Assembly (NCBI RefSeq): GCF_001678905.1
Contig: NZ_CP012117.1
Location: 1,798,001 to 1,862,000, forward strand
Source: Dermabacter vaginalis
Lineage (GTDB): Bacteria > Actinomycetota > Actinomycetes > Actinomycetales > Dermabacteraceae
Direction: 5' to 3'
DNA: 64,000 nt
Positions 1 to 64,000 of this stretch are shown piece after piece. Made by a program: the position numbers and the translations under genes. Within the stretch, counting starts at the first letter, position 1. Each line of letters opens with the position of its first letter. The notes below the pieces were generated by a model, which saw nothing but the letters and a program-made list of their open reading frames with translations, had not been told where the DNA came from and did not search any database.

Positions 1-41
1 GCACGCCTGCGGGAGGCGGGGGTAGCTGCGAGCTGTGCCAT
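1..41 (-). CDS. 5' end of the gene after rsmH (probably FtsL-like), partial
   Basis: An ATG at 41 opens a reading frame that leaves the window at base 1, giving only MAQLAATPASRRR. It begins 2 bp after the rsmH stop, so it is co-transcribed with rsmH. In actinobacterial division clusters the gene after rsmH encodes a small basic, FtsL-like membrane protein, and an Arg-rich start fits. Too little is visible to identify the family from sequence. Confidence 0.45.
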   Translation of the reverse strand, partial: MAQLAATPASRRR

Positions 42-43
42 GG

Positions 44-1015
44 CTATGAAATCTCCGGTGGTGTCGTGCGTTCGATGGCGCGCAAGCGCACGCTCGCCGA
101 ACGCGGGTTGGTTTCTTGCTCGTGTGCGGGCGCCTTCATGGCTCCGCGCTTGACGAGCGAAAAGTTCGGGGCAAACTCTGCGAGGTCAACGGGAAGGCCC
201 GCGGGAGTTTTCGAGGTGCTCGCCGCCACGAACGCTTCCTTGACCATGCGGTCTTCGAGTGAGTGGTAAGACTCGATGACGAGCCGACCGCCGAGCGCTA
301 GTGCCCCGAGGGCACTGTCGAGGGCGTCGCGAAGGATATCGAGCTCCTCATTCACGGCAATCCGCAGCGCTTGAAACGTACGCTTGGCCGGATGGCCACC
401 TGAGTGGAGGGACTTCGCGGGCAGGGACCGCTCGATCGCGCTCACAAGCTGGGGCGAACGCTCAAAGAGCTCCGACGCCCGCTCTTGCACAATTGTGCGC
501 GCGATCCGCCTCGAGAATTTCTCTTCTCCATAGCGGTACAGGATGTTCGCGATGTCCTGCTCGCTCCACGTATTAAGAATGTCCGCGGCGGTAAGCGAGT
601 CGCCGTCGGGATTCATGCGCATATCGAGAGGAGCGTCAACGCTGTAGGCGAAACCGCGCTCGCGTGTATCAATCTGAAAACTCGAGAGACCGAGGTCCAT
701 GAGGATACCGTCAGCCTTCTCACGCCCCGCTTCCGCTAGCGCATCCACGATTCCGTCGTAAGTGGTGTGCACGAGTGTGAAGCGCCCGTCGAAGCCTTCC
801 TGGATCAGGCGCTCGCGAGCGAGGCCGAGCGCTGCTGCGTCACGGTCGATCCCCACGAGGTGGGTGTTCGGAAACGCCTCGAGAACAGCGCACGCGTGTC
901 CCGCCATGCCGAGGGTGCAGTCCACGTAGGTGGAGTTCGCGCGCTCGAGTGCGGGGCGTAGGAGCTCGAGGCACTCCTCGCGCATCACGGGTGCGTGAAG
1001 CTGGGACGCGTCCAT
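44..1015 (-). CDS. rsmH: 16S rRNA (cytosine(1402)-N(4))-methyltransferase RsmH
   Basis: Methylates N4 of C1402 in the ribosomal P site using S-adenosylmethionine. The 323-aa product has the family layout: N-terminal HAPVMREECLELL, a SAM-binding loop around residues 31-42 (VDCTLGMAGH), MDLGLSSFQID near 106-116, and IESYHSLEDRMVK near 245-258. Length is normal. The start is preceded by GAGGGGAGG about 5 bases upstream. It follows mraZ on the same strand across a 152-bp leader that can fold into a long hairpin (candidate mraW RNA), so expression is probably tied to the mraZ promoter plus that leader. Family assignment is very secure. Confidence 0.97.
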   Translation of the reverse strand: MDASQLHAPVMREECLELLRPALERANSTYVDCTLGMAGHACAVLEAFPNTHLVGIDRDAAALGLARERLIQEGFDGRFTLVHTTYDGIVDALAEAGREKADGILMDLGLSSFQIDTRERGFAYSVDAPLDMRMNPDGDSLTAADILNTWSEQDIANILYRYGEEKFSRRIARTIVQERASELFERSPQLVSAIERSLPAKSLHSGGHPAKRTFQALRIAVNEELDILRDALDSALGALALGGRLVIESYHSLEDRMVKEAFVAASTSKTPAGLPVDLAEFAPNFSLVKRGAMKAPAHEQETNPRSASVRLRAIERTTPPEIS

Positions 1016-1092
1016 CGTGCCTCCCCTCGCTCGCTATCGCCATTCGGCGTCGGTTTCCTGATCGTTTCGCGGGTGACGTCATACCGTCAGAC

Positions 1093-1150
1093 ATCTCCTC
1101 GCTTGCGTCCCGCCACCGGGGAAGATGCGTCGGGGCGCAAGCGAAGAGAT
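1093..1150 (-). ncRNA. Hairpin in the mraZ-rsmH leader, candidate mraW RNA motif
   Basis: Bases 1093-1112 and 1131-1150 form a stem of about 20 pairs with two non-Watson-Crick positions. The 18-base loop reads, on the minus strand, ACGCATCTTCCCCGGTGG. It lies 78 bases upstream of the rsmH start and 18 bases past the mraZ stop. The mraW RNA motif is a known actinobacterial cis-element in exactly this place, upstream of mraW/rsmH. The location and stem are seen; membership of the motif is inferred from memory and needs a covariance-model test. Confidence 0.55.
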
Positions 1151-1167
1151 GCCTCGCGGCACGTCGT

Positions 1168-1599
1168 CTAGAACAAACCTGGAACGATCTCGGTTGCCGT
1201 TTGAGCGAAGGCCTCCTCGGTCTCTCCCAGATATGTCTCCCACGCTTCGCTCGACCAGATTTCGATGCGGTTGCCGGCACCAATAACCGTGCATTCGCGA
1301 TCGAGCCCCGCGTATGAGCGAAGGTGCGAAGGAATGGTCACGCGGCCCTGCTTATCCGGCACGACGTCTTCCGCTCCCGAGAGGAGCACGCGAAGGTAAT
1401 CGCGCGCATCCTTGCTCGTGACCGGCGCCTGGCGCAACTGCTCGTGAAGGTTCTCGAACTCCCGCATCGGGTACACCGTCACGCAGTGTTCCTGACCTCG
1501 GGTCATCACGAGCCCCGCCGCGAGCTGATCGCGAAACTTTGCCGGAAAGATGAGCCGCCCCTTGTCGTCGAGCTTGGGCGTGAAGGTGCCAAGAAACAT
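1168..1599 (-). CDS. mraZ: Transcriptional regulator / division protein MraZ
   Basis: First gene of the division and cell-wall cluster. It is a ring-forming DNA-binding protein that represses its own operon. The product carries two AbrB-like repeats, each with a DxxxR motif: DDKGR near residue 12 and DKQGR near 83. The ATG at 1599 is preferred to the in-frame ATG at 1611 because the latter overlaps a GGAGGTG ribosome site five bases before 1599; the resulting 143 aa is the usual family length. Upstream are three 10-bp-spaced GTGG boxes overlapping a candidate promoter, as expected for autoregulation. Confidence 0.96.
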
Positions 1600-1644
1600 G
1601 GGCACCTCCATTCCCCGTCTCGATCCGGGTGGACCTCTCCTTAC

Positions 1645-1678
1645 GCCCCCACTTTACCCCACTTCCCACCACAAACAA
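1645..1678 (-). promoter_or_regulatory. Candidate mraZ promoter with overlapping MraZ operator boxes
   Basis: On the minus strand TTGTTT (1678-1673) and TAAAGT (1656-1651) are separated by 16 bases, a plausible -35/-10 pair about 50 bases before the mraZ start. Three TGG-type boxes (TGGTGGG, TGGGGTA, TGGGGGC) spaced 10 bp cover the spacer, the -10 and the region after it. Characterised MraZ operators are direct repeats of TGGG with about 10-bp spacing at the mraZ promoter. The match is by eye. Confidence 0.5.
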
Positions 1679-1731
1679 CACCCCATTCACCACATCGTCA
1701 CCAAATCAGCATAAAAACGCAGGCCAGAAAG

Positions 1732-1750
1732 GTGGAGGTAAGTGGAGGAG
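1732..1750 (+). repeat. Solitary copy of the 19-bp GTGGAGG repeat
   Basis: GTGGAGGTAAGTGGAGGAG is a single unit of the same bipartite 19-mer that is tandemly repeated at 1938-2013. It sits about 130 bp upstream of the mraZ start. Further isolated TGGAGG words occur at 1783 and 1912 on the same strand. Confidence 0.75.
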
Positions 1751-1937
1751 ATTCGCCGCACAACCCCTTCAAGGGCCACAATTGGAGGGATTTCCCAGGG
1801 AAAACCCGTCGAACGCATCGTCGAGCTCGAGCGCCCCGCAGACTCAACCTATCTCCTAAACATGCAGGTCAATACGCAGTTTTTGGGTTGCATAAGACCC
1901 CGCGCGCCAGTTGGAGGAACCGCGGCGGGGTGAGGTG

Positions 1938-2013
1938 GTGGAGGAAAGTGGAGGCAGTGGAGAGAAGTGGAGGTGGTGGAGGGAAATGGAGGCAGTGGTG
2001 GAAAGTGGAAGCC
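1938..2013 (+). repeat. Four tandem 19-bp units, GTGG core every 9-10 bp
   Basis: Units begin at 1938, 1957, 1976 and 1995. The first is GTGGAGGAAAGTGGAGGCA; the others differ by 3-4 bases. Each unit holds two GTGG(A/T) half-sites, so eight half-sites follow one another at alternating 10- and 9-bp steps, close to one helical turn each. The array is intergenic, between the 3' end of the DUF3040 gene and the mraZ promoter. The rest of 1679-2176 holds no credible gene; short frames there are low-complexity shadows. Confidence 0.8.
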
Positions 2014-2176
2014 GCGGATGGGCATCGCTCGCAGAGGGGCATCGAGGTTGAGAAAGTTGCAGGGGCACGCCCGAAATCACGGCCTCGAGGTGAGTGTTCA
2101 ACACCCTCAAAAAGAGCAAGCGCTGATGGATGCTGATTCAGCACCCGCGCTTAGCGCTCGTGTCTCACGCTTATGG

Positions 2177-2590
2177 CTAGCGCTCGCGCCCGCGTTCGTC
2201 CCATCGCTGCTCGAGCTTCTTCATGAAGCTCGACTGTGCCTTCGAACCTTTTGCGCCTCGCTTCGAGGCCCCAGAAGTAAAGGACGGATGCATACGGCGC
2301 GGATCATCCAAGGGGATCTGTTTTGGCGATTCCGATGAGAGGCACACAAACGCGCCCACCACCATCACAACGAAGGCGAGAACGCCCAGCCACACCGCGG
2401 GAAGTGACACCGCGAAAATGAGGAGTGCGAGACCGGCGACGATAACGCCACCGCCGAGGGCAAGGCGGCGGGTATTGAAGGACGACGATTTTTCGGGCTC
2501 ACCGAACTGGTGCGCGAGCGTGGGATCATCACTCGAGAGCTGCTTCTCGAGCTCATCGAGAATCCTCTGCTCCTTTTCGGAGAGTGGCAT
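2177..2590 (-). CDS. DUF3040 domain-containing membrane protein
   Basis: A 137-aa protein of a small actinobacterial family of unknown function. The N-terminus MPLSEKEQRILDELEKQL is the DUF3040 hallmark, an acidic amphipathic helix. Two adjacent hydrophobic segments follow at about residues 43-62 and 64-84, then a basic C-terminal tail (SKRGAKGSKAQSSFMKK), suggesting a hairpin membrane protein with cytoplasmic ends. The start has a strong AAGGAGG site. In many actinobacteria it lies between dinB and mraZ, as here. No enzymatic motif is visible. Confidence 0.88.
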   Translation of the reverse strand: MPLSEKEQRILDELEKQLSSDDPTLAHQFGEPEKSSSFNTRRLALGGGVIVAGLALLIFAVSLPAVWLGVLAFVVMVVGAFVCLSSESPKQIPLDDPRRMHPSFTSGASKRGAKGSKAQSSFMKKLEQRWDERGRER

Positions 2591-2730
2591 TGGTGCCTCC
2601 TTACACCGAAGTACAGCGGGCCCTACGAAAGCGCGCGGATGAGGGGTGCTGCTCGGCGGATCGTCGTGGTCTCAGTGTAGGCAGCAAACCTGAGATTTTC
2701 GAAACCGCGTTCACCTAGGAGCACACGACC

Positions 2731-3954
2731 TCAGGCATCGCCATTGCCCGAGTCAGTGCCGTCTTTCGCCTCGAGATCGCGTTTTTCGAGGCCCGATGCG
2801 CGAGCGAGTGCGCTCACCCCAAAGCGTTCCCGGGCACGATCCATGGCCCGATCCACTTCGCCCCACGTTGCAGATCGCCCTTCGAGATCGCCTTGCGCAT
2901 GGACGCTCGAGGCGAAAACGAGATGCTCCGCTCGAACCCCGAGCAAACGCACGGCACCTACGCCCGCGAGTGCTCGCTCACACACCACGAGGGCACGCTC
3001 ACGAAACTCCTCACTCTCGTACACCGGGACGGGGAAGCTCCCCGTGCGCGTGAGAGTCGACCAATCGGGCCGGCGAACCTTGATCGAGACGCTTTTCGCA
3101 GCCAACCCGCGAGTGCGCAGCCGATAAGACACTTCATCTGCCATGCTCGTCGCGATCGAGCGAAGACGCACCGGATCGGCGATATCGGTCGAAAAAGTGC
3201 GCTCCTTGCCAATGCTCTTGTCTTTTGCATTCGCCCCCACGGGCCGCGAATCCTCCCCGCGCGCAAGCGCGAGCAACGCGGGAGCGCCGGAGCCCACAGC
3301 CCTGTGGACAACGCTCGGCGGGAGCGCCGCAAGCTCGCCGACGGTTGCCACGCCCAGGTTCGTAAACTTCTTTTGCGCAACGGGCCCCACGCCCCCGATG
3401 GCCGAAAGCGGCAGTGGTGCGAGGAACGCGGCGGTGCGTTCAGGCTCGACCACGTCAATCCCGTGGGGCTTCGCGCGCGACGAGGCGATCGTCGCAACGG
3501 ACTTCGAGATTCCCACACCGACGGAGCAGGTCAGATGAACCTCGTCCCACACGGCCTGGCGGATGGCCCTCGCGATTTCCTCTGGAGCGCCAAGGAGCCG
3601 CTGCACACCGGAGATATCGAGGTAGGCCTCGTCAACGCTCACCGCCTCCCGAAGCGGCGTGAAACGATCGAGCACCGCCATGATCTGTGCGGAAACTTCA
3701 CGGTAATGCGCGTGACGACCGGGCAAGACGATGAGGTCAGGGCAGAGCGAGCGCGCCCGGCTCATAGGCATCGCCGAGTGCACGCCGTACCGGCGAGCTT
3801 CGTAACTTGCCGTCGCGACGACGCCTCGGGGGCCGTCCCCTCCTACCGCAAGGGCACGGCCTCGAAGGCGCGGATCATCGCGAACCTCAACAGAGGCGAA
3901 GAACGCATCCATATCGACGTGGGCGATGGCACGCGGCCACGGCTCAATAGGCAC
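2731..3954 (-). CDS. dinB: DNA polymerase IV (Y-family)
   Basis: Error-prone translesion polymerase. The 407-aa product has the Y-family catalytic motifs in order: HVDMDAFFASVE near residue 12, SVDEAYLDIS near 104, and the finger/palm segment SVGVGISKSVATIASSRAKP near 140, then helix-hairpin-helix and little-finger regions. The translation start is a GTG preceded by GAGGAGGTGA. It lies 39 bp downstream of the HEPN gene on the same strand and probably shares its promoter, which carries the damage-associated 17-bp motif but no LexA box. A C-terminal beta-clamp-binding peptide was not identified by eye. Confidence 0.95.
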   Translation of the reverse strand: MPIEPWPRAIAHVDMDAFFASVEVRDDPRLRGRALAVGGDGPRGVVATASYEARRYGVHSAMPMSRARSLCPDLIVLPGRHAHYREVSAQIMAVLDRFTPLREAVSVDEAYLDISGVQRLLGAPEEIARAIRQAVWDEVHLTCSVGVGISKSVATIASSRAKPHGIDVVEPERTAAFLAPLPLSAIGGVGPVAQKKFTNLGVATVGELAALPPSVVHRAVGSGAPALLALARGEDSRPVGANAKDKSIGKERTFSTDIADPVRLRSIATSMADEVSYRLRTRGLAAKSVSIKVRRPDWSTLTRTGSFPVPVYESEEFRERALVVCERALAGVGAVRLLGVRAEHLVFASSVHAQGDLEGRSATWGEVDRAMDRARERFGVSALARASGLEKRDLEAKDGTDSGNGDA

Positions 3955-3993
3955 ACTCTCACCTCCTCACACTCGAAAGTTAACCCTACGCGT

Positions 3994-4449
3994 TTAGGCG
4001 GCGAGAGCCTCGAGACCAAGGAGTTCCTCCTTGACCTCGTAGAGATAGGCGAGGGTTTGCTCGGCATGTTCGCGAACATCCCGTTCGCTGATCGCCCCCG
4101 TTGATTCCCAGTACGAGCCGGCGGTGCGGCGAAGTTCCACGAAGCGCGCGGCCTCGCGTGCGCGCACGCGATGCACGCCGCCCATGCGCTCGAGCGCCTG
4201 CCACACGTTGAGTGGGAGCTTTCGCTTTCGTTGCGCATTTGCGCGCTCAATCGCAAGCCCCGCGACCTTGAGTGCCGCGCGGTGGACGCGTTCGAAGCGC
4301 TCCGCCACGTTCAATTCCCTCTCGGCGCTGCTCTCGCGAATGTCGGTTTCAAGAGCGTCGAGCCGATCAAGGCTCGCATTGAGCTGCCGAATTTCCCTGA
4401 GCGCCGAAGGCGCCGCTGAGGTCAAGGTGAGTTGTGGTGTCGATGTCAT
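3994..4449 (-). CDS. SAV_6107-family HEPN domain protein
   Basis: A 151-aa all-helical protein, named for the Streptomyces SAV_6107 family. Helical runs at residues 15-60 and 95-150 match the HEPN bundle, with the family-like segment NVWQALERM near residue 77 and a final helix EHAEQTLAYLYEVKEELLGL. The start was placed at ATG 4449 (GGGGAAG upstream) because a longer frame to 4662 would overlap the divergent gene at 4513. HEPN proteins often bind RNA or nucleotides, but no canonical Rx4-6H nuclease motif is obvious. Position directly before dinB suggests a role in the same damage response, which is inference. Confidence 0.82.
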   Translation of the reverse strand: MTSTPQLTLTSAAPSALREIRQLNASLDRLDALETDIRESSAERELNVAERFERVHRAALKVAGLAIERANAQRKRKLPLNVWQALERMGGVHRVRAREAARFVELRRTAGSYWESTGAISERDVREHAEQTLAYLYEVKEELLGLEALAA

Positions 4450-4486
4450 GCTGCTTCCCCTTTCTCGACACCCACGACAATAGAAA

Positions 4487-4508
4487 GGGGGTGAGACATT
4501 TAAACTCG
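4487..4508. promoter_or_regulatory. Damage-associated 17-bp motif, copy 1 (HEPN-dinB promoter)
   Basis: GGTGAGACATTTAAACT at 4490-4506 lies in the 63-bp gap between the divergent HEPN-dinB operon and the gene at 4513. Flanks are conserved too: 22 bp are identical to the lexA copy. Reading toward dinB, TGTCTCAC is followed after 8 bases by TATTGT, a -10-like hexamer. That arrangement resembles mycobacterial LexA-independent damage promoters (TGTC element, 8 bases, TANNNT). In the other direction TAAACT at 4501-4506 can serve as a -10 for the rightward gene. Confidence 0.7.
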
Positions 4509-4512
4509 AGTC

Positions 4513-5361
4513 ATGGCACGCAACCGTCGACCCAACCGCCTTCCGCTTACCCTCCCCTTCTTTGAGGACATCGACACGACTTTCGGGATCGTACGCCTTG
4601 AGCCAGAAACAGACGGCTCCTACACCGTGATCATCGACGGTATGGAGAGCTCCCACATCCACCCCGACCCCGAGAACCTCGTATTCGAGTACATGAGGTG
4701 GATCGCCTCAATAATCACGACAACCTACCCGAGCGAAAGCCCGCTCAACATCGCCCACCTCGGAGGCGGCGCCGCCTCGCTCCCCCGCGCACTCGCGCAC
4801 CACTTCCCCCATTCACGCAACTCCGTGGTCGAGCTCGACGCGAAACTCATCAGCCTCGTTCGGGAATGGGTCGACCTCCCCGCCTCTCCACGCGTCGCCA
4901 TCCGCGAAGGTGACGCCTTCACCGTTCTCCCCACGCTGCGCTCGGCGCGCTTCGACATCGTGATCCGCGACGTGTTTTCCCATTCCCGCACGCCACTTCC
5001 CATGCGCAGCCTCGAGGCAGGGCGCGAGCAGCGCCGCATTCTGAAGGACGACGGCATGTTTCTCGCGAACATCGCCATGGATCGTGACCAGCGCGAACTC
5101 GCCGACGAGATCGTCACCCTTCGCGAGGCCTTCGGCGACATCGAGCTCATTGCTGAGCCAAGCGCTATAAAGAAAAGGCGCCGTTCAAACTGCATTGCGG
5201 TCTACACCCCCGGCGGGCTGAGCGCCGCCGCGCGCCGCGCGATTCGAACCGACGCCGTCACCGTACGCACGTTGGACCAGAAAACCGTCGATCGGCTCGC
5301 GAGCGGGGGAACCATCGTCGAGCTCGGCGACGATGCGGGCGCGGCAACCGTCGGACATTAA
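4513..5361 (+). CDS. Spermidine synthase-like / class I SAM methyltransferase-fold protein
   Basis: A 282-aa protein with the Rossmann core of the spermidine synthase family: GGGAAS near residue 83, VVELDAKL near 101, REGDAFTVL near 122 and RDVFSH near 138. In true spermidine synthases the first motif is GGGDG and the last carries catalytic Asp residues with Pro; here these positions differ, so aminopropyl transfer is doubtful. Actinobacteria have several such stand-alone proteins of unknown substrate. The start ATG lies only 6 bases after a TANNNT hexamer, indicating a leaderless mRNA. Confidence 0.8.
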   Translation: MARNRRPNRLPLTLPFFEDIDTTFGIVRLEPETDGSYTVIIDGMESSHIHPDPENLVFEYMRWIASIITTTYPSESPLNIAHLGGGAASLPRALAHHFPHSRNSVVELDAKLISLVREWVDLPASPRVAIREGDAFTVLPTLRSARFDIVIRDVFSHSRTPLPMRSLEAGREQRRILKDDGMFLANIAMDRDQRELADEIVTLREAFGDIELIAEPSAIKKRRRSNCIAVYTPGGLSAAARRAIRTDAVTVRTLDQKTVDRLASGGTIVELGDDAGAATVGH

Positions 5362-5365
5362 AAAA

Positions 5366-5392
5366 GTTCCGCACCCGAAACGGGTGCGGAAC
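5366..5392 (-). terminator. Rho-independent terminator of the cold-shock gene
   Basis: A perfect 12-bp stem with a 3-base loop (GTTCCGCACCCG, AAA, CGGGTGCGGAAC). On the minus strand it is followed by six T residues, so it ends the cold-shock transcript; it also separates that gene from the convergent gene that ends at 5361. Confidence 0.9.
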
Positions 5393-5412
5393 GAAAGCCT
5401 AGTGAGGCGAGC

Positions 5413-5619
5413 TTACGCGAGCGAGCGCACGTGCGCGGCCTGCGGTCCCTTGTCGCCGTCGACGACCTCGAACTCGACGCGCTGGCCCTCGTCGAGCGTA
5501 CGGAAACCATCCATGTCGATGCTCGTGTGGTGAACGAAGACATCGGCGCCGCCGCCATCAACCTCGATAAAGCCGAAACCCTTTTCGGCGTTGAACCATT
5601 TAACTGAGCCCTGTGCCAT
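5413..5619 (-). CDS. cspA: Cold-shock domain protein (CspA family)
   Basis: A 68-aa single-stranded RNA/DNA-binding OB-fold protein. RNP1 (KGFGFIEV, residues 13-20) and RNP2 (VFVHHTSI, residues 27-34) are intact. The start at ATG 5619 follows AAGGGGAG, and [18 protein letters not shown] is the canonical N-terminus; the in-frame extension to 5712 has no support. It is monocistronic, ending in a strong terminator. Confidence 0.95.
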
Positions 5620-5761
5620 GCGTGGACTCCCCTTACTTCTCGTACCAAATTGCGCATAAACACGCGCACCCACCATCATTCCACGCCATGCACATGCGTA
5701 CACAGTTTCCACTCAGCGTGTCGACGCAATTCTCCACTTCGATAGCCGCGGCAGCCTAAGG

Positions 5762-5790
5762 TTGGAACGCTCATGAAAAGCGACCATAAT
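5762..5790 (+). promoter_or_regulatory. Sigma-70-type promoter of the helD-like gene
   Basis: TTGGAA (5762-5767), a 17-base spacer, and CATAAT (5785-5790). It overlaps the codons after an upstream in-frame ATG at 5773, which supports the downstream GTG start. The same -35 hexamer and spacing occur at the lexA promoter. Confidence 0.65.
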
Positions 5791-5802
5791 GGAATGTCGC
5801 TT

Positions 5803-5820
5803 ATGCCCCGCACGGGGCAT
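5803..5820. promoter_or_regulatory. Perfect inverted repeat in the helD-like 5' leader
   Basis: ATGCCCC, GCAC, GGGGCAT: 7-bp arms with a 4-base centre, beginning about 7 bases after the predicted transcription start. Position suggests an operator or an early RNA hairpin. Some actinobacterial HelD/HelR genes are controlled by a rifamycin-associated palindrome, but this sequence is not a clear match to it. Confidence 0.5.
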
Positions 5821-5856
5821 GCAAGTGGATCATGTCCCATCCTGGAAGGACCCCAC

Positions 5857-8100
5857 GTGGCTTCCTCTGACGAGCAGATTGCCCTCGAACAGCGCTACTC
5901 CGATCGAGTCTATGCACGCATCGACGAACAGATTGCGCGCCTCGAAACACAGCATTCGAGCGTGATTGGCGCTCAAACGGCGAGCACCCACCAAAACCGC
6001 AGCGAGCGGGATTCCTTCGCCACCTTCTACGAGGACCGCATCGGGCTCCTCAGGTCGGTTTCGTCAAACGCCATTTTTGGCCGGCTCGATAGGTCCGACG
6101 CCAGCCGGCACTACATCGGCCGCATCGGTGTGTTCACCGCCGAAGGCACACAACTTCTCGTTGATTGGCGCGCACCTGCCGCCGCCGCGTTTTATCAGGC
6201 AACGCCCAAGTGCCCGGGCGGGGTGCGGCTTCGCCGCCATCTCGTGACGTCGGGGCGCACCGTCGTGGACATTGAGGACGACGTTCTCGACGGCTCGCTT
6301 CTTGACTCGGATGAGCACCACTCGAGCCTCCAGGGCGAGGGTGCTCTCCTCGCGGCCGTCTCCGCGAAACGCACTGGCCGCATGGGCGACATCGTCGCCA
6401 CCATTCAGGCCGAACAGGATCGCATCATCCGCCACGAAACCCGCGGCGCACTTGTCGTCCAAGGCGGCCCCGGCACGGGCAAAACCGCGGTTGCTCTCCA
6501 TCGCGCTGCCTACCAGCTCTACACCCACCGCAAGAGGCTCGAACACTCGGGGGTGCTCATCGTTGCTCCTACGCGCGGGTTCCTCCGTTACATCGAGCGC
6601 GTGCTCCCGAGTCTCGGCGAGACAGGCGTCGTGACGCTCACACCAGGCGAACTCGTTCCGGGCATACGGGCTGACAAGCGCGACCGCGAGGAAGTCGCGC
6701 GTGTGAAGGGATCTCTCGCGATGACGAAAGTTCTGCGTCGCGCGATCAAGGCCCGCCAGCAAATCCCCAAAGCTCCCATCGATCTCAACATCGACGGCGT
6801 GCACATCACTCTCACGCCAAAGGACGTGCGCGCTGCACGCGCCGAGGCCCGTGCCACCGGCAGACCGCACAACCTCGCGCGCACGACCTTCGTGCGCGCT
6901 GCACTTGAGCGCCTCGTGGAAACCTATTGCGCGGAGCTCACACGCCTCGAGCGGCCGTGGGCTGAGGAAGATCGCGCGGACCTCCTCCATGACCTGCGCA
7001 CGAACCACGACGTCAAGGTCGCGCTCAACCGCTGCTGGCTGCCGTACAGCCCGCAGTCTTTCGCCCGTTCGTTCTTCGCGAGCAAGGATCGGCTCGTACA
7101 TGCCGCCGGCGAGCACATGAGCGCACGCGAGGCGAAGCTGCTGCATCGCTCGAAGGACGCCGAATGGACGGTCGACGATGTCGCTCTGCTCGACGAGATT
7201 GCCGAACTTCTTGGCGACGACGACAGTGCAGCGCAGCGCGAACAGGACAAGGCCCGCGCTGCCGAACGCTCGAACCTCGAATACGCCGAGAAAGTTTTGA
7301 GCATGATCGACTCCTCCGAAGGCATCGTGAGCGCAGCTGAGCTCGCGGCTCAGGTGGGCGCCCGGCGCGATGGCCGCTCTCTTGCGGAGAAAGCCGCAGC
7401 GGATCGCGCATGGACATACGGCCACATCGTCGTTGATGAAGCGCAAGAGCTCTCCCCCATGATGTGGCGCGCGCTCATGCGCCGAAATCCCACAAAATCG
7501 TTCACGATCGTGGGCGATGTTGCTCAGACCTCTTCAATTTCGGGGGCGGACTCGTGGGACTCGGCGCTTTCGCCGTTTATCGACGATCGCGCATGTATCG
7601 AGGAACTTACGGTCAACTACCGCACGCCTTCGCGCATCATGCGCCACGCTTCTACGCTCGCCGCCGCTCACGGACTCAGCGTGACGGAAGTAAGGAGCGT
7701 GCGTAAGGGTGAGCATGACGTGCGATTCATCGAGGCGCCCGAGGCCGACCTCGTAGAAAAGACCCTCGTCGAAGCCCGCACCCTCGCTGACCTCACCCGC
7801 GGCCGAGTCGCGATTCTCTGCCTCGATGACCATCTCGATGCTGTGCTCGCGGGTGCCTCCAGCCTTTTCGGCGAAGCGGCCGTGGGGCGCGGATCAGTGG
7901 GTATCGACCGGGAGGTGTCGGTCATGACTCCCACGGATGCCAAGGGCCTCGAATTTGACGCTGTCGTGATCATGCAGCCCCGTGAGATTCTCGAAAGTCA
8001 CGCTCGTGGCGCGAATGATCTCTACGTCGCACTCACGCGCCCAACGCAGGCGCTCAGCGTGGTCTACGCAGGCAATTTGCCCACCGGCCTCCAGCCGTAA
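5857..8100 (+). CDS. helD: HelD-family RNA polymerase-recycling ATPase (UvrD-like)
   Basis: A 747-aa superfamily 1 motor. Walker A is GGPGTGKTA near residue 205, the DEAQ box (VVDEAQEL) near 525, and late helicase motifs include VMTPTDAKGLEFD and NDLYVALTRPTQALSV near the end. The N-terminal helical arm (residues 5-55) is the HelD feature that enters the RNA polymerase channel. Relatives release stalled or rifampicin-bound polymerase. The GTG at 5857 is preceded by GGAAGGA; an in-frame ATG at 5773 lies inside the promoter. A PcrA/UvrD role is less likely because of the arm and the split helicase core. Confidence 0.88.
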   Translation: MASSDEQIALEQRYSDRVYARIDEQIARLETQHSSVIGAQTASTHQNRSERDSFATFYEDRIGLLRSVSSNAIFGRLDRSDASRHYIGRIGVFTAEGTQLLVDWRAPAAAAFYQATPKCPGGVRLRRHLVTSGRTVVDIEDDVLDGSLLDSDEHHSSLQGEGALLAAVSAKRTGRMGDIVATIQAEQDRIIRHETRGALVVQGGPGTGKTAVALHRAAYQLYTHRKRLEHSGVLIVAPTRGFLRYIERVLPSLGETGVVTLTPGELVPGIRADKRDREEVARVKGSLAMTKVLRRAIKARQQIPKAPIDLNIDGVHITLTPKDVRAARAEARATGRPHNLARTTFVRAALERLVETYCAELTRLERPWAEEDRADLLHDLRTNHDVKVALNRCWLPYSPQSFARSFFASKDRLVHAAGEHMSAREAKLLHRSKDAEWTVDDVALLDEIAELLGDDDSAAQREQDKARAAERSNLEYAEKVLSMIDSSEGIVSAAELAAQVGARRDGRSLAEKAAADRAWTYGHIVVDEAQELSPMMWRALMRRNPTKSFTIVGDVAQTSSISGADSWDSALSPFIDDRACIEELTVNYRTPSRIMRHASTLAAAHGLSVTEVRSVRKGEHDVRFIEAPEADLVEKTLVEARTLADLTRGRVAILCLDDHLDAVLAGASSLFGEAAVGRGSVGIDREVSVMTPTDAKGLEFDAVVIMQPREILESHARGANDLYVALTRPTQALSVVYAGNLPTGLQP

Positions 8101-8142
8101 CGGCGCGCCTCGCGCACACCCGCGTAAACGGGCATAAAAGAA

Positions 8143-8176
8143 CCGATGGCCGCGGCTTCCCCTCCGCGACCATCGG
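8143..8176 (-). terminator. Terminator downstream of nrdR
   Basis: Arms CCGATGG and CCATCGG enclose further pairing (CGCGG with CCGCG). On the minus strand the hairpin is followed by TTCTTTTA, so it most likely ends the LysM-nrdR transcript. It also lies 43 bp after the convergent helicase gene stop. Confidence 0.65.
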
Positions 8177-8251
8177 CCAAGAAAATCATACAGGGTTTTT
8201 GGAGGGCCCCCGACCACTTTCACAGGAATCTCAGGCTTCGCGGTTCCGCTT

Positions 8252-8716
8252 CTAGCGCGGCGAAGAGTCTTCGCTCTCGGCTCGTAGCTCTTCAATGGCC
8301 GCCTCGAAGTCTTCAAGGCAATCGAATCCGCGATACACGCTCGCAAAACGCAAGTAGGCAACGAGGTCAAGTTCCTTGAGCGGTTGAAGAATCGCGAGGC
8401 CCACGTCGTGAGCATCGATCTCGGAGACGCCCTTGAGGCGAATCGCTTCCTCAACGCGCTGCGCTAGCACCGCGAGTTGGTCGTCGGTCACCGGCCTCTC
8501 CTGGCAGGCCTTCCGTACCCCCGAAATCACTTTCGATCGCGAGAACGGTTCGCTCACTCCGGAGCGCTTGTGCACGGCGAGCGACGCCGATTCCGTTGTA
8601 CTGAACCGCTTATTGCATGCGGGGCACTGCCGACGGCGGCGGATGGTCATGCCGTCGTCAGCGGTTCGCGAGTCCACAACGCGCGAATCTTCATTCCTAC
8701 AAAAAGGGCAATGCAC
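8252..8716 (-). CDS. nrdR: Transcriptional repressor NrdR
   Basis: Global repressor of ribonucleotide reductase genes, sensing ATP/dATP. The 154-aa product has a zinc ribbon with Cys3, Cys6, Cys31 and Cys34 (CPFC and CPAC), the arginine-rich [17 protein letters not shown] segment, and an ATP-cone domain from about residue 49 to 139 with the usual [16 protein letters not shown] opening. The C-terminal tail is acidic. It follows the LysM gene by 49 bp on the same strand and is in the conserved lexA-LysM-nrdR neighbourhood. No reductase genes are in the window. Confidence 0.97.
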
Positions 8717-8765
8717 CCCGCAATTCTACCAGGGTGCCTGTCAACAGGCGCCATGCGGCCGGGGC

Positions 8766-9113
8766 CTAAAGGTTCGGGAGGGCGAGCTCCTGACCCGGAT
8801 GGATCACCGATCCTTCGAGATTGTTGATGTCCTGGACCAGCATGAGGTAATCACGCACATCAGTTCCTGCGGGCGCGCTGCTCGACGCGATACCCCAGAG
8901 GCTCTGCCCCTCCTCAACTCGGACGGTCGTGTATGCCATTGCGCCATCGTCGCCCGCGGCCGCGGAGGGCGAGAGCGCGACTGCGCCGGCAACGAGAACG
9001 ACGGCAGCAAGGACGAAGGTGACCAGTGCGACGACGGCGACGCGGCCACGGCGCGTAAGACGAAGGCGAACATTCTTTCGAACCGGCTGGGCGCTATACG
9101 TAGAAGTGCTCAT
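8766..9113 (-). CDS. LysM membrane protein, likely SOS-induced division inhibitor (YneA/ChiZ-like)
   Basis: A 115-aa protein with a basic N-terminus, one transmembrane helix at about residues 25-47, and an extracytoplasmic LysM peptidoglycan-binding domain at about 60-112 (VRVEEGQSLWGIAS ... VIHPGQELALPNL). It is divergent from lexA and its promoter spacer is filled by a LexA box. Bacillus YneA and mycobacterial ChiZ have the same place and architecture and delay division during the SOS response. Domains and context are seen; the division role is inferred from those relatives. Confidence 0.85.
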   Translation of the reverse strand: MSTSTYSAQPVRKNVRLRLTRRGRVAVVALVTFVLAAVVLVAGAVALSPSAAAGDDGAMAYTTVRVEEGQSLWGIASSSAPAGTDVRDYLMLVQDINNLEGSVIHPGQELALPNL

Positions 9114-9118
9114 TTTTA

Positions 9119-9130
9119 GAATCCTTGTTC
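9119..9130. promoter_or_regulatory. Degenerate LexA box next to the LysM gene start
   Basis: GAATCCTTGTTC matches the GAAC-N4-GTTC core except for one base and begins 6 bases upstream of the start codon. Confidence 0.45.
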
Positions 9131-9146
9131 GATTGACGATATGACG

Positions 9147-9176
9147 AGCGTACGATCAAGCGTTCGAAAAAGTCAA
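9147..9176 (-). promoter_or_regulatory. LysM gene promoter with internal LexA box
   Basis: On the minus strand TTGACT (9176-9171), an 18-base spacer, and TACGCT (9152-9147). The spacer contains CGAACGCTTGATCG (9166-9153), a LexA box with one mismatch to CGAAC-N4-GTTCG. LexA bound there would block polymerase. Confidence 0.7.
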
Positions 9177-9184
9177 GACATTTT

Positions 9185-9211
9185 CGAACACCTGTTTGGA
9201 ACAAGCGTTCT
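9185..9211. promoter_or_regulatory. Two adjoining LexA boxes upstream of lexA
   Basis: CGAACACCTGTTTG (9185-9198) and GGAACAAGCGTTCT (9198-9211) abut, sharing one base. The second has a perfect GAAC-N4-GTTC core and falls inside the lexA promoter. Confidence 0.8.
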
Positions 9212-9224
9212 GTTCCGGTACCTT
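9196..9224 (+). promoter_or_regulatory. lexA promoter
   Basis: TTGGAA (9196-9201), 17-base spacer, TACCTT (9219-9224). A LexA box overlaps the -35 and the spacer, giving negative autoregulation. Confidence 0.6.
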
Positions 9225-9248
9225 TGAGGTACGCCTCCACTCAACAAC

Positions 9249-9270
9249 GGGGGTGAGACATTTAAACTCG
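9249..9270. promoter_or_regulatory. Damage-associated 17-bp motif, copy 2 (lexA leader)
   Basis: GGTGAGACATTTAAACT at 9252-9268, with flanks identical to the copy at 4487-4508. It lies 21 bp before the lexA start codon, in the 5' leader relative to the LexA-controlled promoter, or its TAAACT could act as a second -10. In the leftward orientation no good -10 follows the TGTC element. Confidence 0.65.
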
Positions 9271-9291
9271 CCCCACCGAAAGGATCGGCGC

Positions 9292-9960
9292 ATGGCCTCC
9301 TCTGCACACGGCACCTCAGCCGGCTCCCCGGCTCTCACCGAACGCCAGCAGCGCATCCTCGACACGATCGCGCGGTCCATTCGCGCGAACGGATACGCAC
9401 CCACGATGCGCGAAATCGGTGAAGCCGTCGGCCTTCAGTCGCCGTCGTCGGTCTCACATCAGCTTTCCGAGCTTGAGCGCAAGGGCTATATCCGCAAAGA
9501 CCCGAAACGCCCTCGCACGCTTTGGCTCGTCGATATGGACGATGAGGGTGACCCACTCCCGAGCGAGTACGACGCACCGGGTTCCCCCGCCGTCAACGTC
9601 CCGCTCGTGGGCACTATTGCCGCAGGAATCCCGATCACCGCGGAAGAACAGGTGGAGGACGTCTTCGCCCTACCCGCGCAGCTCGTGGGTGATGGGGAGC
9701 TCTTCCTTCTCAAGGTTCAGGGCGATTCGATGATCGATGCCGCTATTTGCGACGGCGACTGGGTTGTTGTGCGCCAGCAGAAAGTGGCGGAAAAAGGCGA
9801 AATCGTCGCGGCCATGATCGACGGTGAGGCGACCGTGAAAACCTTCGCCCGCAGCGATGGCCACGTATGGCTCATGCCCCACAACCCGGCCTTCACACCA
9901 ATCCTCGGCGACGAAGCCGAAATCCTCGGCAAGGTCGTCGCCGTTCTCCGCTCGGTCTAG
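9292..9960 (+). CDS. lexA: SOS repressor LexA
   Basis: A 222-aa repressor and self-cleaving serine peptidase. The winged helix-turn-helix spans about residues 15-75 ([16 protein letters not shown] ... [16 protein letters not shown]). The cleavage site is Ala111-Gly112, the nucleophile Ser146 lies in GDSM, and the general base is Lys183 in VKTF. The start is ATG 9292 with AAAGGA upstream; the in-frame frame back to 9196 runs through the promoter. It is divergent from the LysM gene across an array of LexA boxes. Confidence 0.97.
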
Positions 9961-9991
9961 TCCTCGATCTAGTCCTCGGTCTGATCCGCAG

Positions 9992-12013
9992 CTACTCGGA
10001 GAGCTCGGAGCGCAATCGTTCGAGCGCGGCAATCGCCACTTCCGGCTCACGCGTGGCCCACAGCGGCGGGATTGCCTGGCGAATCGCCGAACCGTAGGAC
10101 TTCGTGGCGAGCCGCGAGTCGAGCACCGCAACCATCCCGCGATCGGTTTCCGTGCGGATCAGGCGCCCCGCGCCCTGTGCCATGCTCAACGCCGCGGATC
10201 GCACTGCAACCTCGTAAAAACCATTGCGTCCGAGCCGTGCAAGCCGCTCCTGACGCGCCGAAGCGAGCGGGTCATCCGGCCGTGGGAACGGGATCCGATC
10301 AATAATCACGAGCCGGCACGCCTGCCCCGCAACGTCGATGCCCTGCCAGAAGGTCCGCGTTCCAAAAAGACACGCGTCACGGCTTTCCCGGAACCTCGCC
10401 GCGAGCGCCGCGTTCGAATCTTCCCCCTGAAGCAGCACTGTCCGGCCCGTCATCCGTCGGACATACTCCGCGGCCTCCTCAGCTGCTCGCCGAGACGAAA
10501 AGAGCCCAAGCGCCCCACCCCCGGAAGCTTCGATGAGTTCGACGATGTGCTCGAGCATCTCACTCGAGGTGCCGTCGCGACCCGGTGCCGGCAAATGGGA
10601 GGCGACGTACAGAATTCCCTGCCGCGCATAGGCGAATGGCGAACCAACATCGAGCGCCGACCACCACTCGCGCGGCCCTTCTCCACTGCTCGCTCCCACA
10701 TCACTCTCGAGCTCCGCCCGCTTCTCACCGCGAAGCCCGAACGAGTATGCGGCGCTATCGAACCGCCCGTTGAAGGCGAGCGTTGCCGAGGTGAAAATGG
10801 CGGTGCGCTCATCGAGGATGCCGTGCTTGACGAGGCCCGCAACGCTGAGCGGGGCGACGTCGATAAAGGTTCGGCCGAGAGCTTCACTGTGGTTGAGGTA
10901 GATGACGTCGTCCTCATGCGGGTCGAGAAGTCGGTCGCACACGTTGAGGATTTCGGCAAGCCTCGCGCGCACCGAGGCCCGGGCACCCGCCGTTGATATC
11001 TCGGCGGCATCGCCGGCATTTTTCACGTCATCGCGCGCAGATTCAGCTTCGGCGCGAATGATCGTGAGCGTGTCGCGAAGTCGGGGTTCGAGCTCGCCGC
11101 GCACGCGTCCATCGGGAAGCGGCGAGAGCGCCTCTTCGAGGGCCACTCCCGCATCGTCGAGTTCAATGGCCGTGATCCCGAGCCTTCGCAGCTCGCGCAC
11201 GGCCCCGCGGATAGCACCCTGGTGAAGTGATTCGGTCACTGAGGACGTCACGCGATCCACGAACTCGTGAGCCTCATCCACGATCACCACATCGTGTTCG
11301 GGGATGATTCCATGCCCGTCAAAAGCATCGATCGCGTAGAGGGCGTGGTTCGTCACCACGACATCTGCTTCGCGTGCGAGCGCCCTGTTGCGTTCGGCAA
11401 AGCACTCGTCGTGAAACGGGCACGACGTGCCGATGCATTGCGAACCAGTGACAGAAACCTGCCGCCAAGCGCGGTCCGACACGGGTGTGTCGAGCTCGTC
11501 GCGGTCACCGGTGTCGGTTGCCTGCGCCCACTCGCGAAGGCGCTGCACCTGCGCACCGAGGCGTTCGGAGTCATGCTTCACGCCCGTCACGGACGCTTCG
11601 GCGAAGAGGGCTCCGGGGTCGAGATCATCGGGGTAGCCTCCCTCAAGTTTGTGGAGGCACACGTAGTTGCCGCGTCCCTTGAGGAGGCTGTAACTGGGCA
11701 CGCGGCCGAGGTCGGTTCCGAGCGCCTCGACGATGCGCGGGAGGTCCTTCGCGACGATCTGACTCTGAAGCGCGAGGGTCGCGGTGGTAATGACGACGGG
11801 TGTTCCGCGCTCGACGGCACGCTTGAGTGCGGGGACGAGGTAGGCGAGCGACTTGCCCGTACCGGTGCCTGCCTGAGCGATGAGGTGCCGGCGAAGATCG
11901 ATGCTGCGTTCGATCGCGCTGGCCATGGCGCGCTGCCCGGGCCTATCGGCTCCTCCGACCGCTTCGACAGCCGCGGAGAGCAGCTTCTCGAGCCCCGGAT
12001 CCGAATCGTTCAC
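9992..12013 (-). CDS. dinG: ATP-dependent DNA helicase, DinG/XPD family
   Basis: A 673-aa superfamily 2 iron-sulphur helicase. Walker A is AQAGTGTGKS near residue 46 and the DEAH box (VIVDEAHEF) near 245. Cys residues at YVCLHK and in QCIGTSCPFHDEC between them fit the 4Fe-4S cluster site. C-terminal motifs include TRTFWQGIDVAG and QGAGRLIRTETDRG. It unwinds 5'-3', including R-loops and D-loops. The GTG start overlaps the hflX stop by four bases (GTGA), so the two are translationally coupled. No LexA box was seen for this operon. Confidence 0.93.
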   Translation of the reverse strand: MNDSDPGLEKLLSAAVEAVGGADRPGQRAMASAIERSIDLRRHLIAQAGTGTGKSLAYLVPALKRAVERGTPVVITTATLALQSQIVAKDLPRIVEALGTDLGRVPSYSLLKGRGNYVCLHKLEGGYPDDLDPGALFAEASVTGVKHDSERLGAQVQRLREWAQATDTGDRDELDTPVSDRAWRQVSVTGSQCIGTSCPFHDECFAERNRALAREADVVVTNHALYAIDAFDGHGIIPEHDVVIVDEAHEFVDRVTSSVTESLHQGAIRGAVRELRRLGITAIELDDAGVALEEALSPLPDGRVRGELEPRLRDTLTIIRAEAESARDDVKNAGDAAEISTAGARASVRARLAEILNVCDRLLDPHEDDVIYLNHSEALGRTFIDVAPLSVAGLVKHGILDERTAIFTSATLAFNGRFDSAAYSFGLRGEKRAELESDVGASSGEGPREWWSALDVGSPFAYARQGILYVASHLPAPGRDGTSSEMLEHIVELIEASGGGALGLFSSRRAAEEAAEYVRRMTGRTVLLQGEDSNAALAARFRESRDACLFGTRTFWQGIDVAGQACRLVIIDRIPFPRPDDPLASARQERLARLGRNGFYEVAVRSAALSMAQGAGRLIRTETDRGMVAVLDSRLATKSYGSAIRQAIPPLWATREPEVAIAALERLRSELSE

Positions 12014-13584
12014 TGGCGCGCGGAAGCGAGATCGGCGGCCAGGGATTCGTCGACTCGTGCCACAAGGCGCGTGCCCTCGGGAAGAAACTCCTCGCTCATG
12101 AGTTCGCCCTGGGTGTGCACACGCGAGACGAGGTCACCTCGGGTGTAGGGCACGACGATATCGACTTCGACCGAGGGGCGCGGAAGCATGTCGGCGATCA
12201 GTGCGCGTAGCTCTTCAATTCCCTCACCCGTGCGTGCCGAGACGACTGCCGAATGCTCCACTTGCGAGCGGAGCCGCGCGAGAGTTTCGGGGCTCGCGAG
12301 ATCAGCTTTGTTGAGGGCCACAATCTCGGGCACGTCAAAGCCGTCGATATCGGAGAGCACGGCACGGACCGCGCGAATCTGCCCCTCCGGGTCGGGGTGG
12401 GAGGCATCGACGACGTGCAAAAGCAGATCCGCCCCGGCAACTTCTTCGAGTGTGGAGCGGAACGCCTCCACGAGCTCGGTGGGCAGAGAGCGCACGAATC
12501 CAACGGTATCCGCAAATGTAAATTCACGGCCGTCAGGCGTCACCGATCGCCGCACTGTCGGGTCGAGTGTGGCAAAGAGGGCGTTCTCTACGAGGACGCC
12601 GGCACCCGTGAGCCGGTTGAGAAGCGAGGACTTCCCGGCGTTCGTGTAGCCCGCGATCGCAACAGAGGGGACCTTGTTGCGCTTGCGGTCAGCGCGCTTC
12701 GCTTCGCGCGAAGGTGCCATCGCCTTGATATCGCGCCTGAGTTTCGCCATACGCGTGCGGATGCGCCGGCGATCGAGTTCGATTTTCGTTTCGCCGGGGC
12801 CGCGCGAGCCAATCCCCGCGCCGCCCGCAACGCGGCCGCCCGCTTGCCGGGACATTGATTCGCCCCAACCGCGAAGGCGCGGGAGGAGATATTCGAGCTG
12901 CGCGAGCTCCACCTGGGCTTTACCTTCGCGGGACTTCGCATGCTGGGCGAAGATGTCGAGGATGAGCGCGGTGCGATCGATGACCTTGACTTTGATGATG
13001 TCCTCGAGCGCACGGCGCTGCGACGGGGCAAGCTGGCCGTCGCAGATCACCGTATCGGCCCGAAGATCAGCGACGATCTCGGCGAGCTCTTTCGCCTTGC
13101 CAGAGCCGAGGAAGGTCGCGGGGTCAGGATGAGCGCGGCGCTGCATCACACCGTCGAGAACCCGCGAACCGGCAGTTTCGGCGAGTGCGGCGAGTTCACG
13201 CATGGAGTTTTCAGCGTCTTCAACGTTGCCGGTCGTGAAAAGGCCCGCGAGTACCACGTTTTCGAGTCGAAGCTCGCGGTACTCGACCTCGGTGACATCC
13301 TCGAGATCGGTACGGAGCTGGTCGACGCGACGAAGCGAGTGACGCTCGGCAAGATCGAGCTGTTCGCCATCGGCATCGCTCTCATATGTGGTCGCCGAGA
13401 TCGACGCGTCACCTCTCGAGAGCACGCGCTCCATGATCGAAGCTTCGCGCGCTCCACTGCTCGCACCTTCAGGCTCCACTGCCTCGCGCGGTGCGTTGGG
13501 GGTCTCGAACTCGTGATCGGGGACGAAGGGGGTCAAGTGCGCGTGTACTCCAGATTCTCTCGTGCGGGGCCTCGCATGAGGCAT
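12010..13584 (-). CDS. hflX: GTPase HflX
   Basis: Ribosome-splitting GTPase that rescues stalled or stressed ribosomes. It has the HflX N-terminal domain (AHPDPATFLGSGKAKELAEIV), a helical linker with the glycine-rich RGPGETKIELDRRR segment, and a G domain: P-loop GYTNAGKSSLLNRL, DTVGFV and NKAD. The start is uncertain: ATG 13584 gives 524 aa with an actinobacteria-like acidic N-terminal extension, and ATG 13434 is the alternative; longer frames run into the divergent gene. It is coupled to dinG by a four-base overlap. Confidence 0.93.
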   Translation of the reverse strand: MPHARPRTRESGVHAHLTPFVPDHEFETPNAPREAVEPEGASSGAREASIMERVLSRGDASISATTYESDADGEQLDLAERHSLRRVDQLRTDLEDVTEVEYRELRLENVVLAGLFTTGNVEDAENSMRELAALAETAGSRVLDGVMQRRAHPDPATFLGSGKAKELAEIVADLRADTVICDGQLAPSQRRALEDIIKVKVIDRTALILDIFAQHAKSREGKAQVELAQLEYLLPRLRGWGESMSRQAGGRVAGGAGIGSRGPGETKIELDRRRIRTRMAKLRRDIKAMAPSREAKRADRKRNKVPSVAIAGYTNAGKSSLLNRLTGAGVLVENALFATLDPTVRRSVTPDGREFTFADTVGFVRSLPTELVEAFRSTLEEVAGADLLLHVVDASHPDPEGQIRAVRAVLSDIDGFDVPEIVALNKADLASPETLARLRSQVEHSAVVSARTGEGIEELRALIADMLPRPSVEVDIVVPYTRGDLVSRVHTQGELMSEEFLPEGTRLVARVDESLAADLASARQ

Positions 13585-13654
13585 GCGTATAAGTGTGTCA
13601 CGTCCTTCCCGCCAAGGGGAGCTTTTCGCGTGCTGCGCCACTACACTCCTCACT

Positions 13655-14284
13655 GTGACAAGCCACGCCCACTATTTCTCCCCCACGCCCGGCAAAGACC
13701 TCGAACACCGCGCCCTGCGCGTGCACCTCGCAGGTGCCGAGCGAAGCCTCGTGAGCGCAAAAGGGCTCTTCAGCTTCGACGGGCTGGATAAGGCCACGGC
13801 GGTTCTTCTCGCGCACACGGATCTTTTTGCGCCGATCACGCCGGGCAGCGAGATTCTCGATGTCGGCTGTGGCTGGGGGCCGATTGCCTTGAGCCTCGCA
13901 TTGCTCCAGCCTGACTGCCATGTCACGGCAATCGACGTCAATCCCCACGCGCGCACCATCACTCGCGAGAATGCTAAGCGTCTTGGCCTCACGAACGTCA
14001 CGGTCGCCGCTCCCGAAGACATCCCTACGAGCGCGCGCTTCGATGCGCTCTGGTCGAACCCCCCGATCCGCATCGGCAAGAGCGAACTCCACGCCCTTCT
14101 CACGCGGTGGATCGGGCAGCTTCACAGCTCGGGAAGCGCCGCGATGGTGGTGGGCAAGAACCTCGGTGCCGATTCGCTCGCCACGTGGATGGAAAAGCAG
14201 TTCCCCGCACGCCCGGTCGAAAAGGTCCACTCCTCGAAGGGCTTTCGCTTGCTCGCGGTGGGCCCGGAGCGTTCGGAAGGCTAG
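13655..14284 (+). CDS. Class I SAM methyltransferase, RsmC/RlmG-like
   Basis: A 209-aa single-domain protein with motif I VGCGWGPIAL near residue 69 and the N6/N2-type catalytic signature SNPPIR near 133 (NPPF/Y in relatives). This is the C-terminal half of RsmC/RlmG 16S/23S rRNA guanine-N2 methyltransferases; actinobacteria often have this short form. The GTG at 13655 lies 7 bases after TACACT, indicating a leaderless transcript, and TSHAHYFSP is the usual family start. It is divergent from hflX and convergent with dapF. Confidence 0.88.
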   Translation: MTSHAHYFSPTPGKDLEHRALRVHLAGAERSLVSAKGLFSFDGLDKATAVLLAHTDLFAPITPGSEILDVGCGWGPIALSLALLQPDCHVTAIDVNPHARTITRENAKRLGLTNVTVAAPEDIPTSARFDALWSNPPIRIGKSELHALLTRWIGQLHSSGSAAMVVGKNLGADSLATWMEKQFPARPVEKVHSSKGFRLLAVGPERSEG

Positions 14285-14300
14285 ACAAGCGCGGTGGCAC

Positions 14301-14326
14301 GGGTGGCGTCGGAATTCCGACGCTTG
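14301..14326. other. Palindrome between convergent genes, including AAGCGTCGGA
   Basis: GCGTCGGAATTCCGACGC is a perfect 18-bp palindrome in the 43-bp gap between the stops of the methyltransferase gene and dapF. It may act as a bidirectional terminator stem, but no T-run is evident. One half matches the dispersed 10-mer AAGCGTCGGA. Confidence 0.55.
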
Positions 14327-14327
14327 C

Positions 14328-15212
14328 CTAGCCCTCGTGTTCCCCGCGCGCTCGGGCGGGACCGCCGGCCTTGAGATCGCCGAGCTCCGCAGGGCCCGTG
14401 AGGGTCATGTTTCCGTAAGCATCCCAGCCGATCTCGAGGCGCCCTCCGCGCACGTCCACGAGCCACGGCTCGCGCGTCTCGTCTCCGCGCGCCGCCGCAA
14501 GCGCGGCCACGACCGCGGTCGCGCCCGTTCCGCACGAGAGGGTCTCCCCCACGCCCCTCTCGAAAACGCGCATGGCGACGTGCCTCTTTCCCTTCGTCTC
14601 GACGAACTCGATATTCGTACCGTTTTCGGGCTCGGGCTCAAGATCAGGGCGCTCGGCAAGGTCGAGTTTCTCGAGTTCAAGATTTTCGGGCAATTCGACG
14701 ACCGTGTGGGGGTTGCCAACGTTGACATCGGTCCCCTCAAGGAATCGGTCACTCACCCGCACGATTCGCGTCGTCCCCTCGACTGTGGCGGGTCCCATTC
14801 CCACGCGTACTCGCCACACTGGGCCATCCTCGAGCACCTCAACGGTGCGCACGCCCGCGCGGGTCATCACGTCGAACACCCTATCCTGCACGTAGCCGCG
14901 ATCCATGAGGAAGGCCGCGTAGGCCCGCACACCATTACCGCACATCTGCGCGATCGTGCCGTCCGCGTTGCGGTAGTCCATAAACCACTCGGGCGGATTC
15001 TCGAGACCCGCGCTCGACGGGTCCCCGAGGCAGCGCGTGCGGATCGCGCGAATCACACCGTCGGTACCTGCAGGGCCGGCGAGCTCGCATACGCGTGCGC
15101 TGTTGAGCTCTCCGCGACCCGCGGGGTCGTCAATCATCACGAAATCGTTTTTGGTGGCACTCGCGTAGCTCAGGGCTTTGCGAGATTCAGGGCGTGAAGG
15201 TGCAGTGGCCAT
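14328..15212 (-). CDS. dapF: Diaminopimelate epimerase
   Basis: Converts LL- to meso-diaminopimelate for lysine and peptidoglycan synthesis. The two catalytic cysteines are in MCGNGVRAYAAF and TLSCGTGATAVVAAL. The N-terminal motif, usually HGxGNDF, reads YASATKNDFVMID, so the usual His and Gly are replaced. ATG 15212 is chosen (294 aa): the longer in-frame start at 15284 overlaps miaA by 41 bp. It follows miaA by 31 bp on the same strand and is probably co-transcribed. Confidence 0.94.
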   Translation of the reverse strand: MATAPSRPESRKALSYASATKNDFVMIDDPAGRGELNSARVCELAGPAGTDGVIRAIRTRCLGDPSSAGLENPPEWFMDYRNADGTIAQMCGNGVRAYAAFLMDRGYVQDRVFDVMTRAGVRTVEVLEDGPVWRVRVGMGPATVEGTTRIVRVSDRFLEGTDVNVGNPHTVVELPENLELEKLDLAERPDLEPEPENGTNIEFVETKGKRHVAMRVFERGVGETLSCGTGATAVVAALAAARGDETREPWLVDVRGGRLEIGWDAYGNMTLTGPAELGDLKAGGPARARGEHEG

Positions 15213-15243
15213 GGCCCGATCATAGGCACGCCCGGGCGGGACC

Positions 15244-16230
15244 TCACGCCTCAGCGGTGGAGGGGTGCGCGGCGGCGTGCGCAATCTCGCGCTTGATCAT
15301 CGCGAGAGCGACCTCGGAATCCTCCCCCGGAACCCACGTGAGGCGCTTATCGCGGCGGAACCACGTGTCTTGCTTCCGCACGAGGCGACGCGTGTTCGTG
15401 ATCGTCGACTCGATCGCCGCCTCAAGGCTCAGCTCGCCACGCACGTGCGCGATCATTTGGGCATAGCCGATCGCCTGGCGCGCCGTTGTGCCTTGCTCGA
15501 TTCCTGCTTCAAGGAGGGCCTCCACTTCCTCGCGAAACCCGCTCTCCACCATCCGGTGCACTCGCTCCTCGACCCGCTTGTGGAGTTTGCTCCTGTCCAG
15601 TTGCACGGCAACGTACGCAATCGCAGGGTCGTGGAACGTGTAGGTGGGCAGGAACGCCGAGAACGGCTTTCCGGTCAAGCGATGGACTTCGAGGGCGCGC
15701 ACGATCCTCCGTTCATCTCGCGGCGCAATCTTCGCGGCCGCATCCGGATCTGCCGCGGCGAGCTCGACGTGGGCAGCCGCCGTGCCTATCTCGCGCACAT
15801 GGGCTTCCATCTCTGAGCGCACGGCTGGATCCGACGGCGGAAAGGCCATCACGTCGGTGAAGGCGCGCACGTAGAGGCCCGAGCCACCAACGATGACGGG
15901 AAGCTTCCCTCTTTCGCGGATCTCGTTCGCGAGGCGGCGTGCGTCGCGTTGAAAAGTCGCGACGTTTGCTTCTTCGGTGACGTGAAGGATGTCGAGAAGG
16001 TGATGGGGAATCCCTCGGCGCTCACGCGGGGTGACCTTCGCGGTCCCGACATCCATACCGCGGTAGAACTGGAGGGCGTCGGCATTGATCACCTCACCGC
16101 CGAGCCGCTCAGCGACGTCAATCGCAAGCGCGCTCTTGCCGGTCGCCGTTGCCCCTGCGATCACCAGGAGAGGAGGCCTCTCTCGGGCAGCATCCCCGTG
16201 GCTTTGGCCACCCTGTGCGGGGTGAGACAC
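15244..16230 (-). CDS. miaA: tRNA dimethylallyltransferase MiaA
   Basis: Adds the isopentenyl group to A37 of tRNAs reading UNN codons; MiaB then methylthiolates it. The 328-aa product has P-loop GATATGKSALAID near residue 29, DALQFYRGMDVGTAKVTP near 50, and the zinc-finger-region sequence RRLVRKQDTWFRRDKRLTW near the C-terminus. The GTG at 16230 is preceded by AAAGGAG at good spacing; a longer frame to 16374 would overlap the divergent YbjN gene. miaB is nearby upstream, separated by that gene. Confidence 0.95.
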   Translation of the reverse strand: MSHPAQGGQSHGDAARERPPLLVIAGATATGKSALAIDVAERLGGEVINADALQFYRGMDVGTAKVTPRERRGIPHHLLDILHVTEEANVATFQRDARRLANEIRERGKLPVIVGGSGLYVRAFTDVMAFPPSDPAVRSEMEAHVREIGTAAAHVELAAADPDAAAKIAPRDERRIVRALEVHRLTGKPFSAFLPTYTFHDPAIAYVAVQLDRSKLHKRVEERVHRMVESGFREEVEALLEAGIEQGTTARQAIGYAQMIAHVRGELSLEAAIESTITNTRRLVRKQDTWFRRDKRLTWVPGEDSEVALAMIKREIAHAAAHPSTAEA

Positions 16231-16343
16231 GTGGTCTCCTTTCGATCTCGCCGAGATGTTTCGCGCGGTGCGCCGAAAATCGGTAGCGTGGTTGCGAAAC
16301 GTCGCATCCCGGCCACCGGGCCGGGCACACAGAAAGGCAGCCG

Positions 16344-16814
16344 ATGCCGAACGGCCACTCGCATGATGCCGCACCCGCCGGCAACAAACTCACGATTGAA
16401 CGTCTCGAGGAATCACTCGAGCGACTCGGCTACGCCTTCGTCGAAGACGATGACACGCCCAATGTTCTTCGCGCACGCTTCGACCACTATCCTTTCACGT
16501 TCGCCGTCGCGGGCGAGCACTCGCACATTCTCGTCGTTCGCGGGCGCTGGGATGAGCTTCTCTCTGTTCAGCAGAAGCTCGAAGCCACGCGCCTTTGTAA
16601 CCACTGGAACATGGAGCGGATGTGGCCAAAAGTCTATGTGCGCCGCGAGAACGATTCTGCGCTCGGAGTGTACGGTGAGCTGGTTTTCGACTACTACTAC
16701 GGCGTGAGCGACGAGGCGATCGATCGCGCGATCACCTGCGCTCTCTCGACCACGGTCGCATTCTTCTCGAGTCTCTCCTCGCAAGTGAGCGACCAAGATG
16801 AGGCTGACACCTGA
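16344..16814 (+). CDS. YbjN domain-containing protein
   Basis: A 156-aa protein of the YbjN family, a type III secretion chaperone-like fold of unknown function in actinobacteria. Residues 18-140 contain the typical alternation TIERLEESLERLGYAF ... HILVVRGRWDELLS ... CNHWNMERMWPKVYV ... LGVYGELVFDYYYGVS. The start ATG is preceded by GAAAGG. It stands in opposite orientation between miaB and miaA, a place where many actinobacteria carry one or two YbjN genes. Confidence 0.88.
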   Translation: MPNGHSHDAAPAGNKLTIERLEESLERLGYAFVEDDDTPNVLRARFDHYPFTFAVAGEHSHILVVRGRWDELLSVQQKLEATRLCNHWNMERMWPKVYVRRENDSALGVYGELVFDYYYGVSDEAIDRAITCALSTTVAFFSSLSSQVSDQDEADT

Positions 16815-16841
16815 GCGGACCCCTCAGAAACTCGCCGTGCC

Positions 16842-18392
16842 TTAGCTCCCGGGCCGCCTGAGGCGAGGAAGACCGAGGCTCACGGGTCCGCCGGGACCGG
16901 GAGTGCCGCACGCATCGGGCTCGTCCTCGCCATTTTCCCGGCGCTCCCACGCATCGCCAGCACGCGTGCGACGCACCTCGAACTCTCCGCCCTCGGCGCC
17001 CGAATCGGCAATGAGGTAAAACGGCGCAGCTTTGGTCACCCGCGCGCGCACAACATCGCCGGGACGTGGCCTTTCCGCCTCTGGATACCCTTCGGGAAGC
17101 GCAACGTGCACGAGACGACCGTCTTCGGCTCGGCCCGAAATGCGGTGGGTCTCGGCATCGCGGTCTCCCTCGCCTTCGGCGATGAGCACGTTCACTTCAG
17201 CGCCAACCTTTTTCGCGTTCTCTTCAGCGGAAATGCGGTCCTGAAGAGCGACGAGACGTTCGAACCGCTCCTGCACAACCGCCTTCGGGATCTGCTCCTC
17301 CATTTCCGCGGCGGGGGTTCCGGGGCGCGGCGAATACTGGAACATGAAGGCGCTTGAAAAGCGCGACGCCTCCACCACGTCGAGAGTTTTTTGGAAGTCC
17401 TCCTCGGTTTCGCCGGGGAAGCCCACGATGATGTCGGTCGTGATGGCGGCATGTGGGATCTTCTCGCGAACCTTCTCGAGGATCCCGAGGAACTTCTTCG
17501 AGCGGTACGAGCGGCGCATAGCTTTGAGCACGGCGTCGCTTCCCGACTGGAGGGGCATGTGCAGCTGCGGCATCACGTTCGGAGTTTCCGCCATCGCCTC
17601 GATCACATCGTCGGTGAACATCGCCGGGTGCGGCGACGTGAAACGCACGCGCTCGAGCCCTTCGATCTCACCGCATGCGCGAAGAAGTTTCGCGAATGCC
17701 CCCCGGTCACCGAATTCAACACCGTAGGAATTGACGTTTTGCCCAAGCAACGTCACTTCAAGCGCGCCCTGGTTCACGAGCTCCTGAACTTCAGCGAGGA
17801 TCTCGCCGGGGCGGCGATCCTTCTCTTTGCCGCGTAGCGAAGGGACGATGCAGAACGTACACGTGTTGTTGCAGCCCACCGAGATCGACACCCATCCCGC
17901 ATAGGCACTTTCGCGCTTGGTGGGCAGTGTCGAGGGGAATACCTCGAGCGACTCGAGAATCTCAACTTGCGCTTCTTTCTGTACGCGTGCGCGATCAAGA
18001 AGCACGGGAAGCGAACCGATGTTGTGCGTGCCAAACACCACGTCGACCCATGGGGCGCGGTCGGTAATCATTGAACGATCCTTTTGGGCGAGGCAACCGC
18101 CCACGGCGATCTGAAGATTCGGATTCGCATCCTTCGCGGGGCGCAATTGGCCGAGGTTGCCGTAGAGGCGGTTATCGGCGTTTTCGCGCACGGCACACGT
18201 GTTGAACACGATGACGTCAACATCGCCGTTCAGCGGATCTGCGCCCTCGGCGGCGGGAGTGTAACCCGCTTGCTCAAGGAGGCCCGTGAGGCGCTCGGAG
18301 TCGTGGACGTTCATTTGGCAGCCGAACGTGCGCACCTGGTAGGTGCCGCGCGCCGGCGCGTCATTGTCGTTCAGGATCGCTGTTTCGCTCAT
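16842..18392 (-). CDS. miaB: tRNA-2-methylthio-N6-dimethylallyladenosine synthase MiaB
   Basis: Radical-SAM enzyme that methylthiolates i6A37 of tRNA. The 516-aa product has the N-terminal UPF0004 domain ([14 protein letters not shown]; Cys also in [10 protein letters not shown] and GGCLAQK), the radical-SAM CxxxCxxC (GCNNTCTFC) near residue 175, and a TRAM domain near 390-460. The final 40 residues are a lineage-specific Gly/Pro/Arg-rich tail. A TATTCT hexamer 9 bases before the ATG suggests a nearly leaderless mRNA. Confidence 0.96.
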
Positions 18393-18401
18393 CGTGAATC
18401 A

Positions 18402-18407
18402 AGAATA
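18402..18407 (-). promoter_or_regulatory. Candidate -10 element of miaB
   Basis: TATTCT on the minus strand, 9 bases from the miaB ATG. The rest of the 341-bp gap 18393-18733 holds the terminator below and a small GGTGGT inverted repeat near 18582-18597; no gene is seen. Confidence 0.4.
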
Positions 18408-18608
18408 CGTAGTTTGCTGCGTGAGGCGGAACTTTCTGTGACGTTGTGGACGCCACCTCGGCACTCCTGTTGTGCCAATTCAAGCCGCGTTCGTTTCCCT
18501 CTTCCATCGTGGCCTTGAGGTTGAATCCGGCCTTTCCGCGTCCCTTGGGGTCGACAGGTGCGCGCCACCGACGTGAAGTAACCACCAGGGTGGTGGCACC
18601 ACAAAAGA

Positions 18609-18647
18609 GGGTGGTGTTCGCAGTCTCTTGGACTGAGAACACCACCC
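18609..18647 (-). terminator. Terminator of the large surface-protein gene
   Basis: GGGTGGTGTTC and GAACACCACCC form an 11-bp stem, with AGTC/GACT pairing inside. On the minus strand CTCTTTTG follows. It lies 87 bp after the surface-protein stop and in front of miaB. Confidence 0.75.
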
Positions 18648-18733
18648 CGATCACGTGCGTGACACGCGCGAGCAGTGACCGACGGCCGGACTAAGAAAAC
18701 CTTCTCAGGACTCCTAGCCCGCCCGCTACGGTG

Positions 18734-21700
18734 CTACGAGCGCCTGCTGCGGCGCCCAGCCACCATGATCACGCAACCCGCAAGAACCGTGAGCACACCA
18801 GCCGCAGCACTCAGACCAATCGGCGCACCCGTACGCGGCAGCGGCAAACCAGACACCGGCTTGTGCGGCTTCGACGGCTTCTGCGGAACGGCAGGCGTCT
18901 TCGGCTTTTCAACCGTGTTGCACGCCGTGTTATTAGCCGCACCATCAGAATCACCCGCCATGCTCACCTGGTTGAACAAGCCACTCGTGGTGCCATCAGC
19001 ATCGCACCTCGAGGCCTTCGCCCAGTCAGCGTTTGCGCTGTACGAACCAGAGAGCACGACCGTGAACGACTTCGCGCCACCAAGACCGAGCTCAACACCA
19101 TCGGTCACCGTAAACGAACCGTCCTTCACGGCAACACTCTTACCGTCAACCGTCGCACCCGTGACAGTAAACCCAGCGGGAACACGGGGCGTGTCCGCCA
19201 CGGGCTTCGACTTACCAGCACGCTCGCCGGTGTTCGTGACCGTGACCGTGTAGGTCGAGGACCACTCACCGTTCACAGCAGACGCCTTGCCCGATTCCTT
19301 CTTCACTGCAAATGCCGGATCCTTCGTCACCGTGGTGCACGCCGTGTTGTTGTCCTCACCGTCAGTATCTCCCGGCATCGCAACCGTGTTGACGAAACCG
19401 TGGGCACCTTCAGCGCCGTCAGCACCACACTGACCCGCGGCTGCCCAATCGGCATCAGCCGGCCTGTACGAACCAGAGACCACGACCGTGAACGACTTCG
19501 ACTCGCCAGGAGCAAGCTCAACACCCTCAGTGACCGTCACCGAGCCATCCTCAAGCGTGGCGTCAGCACCGTCAACCGAAACCTTCTCCACCTGGAACCC
19601 AGCCGGAGCAGAAGGCGTATCCGCAACAGGCGCAGACTTACCAGCAAGCACACCGGTGTTCGTCACCGTCACCGTGTAGGTCGAGGACCACTCACCATTC
19701 ACGGCAGACGCCTCACCGGAGGCCTCCTTCTTCACCGCGAACTTCGGCGCCTTCTCCACCGTCGTGCAGGCCGTGTTGTTGCCCTCGCCGTCAGAATCAC
19801 CATCGAGCGTGACGCCATTGACGAAGCCATGAGCACCCTCAGCACCATCACCAGCGCACTGAAGAACCTCAGACTCCTTCACCTGGTGAGGATCAAACGA
19901 ACCCGACACCACGACCGTGAACGACTTCGACTCACCAGGAGCAAGTTCAACACCATCGGTCACCGTGAACGAGCCGTCCTCAAGGGCAACCTCAGTCGCT
20001 TCACCCGCACCTTCCTGCTGAACCGTGGCCTTTTCCACCTGGAAACCAGCAGGAACCGACGGTGTATCCGCAACAGGCGCAGACTTACCAGCAAGCACAC
20101 CGGTGTTCGTCACCGTCACCGTGTAGGTCGAGGACCACTCACCATTCACGGCAGACGCCTCACCGGAGGCCTCCTTCTTCACCGCGAACTTCGGCGCCTT
20201 CTCCACCGTCGTGCAGGCCGTGTTGTTGCCCTCGCCGTCAGAATCACCATCGAGCGTGACGCCATTGACGAAGCCATGAGCACCCTCAGCACCATCACCA
20301 GCGCACTGAAGAACCTCAGACTCCTTCACCTGGTGAGGATCAAACGAACCCGACACCACGACCGTGAACGACTTCGACTCACCAGGAGCAAGTTCAACAC
20401 CATCGGTCACCGTGAACGAGCCGTCCTCAAGGGCAACCTCAGTCGCTTCACCCGCACCTTCCTGCTGAACCGTGGCCTTTTCCACCTGGAAACCAGCAGG
20501 AACCGACGGTGTATCCGCAACAGGCGCAGACTTACCAGCAAGCACACCGGTATTCGTCACCGTCACCTTGTAGGTCGAGGACCACTCACCATTCACGGCA
20601 GACGCCTCGCCCGAGGCCTCCTTCTTCACCGCGAACTTCGGCGCCTTCTCCACCGTCGTGCAGGCCGTGTTGTTGCCCTCGCCATCAGAATCACCATCGA
20701 GCGTGACGCCATTGACGAAACCATGAGCACCCTCAGCACCATCACCAGCACACTGAAGAACCTCAGACTCCTTCACCTGAGCCGGATCAAACGAACCCGA
20801 CACCACAACCGTGAACGACTTCGACTCACCAGGAGCAAGCTCAACACCATCAGTGACCGTCACCGAGCCATCTTCAAGCGTGGCGTCCGCACCGTCAACC
20901 GAGACGTTCTCCACCTGGAACCCAGCCGGAGCAGAAGGCGTATCCACGACAGCCGCAGACTTACCAGCAAGCACACCGGTATTCGTCACCGTCACCGTGT
21001 AGGTCGACGACCACTTACCGTTCACAGCGTTCGCTTTGCCAGAAGCTTCTTTCTTCACCGCGAACTTGGGCGCCTTCTCCACTGTCGTGCAGGCAGTGTT
21101 GTTCTTCGCACCATCCGAGTCACCCTTCATCGTGACCTGGTTGAAGAACCCGCCCTTGGATGCATCCTGAACCGCAGCATCACACTGCGACGCAGCAGCG
21201 CCATCAGCCTGACCAGAAACATACGTTCCCAACACCACAACCGTGAACGACTTCGACTCACCAGGAGCAAGCTCAACACCCTCACTCACGGTGAACTCAC
21301 CGTTCGTCAGCGTCACAGGCTCACCCTTATCGATCTTCGCACTCGTGATCAAGAAACCCTTCGGCGCAGCCGGTTTATCCGTCACTACAGGAGACTTACC
21401 AGCAAGCACACCGGTATTCGTCACCGTCACCTTGTAGGTCGAGGACCACTTACCGTTCACAGCGTTCGCTTTGCCAGAAGCTTCTTTCTTCACCGCGAAC
21501 TTGGGCGCCTTCTCCACTGTCGTGCAGGCAGTGTTGTTCTTCGCACCATCCGAGTCACCCTTCATCGTGACCTGGTTGAAGAACCCGCCCTTGGATGCAT
21601 CCTGAACCGCAGCATCACACTGCGACGCAGCAGCGCCATCAGCCTGACCAGAAACATACGTTCCCAACACCACAACCGTGAACGACTTCGACTCACCAGG

Positions 21701-24700
21701 AGCAAGCTCAACACCCTCACTCACGGTGAACTCACCGTTCGTCAGCGTCACAGGCTCACCCTTATCGATCTTCGCACTCGTGATCAAGAAACCCTTCGGC
21801 GCAGCCGGTTTATCCGTCACTACAGGAGACTTACCAGCAAGCACACCGGTATTCGTCACCGTCACCTTGTAGGTCGAGGACCACTTACCGTTCACAGCGT
21901 TCGCTTTGCCAGAAGCTTCTTTCTTCACCGCGAACTTCGGCGCCTTCTCCACCGTCGTGCAGGCCGTGTTGTTGCCTTGGCCGTCAGAATCACCATCGAG
22001 CGTGACCCCATTGGCAAAGCCCTTACCGTCCGAAACACCTTCCTCGCCGGTGCAGTGAAGAACCTCAGACTCCTTCACCCGTGCCGGATCAAACGAACCC
22101 GACACCACAACCGTGAAAGTCTTCGACTCACCAGGGGCAAGCTCAACACCATTAGTCACCGTGAACGAGCCGTCCGTCAGCGTGGCATCCTTACCGTCAA
22201 CCTTCGCTCCCGAGACAGTGAAACCAGCAGGAACCGCTGGCGTATCCGTCACAGCCTTCGAGGTGCCCTTCACCTCGCCAGTGTTCGACACCGTGACCTT
22301 GTAGGTCGAGGACCACTTGCCGTTCGCGGCAGACGCCTCTCCCGAGGCCTCCTTCTTCACCGCAAACTTCGGGGCCTTCTTCACAGGATTACACGCTGCG
22401 TTGTTCGAAGTGCCGTCGGTGTCGCCATCCATCGTGACCGTATTGACAAGACCACCCGTAACGGAACCGCCGCCAGCAGTCTCACACTTCGCCACCGACG
22501 CCCAATCAACGTCAGCCGCCTTATAGTCACCGGAGATCTCAACCTTGAAGGTCTTCGACCCACCCGGCGCAAGCTCCACACCATCAGTCACAGGGAACGA
22601 ACCAGACTTAGCATCAACCGTCGCCCCATCAACCTTGGCCCCCGAGAGTGTGAACCCCTTCGGAAGCGAAGGCGTATCCGCCACTGAAGCAGACTTCCCC
22701 TCAAACGGCCCCGTGTTCTTCACTGTCACCGTGTAGGTGGAGGACCACTTACCATCCTCAGCAGACGCCTTCCCAGACTTCTTCTCTACCGCAAACTGGG
22801 GTTGAGCGACACGAGCAGCACCAACCTTCGGCGCCTCAACAGGAGGCAAGGACTGACCGCTAGCAAAGCTCGCCTTCGCCGCCACCGAATTCCACAACAC
22901 ATCCGTCGGTTTCATTACTGGAACGGAGATCGTGTACTCGAGCGCCAGAGTTTGCTTCGGCTTTAGCTCACCGTCATACACAAACTTCAGGGCTTTCACA
23001 TTCTTCGGAGCAGTTTCCGACCAGTCATTCACGCAACCGCTATTGGCGGCATTCGGGAATACTTCCGGACGGCAAGGGTTCAGTGAGGGCGAGTAGTAGA
23101 CCTTCACTCCCTGAGGGACCTTCGTCATTTCAGTGAACGAGCCAGACTGCGTCGACCCACGGCTCTGATCCGCAAGTTTCTCGCTCACACCCGTATCTCC
23201 CTTATGCGGGAGCACGTCGTAAAACACGAGTCCGTTCGTTGCATCGCTCGAAGAGTTCGTAGCCTCAATGCGATACGTGACCGGACCGCCCTTGGCAGGA
23301 ACGACCGCTTTCTTTGGGGTGTAGGCGAAAGAGGCGTCTTCTGGACCTTTCACCGCCTTCGCAAGTGAGAGCGCTCGATAGCCAGCAGGGGCGTCGATCG
23401 ACCAGGAAGAGGCGCCGTGGCAGGCTTTAGCGGTGGCGCTATCCTCATCCAGATTGAGGACGTCCTCGGGCGTGTCTAACGCGCACCGGAAATTTGGCTC
23501 CGCCGCATCCGTCAGGTACGCATCGTTGGTATAGGAGCCGGCATAGCGGGGCTGCGCAGCGAACCGGAAACGCCCGACCACATCGACATTGCCGGACGGA
23601 TCGGGATCGGCCCACGTATGAGGGATCCTCCACTGCACGAGCGTGCGGCCGTCCTGGTAGTTCTCCACGACCTTGGTCTCGACTTTCCGCTTCGAGGCGC
23701 CGCCGCTTACTCCTCGAGTGAATTCAGCCTCGTCATAGGTGTAGACCGCATCCGTGATATCACTTTTTCTATGAATTTTGGAAGGGTCGGTCACGATTTC
23801 CATGCCGCGCGGAAGGAGGTCGCTGACGACAATATCTCCAGACGACTGCGCCTTGCCACGGAAGGAGAAATCGACCTGCCAACGGATACCGGCCTTCGAA
23901 ACCTCATTGTTTGGCTCAAGTGGAACGAACTGGTTTCTAATGGAAAACCAGGTTTTCTCCACGTGATGAAGGCTCCCCAGAAGGTGCAAATCTGCAATAG
24001 GAGAACGTCCGTCGATAAACGGTTTAGTTTGCTTGTTGGCAGTGACCGTCACTCGCGCTTTCTGATTGCGCAGGATCGCGTCGCCGCCGAGTTTCTCGTC
24101 AGCGAAGCCGCCGATCGTCATCTTCCAGGTTTTTGCCCCGTCGAGTGGACGCCCCGGTGCAGCAACGATCCTCGCTACCTTGCCACGTGCGCTCTCGGGA
24201 ACCGAGTACACCACGGAGCCAATCCGCTTCGGCTTGTCTTTTTCTGCAACCTCAACGTCCCCCAGTTTCTTAAGGGAGACTCGACTTCCATCCGTCAGAA
24301 CGGCGACCGGCACGAAGTCTCCAACGCTAAGGCTGCCGGGGGCGTCAGTACGGATCTCCACCGCCGTCACGTGAAACGCAGGGCGCTGGCAAAGTTTGCC
24401 ATCGGTCCGGGACGTGTACAAGACGCCTTCTTGCACGGTCGCCGGATCCATACACGGCACATCGTCTTCGTAGCTTTGGGTCAACGGAAGCAGTGAACTT
24501 CCGTCCTTCACTGGAGTGTCTCCCTCTTTGACAGCCACGTCGACCGTATAGCCGCCCGCGACCAACGAGGAACGATCACCGTTGAGACGGTCATCGGCGT
24601 CGTGGGCTTCTTGCGGCGTCCGCCACAAAGCTTTGCCATCCCAGTTTTTGTCGTTGGCGTCTTGATAGCGGAGGGGAAAAATGCCCTTTCGGGTCTCGTC

Positions 24701-25735
24701 GCCTTCCTTCACAGAAACCCCGAGGGCGGTCTTACTAATGACTCCATCGGCATCCGGGCGCCCCGCGAGAGATACGGACGCTTGAGCATCCGCTGTGAGA
24801 TCGTCAGCACCGTTATAGTGCGCCGTTGCCGTTACCGCATTTTCGGACTTACCTACGCACGGTTCAGGCTTCCCCTGACAGGCTGCAGAGGTGACTTTGG
24901 TGTGCACCTCAAATTTGTATACGTCATTCGCTTTGTCACGTTCCGGAACTTGAATTCCCTCAACCGACCATTGCAGCTTTCGGTTCTTATTGTCGTAGGT
25001 AAATTCGACGTTCTGACCTGCATACTGGATCTCAGTCGGCTCAAACCCAATCGGGAGGACGTCAGAAAACTCCAGCTTCAACGGCCGGTGAACGCCCAAC
25101 CCTTCGTATTTCTGACCATCGTTGATGTCCGCCGCGACTTGCCACACGACGGTATCGCCAATCCATGTTGACTGCTGAAGCGCCTTCTTATCGAGTTTAA
25201 GTTTTCGGTTAGCTACGGCAGTAGTGTGAATGGTTTCGCTCTTCAGCGGGTTATTGAGCTGATCCGAAGTCAGGTTTGCCGTCAAGTCCCACGAAGTATT
25301 GTTTGGCGTGACATAGTTCGGCGGAGTGACGGAGACTTCAAACGAGAACGTCGCCCCCTGTTTGCCGATGGTTTTGACATTCGCAGTGCGGCGCCCGCTA
25401 TTAACGGAACTGAGTTGATCACTGCCGCCAATTTCGAAGTTCCAGCCGTCCGGAACGCCGTCAAACTTCAATACGCCGCCCGTAAGGCAGTCGTCTTCGC
25501 TTTCCTGACCGTTCAGGTATTCACATTTGACGGTTACCTGGTACCTATTTTTGAAGCCAGTTGGCCGATTGTCGTCGGTGAGTCGTTTGAGCGTGATCTC
25601 GATGTTCGGTTTCGCGGGCTCGGCGAGGGCGCCCGAGCCGCCCCCGAGCAACGATTGCATGACCAAGACGCATGCGAGCGCCATCGCGAAAAGCACTCGC
25701 ACGGCGGCATGACGATAGACCTGAGGGGATTTCAT
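18734..25735 (-). CDS. Giant LPXTG-anchored surface protein with nine DUF11-like repeats
   Basis: A 2333-aa cell-wall protein. An N-terminal signal peptide ends near residue 38 (SGALA). Residues 40 to about 975 form several beta-rich adhesin-like domains. From about 980 to 2275 come nine modules of about 140-150 residues, each opening with FAVKK and WSSTYTVTV, containing GVELAPGESKSFTVVVSG, and ending in a Cys ... NNTAC pair. The C-terminus has LPRTG at 2299-2303, a membrane helix and RRSRR: a sortase substrate. A strong promoter lies 43 bp upstream. Function (adhesin or biofilm matrix) is inferred; no sortase gene is in the window. Confidence 0.93.
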   Translation of the reverse strand: MKSPQVYRHAAVRVLFAMALACVLVMQSLLGGGSGALAEPAKPNIEITLKRLTDDNRPTGFKNRYQVTVKCEYLNGQESEDDCLTGGVLKFDGVPDGWNFEIGGSDQLSSVNSGRRTANVKTIGKQGATFSFEVSVTPPNYVTPNNTSWDLTANLTSDQLNNPLKSETIHTTAVANRKLKLDKKALQQSTWIGDTVVWQVAADINDGQKYEGLGVHRPLKLEFSDVLPIGFEPTEIQYAGQNVEFTYDNKNRKLQWSVEGIQVPERDKANDVYKFEVHTKVTSAACQGKPEPCVGKSENAVTATAHYNGADDLTADAQASVSLAGRPDADGVISKTALGVSVKEGDETRKGIFPLRYQDANDKNWDGKALWRTPQEAHDADDRLNGDRSSLVAGGYTVDVAVKEGDTPVKDGSSLLPLTQSYEDDVPCMDPATVQEGVLYTSRTDGKLCQRPAFHVTAVEIRTDAPGSLSVGDFVPVAVLTDGSRVSLKKLGDVEVAEKDKPKRIGSVVYSVPESARGKVARIVAAPGRPLDGAKTWKMTIGGFADEKLGGDAILRNQKARVTVTANKQTKPFIDGRSPIADLHLLGSLHHVEKTWFSIRNQFVPLEPNNEVSKAGIRWQVDFSFRGKAQSSGDIVVSDLLPRGMEIVTDPSKIHRKSDITDAVYTYDEAEFTRGVSGGASKRKVETKVVENYQDGRTLVQWRIPHTWADPDPSGNVDVVGRFRFAAQPRYAGSYTNDAYLTDAAEPNFRCALDTPEDVLNLDEDSATAKACHGASSWSIDAPAGYRALSLAKAVKGPEDASFAYTPKKAVVPAKGGPVTYRIEATNSSSDATNGLVFYDVLPHKGDTGVSEKLADQSRGSTQSGSFTEMTKVPQGVKVYYSPSLNPCRPEVFPNAANSGCVNDWSETAPKNVKALKFVYDGELKPKQTLALEYTISVPVMKPTDVLWNSVAAKASFASGQSLPPVEAPKVGAARVAQPQFAVEKKSGKASAEDGKWSSTYTVTVKNTGPFEGKSASVADTPSLPKGFTLSGAKVDGATVDAKSGSFPVTDGVELAPGGSKTFKVEISGDYKAADVDWASVAKCETAGGGSVTGGLVNTVTMDGDTDGTSNNAACNPVKKAPKFAVKKEASGEASAANGKWSSTYKVTVSNTGEVKGTSKAVTDTPAVPAGFTVSGAKVDGKDATLTDGSFTVTNGVELAPGESKTFTVVVSGSFDPARVKESEVLHCTGEEGVSDGKGFANGVTLDGDSDGQGNNTACTTVEKAPKFAVKKEASGKANAVNGKWSSTYKVTVTNTGVLAGKSPVVTDKPAAPKGFLITSAKIDKGEPVTLTNGEFTVSEGVELAPGESKSFTVVVLGTYVSGQADGAAASQCDAAVQDASKGGFFNQVTMKGDSDGAKNNTACTTVEKAPKFAVKKEASGKANAVNGKWSSTYKVTVTNTGVLAGKSPVVTDKPAAPKGFLITSAKIDKGEPVTLTNGEFTVSEGVELAPGESKSFTVVVLGTYVSGQADGAAASQCDAAVQDASKGGFFNQVTMKGDSDGAKNNTACTTVEKAPKFAVKKEASGKANAVNGKWSSTYTVTVTNTGVLAGKSAAVVDTPSAPAGFQVENVSVDGADATLEDGSVTVTDGVELAPGESKSFTVVVSGSFDPAQVKESEVLQCAGDGAEGAHGFVNGVTLDGDSDGEGNNTACTTVEKAPKFAVKKEASGEASAVNGEWSSTYKVTVTNTGVLAGKSAPVADTPSVPAGFQVEKATVQQEGAGEATEVALEDGSFTVTDGVELAPGESKSFTVVVSGSFDPHQVKESEVLQCAGDGAEGAHGFVNGVTLDGDSDGEGNNTACTTVEKAPKFAVKKEASGEASAVNGEWSSTYTVTVTNTGVLAGKSAPVADTPSVPAGFQVEKATVQQEGAGEATEVALEDGSFTVTDGVELAPGESKSFTVVVSGSFDPHQVKESEVLQCAGDGAEGAHGFVNGVTLDGDSDGEGNNTACTTVEKAPKFAVKKEASGEASAVNGEWSSTYTVTVTNTGVLAGKSAPVADTPSAPAGFQVEKVSVDGADATLEDGSVTVTEGVELAPGESKSFTVVVSGSYRPADADWAAAGQCGADGAEGAHGFVNTVAMPGDTDGEDNNTACTTVTKDPAFAVKKESGKASAVNGEWSSTYTVTVTNTGERAGKSKPVADTPRVPAGFTVTGATVDGKSVAVKDGSFTVTDGVELGLGGAKSFTVVLSGSYSANADWAKASRCDADGTTSGLFNQVSMAGDSDGAANNTACNTVEKPKTPAVPQKPSKPHKPVSGLPLPRTGAPIGLSAAAGVLTVLAGCVIMVAGRRSRRS
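18905..22800 (-). repeat. Nine in-frame 420-450 bp repeats encoding surface-protein modules
   Basis: Two adjacent units are the same over 435 bp (21011-21445 and 21446-21880), and another pair nearly the same over 447 bp (19679-20125 and 20126-20572). Outer units are more divergent. This indicates recent duplication or gene conversion and potential length variation; copy number could be miscounted in a short-read assembly. Confidence 0.88.
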
Positions 25736-25777
25736 CGTGGACCTTCTTCACAGGGAAAGAGACAGTGGCACGGGCCG

Positions 25778-25806
25778 ATAGTAACCCACTATTACAAGGG
25801 GCGCAA
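25778..25806 (-). promoter_or_regulatory. Promoter of the surface-protein gene
   Basis: On the minus strand TTGCGC (25806-25801), 17-base spacer, TACTAT (25783-25778), followed by a 42-base leader and a GAAGAAGG ribosome site. The remaining 25807-26010, up to the recX stop, holds nothing else recognised. Confidence 0.6.
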
Positions 25807-26010
25807 TACCTCGCACATTGCAATCGAGTGCAGTCTCGACAGACGACCACGCACCGCATCCATGCAAACGGCGACTACCCTTATAGTTTGTCTCCCACTC
25901 AGGCTCAAACCCCTGCAGAAAATCAGGTGCTGAACATCGTCAGCACGCTCACGAAATTTCATGCCCGTAGGCATCCGGGTAGCGGGTTCGGGTCCCTCGA
26001 CAGGGATCGA

Positions 26011-26691
26011 TCAGGACCAGGTCACTCCTGCCGCATCGAGCTCACGGTTGAGCACGAAGAGCGTGAGGTTCTCCGAGTATCCACGACGCGCGAGCGCGCC
26101 ACCGATGCGCCGTAGAGCTGCCCCACGATCAAGGCTCTCCGCCCCGCCGCCTTTGCGCAGTTCCTTTGCGAGCCGCTCGCGGGCGAGGGTCTGGCAGCGC
26201 TCCTTTTCACTGTCATAGGGAGCCGCTTCCTCGAGAACCGTGTTGATATCGCGCGACGAAACGCCCTTGCCCTCAAGTTCGCGTCTCAGAGCGGCAGTCG
26301 CGAGGAGCTTATGGGCGCGTCGCTGCTCAATCCATGCCCGCGCAAAAGCTTCGTCATCGATGAGCCCGGCACCATCGAGGCGCCGCATGATCTCCTCGAG
26401 AATCTCCTCGTCACACACACGCTCAGCAAGTTTGGAGCGAATCTCGGCTTCACTTCTGCTCCGATGGGCAAGAAGGCCGAGCACATACCGGCATTCCTTC
26501 ACGACAGCTTTCTCCGTATCGCTGTCGCGAAAAACCCCTCCGCGATGCGGGTTGCTGCCCTCCCCAGGTGCGGCTTCCCCCGCTTCTATCGCGGCGATGT
26601 GCTCGGCAAGCTCCTCGATGACGCCCTCGCGCCAGTCCCCCTCCCCCTCAGGGTGTGGGGACTGGCACTCAGATTTGTGCGGGTGCTTCAT
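26011..26691 (-). CDS. recX: Regulatory protein RecX
   Basis: Modulator of RecA filaments. The product has three-helix RecX repeats: [36 protein letters not shown] ... [10 protein letters not shown], and a final [22 protein letters not shown]. The start is uncertain: ATG 26691 (226 aa) overlaps the recA 3' end by 23 bp, and ATG 26709 and 26757 overlap further. An acidic N-terminal extension precedes the conserved domain. It is co-transcribed with recA, which is the usual arrangement. miaB, its usual downstream neighbour, is displaced by the surface-protein gene. Confidence 0.92.
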
Positions 26692-27757
26692 CGTCAACGA
26701 ATTCGCCATCCCCCACAGGCGCATCGGCCGCAGCCTGCTTGGCCGCCTCGTCTGCATACTGACCGATGCCGAGCTTCATGAGGATCTTCTGCTCGATGTC
26801 GGCGGCGAGATCCGGGTTGTCTTTAAGGAACTGACGCGCGTTTTCCTTGCCCTGGCCGAGCTGGTCGCCATCGTACGTGTACCAGGCACCAGACTTGCGC
26901 ACGATGCCGTTCTCGACGCCGAGATCGATGAGGCCGCCTTCGCGCGAGATGCCCTCCCCGTAAAGGATGTCGAACTCGGCCTGTTTGAAGGGCGGAGCCA
27001 TCTTGTTCTTCACGATCTTCACGCGAGTGCGGTTGCCAACGGCATCCGTGCCCTGCTTGAGGGTCTCGATGCGCCGGATGTCCATGCGCACCGAGGCGTA
27101 GAATTTGAGCGCCTTGCCGCCCGTGGTGGTTTCGGGGCTTCCAAAGAACACGCCGATCTTTTCGCGGAGCTGGTTGATGAAGATCGCGGTCGTGCCACTC
27201 GAGTAGAGCGCACCCGTGAGCTTACGGAGCGCTTGCGACATCAGACGTGCCTGAAGGCCCACGTGGGAATCGCCCATTTCCCCTTCAATTTCCGCTTTCG
27301 GCGTGAGGGCGGCGACGGAGTCCACAACGAGGACGTCGATTGCGCCGGAGCGCACGAGCATGTCGGCGATTTCGAGGGCCTGCTCACCGGTATCCGGCTG
27401 CGACACGAGAAGCGCGTCGATATCAACGCCGAGTTTCTTCGCGTATTCCGGATCGAGCGCATGCTCCGCGTCGATAAAAGCCGCAATACCACCCGCACGC
27501 TGTGCATTGGCAATCGCGTGGAGAGCGACCGTAGTTTTACCACTGGATTCCGGGCCGTAGATTTCGACCACGCGACCGCGCGGGAGACCGCCGATGCCGA
27601 GCGCCACGTCAAGTGCGACCGATCCTGTGGGAACGACTTCAACGGGCGGGCGTGTGTCATCGCCGAGGCGCATAATCGAGCCCTTGCCGAACTGGCGATC
27701 AATCTGCGCGAGCGCATTTTCGAGCGACTTATCGCGATCCTTGGCGGCAGCTGCCAT
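26669..27757 (-). CDS. recA: Recombinase RecA
   Basis: Strand-exchange ATPase and co-protease for LexA. The 362-aa product has Walker [10 protein letters not shown] near residue 70, [15 protein letters not shown], the L1/L2 regions and the conserved [20 protein letters not shown]. The acidic C-terminus ends in DDEAPAQI. Upstream are two separable regulatory elements: the shared 17-bp motif about 70 bp from the start, and a perfect LexA box inside a promoter about 150 bp away. This double arrangement parallels mycobacterial recA. Confidence 0.98.
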
Positions 27758-27825
27758 GGCAGTTCCTTTCGTTTGTCACCCCGTTCCGAGGCGCCCTCTT
27801 ACTGGACACACTCAACGGTAGACGT

Positions 27826-27845
27826 GGGTGAGACATTTAAACTTG
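27826..27845. promoter_or_regulatory. Damage-associated 17-bp motif, copy 3 (proximal recA promoter)
   Basis: GGTGAGACATTTAAACT at 27827-27843. Read toward recA it is TGTCTCAC, then 7 bases, then TACCGT (27819-27814), a TANNNT hexamer. It is the element nearest to recA, as the LexA-independent promoter is in mycobacteria. Confidence 0.65.
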
Positions 27846-27895
27846 ACCCCGGCGCGGATGTGGAGCAACGGCCACTGTGGAGGTCGAACAGCACC

Positions 27896-27924
27896 ATCGT
27901 AAACGAACACCTGTTCGATTTACA
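27896..27924 (-). promoter_or_regulatory. Distal LexA-controlled recA promoter
   Basis: Minus-strand TACGAT (27901-27896) with a 17-base spacer. The -35 is weak (TGTAAA). The spacer contains the perfect LexA box CGAACACCTGTTCG at 27904-27917. Confidence 0.7.
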
Positions 27925-27973
27925 CTCTTGGGCGCACGCGTGTTCGATTCGTGTCGCGCCTCTCACGCGCGCA

Positions 27974-28201
27974 CTATGCTCTCGGGCGCGCCTCGGGCGG
28001 AACTTCCCAGCGCCTGTGCTGCGGGACATCCATGTCATCGCAGAGCGCGTGCCACACTTCTTTGACGGGGTAGCCGGCTTCGATCGCCTCGTTTGCGCTG
28101 AGATTTCCGCAGGCAACAAGCGTGAGTTCACGGCAGTATGTTTGCGCGAGCTCACTACCAAAAACATGGGCCGCGAGCTCGCGAAACTCGCTTCGCCTCA
28201 C
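27974..28201 (-). CDS. DUF3046 domain-containing protein
   Basis: A 75-aa protein of an actinobacterial family of unknown function, normally encoded beside recA as here. The start MRRSEFRELAAHVFG and the central EAIEAGYPVKEVWHALCDDMDVP match the family pattern (small helical, with a conserved W and C). It follows the ClgR gene by 5 bp and is probably co-transcribed. Confidence 0.88.
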   Translation of the reverse strand: MRRSEFRELAAHVFGSELAQTYCRELTLVACGNLSANEAIEAGYPVKEVWHALCDDMDVPQHRRWEVPPEARPRA

Positions 28202-28206
28202 GCGAG

Positions 28207-28518
28207 TTACCGCGCGAGCGCGTATTCGGCACCCTGGACGCCGCGCTCGAGCTCGGCGGGAACGGTGTCGGGAATGACGATGCCTTCCGCGAGGGCCACG
28301 CGATCGGCAACCTCGCGAAGGATGACGGACATCGGGTATCCAAGCGCCTCGGTGACGGAGGCGAGCAGTTCGCTCGACGCTTCCTTTTGGCCACGTTCAA
28401 TCTCACTCAAATATCCGAGCGACACGCGGGCGTCGGCTGACACCTGGCGCAGGGTCTTTCCCTGGCGGCGGCGCGCATCGCGCAAAACGCCGCCCAGTTC
28501 CTGGCGGAAGAGCACCAT
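28207..28518 (-). CDS. clgR: XRE-family regulator ClgR
   Basis: A 103-aa DNA-binding protein. The helix-turn-helix at about residues 9-64 (LGGVLRDARRRQGKTLRQVS ... LGYLSEIERGQKEASSELL) is the ClgR signature. In actinobacteria ClgR activates clp protease genes and is itself proteolysed; the C-terminus ends in Ala-Arg, not the usual Ala-Ala. ATG 28518 with GGGAG upstream gives the expected length; the in-frame extension to 28662 is unlikely. An 8-bp inverted repeat lies about 130-165 bp upstream. Confidence 0.9.
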   Translation of the reverse strand: MVLFRQELGGVLRDARRRQGKTLRQVSADARVSLGYLSEIERGQKEASSELLASVTEALGYPMSVILREVADRVALAEGIVIPDTVPAELERGVQGAEYALAR

Positions 28519-28743
28519 GCGAGTTTCTCCCTTCCTCGTCGGTGTCATGTCCTTCTTTGTGGCCGGCCTGCGGCCAAGAACGGACGTGGGGCGTGGCTGC
28601 GAGGCTCGCACCCAGTTTCGCTGTATGGGGGCACCGGCCCCCGCATTCTTGTTCGTGTTCACGTCCGTTCAACGCACGAACATTTCTTCTTGTTCCGCCA
28701 TCCTATGGCGCGAGGAGGCGTCGGTTTTCAGGTTACATACACG

Positions 28744-29259
28744 TCAAAGGCGCGACGCTTCCACGTTTTCGCTGGTCAGCGCTTCAATCGCGAGCGTGAT
28801 GGCGAAATCCACCACTCCCGCACGGATCTCCGAACGAGTTCCCCTGAGGCGTACTTCACGCACAATTTCACGATCAGGCGCACTCACGGCAACGAACGCA
28901 AGCCCCTCGGGGTTGCCGTACTCATCGCTCCCGGGTCCCGCAACGCCCGTCGTCCCTATCGTGAGATCCGCGCCGTACACACGTCGGGCGCCGCGTGCCA
29001 TGGCACGCGCCACCTCGCCCCTCACGGCACCACCTTCTCGCAGATCCGTGAGGTCGAGCCCCAGCAGAGAGGCTTTCGCCTCAAAGCTATAGGTGCATGC
29101 ACCACCCTGCACAACCCGGCTCGCGCCCGGCACATCCACGAGCCGTGCCACGAGCATCCCGCCCGTAAGCGATTCGGCGGTCGCGAGGCTCAGCCCGCGT
29201 TCCTCGCACGCGGCAAGGAGAGCATGTGCCGACGCTTGCTGCACAACCGGTGCCCCCAT
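28744..29259 (-). CDS. CinA family protein (nicotinamide-nucleotide amidase domain)
   Basis: A 171-aa stand-alone C-terminal CinA domain, predicted to deamidate nicotinamide mononucleotide to nicotinate mononucleotide. Conserved features are TAESLTGGMLVARLVDVPGAS near residue 27 and GTTGVAGPGSDEYGNPEGL near 102. The N-terminal MoaB-like domain of full-length CinA is absent, as usual in actinobacteria. It starts 5 bp after pgsA in the ftsK-pgsA-cinA-clgR order. Confidence 0.93.
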   Translation of the reverse strand: MGAPVVQQASAHALLAACEERGLSLATAESLTGGMLVARLVDVPGASRVVQGGACTYSFEAKASLLGLDLTDLREGGAVRGEVARAMARGARRVYGADLTIGTTGVAGPGSDEYGNPEGLAFVAVSAPDREIVREVRLRGTRSEIRAGVVDFAITLAIEALTSENVEASRL

Positions 29260-29264
29260 CGTTC

Positions 29265-29858
29265 TTATGCGTTGTTCTGCGCGAGGGCCTCACGACGAAG
29301 GCGCAGACCGTCGTTCACGTTGCGAAGGCCCGACCACAGCGTGAGTACGAGGGCGATCACAATGAGCGTGATCCCGATCCACCAGGCGGGAGGCCACAGG
29401 AGTTCGAAGGGCATGAGGCAGAAGGTGATGCCGATCGACTGCATCATCGTCTTCGCCTTGCCGCTGAAGTTTGCGGGCAGCGCCCCGTACTTGAGGATCG
29501 TGAAGCGCATGACGGTAATGCCGATCTCGCGCACCAGAATGAGCACCGTGATCCACCACGGAACATAGTCCCACACGGAAAGCATGATGAGTGCCGCACC
29601 CGTCATGGCTTTATCGGCAATTGGATCCATGATCTTGCCGAAATCCGTGATGAGATTTCGCGACCGCGCAAGGTAGCCATCGACGAAGTCCGTGAGCATC
29701 GCGAGCACGAAGATCGCGGCGATGACCCACCGCATGGCGACGTCGTCGTGGTACAGCGCGGCCACGATCACGAAGATCGGCACCATGACCATGCGGATCA
29801 TCGTGAGGATGTTCGCGATATTCCACAGCGGAACGCGCGGGTTTTCGGAGGCGCTCAT
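29265..29858 (-). CDS. pgsA: CDP-diacylglycerol-glycerol-3-phosphate 3-phosphatidyltransferase
   Basis: Integral membrane enzyme making phosphatidylglycerol phosphate. The CDP-alcohol phosphotransferase motif DFVDGYLARSRNLITDFGKIMDPIAD near residues 64-90 contains all required Asp and Gly/Arg residues. Several hydrophobic segments surround it. The 197-aa length is normal. Start ATG has an AAGAAAGG-like site. It is followed closely by cinA and preceded by ftsK in what looks like one operon. Confidence 0.94.
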   Translation of the reverse strand: MSASENPRVPLWNIANILTMIRMVMVPIFVIVAALYHDDVAMRWVIAAIFVLAMLTDFVDGYLARSRNLITDFGKIMDPIADKAMTGAALIMLSVWDYVPWWITVLILVREIGITVMRFTILKYGALPANFSGKAKTMMQSIGITFCLMPFELLWPPAWWIGITLIVIALVLTLWSGLRNVNDGLRLRREALAQNNA

Positions 29859-29894
29859 GGCGTCGTCCCTTCTTTCTCTGCGTGCCCCGAGCCT

Positions 29895-32777
29895 TTAGCG
29901 GCCCGTGAGCTGCCAGGCGTCTTCACCATCGGCATCATCGTCGTCGTAATACTGGGGGCTCACGTCGCCGTCGGAATGATCGAGCGGATCGTGTCCGTAG
30001 CGATCAGAGCCCGGGGAAGCGTCGGACTCCCCCGCCCCTGAGCCGGAGCTCTCCTGCGAATCCTCGTACAGGTCCGTGTCCTCGCCCTTGAGGAGTGCGA
30101 TCGCACGCGGGAGGTCCTCGGGCCGCACGAGCACGTCGCGAGCCTTCGACCCCTCGCTCGGGCCGACAATTTCGCGCGACTCGAGAAGGTCCATGAGGCG
30201 CCCCGCCTTCGCGAAGCCCACGCGGAGTTTGCGCTGAAGCATCGAGGTCGAACCGAACTGTGTCGTGACCACAAGTTCTGCAGCCTGGAGGAGCACCTCG
30301 AGGTCATCGCCAATGTCGTCGTCGATCTGCTTCTTTTGCGCGACCTGCTGCACGTCCTCGCGATATTGCGGCTTGGCCTGCGCCTTCACATAGTCGACGA
30401 CCGAGTGGATCTCGGATTCATTGACCCACGAGCCCTGCACGCGCATGGCCTTCGCCTTGCCCATGGGGTGGAAGAGCGCATCGCCCTGGCCGATGAGCTT
30501 CTCCGCGCCTGGCGTATCGAGGATCACGCGCGAGTCTTGAAGCGAGCTCGTCGCGAAGGCGAGGCGCGAGGGTACGTTCGCCTTGATGATGCCGGTGACG
30601 ACGTCAACCGACGGACGCTGCGTTGCGAGCACGAGATGGATGCCGGCGGCGCGCGCGAGCTGCGTGATGCGCTGAATCGAGGCTTCGACGTCGCGAGGCG
30701 CGACCATCATGAGGTCCGCGAGCTCGTCAACGACCACAAGAAGATACGGGTAGGGCGCGAGCACACGCTCGCTTCCCGGTGGCGGGCTCACCTGGCCAGC
30801 GCGCACAGCCTTGTTGAAATCGTCGATGTGCTTGAAGCCGTATTCGGCGAGATCGTCGTAGCGGTGATCCATTTCCTTCACGACCCATTCGAGGGCCTCT
30901 GCGGCCTTCTTCGGGTTCGTGATGATGGGGGTAATGAGGTGCGGGATGCCTTCGTAGATCGTGAGCTCAACGCGCTTCGGGTCAACGAGCACCATGCGCA
31001 CTTCCTCGGGCGTTGCGCGCATGAGGATTGAGGTGATCATCGAGTTCACGAAGCTCGACTTACCGGCGCCCGTCGCACCAGCGACAAGAAGGTGCGGCAT
31101 CTTCGCGAGATTCGCAATCACAAATCCGCCCTCGACATCCTTGCCGAGGCCCATCACCATGGGGTGTTCGTTGGCGGTGGCTACGCCGCTACGCAGCACG
31201 TCGCCGAGGGCAACGGTTTCGCGGTCCGCATTCGGAATCTCGATGCCGATGGCCTTCTTGCCGGGGATCGGCGAAATGATGCGCACATCGGCACTCGCGA
31301 CCGCGTAGGCAATATTGTTCGAGAGGGCCGTGACCTTTTCGACCTTCGTACCGGGGCCGAGCTCGACCTCGTAACGCGTCACGGTCGGGCCGCGCGAGAA
31401 ACCCACGACCTCGGCGTTAACGTTGAACTGCTCGAAGACCTCGCCGAGAGCGTCAACCACGCGATCGTTCGCTTCGGAGCGCGCCTTCGCGGGCGGCCCG
31501 GCCACGAGCATGTCCGGGCTCGGAAGCGGGTAGGCAGTCTCGACCTCGAGCTCGGGCTGCGAGTGTGGGCCCTTCAGGCCCTCCCCCTTCGGCGGGGTGA
31601 GTTCCCGCGTGGGCTGGGCAGGCGCGGGCACGCTCGGCACGGGAGCGGTCGGGGCATTTTCGAGTTCCGACGCTCGCTTCGCCGCCTTCGGAAACTCCTT
31701 CTTCCGGCTGTTCTCAGCGTCGAGGTAGTCGTAAGGAGCAGTGTCGGCGCCGCTCTTCTCGGTCGCGGCGGGGGCAGAGGCGCTCTTCGGGCGCTGTTTA
31801 TTCGCGGTGCGCGGAAGCGCCGTCGTCTCGGCGCGCTCGCTCTCGGCGCCCTGGCGATAGGCCCCGTCGCCTTCGTAGCCGAAGGCGTCATGGTCGACGC
31901 TCGGCTCGAGATTTTCGGTATCGCCATCGCCGCCGTGCTTCTTGCGGCGCAGCACCTCGCTCAGGCGGCGAGTCTTCGTTGAGCCGCCCTCGGTGTTGTC
32001 CTCGGCAGCGTGGAGAGCCTGCTGGCGTCGGCCCAAGCCGAAGGCCTCGCGTTCCGCCTCCTCGCGCTCTCCCCGCCCCACGAGCGCCCCGTAGACCCCC
32101 GCAAGGCGCGTGCCGATCTGGCCGAGCGGCGTTGCGGTGAGCACGAGAATGGAGAACAGGGCAAGGACGACCCCAAGAGTGACGATCAGCCAGCCAGGCA
32201 GGACGGTCGCGAGCGGCGCCGCCACGAGATAGCCACACACGCCACCGCCGCGTGCAAGCGCTTCCACGCCGTCAGAAGGAGTGGGGATGCGCGCGCTTAC
32301 CGACGAAACCGTGCACAGCGCGAACACGAACATGAGCAGCCCCGCAAAGAGACGACCGTTGGCGTGAACAAGATCGGGCCTGCGGAACATGCGAACCGAC
32401 CAGAGCCCGAGAAGCAGGGGGAGCAATACGGCAATCGCCCCAAACGAACTTGCGGCAACGGTGTGGATCCAACCGAAGCCCCACTCGCGCACCTGGAACC
32501 ACTCGGGAATGATAAGCACAAGCGCAAGGAGACCCAGGAAGAACGCGAAGCCATCGCGGCGCTCCTCGTAAGCCACCTCCCATCGCTGAATGCCGATGCC
32601 TCGAACGAAGCCGCCGACAGCGCGGGCAACGCCAAGGTACCCGACGCGCAGTGCGCGCACCGGGAGTGGAAGCGTCGAGGGATCCGTAGGCGCACCCTTC
32701 GTGCGCGAGGTCCCCGAGGACGAGCCTCGGGAGGTTCCTTTCGACGCACGTGCGGGGGAAGTCGTACGTGTCGCCAT
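29895..32777 (-). CDS. ftsK: DNA translocase FtsK/SpoIIIE
   Basis: Septum-located DNA pump for chromosome segregation. The 960-aa product has a basic N-terminus, four or five membrane helices (about residues 75-240), a charged linker (245-440), the RecA-like motor with Walker A AGATGAGKSSF near 570 and the LVVVDELADLMM Walker B near 680, and a C-terminal winged-helix gamma domain that recognises orienting sequences (LLQAAELVVTTQFGSTSMLQRKLRVGFAKAGRLMD). An acidic tail follows. The dispersed AAGCGTCGGA 10-mer is a candidate target to test. Confidence 0.96.
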   Translation of the reverse strand: MATRTTSPARASKGTSRGSSSGTSRTKGAPTDPSTLPLPVRALRVGYLGVARAVGGFVRGIGIQRWEVAYEERRDGFAFFLGLLALVLIIPEWFQVREWGFGWIHTVAASSFGAIAVLLPLLLGLWSVRMFRRPDLVHANGRLFAGLLMFVFALCTVSSVSARIPTPSDGVEALARGGGVCGYLVAAPLATVLPGWLIVTLGVVLALFSILVLTATPLGQIGTRLAGVYGALVGRGEREEAEREAFGLGRRQQALHAAEDNTEGGSTKTRRLSEVLRRKKHGGDGDTENLEPSVDHDAFGYEGDGAYRQGAESERAETTALPRTANKQRPKSASAPAATEKSGADTAPYDYLDAENSRKKEFPKAAKRASELENAPTAPVPSVPAPAQPTRELTPPKGEGLKGPHSQPELEVETAYPLPSPDMLVAGPPAKARSEANDRVVDALGEVFEQFNVNAEVVGFSRGPTVTRYEVELGPGTKVEKVTALSNNIAYAVASADVRIISPIPGKKAIGIEIPNADRETVALGDVLRSGVATANEHPMVMGLGKDVEGGFVIANLAKMPHLLVAGATGAGKSSFVNSMITSILMRATPEEVRMVLVDPKRVELTIYEGIPHLITPIITNPKKAAEALEWVVKEMDHRYDDLAEYGFKHIDDFNKAVRAGQVSPPPGSERVLAPYPYLLVVVDELADLMMVAPRDVEASIQRITQLARAAGIHLVLATQRPSVDVVTGIIKANVPSRLAFATSSLQDSRVILDTPGAEKLIGQGDALFHPMGKAKAMRVQGSWVNESEIHSVVDYVKAQAKPQYREDVQQVAQKKQIDDDIGDDLEVLLQAAELVVTTQFGSTSMLQRKLRVGFAKAGRLMDLLESREIVGPSEGSKARDVLVRPEDLPRAIALLKGEDTDLYEDSQESSGSGAGESDASPGSDRYGHDPLDHSDGDVSPQYYDDDDADGEDAWQLTGR

Positions 32778-32810
32778 GTTTTCAATCTACCCGGCGAAGG
32801 GCACAATCGT

Positions 32811-32858
32811 CACGAGATCGGCCCCGGCGTGTGAATCACACGGGGGGTCGATCTCGTG
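32811..32858 (-). terminator. Long hairpin after the rnj gene
   Basis: Arms CACGAGATCG and CGATCTCGTG enclose further pairing (CCCC/GGGG and CGTGTG/CACACG) around an AAT loop. It lies 18 bp after the ribonuclease J stop, before ftsK. T-rich tail is weak. Confidence 0.65.
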
Positions 32859-32876
32859 AATTGGAGGGGGCCGGTC

Positions 32877-34568
32877 TCAGGCCTCGACGACCACGGGAAT
32901 AATCATGGGCTTGCGGCGAAGGCGCTGCGAGAGGAAGCGACCCACGACGCGCCGCATCGCCTGCTGAAGCTGATGCGTGTCGTGGCCCTTCTCGTCTTCG
33001 ATCGCCTTGTGAAGTGCCTTGATGATGTCGGGCTTGATCCGCTCAAACACCTCGTCGTCCTCGGCGATGCCTCGCGAGTGGATCTCGGGCCCGGCAATAA
33101 GCTCGCGCGTTTCACTATTGACCACGGCGAACAAGGAAATGAAGCCTTCTTCGGCGAGGATGCGGCGATCCTTGAGATCGGCCTCGCTCACTTCGCCCAC
33201 ACTCGAGCCGTCCACGTACACGTAGCCGACCTCAACCTCACCGACCGCGCGCGCTACGCCATCCTTGAGGTCCACGACCGTGCCGTCCTTCGCGAGCACG
33301 ATGTTCTCGCGCGGGATGCCCGACGACTGCGCGATTTTGCCGTTCGCGATGAGGTGTCGCACCTCGCCGTGCACGGGCATCACGTTCTTCGGGCGCAGGA
33401 TGTTGTAGCAGTAGAGCAGTTCGCCTTCGCTCGCGTGACCGGAGACATGCACGCGTGCATTGGCCTGGTGCACGACCTCGGCGCCAAGCTCCATGAGTCC
33501 ATTCATCACGCGGAAGACATCGTTTTCATTGCCCGGAATGAGCGAGGAGGCAAGGATGACGATGTCTCCCTCCCCCACCTCGACGCGGTGGTTACGGTTC
33601 GCGATACGCCCGAGCGCCGCCATCGGCTCACCCTGGCTGCCCGTGCACATGTACACGATCTTGTGGTCGGGAATGTCATCGGCTTTTTTGAGGTCGATGA
33701 GCGTGTTCGGGGGAACCCTGAGGTAGCCCATATCAGCCGCGATCGTCATGTTGCGTACCATCGAGCGGCCCACAAAGGCGACCTTGCGCCCGTGCGCGTA
33801 CGCCGAATCGAGCACCTGCTGCACGCGGTGAACGTGGCTCGAGAAGCTCGCGACGACGATCTTCTGCCGTGCACGCGCAAAGAGACTATCGAGCACGGGG
33901 CCGATTTCGCGTTCCTTAACCGTGAAGCCGGGGACCTCGGCGTTGGTCGAATCCACGAGGAACAGATCCACGCCCTCTTCGCCAAGTCGCGCAAAAGCGC
34001 GAAGATCGGTCAGGCGGCCGTCCAGCGGGAGCTGGTCCATCTTGAAGTCGCCCGTGTGCAGCACGGTACCGGCCTCGGTGCGGATCGCGACCGCGAGCGC
34101 GTCCGGGATCGAGTGGTTCACGGCGACGAATTCGCATTCAAAAGCGCCGAACTTCTCGACATCGCCTTCCTTGACGGCGAGTGTGTACGGCTTGATGCGG
34201 TGCTCGCGGAGCTTCGCCTCAACGAACGCGAGCGTCAGCTGACTGCCCACAAGAGGGATGTCCGGCTTGAGGCGCAAAAGGTATGGCACCGCACCGATGT
34301 GGTCTTCGTGGCCGTGCGTAAGCACGATGGCGGCGACGTCATCGAGACGGTCCTCAATGGAGCGGAAGTCCGGGAGGATGAGGTCGACGCCCGGCTGGGC
34401 CTCCTCGGGGAACAGCACGCCGCAGTCAACGATGAGGAGCCGCCCCTCGTATTCGAAGACGGTCATGTTGCGGCCGACCTCGCCGAGACCGCCGAGTGGG
34501 GTCACGCGGAGGGTGTTGTTCTTGAGCTTTGGAGGGGTCCCAAGTTTCGTGGAAAAGGGTGTAGTCAC
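32877..34568 (-). CDS. rnj: Ribonuclease J
   Basis: Metallo-beta-lactamase fold RNase with 5'-3' exo- and endonuclease activity, central to mRNA turnover in organisms without RNase E-only decay. The 563-aa product has the metal motif LTHGHEDHIGAVPYLL near residue 84, the beta-CASP segment, and the C-terminal conserved HVSGHASEGE and MPVHGEVRHL motifs. The start is a GTG. It is last in the order thyX-dapA-rnj, 15 bp after dapA. Confidence 0.96.
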   Translation of the reverse strand: MTTPFSTKLGTPPKLKNNTLRVTPLGGLGEVGRNMTVFEYEGRLLIVDCGVLFPEEAQPGVDLILPDFRSIEDRLDDVAAIVLTHGHEDHIGAVPYLLRLKPDIPLVGSQLTLAFVEAKLREHRIKPYTLAVKEGDVEKFGAFECEFVAVNHSIPDALAVAIRTEAGTVLHTGDFKMDQLPLDGRLTDLRAFARLGEEGVDLFLVDSTNAEVPGFTVKEREIGPVLDSLFARARQKIVVASFSSHVHRVQQVLDSAYAHGRKVAFVGRSMVRNMTIAADMGYLRVPPNTLIDLKKADDIPDHKIVYMCTGSQGEPMAALGRIANRNHRVEVGEGDIVILASSLIPGNENDVFRVMNGLMELGAEVVHQANARVHVSGHASEGELLYCYNILRPKNVMPVHGEVRHLIANGKIAQSSGIPRENIVLAKDGTVVDLKDGVARAVGEVEVGYVYVDGSSVGEVSEADLKDRRILAEEGFISLFAVVNSETRELIAGPEIHSRGIAEDDEVFERIKPDIIKALHKAIEDEKGHDTHQLQQAMRRVVGRFLSQRLRRKPMIIPVVVEA

Positions 34569-34583
34569 GGTGTCCTAGATTCT

Positions 34584-35501
34584 TCAGCTGGTGTACTGCG
34601 CGAGGACGCCCTCGTAGGCGTCCACCGCGGCATGGATGCGGGCCGCAACCTCCGGCTCGACTGTTCCGAGCGGGGCGCGGCAAGCGGCGTGCGGGAGCAC
34701 GCCGAGGTGTGTGAGGGCCTCTTTTATCGCCATGGTCCCCGGGCCCTGGTTCATGATGGCGTCAACAAAGTCCACGCGCGAGGCGTGGAGGCGCTGCGCG
34801 AGCGCAAGGTCGCCACCCTCGAGAGCGTCGAACATGAGGCGGTCGAGCCTGCCGGTGAGGTGGCTCGTGACGGACACGGTTCCAACCGCACCGATTGACA
34901 GCCACGGCAGGTTGAGCGCGTCTTCACCCGAGTAGATATCGAGGCTCGTGTCACGGATGAGCTTGGAGGCCTCATGCATGTCGCCCTTGGCTTCCTTGAG
35001 CGCAACGACGTTTGGATGCTGCGAGAGCTCAACGGCGCTCTCGTATTCGATCGGGATGCCCGAGCGCCCGGGGATGTCGTAAAGCATGACGGGCAAATCC
35101 ACAGCATTCACGATCTCGAGCGTGTGGTTAATGAGGCCGCGCTGCGTGGGCTTGGAGTAGTACGGGGTAGCGAGCAGGAGGCCGTCGGCGTTGCCGCCCT
35201 CTTCGATCGCGCGTGCGAGCGCGACCGAGTGACGCGTATCGTTCGTGCCCGCACCTGCGAGGAGAGTGACATCCGCACCGACTGCCTCGCGCACGGTCCC
35301 GAGGATCGCGAGCTTTTCCTCATCGCTCGTGGTGGGCGATTCACCCGTCGTGCCGTTCGCGACGATGAGATCGTGGCCTTCGTCGACGAGATGGCGCGCG
35401 AGGCCGGCGAGAGCTTCGTGATCGACCTTCTCGAGATCCTCGGTGAAGGGCGTGACGATAGCGACGCCGAGACGCCCAAAAACCGGTGCTTCTTGACTCA
35501 C
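34584..35501 (-). CDS. dapA: 4-hydroxy-tetrahydrodipicolinate synthase
   Basis: Condenses pyruvate with aspartate semialdehyde, the first committed step to diaminopimelate and lysine. The 305-aa TIM barrel has NGTTGESPTTSDEE near residue 46, the Tyr region LYDIPGRSGIP near 137 (YNVPGR in many relatives) and the Schiff-base Lys in VVALKEAKGD near 166. Its GTG start overlaps the thyX stop by four bases (GTGA), so they are coupled. dapB lies 3 kb away beyond an inserted envelope cassette. Confidence 0.96.
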   Translation of the reverse strand: MSQEAPVFGRLGVAIVTPFTEDLEKVDHEALAGLARHLVDEGHDLIVANGTTGESPTTSDEEKLAILGTVREAVGADVTLLAGAGTNDTRHSVALARAIEEGGNADGLLLATPYYSKPTQRGLINHTLEIVNAVDLPVMLYDIPGRSGIPIEYESAVELSQHPNVVALKEAKGDMHEASKLIRDTSLDIYSGEDALNLPWLSIGAVGTVSVTSHLTGRLDRLMFDALEGGDLALAQRLHASRVDFVDAIMNQGPGTMAIKEALTHLGVLPHAACRAPLGTVEPEVAARIHAAVDAYEGVLAQYTS

Positions 35502-36217
35502 GGCGCCACCCGCCCGCCCGCGTTAAACGCCTCGTAGGTGAGGGGCATCGCCTCGGCGAAGTATTCCTCGATCTTTTCGGCGACCATCTCAATCTCGCGT
35601 TGCGGGAAGGACGGGAAGTGCGAGCCCTCGCGCTTGGTGCGCAGCGACAGGAAGTTCATCATGCTGCGGGCATTGACGGTCACGTACATCGAACTGAACA
35701 GCGTGAGAGGAAGAACGCCGCGCGCGACCTCGCGTGCCACGCCAGCCTCAAGCATCTCGAGATAGGCGGCGTAGGCGCTCTCACACTGTGCTTTGTAAGC
35801 CTTCGTGACGAGCGCGTGCTGCTCGGGGCTGCCCTCATAGAAGTCGTAGGCACCGGGCTTGCCTTTTTGGACGAGCTTGCGCTCGGGCCCGGGCACGTAG
35901 AAAATCGGGCGCATCTGGCGGTACCGGCCCGACTCTTCGTTGTACGAGGCGATGCGGTGGCGCATGAACTCGCGGAACACGAAGATCGGCGCCTCAACGT
36001 AGAACGTGAAGCTGTTGTGCTCAAAAGGCGAGCCGTGCCGATCGCGCATGAGGTAGTTGATGAGGCCCTTGTCGCGATCGGAGGCATCGGAGCCCACGGC
36101 ACTCTTCGACTTCTCCCCCTGAGTCGAGACTCGCGCGGCAAAGATGACATCGGAATCGGAGGCCTGCGACCGCACAAGGTCGACCGTGACGTCGGATCGG
36201 AACACTATTTCGCTCAT
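35498..36217 (-). CDS. thyX: FAD-dependent thymidylate synthase ThyX
   Basis: Flavin-dependent synthesis of dTMP. The 239-aa product carries the ThyX signature RHRIASYNEESGRY near residue 80 and VNARSMMNFLSLR near 180. The start ATG 36217 is 7 bases after TAGGGT, so the message is probably leaderless. The sequence across the promoter, GGGTGAGACAT, equals the first 11 bases of the damage-associated motif, which may be chance. It is coupled to dapA. Confidence 0.96.
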   Translation of the reverse strand: MSEIVFRSDVTVDLVRSQASDSDVIFAARVSTQGEKSKSAVGSDASDRDKGLINYLMRDRHGSPFEHNSFTFYVEAPIFVFREFMRHRIASYNEESGRYRQMRPIFYVPGPERKLVQKGKPGAYDFYEGSPEQHALVTKAYKAQCESAYAAYLEMLEAGVAREVARGVLPLTLFSSMYVTVNARSMMNFLSLRTKREGSHFPSFPQREIEMVAEKIEEYFAEAMPLTYEAFNAGGRVAP

Positions 36218-36272
36218 ATGTCTCACCCTAATTGACCAAGCAGTTCAAATACCGGAAGTTCCCGCGTGGCGC

Positions 36273-36989
36273 TCACCGCGCAAGGAGCACAAGCTCACCC
36301 TCGCGGGCTTCGATCGACACATCCGCGAGTGAGGGGATCACGAGATCAGCGAGGGGGCCGACGGTACCTTCGCCCGCGCTGTTGAGAACACTCACGACAA
36401 AGGCCCCCGCCGCGCGAGCCGACTCGAGACCGCCCGGAGCATCCTCGACCACGAGGCAATCCTTGGCCTCAACGCCAAGCCGCTCCGCCGCGAGGAGATA
36501 GGGCTCGGGATCGGGCTTGCCATGCGTGACCTGGTCCGCCGTCACAAGAACCAAGGGAAATGGGAGCGAGAGGGGCCGATAGCGCGCCTCAAAGAGAGGG
36601 CGCGTACAACTCGTCGCGATTGCCCAGCACTCGCGCGAAAGCGCTGCCTTCGCCTTCTCGAGCTCGCTGAGGAAGCGCGCGGTGCCGTCAAACGCCTCGA
36701 CGTCGCCCGCACTCGCGATCTCGTAGCCCTCGACCCGGCTGAAGAGTTCCTCGAGTCTTTCTTCGCTGATTTCGGGTATTGCGAGGCGCAACACCCGCCT
36801 CGCCGGTTGACCGTGATAATGCTTTTCAAACCGCCCCGCGCCCTCGTCACCGAGGAGTTTGTCCCAGCTCGCCTCGACGCTGCGCGTGGAATCGACGAGA
36901 GTGCCATCGGAGTCGAGAAGGATCGCCTTTGCGCGCGCGAGAACCGTTCCCGGTGCGCAATCGTCGAGTGTCGCCGCCTTGTGTGCCAC
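36273..36989 (-). CDS. HAD-family hydrolase (beta-phosphoglucomutase/sugar phosphatase type)
   Basis: A 238-aa haloacid dehalogenase phosphatase. Motif I is LLDSDGTLVDS near residue 25, motif III/IV are GKPDPEPYLLAAERLGV and CLVVEDAPGGLESARAAG near 155-180. A helical cap lies between. The subclass acts on sugar phosphates; the substrate cannot be read from sequence. The GTG start follows AAGGAG. It is 33 bp downstream of the SLH gene and may be co-transcribed with it and the SGNH gene. Confidence 0.9.
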   Translation of the reverse strand: MAHKAATLDDCAPGTVLARAKAILLDSDGTLVDSTRSVEASWDKLLGDEGAGRFEKHYHGQPARRVLRLAIPEISEERLEELFSRVEGYEIASAGDVEAFDGTARFLSELEKAKAALSRECWAIATSCTRPLFEARYRPLSLPFPLVLVTADQVTHGKPDPEPYLLAAERLGVEAKDCLVVEDAPGGLESARAAGAFVVSVLNSAGEGTVGPLADLVIPSLADVSIEAREGELVLLAR

Positions 36990-37022
36990 GTGTGACTCCT
37001 TGGTCGAGGTGTGGACGCCCGC

Positions 37023-37778
37023 CTACCGGGCATCCTCGAAGAGGGCATTCGCACGCCGGAGCATTTCCGCGAACTCCCCTCTCACGAGGGTATCGTCCGG
37101 CCGGAATTGAGCGTCGACCACGGGCGAGGAAGCGTCGGACCCGCCCCCACCGGGGGCCTCGCGCTGCACGAGATCCCGCCCGAGAACCCCGGCTGCACGA
37201 GCCCACTCGATATCCTTAGACCGCGCGTGGGTCTCGGGTACGTCCACGAAGGAGTCGATCTCGGGTGCGAGCGCTGCGCCTCCCGCCGCGAGGTGTGCGG
37301 TAAGCATCCCGCGAAGCAGGCGCGCGAGGAAGGAACATCCCTCGGCACGCGTCACGGGCTCGGTCGGCTGGAACGTCGCGTCGTACTCTCCGAAGAACAG
37401 CGCCTGACCGCGCATCCACATGATTTCGCGGTAGCTTCGAGCCGTTTTTTCAATATCGCGGTACGGCTCGAGGTCGAGAGTTTCGCGCTCGGGAGCGCCC
37501 GCGAGCCGATAAAGCATGATTGCGGCGTCCTCGCGCGTGACATCGGCTCCTGGAAGGAACGTTCCCTCGCGCGCCGTGTCAAAAAGGTCATTGTCAACGA
37601 GCCATTGGATCGCCTCGGCGTATGTCCCCGAGGGGTCGGCGACGATCTCAGCCGCGGGCTTCGTCGCGGTCGCGGGCCGCAGCTTGAGCGCGGCAATCCC
37701 CGCGATCCCCACAAGCGAAGCGAGCAGCGCGCGTCGCGTCGTGATGAGACCCGCCGCGTCCGAACGTACCCCCCTCAC
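37023..37778 (-). CDS. Secreted S-layer homology (SLH) domain protein
   Basis: A 251-aa exported protein. The N-terminus has a twin-arginine-like signal (TTRRALLASLVGIAGIAALKL). Three SLH repeats follow, at about residues 48-95, 110-160 and 175-250, with the typical FLPGADVTREDAAIMLYRL and FRPDDTLVRGEFAEML phrases. SLH triplets bind secondary cell-wall polymers in Gram-positives. Nothing besides SLH is present. The GTG at 37778 overlaps the stop of the SGNH gene by four bases, so the two are translationally coupled. Confidence 0.87.
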   Translation of the reverse strand: MRGVRSDAAGLITTRRALLASLVGIAGIAALKLRPATATKPAAEIVADPSGTYAEAIQWLVDNDLFDTAREGTFLPGADVTREDAAIMLYRLAGAPERETLDLEPYRDIEKTARSYREIMWMRGQALFFGEYDATFQPTEPVTRAEGCSFLARLLRGMLTAHLAAGGAALAPEIDSFVDVPETHARSKDIEWARAAGVLGRDLVQREAPGGGGSDASSPVVDAQFRPDDTLVRGEFAEMLRRANALFEDAR

Positions 37779-38674
37779 GCCATCCACTTGAGCTCCTTCA
37801 TTTTCTCGATGAGCGCCCACGAGACAAGAAGGTTGCCCCACCCGCTCAAATGAATACCGTCGCTCCCCCTGAGCGGAGTCGGGACGATTCCCTGGTCGAG
37901 CTCGGTGCGCGTTTCGGTACGGTCCTGGAGCTTGAGCGAGGCAATTGGCTCCGCGCGAAGAGCCTCCTCGCTCGTCAGGAGGGCTTGCACATCCACGAAG
38001 CGGGCGCCGTAGGCGGCACGCTGCGCGGCGTTGACCGCATGGATTGCCTTGATTTTCTCGGGTGCATCGAGGTCATTTTTCGTGACCCACTGGCCGAGCA
38101 CGATCGCGTCCGTTTCCGGGGTGCGTGCCGCGGCAACAAGCCGCTCAACATCGCTCAGAACTCGCTCCCGCTGCACGATGTTGTTCTTGCCCGTCCACAC
38201 CACGTGGCGCCACGTCTCAGTCGTGGCTTTCCACGACGACGTGAATTCACCCGATGTGGCCGGGCCTCCGTCGGACTCAAAAAACCACTGATTCTCCGGC
38301 GTACCGGTAAGCGTTCCGCTCACCCCACTCGACAGCCGCCCGTGGCACGTGAAGGACCACATTCCCGGGACATCCGCGTCCACGCGCACCTTGACGCGTC
38401 CGCCGCGGTACCCCTCCGGGATATGCACCATGGGCGTGTCGAGTCCACGAAGAATCGTCGTGTGCCCCGAAAACTGCGCGCCGTACGCGAGATTCGTGAC
38501 CGGGACGGGGTTCATTGCATTCGCAACTTCCTCGTGGACGTATACCGGTCGAGGCGTGTGCTCGGCACCGAGACCGCCTTCCATCGAACTCGAGCCCCAC
38601 AGGGCGAGGGGCCGCTCGGGCGCGAGTGCCGCGAACGCGCGCGCAAGGGCATGCGTGGGCGGGTTCTCGGGCAT
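37775..38674 (-). CDS. SGNH/GDSL-family hydrolase
   Basis: A 299-aa protein of the SGNH esterase/acyl-hydrolase fold. Block I is LWGSSSMEGG near residue 25 (Ser nucleophile), block III resembles WTGKNN near 160, and block V DGIHLSGWGN near 275 supplies Asp/His. A beta-rich insertion (residues 70-150) separates block I from the rest. No signal peptide is visible, although the neighbour is exported. Start ATG follows GAGGAGG. Coupled to the SLH gene; a role in acylation or deacylation of wall polymers is inference. Confidence 0.78.
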   Translation of the reverse strand: MPENPPTHALARAFAALAPERPLALWGSSSMEGGLGAEHTPRPVYVHEEVANAMNPVPVTNLAYGAQFSGHTTILRGLDTPMVHIPEGYRGGRVKVRVDADVPGMWSFTCHGRLSSGVSGTLTGTPENQWFFESDGGPATSGEFTSSWKATTETWRHVVWTGKNNIVQRERVLSDVERLVAAARTPETDAIVLGQWVTKNDLDAPEKIKAIHAVNAAQRAAYGARFVDVQALLTSEEALRAEPIASLKLQDRTETRTELDQGIVPTPLRGSDGIHLSGWGNLLVSWALIEKMKELKWMA

Positions 38675-38706
38675 AGGGCAGAGCCTCCTCGGGCAAGCGT
38701 GCGGGC

Positions 38707-38745
38707 GTAAGAGGTGGGCGGCAATTCCGACGCCACCTACCTTAC
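38707..38745 (-). terminator. Hairpin overlapping the dapB stop region
   Basis: GTAAGAGGTGGGCG pairs, with a bulge, with CGCCACCTACCTTAC. It overlaps the dapB 3' end and lies before the SGNH gene. No long T-run. Confidence 0.5.
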
Positions 38746-39500
38746 AGCGAAAGGTAGTTCTCTAGCCCCACCGTGAGACCGGGATGAGAAGCTACCTCGC
38801 GCACGCCGTGGAGCACGCCGGGCATGAAACTCACGCGATCGAAAGAGTCGTGGCGGATCGTCAGCTGTTCACCAGCATTGCCGAAAAGAATCTCCTCGTG
38901 CGCCACGAGGCCGCGCAGGCGCACGGCGTGCACGTGCACGCCATTGATGTCGGCGCCACGCGCACCATGGGGGTCTCGTTCGGTTGCGTCAGGGGCCGGG
39001 CCGAGCCCGCCGTCTGTGCGCCCCTCGGCGATCGCACGAGCCGTATGGAGCGCGGTCCCCGACGGCGCATCGAGTTTGTCGGGGTGGTGCAGCTCGATAA
39101 CCTCGGCACTTTCGTAAAAGCGGGCAGCCGTGCGCGCAAAGCTCATGGCGAGGACCGCCCCGATCGCGAAATTCGGCGCGATGAGCACGCCCGTCTCGGG
39201 AGAAGCCTTGAGGGCGGCGCGAACCTCGGCGAGCGCGTCATCGTCCCAACCCGTTGCCCCCACAACCGCGTGGATGCCGTGCTGAACGAGCCACAGCACA
39301 TTCGCCTTCGTCACGCTCGGAAGCGTGAAGTCCACGGCGACGTCAACGAGGCGTGCGCCGTTCTCGTCGAGCAGCTGATCGAGGGAGTCCTCCGCCGTAA
39401 TTCCCCGCACGAAGTCGAGATCGGAGGCCGCCTCGAGAGCGCGAACAACCTCGCTTCCCATACGCCCGGCTGAACCAATAACTCCAACGCGAATGCTCAT
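38742..39500 (-). CDS. dapB: 4-hydroxy-tetrahydrodipicolinate reductase
   Basis: NAD(P)H-dependent second step of diaminopimelate synthesis. The 252-aa product has the Rossmann motif GVIGSAGRMGSEV near residue 6 and the substrate-binding ELHHPDKLDAPSGTA near 132. ATG 39500 is chosen because GAGGGG lies 6 bases upstream; the ATG at 39506 is too close to it. It follows the M16 peptidase gene by 37 bp on the same strand, the usual actinobacterial order. Confidence 0.95.
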   Translation of the reverse strand: MSIRVGVIGSAGRMGSEVVRALEAASDLDFVRGITAEDSLDQLLDENGARLVDVAVDFTLPSVTKANVLWLVQHGIHAVVGATGWDDDALAEVRAALKASPETGVLIAPNFAIGAVLAMSFARTAARFYESAEVIELHHPDKLDAPSGTALHTARAIAEGRTDGGLGPAPDATERDPHGARGADINGVHVHAVRLRGLVAHEEILFGNAGEQLTIRHDSFDRVSFMPGVLHGVREVASHPGLTVGLENYLSL

Positions 39501-39537
39501 AACCATCCCCTCGTGTGTGTATTCGCGATCAAGTATG

Positions 39538-40896
39538 TCAGGCGGTGCCGGTACGGCCGACGTCGACGCGCACTCGCAGCGCCGAAGCAACCTCGGAGGC
39601 GATCTCACGCACGCTCTCGCGCGTCACACCGTGGAAGGCTTCGAGAGCTTCATCAACCGTTCGATACGAACCGAGAACGAGCTCAGCCGTTGCGAGCCGC
39701 GCCATGCGCGACTGCGTGTCCTCGAGGCTGAGCGCCATCGACCCCGAGATGTGCCCGAGCGTCCGCGCAAGCTCTTCTCGTTCAATCCCATCTCTCGCGA
39801 GCCTCTGCGTCTCCTCGAGCAAAAGTTTCGCGACCTGCTCAGCGTTCATCGGGCGGCACGCGGCGTAGAGGCCAGCGAGGCCAGCATCGCGATAGGCCGC
39901 CGTGAAGCCGTACACCGAATAGGCAAGGCCGCGCTTTTCCCGCACCTCCTGAAAAAGGCGCGAGCTCATTCCTCCACCGAGGATCGCCATGGCGACACTC
40001 AAGGAATGCCGCCGCTCGTCCCACGCCGGGATCGCAGGGCCGCCAAGGAAAAGATGCGTTTGCTCCGTCTCGCGCACGAGACGCTTCGTGACCGCACCGG
40101 CCTTGAGTGCCTCGACGCCACGATTCTCGCCGCTCGCCGTCGGGTAGGCAAAGCCTTGCTGTGCCCGGCGCGGGCGCGGAGCCTCACCGCTGTTGAGTTT
40201 CCAACCACCTTTTGCGAGGTTCTCGAGAAGCATGGCGGCCACCTCGTCGTGATCGACGTCCCCCACTGCCGTAACCACGAGGTTCGCGCCGACGTAATGC
40301 GCGCGATAGTGCTCGCGCACGGACTCAACTGAGACATCGTTAATCGTGGCGGGCGTTCCGCCCACTGGCCTCCCGAGCGTCGTGCCCTCACCGAGCACCG
40401 AGGCAATGAGAGCCTCATGGCCCACATCGGTGGGATCGTCCTCGGCCATCGCAAGTTCTTCGAGGATCACCTCGCGCTCCGTTGTAAAAGCGTCACTCGC
40501 GATCGACGCGCTCGTGACCATGTCCGCGAGGGTCGCCAGGGCCATGGGCAAGTCGACCGAGCGTACACGCGCGTAATAGCACGTGTGCTCCTTCGCGGTC
40601 ACGGCGTTCGATTCGCCGCCCACCTCGTCAAACGCTCGCGCGATGTCGAGCGCACTCCTCGTGGGCGTGCCTTTAAAGAGGAGATGCTCGAGAAAGTGAG
40701 TGGAGCCGGCGTGCTCAGGTTTTTCATCGCGCGAGCCCACGGGGAGCCAGAATCCGACGCTTGCCGAGCGCACACCCGGGTCACGTTCCGTCAGCAAGCG
40801 CACGCCCCCGGGAAGAATCGAGCGGCGCGTGAAGGCGCCCTCCTGTTCATGGAGAACCTGATCGAGACCTGCCGTAAGGTCGAGCGAAACTGGCAT
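39538..40896 (-). CDS. M16 family zinc metallopeptidase
   Basis: A 452-aa insulinase-type protease of the mitochondrial-processing-peptidase subfamily. The inverted zinc motif HFLEH is in THFLEHLLFKGT near residue 70, with the distal Glu in the EREVILEELAMAEDD region near 140; the C-terminal half holds the inactive M16C repeat. ATG 40896 gives the conserved N-terminus SILPGGVRLLTERDPG; a longer frame to 41004 overlaps the divergent RDD gene. Between pnp and dapB in most actinobacteria, as here. Confidence 0.94.
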   Translation of the reverse strand: MPVSLDLTAGLDQVLHEQEGAFTRRSILPGGVRLLTERDPGVRSASVGFWLPVGSRDEKPEHAGSTHFLEHLLFKGTPTRSALDIARAFDEVGGESNAVTAKEHTCYYARVRSVDLPMALATLADMVTSASIASDAFTTEREVILEELAMAEDDPTDVGHEALIASVLGEGTTLGRPVGGTPATINDVSVESVREHYRAHYVGANLVVTAVGDVDHDEVAAMLLENLAKGGWKLNSGEAPRPRRAQQGFAYPTASGENRGVEALKAGAVTKRLVRETEQTHLFLGGPAIPAWDERRHSLSVAMAILGGGMSSRLFQEVREKRGLAYSVYGFTAAYRDAGLAGLYAACRPMNAEQVAKLLLEETQRLARDGIEREELARTLGHISGSMALSLEDTQSRMARLATAELVLGSYRTVDEALEAFHGVTRESVREIASEVASALRVRVDVGRTGTA

Positions 40897-40990
40897 GGAA
40901 AAAGCGTTCCTTCGTCTAGTGGTGTGCATTACTCTAAAGGCGCGTGCACTCCGTTGTCGCGCCGTCGTTGTCCATCTCCCAAGGAGCAGG

Positions 40991-41620
40991 ATGTCGAATC
41001 CCACTCCAAGTTTCCAGCCGCAGCAGCCTCACGGTTCTCAGCAGCCCCAGTACGGTCAGGGGCAGCAGGGCACTGCTCAGCAGAGCTTTGGTCAGCAGTC
41101 ATCCGGTCCGGGAGCCGGAAGCATAGAGATCCCCGGTAAGGGTACCCGCACTCTCGCGAGCGTCGGTCAGCGTGCTCTTGCCCGTATCATCGATGCTCTC
41201 ATTGCCGGCTTCGCTGGTGGCATCGCCGCTGTCATCCTCGGTGGCATCATCGGTGCCATCGCGTCGGCGAGTGGCGGCTCCGATGCCGGATTCGGGCTGG
41301 CCATGATCGTTACCGGGGTCGGAATTCTCTTCATCGCGATCGCCGGTCTCGTCTACGAAACCCTCATGCTCGCACGCTTCGGCGCAACTCTCGGGAAAAT
41401 GGCCATGAAGATCAAGGTTGTGAGCCTCGAGACAGGTGAGGCACCTCGACTTGTCAACGCAGCTCTCCGCTTCGCGCTCCCCGGCCTCATAGGCATCATT
41501 CCCATCGTGGGTGGGCTCGCCGCGCTCGCGTGCTGGCTCTCGCCCCTGTTCGATAGCACGGGCCGTCAGCAGGGCTGGCACGACAAGGTCGCGAAGACCG
41601 TCGTTATCGCCAATAGCTAA
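40991..41620 (+). CDS. RDD family membrane protein
   Basis: A 209-aa protein with a Gln/Ser/Pro-rich cytoplasmic N-terminus (residues 1-50), then the RDD domain: ARIIDALIAG near residue 58 supplies the Arg-Asp pair, followed by membrane segments at about 65-90, 98-120 and 155-180 and the closing RQQGWHDKVAKTVVI. Function of RDD proteins is mostly unknown; some are ion antiporters or sit with secretion systems. ATG follows AAGGAG. It faces pnp and shares its terminator. Confidence 0.88.
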   Translation: MSNPTPSFQPQQPHGSQQPQYGQGQQGTAQQSFGQQSSGPGAGSIEIPGKGTRTLASVGQRALARIIDALIAGFAGGIAAVILGGIIGAIASASGGSDAGFGLAMIVTGVGILFIAIAGLVYETLMLARFGATLGKMAMKIKVVSLETGEAPRLVNAALRFALPGLIGIIPIVGGLAALACWLSPLFDSTGRQQGWHDKVAKTVVIANS

Positions 41621-41636
41621 TCTTTTCCTCTCATTC

Positions 41637-41676
41637 AAAGGGTGGGCGGCCAGGAAATCCTGGCCGCCCACCCTTT
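41637..41676. terminator. Bidirectional terminator between the RDD gene and pnp
   Basis: A perfect 19-bp stem with a 2-base loop, arms AAAGGGTGGGCGGCCAGGA and its complement. It sits between convergent stops at 41620 and 41705. T-runs are short on both sides. Confidence 0.88.
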
Positions 41677-41704
41677 GGTCTTGCACGTCCGTTCGCGCTG
41701 AGGC

Positions 41705-43942
41705 TTACTTGGCGTCGCCCTTGGTGTCGCCGGTCTCTTCAGCGTCGTCGTCGTCAGCCGCCACCGCGAGCGAGATCTTGCCGCGCGAGTCGATCTCGCG
41801 GATCTCGACCTCGAGCTTCTGGCCGACGCTCACGACGTCCTCGACATTCTCCACGCGCTTGCCGCCGTTGAGCTTACGCAGCTGCGAGACGTGCAGCAGG
41901 CCGTCCTTGCCCGGGGTGAGGGAAATGAACGCACCGAAGTCGACGACACGCACGACCGTACCGAGGTAGCGCTCGCCGACCTCGGGAACGAGCGGGTTCG
42001 CAATCGCGTTGACGGCCGCACGCGCAGCCTCGGCCGAGGGGCCGTCGGTTGCGCCGATGTACACGGTGCCGTCGTCCTCGATCGTGATGTCCGCTCCGGT
42101 GTCGTCCTGGATCTGGTTGATCATCTGTCCCTTCGGGCCGATGACCGCGCCGATCTTGTCCACCGGGATGGTGACGGCGAGAACACGCGGCGCGTTGGGG
42201 CTCATCTCGTCAGGCTGGTCGATGGCCTGTTCGAGAACCGAAAGGATGTGCAAGCGAGCTTCGCGAGCCTGCGAGAGGGCGCCTGCGAGGACGGAAGCGG
42301 GGATGCCGTCAAGCTTCGTGTCGAGCTGAATAGCCGTCACGAACTCCGACGTGCCTGCGACCTTGAAGTCCATGTCGCCAAAGGCATCCTCGGCACCGAG
42401 AATGTCGGTGAGAGCCGCGTACTTCGTCTCGCCGTTCACCGTGTCGGACACGAGACCCATGGCGATACCGGCAACGGGAGCCTTGAGCGGCACACCGGCG
42501 TTCAGGAGCGCGAGAGTCGAGGCACACACGGAACCCATCGACGTCGAGCCGTTCGAGCCAAGAGCCTCCGACACCTGACGAATCGCGTAGGGGAATTCCT
42601 CACGGCTGGGGAGCACCGGAACGAGAGCGCGCTCGGCGAGCATGCCGTGGCCGATTTCGCGGCGCTTGGGCGAGCCCACGCGGCCCGTTTCACCGGTCGA
42701 GTAGGGCGGGAAGTTGTAGTGGTGGATGTAGCGCTTGTGATCGACCGGCGAGAGACCGTCGATCTGCTGCTCCATCTTGAGCATGTTGAGGGTGGTCACG
42801 CCGAGAATCTGGGTCTCGCCGCGCTCGAAGATCGCCGAGCCGTGCACGCGCGGGAGCACCTCGACCTCGGCCGAGAGCTGGCGAATATCGCGAAGGCCGC
42901 GACCGTCGATGCGCACGCCCTCCGTGAGGATCTTCTCGCGCACGACCTTCTTCGTGAGCGCACGGAAGGCGCCAGTAATTTCCTTCTCGCGCTCGTCGAG
43001 CTTCTCCGCGAGCTCCTCCTTGACCTGCGCGAGCAGGGTCTCGGTAGCCTCTTCGCGTTCCTGCTTGCCCGCGATGCTCATAACCTCGCGAAGGCGATCG
43101 GTCGCCGCTTCGGCAACGAGATCGTACGCATCGTCCTGGTAGTCGAGGAAGAGCGGGAACTCGCGAACGGGTTTCGCGGCCTTCGCGGCGAGTTCCTTCT
43201 GCGCCTCGCACAGCGTGCGGATGTAGACCTTGGCAGCTTCGAGGCCCTGGGCGACGACCTCTTCGGTCGGCGCCACCGCGCCTTGCTCCTTGATAAGCGA
43301 CCAGGCGTTGTCCGTCGCTTCGGCCTCGACCATCATGATCGCGACGTCGTCTTCAACGATGCGGCCCGCGACAACCATCGAGAACACGGCCTCATCGAGC
43401 TGGCTGAAGGTCGGGAAGGCGATCCACTGGCCGCCCTCGGCGCTCGGCATGAGCGCGATGCGCACGCCACCGATGGGGCCGGAGAACGGGAGGCCCGAGA
43501 TCTGGGTCGATGCCGAAGCACCGTTGATGCCCACGACGTCATACGCGTCGTCAGGGTTCACGGCCATCACCGTGAGAACAACCTGGACCTCGTTACGCAG
43601 GCCCTTGACGAACGCCGGGCGCAGCGGGCGGTCGGTGAGGCGGGCTGCGAGGATCGCGTCGGTGCCCGGGCGACCCTCGCGACGGAAGAACGAGCCGGGG
43701 ATTCGACCCGCGGCGTACATGCGCTCTTCGACGTCAACGGTCAGCGGGAAGAAGTCGAACTGCTCCTTCGGCTGATTGGAGACAGCGGTTGCGCTGAACA
43801 CCATCGTGTCGTCGTCGAGGTAGACGGCGACGGCACCCGCGGCCTGCTTTGCGAGGCGGCCGGTTTCAAAGCGCACCTCGCGCTTGCCGTAGGAGCCGTT
43901 GTCGATCGTGGCGATCGTTGAATGAATGTTGTGGCCTTCCAT
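41705..43942 (-). CDS. pnp: Polyribonucleotide nucleotidyltransferase
   Basis: Phosphorolytic 3'-5' exoribonuclease and RNA polymerase. The 745-aa product has two RNase PH domains (residues about 15-150 and 330-560), KH and S1 domains at the C-terminus ([35 protein letters not shown]) and an acidic Asp/Glu tail. The start is ambiguous among ATG 43942 and nearby GTGs at 43948 and 43954; a frame to 44002 lacks support. rpsO lies upstream, as in most bacteria. Confidence 0.97.
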
Positions 43943-44097
43943 GGTCACTGTCACTCTCTTTCTGTGGTGAATAAGAGTTGTCTTTGCCGTGGGGCCGGCC
44001 ATCGCCAGTCGCGCACCCCGCTCACGCGGAAGACGTCACTGCCGAGGACCGATCCCCTCTCATCATTGTCGCAAGGAAAACTCTATGGATGGTAAAA

Positions 44098-44124
44098 CGC
44101 CGCCCACCCGACGGGTGAGCGGCG
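44098..44124 (-). terminator. Terminator/attenuator between rpsO and pnp
   Basis: CGCCGCCCACCCG and CGGGTGAGCGGCG pair almost completely. On the minus strand GTTTTA follows. It lies 10 bp after the rpsO stop, so pnp may depend on read-through or its own promoter in 43943-44097. Confidence 0.75.
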
Positions 44125-44133
44125 GAACGAAGG

Positions 44134-44403
44134 TCAGCGGCGCAGGCCGAGACGCTGAATCAGCGAACGGTAACGCTCAATGTCGACCGACTGCAGGTAC
44201 TGCAGAAGGCGCTTGCGGCGACCAACGAGGAGGAGCAGACCACGACGAGTGTGGTGATCGTGCTTGTGATCCTTGAGGTGCTCGGTGAGGTAGTTGATGC
44301 GATGCGACAGAAGCGCAATCTGCACCTCGGGCGAGCCGGTGTCGCCCTCGCTCAGACCGTATTCCTTAATGATCTCCTGCTTGACGGAGGAATCGTAAGC
44401 CAC
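44134..44403 (-). CDS. rpsO: 30S ribosomal protein S15
   Basis: An 89-aa primary 16S rRNA binder. The sequence [23 protein letters not shown] ... [20 protein letters not shown] is a textbook S15; the signature [11 protein letters not shown] is at about residues 22-32. GTG at 44403 follows GGAGAG at good spacing and gives the normal length; an extension to 44457 is spurious. It lies 103 bp after ribF. Confidence 0.98.
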
Positions 44404-44506
44404 TGGCTCTCCAATCACCTTGTTGCACGGCGCACCGGGGCCTGTTCTCCCGAGCACTTAGAATCCGTGGCCGATGTAGCACGGCCTTTCAAGGCTAGCA
44501 GCAGCG

Positions 44507-45514
44507 CTACCAACGCGGGTCGGCATGCGCGGCAAGAGTGCTGCGAGTCACGGCAACGTCGCGACGCATCTGGTCGATGAGGGCGTCGATGCCGTCAAAG
44601 GCAAGCGTCGGCCTTAGCCGCTCGACGAACTCCACTTGCACCTGCCGGTCGTAAAGCTCGTACTCATGAGACCCGAGCACGTAGGTTTCCACGATCCGAT
44701 GCGCGGGCCCTTCCTCAAACGTGGGGTTCGTGCCCACCGAAATGGTGGCGGGAACGCGATCGAGGAAGCGATCGCCATCGAGTACCGAAAAGTAGCCCGC
44801 GTATACGCCGTCGATGGGCACGGCGCCGCACGGGTGCGCACTGAAGTTCGCCGTGGGAAAACCGAGCTCGCGACCTCGCTTGAAACCATGACGCACGGTG
44901 TCGCGTACCGTGTGCCAGCGGCCAAGCATGCGTGCAGCCTCGGGAGTGTTGCCAGCAAGGAGGCACTCGCGAATGAGAGACGACGAGATGCGCTCCCCCG
45001 TCTCCGCGTCTCCCCCGAGATCCGCGCCAAGTTCCTCGACACTGACAACCTCGAAGCCGTATTTCTCGCCGAGATCGACCATCGTTTGAAAATCGCCCTC
45101 GTTGCGCCGCCCAAAGCGCGAGTCCCTACCAAGGACGACTGCGCGTGCACCAAGGAGCTCCACGAGATACTCGCGCACGAAGTCCTCAGCGGTGAGCTGC
45201 GCGAAGTCGAGCGTGAAATGCACGTCGAGGAGGTCGGCAACGCCCGCCGCACACACGAGAGCATTGCGATCCTCGTAGCCCGTGATGAGCATCGGCTGCT
45301 CGCTGCCGGTCATCACATGCCGGGGGTGCGGGTGGAACGTGAGAGCCCGTGGCACAAGGTCGTGAGCATTGGCGTAGGAAATGAGAGAGTCAATCACGCG
45401 GCGGTGGCCGCGGTGCACACCATCGAAGTTGCCGATTGTCACGACGCCAGGCGCGAGCTGGCTCGGCACCTCGTTGGGGTCATGCCACACGCGCGAGGGG
45501 GTCACTTCGTTCAC
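44507..45514 (-). CDS. ribF: Bifunctional riboflavin kinase / FAD synthetase
   Basis: Makes FMN and FAD. The N-terminal nucleotidyltransferase domain has GNFDGVHRGHRRV near residue 27 and ERISSSLIRECLLAG near 165; the C-terminal kinase has GRELGFPTANF near 205 and VGTNPTF near 255. GTG 45514 gives 335 aa with the usual N-terminus; the frame to 45649 is unsupported. No FMN riboswitch was recognised in the 45515-45700 leader. It is divergent from an L,D-transpeptidase gene that separates it from truB. Confidence 0.95.
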   Translation of the reverse strand: MNEVTPSRVWHDPNEVPSQLAPGVVTIGNFDGVHRGHRRVIDSLISYANAHDLVPRALTFHPHPRHVMTGSEQPMLITGYEDRNALVCAAGVADLLDVHFTLDFAQLTAEDFVREYLVELLGARAVVLGRDSRFGRRNEGDFQTMVDLGEKYGFEVVSVEELGADLGGDAETGERISSSLIRECLLAGNTPEAARMLGRWHTVRDTVRHGFKRGRELGFPTANFSAHPCGAVPIDGVYAGYFSVLDGDRFLDRVPATISVGTNPTFEEGPAHRIVETYVLGSHEYELYDRQVQVEFVERLRPTLAFDGIDALIDQMRRDVAVTRSTLAAHADPRW

Positions 45515-45700
45515 GGCACGCTTTCGTGGGAGGGATTCGAACACATGCCACCTTAACCGATGACCACCCAGGCACTCGGGGAGACCTCCGGGCAACGTCA
45601 TCCACGACACACGCCCCGCTGACCGTGACATCTTAAACTTTCCGCGCACGTTCGCTAAAGTGACGGTAAACCCCCACTACGAAGTTTAAGGATCAAGCGC

Positions 45701-47197
45701 ATGTCGAACATCCCCGTGACACACGCCAGCGCCCCCAAGAAGCGCGGCCGCACGCTTCTCCTCCTACTCGTTGCCATTGCTGTCGTGATCGCGCTCGTCG
45801 TGACCGGCGGCTCGTTCGCTTACGCCAAACAGTTCGAAGGCAAGGCTCTGCCCGGCACGACCGTGAGCGGAGCCGACGTTTCAGGCAAGACCGCCGAGGA
45901 AATCCGCGCCATCGTCGAGAAGGACACGAGCGGCGTGAAGGTCACCGTTGAAGCGGGTGGCGAACACACAACGGTACCGCTCGAAGAAGTGGGCGCTCGC
46001 ATCGACGTTGACAAGACCGTCGAAAAAGCTCTTTCTCGCGATTCGAGTATCCCTTCGGTTGTGAGCGCAGCGCTGAGCGGCAAGCACGATGTCACCCCCG
46101 TTGTCACCGTGGATGAAGAAAAGGCTCGCGCCTACGCCGAGTCGCTCGTCCCTGAAAACGAGGTCGAGCCGGTCGACGCAGAAATCGTGCAAGACGACGA
46201 CACCAAGGAATTCTCCGTAGTCGAGTCGAAGGCTGGCAAGGGTGTCGACCCCTCTGAGTTCGTCGCAAGCGTGAAGAAGAATGCGCCCGAGCTCAAGGAT
46301 TTCACCGTGACCCAGAAGTTCACGAGCATCGAGCCTCAGCTCGACACCGCCAAGGCCAATGAGACGATTGAGACTCTCGAGGGCATGCTCAAGAGCTCGA
46401 TGGTCGTGACCGGCCCGGAAGACAAGACCTTCGAGGTCAAGCGCAAGGACCGCCTAGGTTTCGTGTCGATCACCCCGAACGACAAGGGCGACAACTTCGA
46501 GATCAACATCGATCAAGAAAAAGTTGACACGTACGTCGGGAAGATCGCCGGCAAGGTTGCCACGACGAAGAAGGACGGCATCGTCGAGGTCGCCGAGGAC
46601 GGCTCACGCACCGAGGTCTCCCCCGGCAAGGATGGCGTCAAGGTCACGAACCAGAAGGACATCACCGAAAAGCTGACTCACGCACTTTCCTCGGGTGAGA
46701 ACCTCGATATCGCCATGACCACCGAGGTCGAGAAGGCCGAGGTCAAGGAAAAGAAGGTCGAGAAGGCGCCCGTGGACCCCGAGAAGGTTCCCAGCGAGCT
46801 TCCCTCCTACGCTCCCGCCGAGGCCCACAACGGCGAGAAGTGGATCGATATCAACCTCGCGAACAAAACCGTGACCGCCTACGTGGGCGACAAGGCTGTG
46901 TGGGGCCCCGTCTCCGTCGTGGATGGCGGCAAGGGCACCGAAACGCCCACGGGTGAGTACGAGATCTGGCACCGTACCGAGGTGCAGAACATGGGCTGCA
47001 CGCCGCGGTACGACTACTGCACGAAGGGCGTCAAGTACAACCAGTTCTTCCACAAGGGGTACGCACTCCACTCGGCACCGTGGCGCTCGAGCTTCGGTTA
47101 CTCCGGCTCACACGGTTGCATCAACATGCGTATGAAGGACGCCAAGTGGCTGTTCGAGTGGGCAAGCCTCGGAACGAAGGTCGTCTCGCACCGCTAA
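45701..47197 (+). CDS. Membrane-anchored L,D-transpeptidase (YkuD) with PG-binding-4 domains
   Basis: Cell-wall cross-linking enzyme forming 3-3 peptide bridges or anchoring. The 498-aa product has one N-terminal membrane helix (residues 18-42), two VanW/PG-binding-4-type domains (about 50-330), a Lys/Glu-rich linker, and a YkuD domain (about 375-498) with catalytic HSAPWRSSFG and SHGCINM; Cys is in the latter. An extra Cys pair (MGCTPRYDYC) precedes the His. ATG follows AAGGA. It is inserted in opposite orientation between truB and ribF, and its stop overlaps the truB stop. Confidence 0.93.
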   Translation: MSNIPVTHASAPKKRGRTLLLLLVAIAVVIALVVTGGSFAYAKQFEGKALPGTTVSGADVSGKTAEEIRAIVEKDTSGVKVTVEAGGEHTTVPLEEVGARIDVDKTVEKALSRDSSIPSVVSAALSGKHDVTPVVTVDEEKARAYAESLVPENEVEPVDAEIVQDDDTKEFSVVESKAGKGVDPSEFVASVKKNAPELKDFTVTQKFTSIEPQLDTAKANETIETLEGMLKSSMVVTGPEDKTFEVKRKDRLGFVSITPNDKGDNFEINIDQEKVDTYVGKIAGKVATTKKDGIVEVAEDGSRTEVSPGKDGVKVTNQKDITEKLTHALSSGENLDIAMTTEVEKAEVKEKKVEKAPVDPEKVPSELPSYAPAEAHNGEKWIDINLANKTVTAYVGDKAVWGPVSVVDGGKGTETPTGEYEIWHRTEVQNMGCTPRYDYCTKGVKYNQFFHKGYALHSAPWRSSFGYSGSHGCINMRMKDAKWLFEWASLGTKVVSHR

Positions 47198-48177
47198 CTA
47201 CGGGGAACCGGCGCGCTTGAGAAGCGCGGAATAACGCTCGCGCTCTTGAGCAGCCCCCTCTTGGGGGCTGGTTCGACGATTGCCACGAGCTCACCCGTGG
47301 GCGGCACGATGGCAGCGGCAGGGAAGGCTTCGGGGTCAGACGCTTGAGACGCCTCAATCCACTGCCCGTGTCTGAGCGCTGTTGCTTCGCTCTCGCTTAC
47401 GGCGTGAAGCGGCAAGAATGAGAGGGCGGCCTTGCCAAGCGGAGTGAGTGTGAGCGCCGCCGAAGGGTCCTCCGCGGCACGCGGCGCGTCTCGCTCGGGG
47501 ATGAGCTGTGCCGCCTCAACGGTGAATCCGCCAACGCGCGTGCGCCTGAGCGCTGTGAGATGGCCGCCCACGCCGAGAGCTGCACCGAGGTCGCGTGCGA
47601 GAGCACGTATGTAGGTTCCCGAACTGCAGTCCACAACGCAGTCGACGTCGAGAAATCCTTCCGTCATGCGAGCCTCACGAATCTCGAAACGGTCCACCCG
47701 AATCGGGCGCGCGGCGAGCTCAACGCTCTCTCCCCCGCGTACGCGAGCGTACGAGCGTACACCGTTGACCTTAATCGCGCTCACGGCGCTCGGAACCTGC
47801 GCGATATCTCCCGTGAGGTCGGCAATAGCGTTCTCGAGCGACGCGTACTCATCGAGGATTGCGCGCAGCTTGTTCTCCGGGGCTGCCTGCCCCACCTGTT
47901 CGCCCTCGGCATCGTCCGTCACTGTCGCGTGGCCGAGGCGGATCGTCGCTTCGTAGGTTTTGTCGAGCCCCACGGCGTAGGTCAGAAGCTTCGTGCCGTA
48001 CCCCACGCCGAGGAGAAGCAGCCCCGTCGCGGCGGGGTCAAGCGTTCCCGCGTGACCCACCTTGCGCGTGTTGAGGTGATAGCGCACTCGGGCGACCAAG
48101 TCGTGGCTCGTAAGGCCCGCGGGCTTGTCGAGGAGAAGGAAGCCGTGAGGCCCCTCCCCCGCGTGTTTCTTACTCAT
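47194..48177 (-). CDS. truB: tRNA pseudouridine(55) synthase TruB
   Basis: Forms pseudouridine 55 in the T-loop of tRNAs. The 327-aa product has GFLLLDKPAGLTSHD near residue 12 and the catalytic Asp in KVGHAGTLDPAATGLL near 38, plus SSGTYIRALARDLG near 185. ATG 48177 overlaps the rbfA stop by 8 bases, so they are coupled; the track-like extension to 48489 is only the rbfA shadow. The C-terminal PUA region ends at a TAG that overlaps the stop of the convergent transpeptidase gene. Confidence 0.96.
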   Translation of the reverse strand: MSKKHAGEGPHGFLLLDKPAGLTSHDLVARVRYHLNTRKVGHAGTLDPAATGLLLLGVGYGTKLLTYAVGLDKTYEATIRLGHATVTDDAEGEQVGQAAPENKLRAILDEYASLENAIADLTGDIAQVPSAVSAIKVNGVRSYARVRGGESVELAARPIRVDRFEIREARMTEGFLDVDCVVDCSSGTYIRALARDLGAALGVGGHLTALRRTRVGGFTVEAAQLIPERDAPRAAEDPSAALTLTPLGKAALSFLPLHAVSESEATALRHGQWIEASQASDPEAFPAAAIVPPTGELVAIVEPAPKRGLLKSASVIPRFSSAPVPRS

Positions 48178-48619
48178 CGGCCTCGTCGTCTTCGAGGTGC
48201 TCACCGGGGACACGGTAGGGATCAGCTTCGCCCGCGAACTGCTTACCGGCGCGTTCGCGTTCGAGCTCGGTGTCTCGGTGCCGCGCCTCCACGAGGAGGT
48301 CTTCGATCGTTTTCGACGTCTCGGGGATCGTGTCTTCAAAAAACTCAAGCGACGGGGTGAGACGTGCGGTGATGCCGCGGCCCACGGCGCTGCGCAGCAT
48401 GCCCTTCGCCGCCTTGAGCGCGGCAGCGGTCCCGGCGCGCTCTTCATTGCTTCCGTACACGGTATAGAAGATCGAGGCGTGCTGGCCATCGCCCGTGAGG
48501 CGGACGTCGGTGACTGTCACGAACCCGAGACGCGGGTCCTTGACTTTTTCGTCGAGCGTACGGGCCACGATTTTCTTGATCTGATCGGCGAGGCGCCGCA
48601 CGCGAGGGTTGTCGTTCAT
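48170..48619 (-). CDS. rbfA: Ribosome-binding factor A
   Basis: 30S maturation factor. The 149-aa product has NPRVRRLADQIKKIVARTLDEKVKDPRLGFVTVTDV at its N-terminus and the KH-like fold to about residue 110, then an acidic tail. ATG 48619 follows AGGAGA; the frame back to 48697 has no site. It follows the Trm11-like gene by 34 bp and overlaps truB. Confidence 0.96.
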   Translation of the reverse strand: MNDNPRVRRLADQIKKIVARTLDEKVKDPRLGFVTVTDVRLTGDGQHASIFYTVYGSNEERAGTAAALKAAKGMLRSAVGRGITARLTPSLEFFEDTIPETSKTIEDLLVEARHRDTELERERAGKQFAGEADPYRVPGEHLEDDEADE

Positions 48620-48653
48620 GGTGTCTCCTTGAGTGAAGTGAAGGTCGGGGTGC

Positions 48654-49751
48654 TTACGCCTTGCGGGCAAGCGCGATATCACGGTCGATTGAGGCATCGA
48701 CCCGGTGCCTGAAGTTCATGCCCTCGCCTCGAAGCTCGAACCCGTGCTCCTCGACAATAGCGTGCACGTCATCGGCGGGGGTCGTGTGGCGATTGTAGGC
48801 GAGCGCCACGGCGCCGCCCCGCGCAAGCACGCGCGACCATGCGGGAAGGGCCTTCCGCAAAAATTCAAGCGGGGAACGGCGAAGATTCGCACCGACCTTG
48901 GAGCCGTGCTGCACGCCGTAGGGAAGGTCCGCGACGATCACGTCGGCGCTTCGAGCCTTGAGGAACGCGTCAAGGCCCGTGGAATCTGCCGTGTAAAGCT
49001 CGAGGCTTTGCCCCCTCCCCGCGCGTTGCTCACTTTTTGAACGCGAGAGTTCGGCGTGGAAATGCTTGCCGAGCGCCTTCTTACTGATCGTGAGCTTCGT
49101 GTCCGAGGTCGTGTGCTTGAGCCTGTTCTCGCGCATCCACGACTTAAGGAACGCGCGGTAGAGCTCGGCGTCTTTCTTGTCGAGATCGACGCCCACGGGG
49201 CTAAGCCCCCACATGAGGGCCTGGTTGAGGGTTGTGCCTCGACCCGCAACGGGATCAAGCACCCGCAACGTCCCCTCGCGCAGTGCCTCGGCCTTTCCCG
49301 CGGCGTGGGCGGCAAGGTGAAGAAGAAGCGCCGTGAACTGTTCGTTCGTTTTTCCCTGATATTTGAGCGTCGAAAGCAGAGTGCTCGGGTAAAGATCCAC
49401 GTTGGGAAGAGGAATCGGCTGGAGCAGGGGAAGCGTCGGACTCTCATCCACGTAACTGCGCTCCGCGTTTGGGGCGGGCATGCGCCCCACCTCCTCAAAT
49501 GCCGCGTACACGTGCGGGCTATACGCCAGCGAGGAGGTCAGCGCACGCTGATTCTCCGGACTCTCCCATGCCTCGTCGTCGATCTCGAGAGCGAGAAAAT
49601 CGAGGTTCGCGTCGCGCACCTCGCTCGTCTCGACGAGGGCACCCGGCGCGCTCTCTGCCAACACAAACTCAAGCTCAGCTGCCGCGAGACGCGGCGCCGC
49701 CAACCCATACACCCGGTTTGCGCTCGGGGCGATGAGGATGTTGACGCGCAT
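48654..49751 (-). CDS. Trm11/TrmG10-like RNA methyltransferase
   Basis: A 365-aa predicted guanine-N2 methyltransferase. SAM motif I is LDPVAGRGTTLNQAL near residue 165 and the catalytic motif is ADLPYG near 273 (DPPY-type, as in TRM11/TrmG10). The N-terminal half has no THUMP domain that I recognise. It lies between infB and rbfA on the same strand, so it is embedded in the translation operon. The substrate, tRNA or rRNA, is unknown. Confidence 0.85.
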   Translation of the reverse strand: MRVNILIAPSANRVYGLAAPRLAAAELEFVLAESAPGALVETSEVRDANLDFLALEIDDEAWESPENQRALTSSLAYSPHVYAAFEEVGRMPAPNAERSYVDESPTLPLLQPIPLPNVDLYPSTLLSTLKYQGKTNEQFTALLLHLAAHAAGKAEALREGTLRVLDPVAGRGTTLNQALMWGLSPVGVDLDKKDAELYRAFLKSWMRENRLKHTTSDTKLTISKKALGKHFHAELSRSKSEQRAGRGQSLELYTADSTGLDAFLKARSADVIVADLPYGVQHGSKVGANLRRSPLEFLRKALPAWSRVLARGGAVALAYNRHTTPADDVHAIVEEHGFELRGEGMNFRHRVDASIDRDIALARKA

Positions 49752-49804
49752 GTTCTCTCCGTTCGTTTCTTTATGCCACCGGGAGTATGCCTCGGGCGGC
49801 GAAA

Positions 49805-49840
49805 CGGGCGGCGCCTCGGCCTGAACCGAAGCGCCGCCCG
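49805..49840 (-). terminator. Hairpin after infB
   Basis: CGGGCGGCGCCTCGG pairs with CCGAAGCGCCGCCCG (one mismatch) around CTGAAC; on the minus strand TTTC follows. It lies 22 bp after the infB stop. Confidence 0.65.
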
Positions 49841-49861
49841 CGCACTGTCACCGAAAGGTGA

Positions 49862-52765
49862 TTAGTCCTTCTTCTTTTCGCGCGGCTTCTCGACCATCTC
49901 GTAGGTCGTAATGAGGTCACCCTCCTGCACATCGTTAAAGCTGCCCAGGTTGATACCGCATTCGTAACCTTCGCGAACCTCGGTCACGTCGTCCTTGAAG
50001 CGACGCAGACCGGCGATCTCGAGATTCTCCGTGATGACGACGCCCTTGCGCGTGATGCGAGCTTTCGCACCGCGGTTGATGGTGCCGGACATGACGAGCG
50101 AACCCGCGATGTTGCCGAACTTCGAGGAACGGAAGATCTCGCGGATCTCGGCGCTGCCCGTGTCCTTCTCTTCGTACTCGGGCTTGAGCATGCCGAGAAG
50201 AGCGTTCTCGATGTCTTCGATCGCGCGATAGATCACCGAGTAGTACTTGATCTCCACGCCTTCACGCTCGGCGTACTCCGCGTTCTGCCCCTCGGCACGA
50301 ACGTTGAAGCCGAGGATCACGGCATCCGACGCGACAGCGAGGTTGATGTTGTTCATCGTGATCGCACCAACGCCGCGATCGATGATGCGCAACTGCACAT
50401 CCTCGCCCACATCGATACCGAGCAGTGCCTCTTCGAGTGCTTCGACAGAACCGGAGGCATCGCCCTTGAGGATGAGGTTGAGAGTTTCGACCTTGCCCTC
50501 TTCCATCGCGGCTTTGATGTCCTCGAGGCTCATACGCTTACGGCGCTTCGAGAGCTGTGCGGCGCGCTGGGCGGCCTCGCGCTTCTCGGCGATCTGGCGC
50601 GCCATGCGCTCGTCCGCGGCAACGATGAACGAGTCACCTGCGCCGGGGACAGAGCTCAAACCGAGAACCTGGACGGGGCGCGACGGGCCTGCTTCTTCAA
50701 GCTGGTTGCCGTTCTCATCGATCATGGCGCGCACGCGGCCATGGCCGATACCACACACGATCGCATCGCCCACGCGGAGCGTTCCCTGCTCCACGAGCAC
50801 GGTCGCGACGGGACCGCGCCCGCGGTCGAGGCTCGCCTCGATCGCCACGCCGCGAGCATCCTTGTCCGGATTGGCCTTGAGTTCAAGGGCGGCATCTGCG
50901 GTCAGCAGAACCGCCTCGAGGAGGTCATCGATGTGGAGGTTCTCGCGCGCCGAAACGTCAACGAACATCGTGTCGCCGCCGTACTCTTCAGCCACGAGGT
51001 TGTACTCGGTGAGCTGGGCGCGGATCTTGTCGGGGTTCGCGCCCTCCTTATCGATCTTGTTGACGGCCACGACGATCGGGACATCGGCCGCCTGCGCATG
51101 GTTGAGCGCCTCGATCGTCTGCGGCATCACGCCGTCGTCAGCAGCCACCACAAGAATCGCGATGTCCGTGACCTTCGCACCACGGGCACGCATAGCGGTA
51201 AACGCCTCGTGACCCGGGGTATCGATGAACGTGATGGGACGCGTCTCGCCCTCGTGCTCCACCTGCACCTGATAGGCACCGATGTGCTGGGTAATGCCAC
51301 CGGCCTCACCCTGGCCCACGTTGGCACGACGAATCGCGTCAAGAAGGCGGGTCTTACCGTGGTCAACGTGACCCATGACCGTGACGACCGGCGAGCGGGG
51401 CTCGAGGTCCTCTTCGGTTTCTTCGGCAAGTTCGCCTTCGAGGTCGATATCGAACTGCTCGAGAAGTTCGCGCTCCTCGTCCTCGGGCGACACAATCTGG
51501 ATCTTGTAGCCGAGCTCCTCGCCGAGAAGCTGGAACGTGTCCTCATCGAGCGACTGGGTCGCGGTCGCCATCTCACCCATCGCAAACAGCACGGTGATGA
51601 GCGAGGCGGGATTGACGTCAATGCGCTCCGCAAAGTCGGTCAGGGTGGCACCGCGGCGAAGGCGGATAACGGTATTGCCGTCGCCGCGCGGGATCTGCAC
51701 GCCGCCCGGAGCGGGAGCCTGCATCTGCTCGAATTCCTGACGTTTCGCGCGCTTCGACTTACGGCTCTTTGCGGGCTTGCCGCCGCGACCGAAGGCACCC
51801 TGGGTGCCGCCACGACGACCACCGCGACCGCCACCACCGGGGCGACCACCGGGACGACCCGGGCCACCACCGGGGCCGCCACCTGGGCCACCGAAACCGC
51901 CGCGACCACGACCACCACGGCCGCCGCGACCACCGTTGCCGCCCGCCGGGCGACCCTGGTTCTCGGCCTGCGGCGAATGCGCGGGCATCATGTTCGGGTT
52001 GGGGCGGGGTCCGCGGTTTGACGGACGCGCATTGCCGCGACCTTCACGCGAGGGGCGCGAATCGTTATCGCGGCGTTGCGGGCGCGGACCGCCCTGTGAC
52101 TCGCCGCCTGGGCGAGGGCCGGGGCGACCGCCGGGACGCGGCATGCCCTGGGAGGAGGCAAACGGGTTGTTGCCGGGACGGCCGCCGGAGCGACCACCCG
52201 GGCGCGGCATCCCCTGCGACGACGCAAACGGATTGTTGCCAGGGCGCGCGCCGCCCGGACGCGGGCCGGGGCGCGAAGCGCCAGGCTTGGGCACGGACTG
52301 ACCGGGCTTCGGCGCACGTGAGGGTTCGCCCTTCGGCTCACCGGACGGCTTAGGAGCGCCCGGCTTCGGGGCATTCACGCGCGCACCGGGCTTCGGCGCG
52401 GCACCTGGCTTTGCGGCGGGGGCATCGTCGCTCGACTTCGGCTTCGGTGCCGGGGTTTCGGCCTTAGCCTTCGGGGTCGGTTTCGCCTCGCCCTTCTCGG
52501 GCGCCTCGGCGTTTGCCTCAGCGGGCTTCTTGGGGGCCGGCTTGCGCGGCGTAGGCTTCTTGGCGGCGCTCTTGGTTGCCGACGCCTCCTCGCCCTTCTT
52601 CTTTCCCGCGTTCGGGAACGCGGCACGCACGCGGCGAGCCACGGGGGCCTCGATCGTCGAGGACGCACTGGTCACGAATTCGCCCATGTCCTTGAGCTTC
52701 GCGAGGACTTCTTTACTTGGCATTCCCAGCTCTTTGGCGAGCTCGTGGACGCGAAGTTTAGCCAC
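49862..52765 (-). CDS. infB: Translation initiation factor IF-2
   Basis: GTPase that brings initiator tRNA to the 30S subunit. The 967-aa product has the N-terminal [23 protein letters not shown] domain, a long low-complexity Ala/Lys/Pro then Gly/Arg/Pro-rich region (residues 60-340) with a duplicated [18 protein letters not shown] unit, and the G domain with [15 protein letters not shown] near 472, DTPGHEAF and NKIDK. Low-complexity N-termini are usual in actinobacteria. The start is a GTG. It follows ylxR and nusA. Confidence 0.97.
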
Positions 52766-52855
52766 AATTCTCCTGTCTCGGCCGCGCCGAGCAGGCGCGG
52801 TCCACTAGTTCCTGAAGGTGCTCATTTTCGAGTACTCATCGGATGTCCATTGGTG

Positions 52856-53149
52856 TTATCCCGCTTCCAAATGTGGTTCGGCACCCCAGTTGGGGTGAGT
52901 CATCGCTTCACATGCCCTCTCGAGAGTTCCCTCCTTCGCGAGAGCCGCAACGTCGACCGGCGCCCGAAAAGAACGCTGGAAGCCGCCGCGCGTGAGAGCG
53001 AAAGCAATGCATGCGCGGTCCGGATGAACCCAAGCTCCGCGCCCGTGGGCACTTCCGCTCGGGTCAACAACGAGGGTCAGGGATGCTCCCCCGCCCTCAC
53101 GGACCACGCGGATCATGGTGTGGCGATCACCGGATTTCCGGCATCCCAC
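52856..53149 (-). CDS. ylxR: YlxR-family RNA-binding protein (start unresolved)
   Basis: DUF448 protein, usually between nusA and infB; relatives bind RNase P RNA. The 97-aa frame from GTG 53149 includes GCRKSGDRHTMIRVV and the GRGAWVHPDRACI signature. However, the codons just upstream encode PSRTC, completing the family's PxRTCVGCR motif, so the real protein starts earlier. No in-frame ATG, GTG or TTG exists back to the stop near 53280; a CTG at 53245 is the best candidate. Confidence 0.85.
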   Translation of the reverse strand: MGCRKSGDRHTMIRVVREGGGASLTLVVDPSGSAHGRGAWVHPDRACIAFALTRGGFQRSFRAPVDVAALAKEGTLERACEAMTHPNWGAEPHLEAG

Positions 53150-53354
53150 GCACGTACGCGAGGGACGATGCGCCGCATGCGAGCGCCTCGGCGAGTGCGA
53201 ACTCGACGGGGAAGGACTCGCGATGATGGCGCCATTTCCTCTCAGGTACGAATGATCAGCCCTTCTAGTCTACCCCCGGCATGCGACACCGCGGCGAATT
53301 GCTCTCGCCGCCGTGCGCACTATCACGTGAAGAACTGGTCCCTCGTGCGCGACC

Positions 53355-54323
53355 TCAGCCTTCCTGCCCCTCGGTGCGGATGTCGATCCGCCAGCCCGTG
53401 AGCTTCGCGGCAAGGCGTGCATTTTGGCCTTCCTTGCCGATCGCGAGCGAAAGTTGGTTCTCGGGCACAACTGCGCGAACCTGGCGATTGACCTCGTCGG
53501 TGACCACGACCGAGGCCACTCGCGCGGGGCTAAGCGCGTTGCTCACGTACGTGGCGGGATTGTCATCGAAATCCACGATGTCGATCTTTTCGCCTTCGAG
53601 TTCGCTCATGACTGAGCGCACGCGCGCTCCCATGGGGCCAATGCACGCGCCCTTGGCGTTGACGCCCTCGATGTTGGCCCGCACCGCCATCTTCGTGCGG
53701 TGGCCCGACTCGCGCGCAAGCGCCACGATCTCAACCGTGCCGTCGGCAATTTCGGGAACCTCGAGTTCGAAGAGTTTGCGCACGAAATTCGGGTGGGTGC
53801 GCGAAAGCGTGATCGCGGGCCCCTTCGGGCCGCGGCGCGTATCAACGACATAGGCGCGAATACGCTTGCCGTGGGGGTAGCTTTCACCGGGCACCTGCTC
53901 GTGGGGCGGAAGGAGGGCTTCGACGCTCCCCAGGTCGACCTGGATCATGCGGGCATCGCGCCCTTGCTGGATCACTCCCGAGACGATGTCGTCGGCGCGA
54001 CCGGCGAACTCACCGAGAACGGCCTCATCCTCGAGCGCACGAATGCGCTGGAAAATCACCTGACGTGCAATCGACGCGGCGACGCGACCGAAGCCCTCCG
54101 GGGTGTCATCCCACTCCTCGACTTCGCCATCGACATCGACATCGCGGGCAATGACCGTCACGACGCCCGTTTTCGAGTCGATCTCGACTCGTGCGTCGCG
54201 CGCGGGGTGAGGCGTGTGCTGATAGGCGGCAAGAAGGGCACTCGAGATCGCCTCGAGGAGTACCTCCATGCTTATCTCGCGTTCGCGTTCGAGCGCGCGA
54301 AGCGCTCCCATATCGATATCCAT
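53355..54323 (-). CDS. nusA: Transcription termination/antitermination protein NusA
   Basis: Binds RNA polymerase and nascent RNA. The 322-aa product has the N-terminal domain ([30 protein letters not shown]), an S1 domain (about 105-180; [19 protein letters not shown]), and two KH domains with [19 protein letters not shown] and [19 protein letters not shown]. It lacks the C-terminal acidic repeats, as is usual in actinobacteria. It is between rimP and ylxR in the standard order. Confidence 0.97.
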
Positions 54324-54374
54324 TGCGTACTCCTTCTGCTCTGTTCTTCAATTATGTGCGGTGGTTGACCGGGA

Positions 54375-54932
54375 CTAACGAAACTCGAGGTGAATTTCTG
54401 CTCGGGCGACGTCGGAAACCGGCATCCTGTGTGGGCCGGGCGGAACTTTCTCGGCCCGCGGCGTTTTTGCGTTTTTCCTCGGGACATGCGGCGGCTTCTG
54501 CACATCGAACACCAGCTCATCGCCTTCGACCTCTTCGAGTCGGCCGAGGAAGGTGCGGCCCGAGGTGTCTTCGACGTCAAGCAGGCGCGTGCGCGCACGT
54601 TTGAAATGGCGAAGCTCTGTAAGGGGGCGGAACACGCCCGGTGTCGTCACCTCGAGCGTCGAAGGGCCCTCGCCTATGAGGCTTGCGTCCGCATCGAGGA
54701 GGGCGGAGAGTTCCCGGGATACGTCGGTGACGGTATCGAGGTCGGCGCTTCCAATCTCCTCTTCGGGGAGGTCCACAACGACGTCGAGAAGCGTGGCCGC
54801 ACCGCGCCTCTGCGTGTCGAGTGATTCGAGGACGAGACCGTGCTTCTCAATGATGGGCTCGAAAACCTTCGAAAGCTGCTCGATCTGCCCGCCCTTGACC
54901 GAGGAGGAGTTCTTCTCCACGTTCTGCTCCAT
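54375..54932 (-). CDS. rimP: Ribosome maturation factor RimP
   Basis: 30S assembly factor. The 185-aa product has an N-terminal alpha/beta domain with the conserved LEVTTPGVFRPLTELRHFKRARTRLLDV (SSPG in many relatives) near residue 95 and a C-terminal SH3-like domain. ATG 54932 follows GAAAGGAG. The longer frame to 55289 is the shadow of the divergent lipoprotein gene. First gene of rimP-nusA-ylxR-infB. Confidence 0.93.
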   Translation of the reverse strand: MEQNVEKNSSSVKGGQIEQLSKVFEPIIEKHGLVLESLDTQRRGAATLLDVVVDLPEEEIGSADLDTVTDVSRELSALLDADASLIGEGPSTLEVTTPGVFRPLTELRHFKRARTRLLDVEDTSGRTFLGRLEEVEGDELVFDVQKPPHVPRKNAKTPRAEKVPPGPHRMPVSDVARAEIHLEFR

Positions 54933-55028
54933 AGGGCTCCTTTCGCACGCTCGCGCCTGCCCACTAGAGTGGGATACCGAGATCATAGTGTGCTGAACAT
55001 CGTGGCACATTCGGGAGCGAGGAGCCAC

Positions 55029-56075
55029 ATGAGAAACGCCCGAAAAGTCCTGGCCAGGCGCGGGTTTCTCGCTGGGGCTCTCGCTGCGCCGTTTCTCGCG
55101 GGCTGCTCCGGCCCCACACGAATCGCCATCGGGGGGCGCGAGGCCTACACGCCCCCTCCCCCGGGAATCGACGAGATTTATCGCACGGAGCTTCTGGAAG
55201 CTGTGACAGATCTCGCCATGAGCCTCGCACACGCCGAAACGCACGGCGATTTCCCCGCCTTCCTCACCGGCCCGCTCGAGACCCATCAAAGGGCGCTACG
55301 CACAGGCGCTGAGCAGGAGAAGGCCGCTTCTGCCGAAGCGGAAAGCTCCGCGCACTCCACTTCGCCATCCGAGAGCGCAGTTCGTGGCGCGAAGGAGCCG
55401 GTCACACAAGCCATGACGAAAACTTCGCATGACCTCGCCGCCCTCCGCGATCTCTACGCACACGCAGCGATCCAAGTCTCCGGCGACTTCGCCGATTTAT
55501 GCGCCGCGGGGGCGGCATGGGCCGAGCAGTCAGCCATTCGGCTCGCTCACCGCGCTCATGCCGCGGGCGTCAACGGCGTGAAGGCCCCCGAGAAACTTTC
55601 CGATCTGAAACCCGCTCGCGAGGTCCCGGAAATCGACCCGCCCGAACCCGCCACGGCGGACCTCATCGCGACCCCACTCAAAGATGCGCAAATCGACGAA
55701 AACTTCGCCGCCTACGCTCTCGAGGTAGCGGCGACCCGTGTCGTAGAGAGCCACCGCGACGCGTACGTGAAGGCCGCGAACGCCCATGCCGCACGTGCCG
55801 AGGCATTCGCCGAGGTCGCCGAGCACCTCGGTCTCGATCCCGTCGCGCGCGAGGCAGGGTATGCGCTTCCGCGCCCGCTCGGGGCGAAAGACGCTGCGAA
55901 AATGCGCGTCGATGTCGAGGCACAATCCCTCGCGAACGCCGTCGAACTCGCGGGCCTGGCACCGTTTACCGAACGCGCCACATTCGTGCGTGCAGCGCTC
56001 GAGAGCGCGAGGGCTCTCGAGCCACTTCAAGAGCGAATCGCCCCGTTCCCGGGGATCGACGCGGGAGAGAACTAG
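55029..56075 (+). CDS. DUF4439 ferritin-like lipoprotein
   Basis: A 348-aa exported protein. The N-terminus RRGFLAGALAAPFLAGC joins a twin-arginine motif to a lipobox (LAGC, Cys near residue 26). Residues 200-340 form the DUF4439 ferritin-like four-helix domain (IDENFAAYALEVAATRVVESH ... FAEVAEHLGL). An Ala/Glu-rich helical region precedes it. The ATG is preceded by GAGGAG. In actinobacteria this gene commonly sits between rimP and proS. Function is unknown; ferritin-like carboxylate ligands were not verified. Confidence 0.87.
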   Translation: MRNARKVLARRGFLAGALAAPFLAGCSGPTRIAIGGREAYTPPPPGIDEIYRTELLEAVTDLAMSLAHAETHGDFPAFLTGPLETHQRALRTGAEQEKAASAEAESSAHSTSPSESAVRGAKEPVTQAMTKTSHDLAALRDLYAHAAIQVSGDFADLCAAGAAWAEQSAIRLAHRAHAAGVNGVKAPEKLSDLKPAREVPEIDPPEPATADLIATPLKDAQIDENFAAYALEVAATRVVESHRDAYVKAANAHAARAEAFAEVAEHLGLDPVAREAGYALPRPLGAKDAAKMRVDVEAQSLANAVELAGLAPFTERATFVRAALESARALEPLQERIAPFPGIDAGEN

Positions 56076-56093
56076 AACAGCGGAACGCGTGAC

Positions 56094-57860
56094 CTACCCG
56101 CGCAGATCCTTGAGGATCTCTTCGAGCGCGCTCTCCACCGGAACCTCTCGGCTCTCGCCACTTTGGCGGTCACGCACTTCCACAACTCCCTTCTCGAGGC
56201 CACGGCCTACGACGACGGTTGTGGGGAGGCCGAGCAGCTCAGCATCCTTAAACTTCACGCCGGGTGAGACCTTCGGGCGGTCGTCGAAGAGCACGTCAAA
56301 GCCCTCTGATTCAAGCGCCGAGGCAATCTCCTCCGCTTTGTCAAACACGTCCTGGTTCTTGCCGGTCGCGAGGACGTGCACGTCGAGCGGCGCGATCGCG
56401 CGCGGCCATGCGAGGCCTTTCTCGTCGTGAGAGGTCTCCGCGATGGCGGCAACGGCACGCGTCACGCCGATGCCGTAGGAGCCCATCGTTACGACCTGCT
56501 GCTTGCCGTTCTCGTCGAGAACCTTGAGACCAAGCGCCTCGGCGTATTTGCGGCCAAGCTGGAAGATGTGCCCCATTTCCATACCGCGCGTGAGCGTGAG
56601 CGGGCCCGAACCGTCCGGTGACGGATCACCGTCGCGTACCTCGGCGACCTCGGCGAAGCCGTCGCCTACGAAGTCGCGACCGGCCACAACACCGAGCGTG
56701 TGCTCGCCTTCGCGATTCGCGCCCGTCACCCACGTCGTGCCGTCCACGGCACGCGGATCGAGCAGGAGGCGATAGCCATTGGCCTCAAGCCCCCACCCCT
56801 GCGGGCCGATGTAGCCCTTTTTCACCGCCGGATACTTCTCGAAGTCCGCTTCGGTGAAGGGACGCACCTCGTTCGGGGCGAGCGCGGTCTCGAGGCGTTT
56901 CTCATCCGCCTGGCGATCACCGGGGATCATGATCAGCAGCGGGGATTCTTCACCTTCGGGGGTCTTTTCGATGTACACGAGCGCCTTGAGGGTGTCGGTC
57001 GCTTCCCAGGCTCGAGAGTCTTCTCGCGGCGCGTTCTCGTTGAGGAACCGCACGAGCGCGTCGATCGTCGTGGCACCGGGCGTCTCAATCTCGCGAGCGG
57101 CAGGGAGTGCTGCAATGGCCTCCGCATCGAGAGCTTCACCGGCGACCGTCGTCACGGCCTCCACGTTGGCCGCGTACCCCGCGGGACTGAGCGCGAACGT
57201 ATCCTCGCCTACGGGGGTCGGATGAAGGAACTCCTCGGAGCGTGAACCACCCATCGCACCCGCATCGGCCTTAGCGATGACGATCTCGAGTCCGAGGCGC
57301 TCGAACACACGCTGGTAGGCCTCGCGCATGATCATGTAGGAGCGCTCGAGGCCCTCGTCGTTGATGTCAAAGCTGTAGGCGTCTTTCATCACGAACTCGC
57401 GAACGCGAAGAAGACCCGCACGCGGGCGAGCCTCGTCGCGGTACTTCGTTTGCACCTGATAGAGGGAGATTGGTAGGTCCTTGTAGGACGTGAAGAGATC
57501 TTTCACCGCGAGGGTAAACATTTCCTCGTGGGTGGGGCCGAGAAGCATGTCGGCGCCCTTGCGGTCCTTGAGCCGGAAGAGGTTATCGCCGTATTCGCTC
57601 CAGCGGTTCGTTTCCTCGTACGGCTCGCGCGGAAGAAGCGCGGGGAAGAGAATCTCGTGGCTGCCGGCCGCATCCATCTCTTCGCGCACGATCGCTTCGA
57701 CCTTCCGAAGGACCTTGAGTCCCAGCGGAAGCCACGTGTAAATACCGGGGGCCGTGCGGCGAATGTAGCCGGCGCGCACGAGCAGTTTGTGGCTCGCGAA
57801 CTCGGCTTCGGCCGGGTCCTCTCGAAGCGTGCGAATGAAGCTCGATGACATGCGAAGCAT
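56094..57860 (-). CDS. proS: Prolyl-tRNA synthetase (bacterial type)
   Basis: Charges tRNA-Pro. The 588-aa product has class II motif 1 and 2 ([55 protein letters not shown] near 140-165), an editing INS domain (about 225-380), motif 3 ([14 protein letters not shown] near 445) and the anticodon-binding domain. ATG 57860 follows GGAGG. The stop is 19 bp from the convergent lipoprotein gene stop. Confidence 0.97.
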
Positions 57861-58005
57861 GGGGCGTTGTCCTCCTGGCAACAGGGGTTTTTGAGGCGAA
57901 TTCCTCAGGCTCTCACAGTGTAGTGCGCGCACCGCGCACACCCCGTGATATCCCAGGACGCACCGCGTATCGTGGAGTGTCACTCATCACCACGGGAAGG
58001 TCGAA

Positions 58006-58758
58006 ATGTCTGAGCCGCTCACGCTTTCGGGTATCGCACCGTCGCCCTCAATCGCGTACTTGCGGGCCCTCATCGGCGAGGGAGAAACGCTGCGCGAAGA
58101 GATCGAAGGCGATGCCGACCGGCTCATGCAAATTGTTCGCGAGAAACTCGAGGGATTCCTCATGCCCTACGAGTTCGGCCTGAAGGAAATCCTCACGAAG
58201 ATCGAAATTCTCTCGGGCGAGTGGGATGTCACGACCCCACACAACCCCATCGAGCACGTGAAAACGCGCGTCAAGTCCATGGACTCGCTGCTCGGCAAAC
58301 TCGTTCGCACCGGGTGCCCGCCCGATCTCGAGGAGATTCGCCACCGCATCCGCGATATCGGTGGGGCGCGCATTACCTGCAGCTATGTGCAAGATTGCTA
58401 CCTCGTCGCCCACGCGCTTGCTTCGCAACCCGACATCACCCTTCTCGAGGAAAAGGACTACATCGCGAACGTCAAGCCAAGCGGCTACCGTTCCCTCCAC
58501 CTCATTCTCGAGGTTCCCGTGTTCCTCTCGACCCGCACGATCGATGTACCGATAGAGGTGCAAATCCGCACGATCGCCATGGACTTTTGGGCGAGCGCCG
58601 AACACGAGCTCAAGTACAAATACAAGGGTGAGTTACCCGCCGAGATGCGCGCAAAGCTCGTCCAGATCGCCGCCACCGCCGCAAGCCTCGACGAACAAAT
58701 GGGGATCGTGCGCGAGCAGATCGAGGGCCCCTCACTGCCCACCCGTGACAACGCCTAG
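58006..58758 (+). CDS. Small alarmone synthetase (RelQ/YjbM-type GTP pyrophosphokinase)
   Basis: Makes (p)ppGpp from ATP and GTP/GDP. The 250-aa product contains only the synthetase domain: HVKTRVKSMDSLLGKL near residue 85, DIGGARITC near 121, KPSGYRSLHLILEVP near 158 and VEVQIRT-type IEVQIRTIAMDFWASAEHELKYKY near 185. No hydrolase, TGS or ACT domain. It is divergent from proS and its TAG overlaps that of the convergent GNAT gene. Confidence 0.93.
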   Translation: MSEPLTLSGIAPSPSIAYLRALIGEGETLREEIEGDADRLMQIVREKLEGFLMPYEFGLKEILTKIEILSGEWDVTTPHNPIEHVKTRVKSMDSLLGKLVRTGCPPDLEEIRHRIRDIGGARITCSYVQDCYLVAHALASQPDITLLEEKDYIANVKPSGYRSLHLILEVPVFLSTRTIDVPIEVQIRTIAMDFWASAEHELKYKYKGELPAEMRAKLVQIAATAASLDEQMGIVREQIEGPSLPTRDNA

Positions 58759-59624
58759 TAAAGAACCGTTGCGAGTTCCCCTATCGGAATGAAGCCCGCG
58801 CGCTCATACGCTCGCCTCGCCCGCGTATTAAACGAGTTCACGTAGAGCGTCACGCGCGGAGCATGATCGCGACGAATGAGCTCAGCGGTCTCCCTCATGA
58901 ACGGTGCGGCGAGCCCCCTGCCGCGATAGGCGGGATCAATCCACACGCCGTGTATTTGCCCGACGCCGCCGAAGAGCGCACCGAGATCCGCCTTGAAAAT
59001 CACTCTCTCGCCATCACATGCGATGTACGTTCGGCCTTCGTGAAGTAAATGCTCCACACGCGCGCGATACCCCCGGCCGCCATCGCCGCGACACGGATCC
59101 GTTCCCACCTCCTCACGAAACATTGCCACGGAGGCGGGGAACACGCGGGGCAGGTCACGTGGCTTAGCGGCCACCACCGTGGTGGGGGTGGGTTCCGACG
59201 TTTGCTCGGCGGAATATTCGAGCAGCGGCTGGTGGCCTCGTACCTCGCGCTCGCGGGGCATCCCCTCGCGCATCACCTGCCACATGTGCATGGCGATACT
59301 GCGCTCTGCCACGATCGAGGAATAGCGCGTGGAAAGTGAGAGTGCATGCCGAGCAAGGCGGTCGATGGCGTCGAACGACTCGGGGGCGAGAACGCTCGCG
59401 CTCACACCGTGCCAAAGGATTCCTCTGAGGTGTGTGCCGTGCACGAGAACCGTGAACTCGGAGCCGCTGCGGCCAACGGCCACGAGTTCCTCAAACCGCG
59501 CCGAGGCGAGAGTGCTCACGTGCGCTTCGCGCTGCATGGCTTCGCGCGCGGGGCTGAGCCATTCCCCGTCAAGGGGATGGAGATCCGCGGGGCGCCTCCG
59601 CCAAAGGGTGGAAAGTAGACTCAC
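58755..59624 (-). CDS. GNAT acetyltransferase with N-terminal DUF4081
   Basis: A 289-aa protein. The N-terminal half is DUF4081 (VLVHGTHLRGILWHGVSASVLAP), the C-terminal half a GNAT domain with the acetyl-CoA loop IDPAYRGRGLAAPFM near residue 238 and VTLYVNSFNTRARRAYERAGF near 258. It normally sits beside rseP and ispG in actinobacteria. Here it overlaps the rseP stop by four bases (ATGA). The substrate is unknown. Confidence 0.9.
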   Translation of the reverse strand: MSLLSTLWRRRPADLHPLDGEWLSPAREAMQREAHVSTLASARFEELVAVGRSGSEFTVLVHGTHLRGILWHGVSASVLAPESFDAIDRLARHALSLSTRYSSIVAERSIAMHMWQVMREGMPREREVRGHQPLLEYSAEQTSEPTPTTVVAAKPRDLPRVFPASVAMFREEVGTDPCRGDGGRGYRARVEHLLHEGRTYIACDGERVIFKADLGALFGGVGQIHGVWIDPAYRGRGLAAPFMRETAELIRRDHAPRVTLYVNSFNTRARRAYERAGFIPIGELATVLY

Positions 59625-60961
59625 CGGAACAGGGTCACCGGCTTCACGATGTCGGCATAGATCAGCAGCACGCTCATGAGGATAAAGGCTAGCGCGATCA
59701 CGTTCGTGACGGGCAGCATGCGCGAAGCATCAACTGGACCGGGATCAGGCTTGCCGCGTAGCTTCGCAAGGCGCCGGCGGGCCGCCTCGTAGAGTGCGGA
59801 AGCAACATGGCCGCCATCGAGCGGCATGAGCGGCACGAGGTTGAACACGAAAAGGGCCATGTTGAGCGAGCCGAGCATCGAGAGGAATGTCCAGGCTTTC
59901 TCCTTGAGCGAGAAGCTCGGCGAGTCATGAGAGACGATCTCTCCCGCGAGCCTGCTCACTCCCACAACGCCCATGGGGCCGTTTTGGTCGCGTTCTTCGC
60001 TACTGAAGACAGCCTTGCCGATGTCCCATACGCGCACGGGCAACGTCACGACAACCTTCGCGGTACCCGCGAACTGCTCCCATACGGCTCCTGGGACCTC
60101 GGTAAGTGGCCTCGGCGTGAGTTCTTGCGTGCCGGTCACGCCAAGGAATCCGGCCTCGACCGTGGCGTAGGTACCGTCGGCCTTCTTCACCGGCGCACCC
60201 TCCGCATCCCGTGCGACGACCTCGTTCGCCACGGGGGTAGCCTTCACGACCATCTCCCTGCCGTCACGCACAAGGCCGATCTCGATGCTTTCGTTCGGGT
60301 GCTCCCGGATGAGCGTGCTCATGGCGTGAAAGTTCGCGACCTCGGTCCCGTCTACCGACGTAATCACGTCACCGGGGCGGATACCCGCCGCGTACGCGGG
60401 CGCCTCGGGCATCCCCTCGCAGGACGCATCCTTGGGCGCGGTCGCGGGAACGACGCACCGTGACACCGCGTCCACTTCCGAGGTCACGTTTGGCAGCCCG
60501 AAGCCGCTCAGCACGATCGCCGTGAGAACGATCGAAATAAGGAGGTTCATCGTGGGCCCGCCAAGCATCACGACGAGCTTCTTCGGAGCGCTCAAGGACA
60601 CGAACGTGCGGTGGCGATCTTCGGCCGAGTACTGGCTCGAGTCCCACCCCTTCGCTTCCTCGCTCATCTGTTGGAAAAAGCCCGTGGAATCCTCGCGGAT
60701 CACGTTCGGATCCTCGCCCTTGTGCGGGGGAAACATTCCGATCATGCGAATGTAGCCGCCGAGTGGGATCGCCTTGATCCCGTACTCGGTCTCGCCCTTC
60801 ACACGCGAAAAAAGAGTGGGGCCAAACCCGATCATGTACTGGGTGACACGCACGCCGAAGCGCTTCGCTGGAACGAGGTGCCCGATCTCGTGAAGGGCGA
60901 TCGAGAGCCCGAGCCCGGCAACCATCAAACAGATGCCGAGCACATACAAAAGGACCATCAC
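59621..60961 (-). CDS. rseP: Site-2 RIP metalloprotease (RseP/Rip1, M50)
   Basis: Intramembrane zinc protease for anti-sigma factors. The 446-aa product has HEIGH (HExxH) in the first membrane helix near residue 25, a single PDZ domain (about 190-280; GIRPGDVITSVDGTEV), and the second zinc motif LMPLDGGH near 385, between further membrane helices. Its start overlaps the DivIVA-repeat gene by four bases. dxr and ispG, its usual neighbours, are absent. Confidence 0.95.
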   Translation of the reverse strand: MMVLLYVLGICLMVAGLGLSIALHEIGHLVPAKRFGVRVTQYMIGFGPTLFSRVKGETEYGIKAIPLGGYIRMIGMFPPHKGEDPNVIREDSTGFFQQMSEEAKGWDSSQYSAEDRHRTFVSLSAPKKLVVMLGGPTMNLLISIVLTAIVLSGFGLPNVTSEVDAVSRCVVPATAPKDASCEGMPEAPAYAAGIRPGDVITSVDGTEVANFHAMSTLIREHPNESIEIGLVRDGREMVVKATPVANEVVARDAEGAPVKKADGTYATVEAGFLGVTGTQELTPRPLTEVPGAVWEQFAGTAKVVVTLPVRVWDIGKAVFSSEERDQNGPMGVVGVSRLAGEIVSHDSPSFSLKEKAWTFLSMLGSLNMALFVFNLVPLMPLDGGHVASALYEAARRRLAKLRGKPDPGPVDASRMLPVTNVIALAFILMSVLLIYADIVKPVTLFR

Positions 60962-61506
60962 GGAACGGAGGCCATCACGTCAGCAACGTGATCGAGGTAG
61001 ACGTCAACGACGGCCTCCTGGTAGCCATCGGCGCCTTTGCGAGCGCGGAACGCCGCCCGGCGCACATCATCCACGCTCATCGCGAAGCCATCGGTGAAAT
61101 ACGCATGAAGCTGGTCGCACAGGTGATCGACGTCCTCGCGGTCATAGGCCCGCTCACCCTGGCCCGCCGGGCGGAAGCGCTCACCAGCGGGGCGCGAGAG
61201 ACGCTCCTGGAGAACCTCCGCGCGTTCGGTGAGGGCCGCAATCCACGCTTCTTCACCATCGCGCTCGATCGCTTCATCGCGATACTGAAGAGCGAAAGCA
61301 TCCGAGAGCCGGTCGAGAGCCTCATCGACGGCGAGCATGTCGTATCCGCCTCGCACGGTCGAGAACTTCGCCGTAATGACGTCGGCAGGCTGGAAGGAGC
61401 CGTCGCGTCCCTCGTACGCCGCACGCGCGCGACGCAGGAATTCGTCGACCTCCTCAACGTTGTAGCCAAAGGTGAAACGCCCGGCACGCTGAAAAGCGGT
61501 ACTCAT
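60958..61506 (-). CDS. DivIVA-type (DivI1A) repeat protein
   Basis: A 182-aa protein made of about four degenerate DivI1A repeats: FQRAGRFTFGYNVEEVDEFL at residue 5, FSTVRGGYDMLAVDEALDRL near 48, FRPAGQGERAYDREDVDHLC near 111, and a terminal VRRAAFRARKGADGYQEAVVD near 148. Similar proteins are encoded between rlmN and dxr/rseP in actinobacteria and are distinct from the polar protein Wag31. The repeats suggest binding to curved membrane or to division proteins, which is inference. Confidence 0.87.
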   Translation of the reverse strand: MSTAFQRAGRFTFGYNVEEVDEFLRRARAAYEGRDGSFQPADVITAKFSTVRGGYDMLAVDEALDRLSDAFALQYRDEAIERDGEEAWIAALTERAEVLQERLSRPAGERFRPAGQGERAYDREDVDHLCDQLHAYFTDGFAMSVDDVRRAAFRARKGADGYQEAVVDVYLDHVADVMASVP

Positions 61507-61627
61507 CTACTTGCTCCCTCCCTCAACGGGGATGCTCACGCGACACATCCGGGGCGAGTGGTAGACCGCCCCTCCACCACTGTAGTGCCTGGACACGCGA
61601 AAGGCGGGCAAGCGTCGGACCCCAAAA

Positions 61628-62893
61628 TCACGCGCCGGTGCCGCGCGCGATCTCCTCAACCCTCGCGACGCGAGCCTCACGGTCCTCACGGCGCGCATCG
61701 GTCTCCACCACGGTCGCCGCAAGCTGCCCGCACGCACCGTCGATATCGCTTCCGCGCGTATCGCGGATCGTTGCCGAAATCCCATGCTCGCGCAGAGTTT
61801 CCACGAACGTGCGCTCGACCCACGGGTCCGACGCCGTCCACTTCGAACCCTTGACAGGGTTAAGCGGGATGGGGTTAACGTGCACCCAGTGAGCGCCGCC
61901 GCGCGCGATGAGACGCTTCGCGAGAAGCTCCGCGCGTTCGGCCTGGTCGTTGATGTCGCGAATAAGCGCGTACTCGATCGAAACGCGTCGCCCCGTCGCC
62001 TCGAAGTACTCCCACGCCGCATCGAGAATGTCGTCCACATCGAAGCGCTGATTGATCGGCACGAGCTCATTACGCAGTTCGTCATCCGGTGCGTGGAGAG
62101 AGACCGCGAGCGTCACCGGAATCTCCTCCTTCACGAGCTTGCGCACGGCGGGTGCGAGGCCAACGGTCGACACGGTGATGTGGCGCGCTCCCATCCCAAA
62201 GCCTTCGGGGGTGGGGGCGTTAAGACGCTGGCACGTCGTTGCCACGGCGCGGTAGTTCGCGAGCGGCTCCCCCATGCCCATAAACACGATGTTGGACACG
62301 CGCCCCTCGCCACCGGGGAGCTCGCCGCGCGAAAGAAGCAGGTTCGCGATGCGCACCTGCTCGAGGATTTCCGCAGCTGAAAGATTCCTCGTAAGACCCA
62401 TTTGGCCGGTCGCACAGAACGGGCAGTTCATGCCACAGCCGGCCTCCGACGAAATGCACAGCGTCACACGATTCGAGTAGCGCATCAGCACAGACTCCAC
62501 AAGCGAACCGTCGAAGAGACGCCACAGGAACTTCTGGGTCATCCCCTGATCGGCGCTTTGCTGCGACACCTTCGTGAGAAGAGTCGGGAAGAATCGTTCA
62601 ACGAGTGCCGCCCTATCGCCCTTCGGGAGGTCCGTCATGTCGTCGGGATCAGTCGTGAAGTGCTCGAAATAGTGCGTCGAGAGCTGCTTCGCGCGGAAGG
62701 CGGGAAGCCCCATCTCCTTGACAGCCTCGACACGTTCCTCGAGCGTAAGGTCAGCGAGGTGTGCAGGCGGTTTGCCGCGCCGCGAAGGCCGCAACTGCAG
62801 CTGGCCGGGGGCGAGCCGAACGGGCTCGCCCTCGACCACCTCGCGCGAAAGGTCCTTCGCCACATCGAGTTTCGGGGTGGGTTTCTCAACCAC
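61628..62893 (-). CDS. rlmN: Dual-specificity 23S rRNA / tRNA adenine-C2 methyltransferase RlmN
   Basis: Radical-SAM enzyme methylating C2 of A2503 and A37. The 421-aa product has CGMNCPFC (CxxxCxxC) near residue 155, the conserved GMGEPLANY near 208 and the C-terminal Cys in DGACGQL near 390. GTG 62893 follows GGAGG and overlaps the cdsA stop by 8 bases; a TTG at 62908 is the alternative. The 121 bp between its stop and the DivIVA-type gene holds one copy of the AAGCGTCGGA 10-mer. Confidence 0.96.
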
Positions 62894-63881
62894 TGATGGC
62901 CTCCACAATCGCGAGAAGTATAAACAGGGTCGGGGCAGTGAGAAGCATGGAATCGAGGCGATCCATCATGCCGCCGTGCCCCGGAAGCAGTTGCCCCATA
63001 TCTTTGAGGCGAAGGTCGCGCTTCAAAAGGGACTCACTCAGATCGCCGATGGTCGAAACCACGACCATGACGGCGCCGAACGCGAGCGCCCACCACACAC
63101 CAATCTCAGGCAGCCACATGTGACCAATGAGGCCTGCGGCGGCGATGCCGCCCGCGAGGGAGCCCACAAAGCCCTCCCACGACTTCTTCGGGCTAATACT
63201 CGGCGCCATCGGATGCTTGCCGAAGAGCACGCCTACCGCGTAGCCGCAGGTATCGTTCATGATCGGCACAACGAGGGCAAACATCACCTTGTTCGCCCCG
63301 TTCGGCTGCGCCATAAGCAGGATCGTGAAACTGGCCATGAACGGCACCCACAAAAGCGCGAAAATTCCCGCAACCGTATCGCGCAGCGCCATGAGGCCAG
63401 TCGCCTCGGTTGTGCGCCACACAATGAGGACGAGCGCGCCCACGATCGTCGACACAAGAAGGCCCGAGGCCCCGTACTGCCACGCCGAGACGACAACGCC
63501 CACACTCGCGACAAGGAGCGGGATGGCGGGGACACGCAAGCGTGCCCCTTCAAGAGCATTCGCCACTTCGAGAGTGGCGATCACGACGGCGATCGCCACG
63601 ACGGGTGTGAACAGGATCGGGAGCACGTACAGGCACCCGAATAACACGGCCACGAGGGCGAGGCCTACGGCGATCGCGGCAGGCAGATCCCGCCCCGCGC
63701 GCGATGTTCGGGAGTGGGTCGGAGCGGGCCGTTCAGAAACCTCCGCGACGAGCCGCTCCTCGCTCACGAGGGTTGCGGAAGGCGCGAGAGGCACCTCCGG
63801 TGAAGCACTTTCAGATACGGCAACGGCCGCGCCCGGCACATTGCTAGGCACGGCGCGTCGACGACCGTGACGTGTGTTCAC
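62886..63881 (-). CDS. cdsA: Phosphatidate cytidylyltransferase
   Basis: Makes CDP-diacylglycerol, the precursor used by PgsA. The 331-aa product has a soluble Ala/Pro-rich N-terminal 60 residues, about eight membrane helices, and the signature [36 protein letters not shown] near residues 270-305. It lies between frr and rlmN, the usual order, and overlaps rlmN. Confidence 0.95.
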
Positions 63882-63902
63882 GAATAACGGAGCAAAGGCC
63901 GC

Positions 63903-64000
63903 TCAAACGGTGAGCAGCTCTTCTTCCTTCGCTTCGAGGGCAACATCCACCTGCTCGGTGTACTTCTTCGTGAGAACCTCGAGCTCCTTCTCGGCGCGGG
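63903..64000 (-). CDS. frr: Ribosome recycling factor, C-terminal end (partial)
   Basis: The last 32 codons are in the window: RAEKELEVLTKKYTEQVD followed by VALEAKEEELLTV and TGA. This is the RRF C-terminal helix. The rest lies beyond base 64000. The gene is 21 bp upstream of cdsA on the same strand. Confidence 0.9.
   Translation of the reverse strand, partial: RAEKELEVLTKKYTEQVDVALEAKEEELLTV

Follow-up and report, generated by a model that had tools for sequence, protein, structure and literature searches.

Upstream of mraZ in the Dermabacter vaginalis window (the whole stretch of 64,000 nucleotides analysed here), we identified a putative two-part MraZ operator whose boxes lie on the strand opposite to the promoter boxes. 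With slightly better than even confidence, we propose that this operator would form a loop with the promoter boxes and so tighten the autorepression of the dcw cluster. The features of the region are listed below, with their positions in the window.

44-1015, minus strand: rsmH/mraW.
1168..1611, minus strand: mraZ, 147 aa, PF02381, the presumed binder (domain search).
1647..1672, minus strand: promoter-proximal MraZ boxes, three GTGG[G/T]G (sequence and upstream-region comparison).
1651..1656, minus strand: TAAAGT, which shares bases with boxes 2-3 and is the likely -10 of the mraZ/dcw promoter (sequence).
1719..1726, minus strand: TGGCCTGC, a local variant of TGACCTGC, at -54/-55 from the first promoter box.
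1732..1747, plus strand: inner reversed two-box candidate MraZ operator, GTGGAGGTAAGTGGAG (sequence and comparison).
1864..1871, minus strand: outer TGACCTGC element, at -199.
1938..2014, plus strand: outer reversed array of eight boxes in four two-box units of 19 bp (sequence, TRF and outer reversed pairs in relatives).
2177..2590, minus strand: DUF3040 gene, next upstream of mraZ and in the same direction, bounding the regulatory region.

MraZ, a regulator of division genes, ranks among the most broadly conserved regulators in bacteria. It forms ring-shaped oligomers, and its targets are GTGG-type boxes arranged as direct repeats every 10 bp. The product of mraZ in the window contains two PF02381 stretches (E=1e-40 in the domain search) and matches the MraZ fold, with Z 17-19 to 1n0e, 9qlg, 9sz7 and 9r4j; 9sz7 and 9r4j are cryo-EM structures of M. 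genitalium MraZ-promoter complexes, one of them with four boxes. Reading down, the promoter boxes lie at 1672, 1662 and 1652, in steps of 10 and 10 bp. The TAAAGT hexamer that overlaps them is likely the -10 of the mraZ/dcw promoter, and its TA is nearly invariant in the anchored consensus.

The cores of the outer array are found on the plus strand at 1938, 1948, 1957, 1967, 1976, 1986, 1995 and 2005. Their steps of 10, 9, 10, 9, 10, 9 and 10 bp define four two-box units of 19 bp, and a tandem-repeat scan (TRF) gives a period of 19 with 3.8 copies. The sequence-only reading had described eight GTGG half-sites in four such units: the array and its 10/9 steps hold, but the sixth core (1986) is ATGG, GTGG being present in 7 of the 8. 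The extra unit that it had placed near 1732 was recovered as two boxes on the plus strand (GTGGAGGTAAGTGGAG, 1732-1747); counted from the first promoter box, its CCAC stands at -73, where conservation is highest. Chains of [GA]TGG at 9/10 bp reach 8 members in the array. Elsewhere in the window they stop at 2, and 200 shuffles preserving its dinucleotide composition never gave more than 4. In the whole genome (2.39 Mb), GTGGAGN4GTGGAG has three matches, all at the mraZ upstream region, while four of the five matches to the looser GTGGRGN4GTGGRG fall within the mraZ regulatory region. Between the two parts, the block TTGGAGGGATTTCCCAGGG (1782-1800) includes a degenerate box and resembles CCCTGGGAAAACCCTCCAATTTGGG (mraZ strand) in the Dermabacter relatives L005 and L006.

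We then compared 190 actinomycete mraZ upstream regions (named loci, whole-genome regions and the window). The three promoter boxes are common to nearly all of them, and the first box served as anchor in each. In the mraZ orientation the reversed boxes read CYCCAC. Of 161 regions, 97 have a CCAC-CCAC pair spaced by exactly 10 bp, as opposed to 6-31 for other spacings; same-strand box pairs at 10 bp were seen in 8. Between -350 and -30, in 145 non-redundant regions, C[CT]CCAC is found 452 times versus 66 times for its same-strand counterpart. The opposition of strand that had been noted between the array (plus) and the promoter boxes (minus) of the window is therefore widespread. Indeed, this orientation excess, together with the occurrence of 10-bp pairs across genomes, argues that the reversed pair is general to the class and not Dermabacter-specific; roughly two thirds of the genomes across the class have such pairs. 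Since the reversed hexamer is absent from -130 to -30 in 45 of the 145 regions, the inner site is dispensable in some lineages.

The reversed boxes also share the profile of the promoter boxes at positions that our search left free. The profile search fixed only CCA[C/T] at 10-bp spacing, with no constraint on the next two bases. After GTGG, the inner reversed boxes have A (0.67) or G (0.24) followed by G (0.96), and the outer ones A (0.49) or G (0.41) followed by G (0.94), giving a GTGG[A/G]G profile common to reversed and promoter boxes. By sequence, the sites thus appear to belong to MraZ, as had been suggested from the window alone. The accompanying worry that the GTGGAGG core, which departs from the known one, might betray another protein can be dropped, GTGG[A/G]G being also the core of the actinobacterial promoter boxes. 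Pairwise sequence identity is 0.48 in the pairs versus 0.30 in the intervening DNA, for which spacing alone is kept.

This shared core bears on the idea that the array is bound by an unrelated regulator, for example a response regulator with 10-11 bp direct repeats such as MtrA, which we hold to be improbable. The MtrA site is not known to be GTGG-like. Direct repeats about one turn apart would suit such proteins, and in Dietzia an EMSA reportedly showed MtrA bound to a 100-bp fragment taken from upstream of mraZ; no motif was found in that paper (PMC9602371). Against this idea, the core GTGG[A/G]G equals that of the promoter MraZ boxes, the sites are nearly unique to the locus, unlike those of a global regulator, and they are absent where mraZ is absent. 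Indeed, ten rsmH-upstream loci of Streptomyces (inferred identity) contain neither reversed pairs nor TGACCTGC, and the MraZ family was not found in these ten genomes, or was marginal in one (E=6e-4). In this Streptomyces group (f23), rsmH is present and its promoter keeps TTGACC and TAAAGT with little of the boxes; the co-absence of mraZ and reversed pairs counts as a single loss event. Altogether, the shared box profile, the near-uniqueness in the genome and the absence in Streptomyces designate MraZ as the likeliest ligand, and its role as binder of the reversed boxes is a well-supported prediction.

The position of the reversed boxes relative to the promoter is constrained as well. In Dermabacteraceae and many other families, the start of the inner reversed pair is at -73 to -75; Microbacteriaceae and some others have it at -83 to -88, and a few at -106 to -108. 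Relative to the first promoter box, the nearest reversed boxes group around -64, -74/-75, -87, -97 and -118. A grid of 11 bp accommodates 88 of 100 to within 1.75 bp, for about one third expected and with an offset chosen post hoc. For the inner sites, the genome-rotation test gave R=0.76 at 11.1 bp (null maximum 0.30) and the family-rotation test R=0.71 (p=0.0005, 24 families); with the start codon as reference, the same pairs show no phase. The spacing of the inner site to the main operator is thus constrained by helical phase, with a period of 11.0-11.2 bp. Fits to LacR loops in living E. coli gave helical repeats close to this, at 11.08 and 11.60 bp per turn (PMC1762422). The outer sites (-140 to -350) are reversed too, with much weaker phasing: R falls to 0.34 (p=0.008 at the family level), and Microbacteriaceae show almost none (R=0.15).

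Most control hexamers showed no phase. Clustering was observed for CACC[C/T]C (p=0.007), which overlaps the reversed box, for GACC, which overlaps TGACC, and for forward GTGGRG between -130 and -30 (27 genomes), with a period of 12.1; the four-base words GCGC and TTTT were clustered in a weaker per-site jitter test. As some controls clustered, we relied on the genome-rotation and family-level tests.

The analysis of the reversed boxes also exposed a second element, TGACCTGC, found at -54 to -56 in most carriers, or about one to five turns farther upstream. In 75 kb it occurs 82 times on the mraZ strand versus 6 times on the other, and its family-level phase gave R=0.84. Many Dermabacteraceae carry it twice, the additional copy falling at about -166, -177, -187 or -198, in the stretch that separates the inner pair from the outer array. 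As judged from the compared regions, TGACCTGC is a conserved component, fixed in position, of the actinobacterial mraZ promoter. We considered it as the -35 of a second mraZ promoter and rejected this assignment, as the anchored consensus has no conserved -10 about 17 bp downstream.

The main rival to a loop involves this element. Together, the reversed boxes and TGACCTGC could be where an activator, either MraZ itself or some other protein, docks and contacts RNA polymerase from a distance of about 80-105 bp upstream of the start; the phase would then reflect polymerase contact and not a loop. Phased upstream sites are typical of polymerase-contacting activators, and a fixed phase would also suit a protein facing RNA polymerase; this reading accounts for the phase at -74, and the offset between TGACCTGC and the pair is fixed at 19-20 bp (-55/-74 from the first box, with one-turn alternatives). 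We nonetheless regard it as possible but rather unlikely. Indeed, the reversed pair has the MraZ box profile, Microbacteriaceae retain the reversed boxes without TGACCTGC, and the outer arrays, reversed and weakly phased, stand 140-350 bp away, from where direct contact would need bending.

The number of outer pairs varies in close relatives, with 4, 3 or 2 pairs at 19 bp, and L008 has 3 outer pairs at 22-23 bp. The sequence-only reading had proposed eight sites phased by 10/9 steps as the functional unit. This does not fit with the variation in unit number and within-array spacing (19, 22-23 bp). Moreover, the Dermabacter 19-bp unit averages 9.5 bp per box and by itself is not helically phased, which leaves the count of eight sites unsupported as a functional unit. 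Of the phasing whose conservation was to be compared across genomes, the two-box unit, its orientation and its phase relative to the promoter are kept, but unit number and array spacing are not. From this comparison, the two-box unit is the conserved element, represented in the window by the conserved core at 1732, which sits at the commonest step and which the sequence-only reading had touched on only briefly, and the outer array is a lineage-variable expansion of it in Dermabacter and close relatives. Outside Dermabacteraceae by record name, L058 (record name Arcanobacterium haemolyticum) has an outer array of the same form as that of the window, with two 19-bp units (CTCCACTTTCCTCCACC) at about -320 to -285 from mraZ.

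Variable copy number invites two readings without an operator. Replication slippage yielding a neutral tandem repeat would agree with the differences of unit number and period among close relatives and with the likeness of the tandem copies. For the inner site, the recurrence of reversed pairs with the same orientation, spacing and phase across the class contradicts it, and as an account of the whole we give it hardly any weight; the extra copy number in Dermabacter may be partly neutral. The array could also be a titration sink, or decoy, for MraZ that leaves the promoter complex untouched, as had been suggested. The many boxes, their variable number and the lack of an annotated plus-strand gene nearby would be in line with this, but strand and phase are conserved, and since a sink would require neither to be fixed, we consider it very unlikely. 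A distal operator, the other role that had been suggested, is the best reading of the sites.

Reversed and proximal boxes are inherently mutual inverted repeats, and one could imagine them working at the RNA level or as a cruciform, through CCUCCAC-GUGGNG pairing with the proximal boxes or through a Shine-Dalgarno-like GGAGG on an antisense transcript. Such pairing leaves the 11-bp quantised spacing unaccounted for. Scans for promoters and terminators detected no such sites in 1560-2260, which provides no evidence for an antisense transcript, and the only above-threshold Rfam match is the mraW RNA, located elsewhere, the other match being sub-threshold and due to chance. We judge this possibility extremely remote. 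The mraW RNA motif itself (RF01746, 53.1 bits) lies at 1069-1170 on the minus strand, between mraZ and rsmH. It is also a conserved actinobacterial regulatory element of the same operon; being an RNA inside the operon, it is unrelated to the upstream DNA boxes.

For the looped operator, we infer the following mechanism. MraZ would cover the -10 by binding the three promoter boxes and would bind, in addition, the reversed two-box unit upstream, whose CCAC is 64-75 bp away and elsewhere one to three turns more. One MraZ assembly, or two stacked rings, could grip both sets of boxes simultaneously and close a loop of about 64-75 bp, that is about six to seven turns, which would strengthen and tune the autorepression of mraZ and of the dcw cluster. 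As the reversed boxes hold one orientation and one rotational phase, a joint MraZ assembly would be the simplest mechanism. The outer array (1938-2014) may offer extra docking sites for a larger alternative loop and raise the local MraZ concentration, and TGACCTGC, between the reversed boxes and the promoter, might recruit a second protein that either bends the DNA or acts as an activator.

Neither MraZ boxes nor looping operators are new in themselves. Like the MraZ-bound boxes of the dcw promoters of E. coli, Mollicutes and M. genitalium, the boxes described here are G-T-G type direct repeats upstream of mraZ, in this case every 10 bp; those of Mollicutes are AAAGTG[T/G] direct repeats (PMC8475190). 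However, known MraZ boxes are at the promoter and on one strand, whereas the actinobacterial reversed boxes are 64-350 bp upstream, on the opposite strand and in helical register with the promoter boxes. As with the auxiliary operators of lac, ara and gal, they are remote copies of the promoter operator with a helically constrained spacing, of period about 11 bp. They differ from these systems by the putative ring-oligomer ligand MraZ, by their arrays of half-sites and by an orientation that is nearly always reversed, and looping is a prediction here. In the literature that we searched, outside which lie the key MraZ papers, we found no description of remote reversed MraZ boxes in helical register. 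Such fixed-register remote boxes provide a concrete and cheap handle on whether the MraZ ring loops DNA; with some two dozen actinobacterial families sharing the architecture, any answer would apply broadly.

Two further observations concern sequences farther away. In several genomes of the family, a GTGGRGN4GTGGRG pair is located about 8-9 kb from mraZ (G300:C5:449477 and G314:C114:13275, with G304 and G313 at a similar distance; the identical sequence GTGGAGCGAGGTGGAG was found twice). It may mark another MraZ site, within the dcw cluster, or be coding sequence. Finally, the window contains at 19209-22175 a tandem repeat of about 447 bp in 6.8 copies, which probably belongs to a repeat-domain surface protein.

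Follow-up and report, generated by a model that had tools for sequence, protein, structure and literature searches.

What are an SGNH hydrolase-type gene and the gene of a stand-alone SLH protein doing between dapB and thyX in Dermabacter vaginalis, a skin-associated actinobacterium? The locus lies in a stretch of 64,000 nucleotides (contig NZ_CP012117.1, positions 1,798,001 to 1,862,000; hereafter the window) of a closed 2.39-Mb genome, labeled G000. A preliminary description had proposed that the SGNH, SLH and HAD phosphatase genes form a single cassette for wall-polymer modification, which interrupts the thyX/dapB neighbourhood. All three genes were confirmed as minus-strand open reading frames (n = 3; Table 1), and the order on this strand is dapB, SGNH, SLH, HAD, thyX, dapA, rnj and ftsK, the last two being named by eye.

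Table 1. Features of the SGNH-SLH locus (positions within the window)
Feature	Position	Strand	Remarks
SGNH gene, esterase/acyltransferase-type enzyme	37775-38674	-	299 aa, without signal peptide; ORF
SGNH ribosome-binding site AGGAGG	38684-38689	-	
SLH-fold partner gene	37023-37778	-	251 aa if started at the GTG that overlaps the SGNH stop; ORF
Alternative SLH start GTG, in frame	37785-37787	-	gives 254 aa
HAD phosphatase gene	36273-36989	-	context only, outside the SGNH-SLH unit
Coupled SGNH/SLH junction	37775-37798	-	AAGGAG 37793-37798, alternative GTG 37785-37787, GTGA 37775-37778
Tat-like signal of the SLH protein	37686-37736	-	twin arginine 37731-37736, core ALLASLVGIAGIAAL 37686-37730
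Ser29 codon, presumed nucleophile (WGSSS)	38588-38590	-	
Asp272-x-x-His275, Block V (DGIHLSGWGN)	37850-37861	-	

The SGNH and SLH genes are joined by a stop/start overlap of 4 nt, GTGA, just as originally described. The ribosome-binding site of a GTG 9 nt upstream of the overlapping one is better spaced (AAGGAG, 5 nt ahead of the GTG), and the true overlap may therefore be 13 nt. The open frame of SGNH (L101) has a single possible start codon; in the compared loci, start codons were picked by eye or by a simple score. The window SGNH is 91% identical to its counterpart in Dermabacter hominis NBRC 106157. Between Dermabacter species, the dN/dS values of the SGNH and SLH genes are 0.06-0.16 (0.06-0.09 for SGNH alone), indicating that both are real genes.

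HAD homologues were found in 46 of the 47 genomes of the family (Dermabacteraceae) and dapA in 45. Of the 44 genomes that have both, 43 keep HAD within 6 kb of dapA, and in the 44th (G016) the two are on separate contigs. The same distance from SGNH is kept in only 4 of the 36 genomes with HAD and SGNH, all four belonging to the window's own genus. One genome (G045, locus L103) has the order dapB-HAD-thyX-dapA with neither SGNH nor SLH gene in between; the insertion thus consists of the SGNH and SLH genes alone, placed between dapB and HAD. HAD is part of an old dapB-HAD-thyX-dapA neighbourhood and an ordinary neighbour of the pair. Since outside its own genus it tracks dapA and not SGNH, we rejected it as a member of the unit, and with it the three-gene cassette. 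The proposed interruption of the thyX/dapB neighbourhood stands for the SGNH and SLH genes and falls for HAD, which is native there.

SGNH has a match in 37 of the 47 family genomes. We examined 36 SGNH loci from 34 of these 37 genomes, leaving out G027, G031 and G032. Co-occurrence in relatives, which the preliminary description had suggested checking, was found for two of the three genes: the SLH partner is the next gene downstream in 33 of the 36 loci, and HAD is not included in this association. In L098 the partner was recognized by a tblastn match only and is excluded from the 33, and SGNH is without an SLH partner in L095 and L100. In all paired loci but L069 and L070 (31 of 33), the SLH gene has a start that overlaps SGNH. 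The unit, then, is the SGNH-SLH pair, conserved and overlapping across Dermabacteraceae, whose genomes are related and hence not independent samples. At the order level 28 of 396 genomes matched SGNH, 26 of them from the family; at the class level both matches among 394 genomes came from the family, and no SGNH locus was gained outside it. One viral contig (L167) matched as well. The SLH protein has a match in 45 of the 47 family genomes, so the view that SLH proteins are uncommon in actinobacteria fails for Dermabacteraceae. In Brachybacterium the pair sits at another place than in the window.

Some loci show further features. In 22 of the 33 paired loci (within L070-L102), the pair is followed by a gene of ~1,180 aa (N-terminus AYLRHPDV, tricorn-protease-like by eye), which was not seen in Dermabacter. 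A two-ORF transposase-type insertion (L096:7281-9769, genome G009) splits SGNH and leaves the downstream SLH partner intact; the inserted ORFs resemble an IS21-type istA/istB pair. In L098 and L099 (genomes G003 and G028), frame changes have left SGNH in pieces, with the SLH partner sequence persisting downstream. With SGNH split in one genome and frame-broken in two others, the pair is dispensable. Since in all three loci SGNH is broken and yet the partner remains, the latter may have a role of its own.

The window SGNH has no Pfam or NCBIfam match above the cut-off; its sub-threshold Pfam matches are DUF459 (E 0.012) and Cu-oxidase_2 (E 0.004). For the homologue in L164, GDSL_2 remains below the threshold (18.5 versus 32.9 bits), and NCBIfam provided no usable name for either the SGNH or the SLH protein. 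In an alignment of 25 homologues S29, N164, D272 and H275 are invariant and G65 is nearly so; Asp272-x-x-His275 is also invariant in a 19-member alignment. Assigned by position according to the block scheme used in PMC9487903, these residues correspond to the superfamily Ser (Block I), Gly (II), Asn (III) and Asp-x-x-His (V). Ser29 of the WGSSS motif, the presumed nucleophile, would occupy the place of GDS in phage homologues. Judged by these alignments, SGNH appears to be a serine esterase or acyltransferase with intact predicted catalytic residues. Its AF2 model (pLDDT 90.4) features a beta insertion between Blocks II and III. Among solved structures (PDB), no convincing relative was found by sequence. 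Foldseek with the full-length protein returned nothing from PDB at E 0.001; what it listed was mostly pyruvate kinase noise, followed by TesA and PatB. A role in anti-phage defence was considered and dropped, as PADLOC gave no match for the SGNH, SLH or HAD protein.

By structure, the closest relatives of the enzyme turned up among phage tail proteins. The profile of phrog_11419 (tail fibre protein) matches all 19 aligned SGNH members. The search against predicted viral structures (BFVD) yielded 14 matches at E < 0.001 (best E 2e-16, TMq 0.74), with TM-scores on the query of about 0.7-0.78 for the leading ones; among them are tail and minor tail proteins from phages of Arthrobacter, Gordonia, Rhodococcus and Clavibacter. 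The tail-fibre domains of these actinophages (Gordonia Patos gp4, Arthrobacter Arcadia gp18, Clavibacter CMP1-33 and CN1A_49) resemble the host SGNH in the whole fold, and share with it both the inserted beta part and the catalytic blocks, with an identity of about 15-20% in structural alignments. Tblastn of the window SGNH against phages gave nothing at E 0.01, and the link is visible only by profile, by structure and through a tail protein of G349, a genome from another family of the order. There, prophage-like tail genes with the same SGNH domain occupy L161:578-2964. The G349 tail protein matches 39 phage records, all at less than 60% identity, one of which, CMP1-33, is annotated as a structural protein with MALDI-TOF evidence. 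Unlike the phage domains, the window SGNH is a separate host protein outside any virion; no tail genes were present among the neighbours searched, and dapB and thyX are housekeeping genes. Being of the actinophage tail-fibre kind, SGNH probably has an acylated glycan of the surface or wall as its substrate, and it is best read as a putative enzyme of extracytoplasmic glycan.

In the pair, the partner is the protein that carries the signal. The AF2 model of the partner (pLDDT 80.7, residues 1-37 low) matches the three-repeat SLH trimers of Sap (3pyw, E 2.3e-7, TMt 0.75) and SpaA, and the twin arginine occupies residues 15-16, upholding the description of an SLH triplet with a twin-arginine-like signal. 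Pfam recognizes two SLH repeats in the window partner (E 9e-16), three in L127 and L131, and none in the Brachybacterium partner L114. The twin arginine is followed by a weakly hydrophobic, Ala-rich core (ALLASLVGIAGIAAL) and then by basic KLRPATA. Brachybacterium partners (L071-L092, e.g. L073:8011-9015) start with a basic motif of about MALRRPAAPRLRAGRPG, separated from the RR signal by a Pro/Ala-rich tail of variable length.

The RR signal is a general property of the partners. As controls we used 58 other proteins from these loci for which an N-terminal hydrophobic segment had been called. An RR within 14 aa of the hydrophobic core was found in 33 of 33 partners versus 13 of 58 controls, and its strict form in 31 of 33 versus 7 of 58 (Fisher p 2e-14 and 3e-15, respectively, relatedness ignored); an earlier, narrower RR window had captured 29 of the 33 partners. 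Tat assignments throughout follow motif and hydropathy. The window genome encodes TatC (E 7e-51).

SGNH proteins show the opposite pattern. Breaks in L096 and L099 leave 31 of the paired loci with an intact SGNH, and 30 of these 31 proteins have no hydrophobic N-terminal stretch (KD15 <=1.52 over the 100 aa before WGSSS). The sole intact paired SGNH with its own signal is that of L069, where the gene overlap is also lost; in L070, the other pair without an overlapping start, SGNH has no signal of its own. All three unpaired SGNHs have their own RR signals: LSRRSVLAVAGS in L095, LTRRGLGRALLGAS in L100 and TTSRRALMLGALA in L164, the first two coming from the family and the third from G165, which belongs to another family of the order. 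Own signals are thus present in 3 of 3 unpaired versus 1 of 31 intact paired proteins (Fisher p 7e-4, relatedness ignored). In a tree of 40 sequences the unpaired SGNHs fall in three separate places, L164 and L100 outside the paired group and L095 beside L069 in the Dermabacter clade, although the tree is midpoint-rooted and the branches of L095, L100, L164 and L167 are long, so that such joins may be false. It looks like one signal has been traded between SGNH and the SLH partner.

A profile search for the partner in 16 hand-chosen genomes agreed with this distribution. Full-length partners (228-271 bits) were detected in G000, G001, G020 and G036, all with an intact, signal-less pair. The 10 SGNH-less genomes in this hand-chosen set had no full-length partner (partial matches of <=120 bits in nine, nothing in one), and G042 and G165, whose SGNHs have their own signals, gave only partial matches, likewise <=120 bits.

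We propose that SGNH and SLH make up a two-gene export module in which SGNH is carried by Tat on the signal of its partner, a proposal that we regard as evenly poised between right and wrong. The signal-less SGNH would fold in the cytoplasm and bind the SLH-fold protein made from the same message; the twin-arginine signal of the partner would then take both proteins through the Tat translocase. Outside, SGNH would remove, or less likely transfer, acyl groups on a surface glycan, and the partner may afterwards hold it at the membrane or wall. We infer hitchhiking from the signal-less SGNH, the RR-bearing partner and the unpaired homologues with their own signals; complex formation, Tat export, the glycan substrate and the direction of the reaction are the inferred parts of the model. 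Against it stand L069, which retains the partner despite the SGNH's own signal, L070, where the pair has neither an overlapping start nor a signal on SGNH, and the three loci in which the partner outlasts a broken SGNH; simple hitchhiking also leaves the long cytoplasmic N-tail of the Brachybacterium partners unaccounted for.

Most documented cases of hitchhiker export by Tat involve cofactor enzymes, and such export is hard to recognize from sequence. The reports PMC4273604 and PMC10924467 are in line with the bias towards cofactor enzymes, and the latter makes the point on sequence for tail-anchored cargo. The nearest parallel is found in Streptomyces, where MelC2 hitchhikes on MelC1 (PMC2758597). 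MelC1/MelC2, like SGNH-SLH, is a two-gene actinobacterial operon of a signal-less enzyme and a small partner with a Tat signal (PMC2758597). However, the protein families differ, the MelC helper also loads copper whereas SGNH has no known cofactor, the helper gene comes first in melC and the enzyme gene first in SGNH-SLH, and the melC genes are mostly non-overlapping whereas those of the pair mostly overlap. In E. coli HybOC and PaoABC a signal-less subunit is exported together with a Tat-signal partner (PMC4273604), as proposed here, but these are cofactor redox enzymes, and SGNH needs no cofactor as far as is known. The titles and abstracts listed by literature searches contained nothing on an SGNH-SLH pair or on SGNH hitchhiking via Tat.

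A wall-polymer unit without HAD would explain the pair differently: the SLH protein would be exported alone and anchor to a polymer that SGNH modifies. This is improbable in our estimate, although it draws on the SLH trimer fold of the partner and on its residues. Among partners, R82 (the repeat 1 Arg) is invariant and G130 (the repeat 2 Gly) almost so, and by position they correspond to two of the three ligand-contact residues of SpaA (PMC6081394); with both kept, some ligand binding is possible. By eye, the window protein has Arg in all three repeats and Gly29 in repeat 2 only, but the conserved Trp13 was not seen, and the L114 partner even lacks a Pfam SLH match. The preliminary description had recommended a search for a CsaB-type pyruvyltransferase elsewhere in the genome; it was run, and polysaccharide pyruvyltransferase (PF04230) has 0 matches in G000, which also encodes no other SLH protein. 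PF04230 is present in 42 of the 47 family genomes; G041 is likewise without it. In G039 and G040, sister Dermabacter genomes, a PF04230 gene is found with canonical SLH repeats no more than a few hundred bases away (L169; L168:9478-11000). The genus thus includes members with the usual SLH-pyruvyltransferase system, and genomes that lack this system still keep the pair. The partner shares the three-repeat fold with Sap/SpaA, but it is small, stand-alone and RR-bearing, Trp13 was not seen in it, and its genome has no pyruvyltransferase. Classical S-layer anchoring by the SLH protein is therefore unlikely in the window organism, and the claim that it binds a wall polymer finds no support there. 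Anchoring also leaves open how a signal-less SGNH reaches an external polymer. The role of a signal-bearing export partner is better supported for the SLH protein than that of a polymer anchor, and had no place in the preliminary description.

Alternatively, SGNH might stay in the cytoplasm, docked on the cytoplasmic N-tail of the SLH membrane protein, and have as its substrate a precursor at the membrane's inner face. The missing signals of 30 of the 31 intact paired SGNHs would fit, as would the basic N-tail motif of the RRPxxPRL type, conserved in 24 of the 33 partners. We nevertheless consider such docking doubtful: the own genus keeps the pair and yet has no such motif, three unpaired homologues have RR signals of their own, and the relatives closest to SGNH in structure are proteins of virion tails. 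The last two observations point outside the cell.

A further possibility concerns the reaction: instead of an esterase, SGNH would be the transferase arm of an O-acyltransferase system supplied with acyl groups by a membrane AT3 protein. AT3-SGNH fusions do use their SGNH domain for transfer, and AT3 proteins can supply SGNH proteins with acyl groups (PMC9558356). G041 has an AT3 gene (PF01757, E 7e-22) directly after SGNH-SLH. The viral contig has one (E 5e-28) after its SGNH tail gene, and G000 has two AT3 matches. Such a system is nonetheless unlikely, because all 47 genomes have Acyl_transf_3, with or without SGNH, and because among the loci listed AT3 adjoins the pair only in G041, the only one in which the neighbour was tested with Pfam. 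For the latter reason we also discarded AT3 as an obligatory partner. Known systems show the same difference: in OatA and OafB (AT3-SGNH O-acyltransferases) and in PatA/PatB, SGNH catalysis takes place outside the membrane, as proposed for the window enzyme, but no membrane acyltransferase is fused to the latter or consistently found beside it; Foldseek matches PatB weakly (E 0.03). On the viral contig itself, the SGNH-domain tail gene and the following AT3 gene (L167:3677-6480) possibly make up a phage esterase/acylase pair.

Returning to export on the partner's signal, a broader and very unlikely extension is that Dermabacteraceae domesticated a receptor-modifying esterase of phages. The enzyme would be exported folded on a repurposed SLH escort and would deacylate the cell's own glycan, altering or hiding the receptor of those phages that use the same esterase domain on it.

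The pair links a conserved host enzyme of Dermabacteraceae to phage tail enzymes. It also suggests that bacteria whose walls lack a pyruvylated polymer have a second use for the SLH fold. Finally, with some lineages carrying the signal on the enzyme itself and others on its coupled partner, this enzyme family offers a natural experiment on how such a pair originates.
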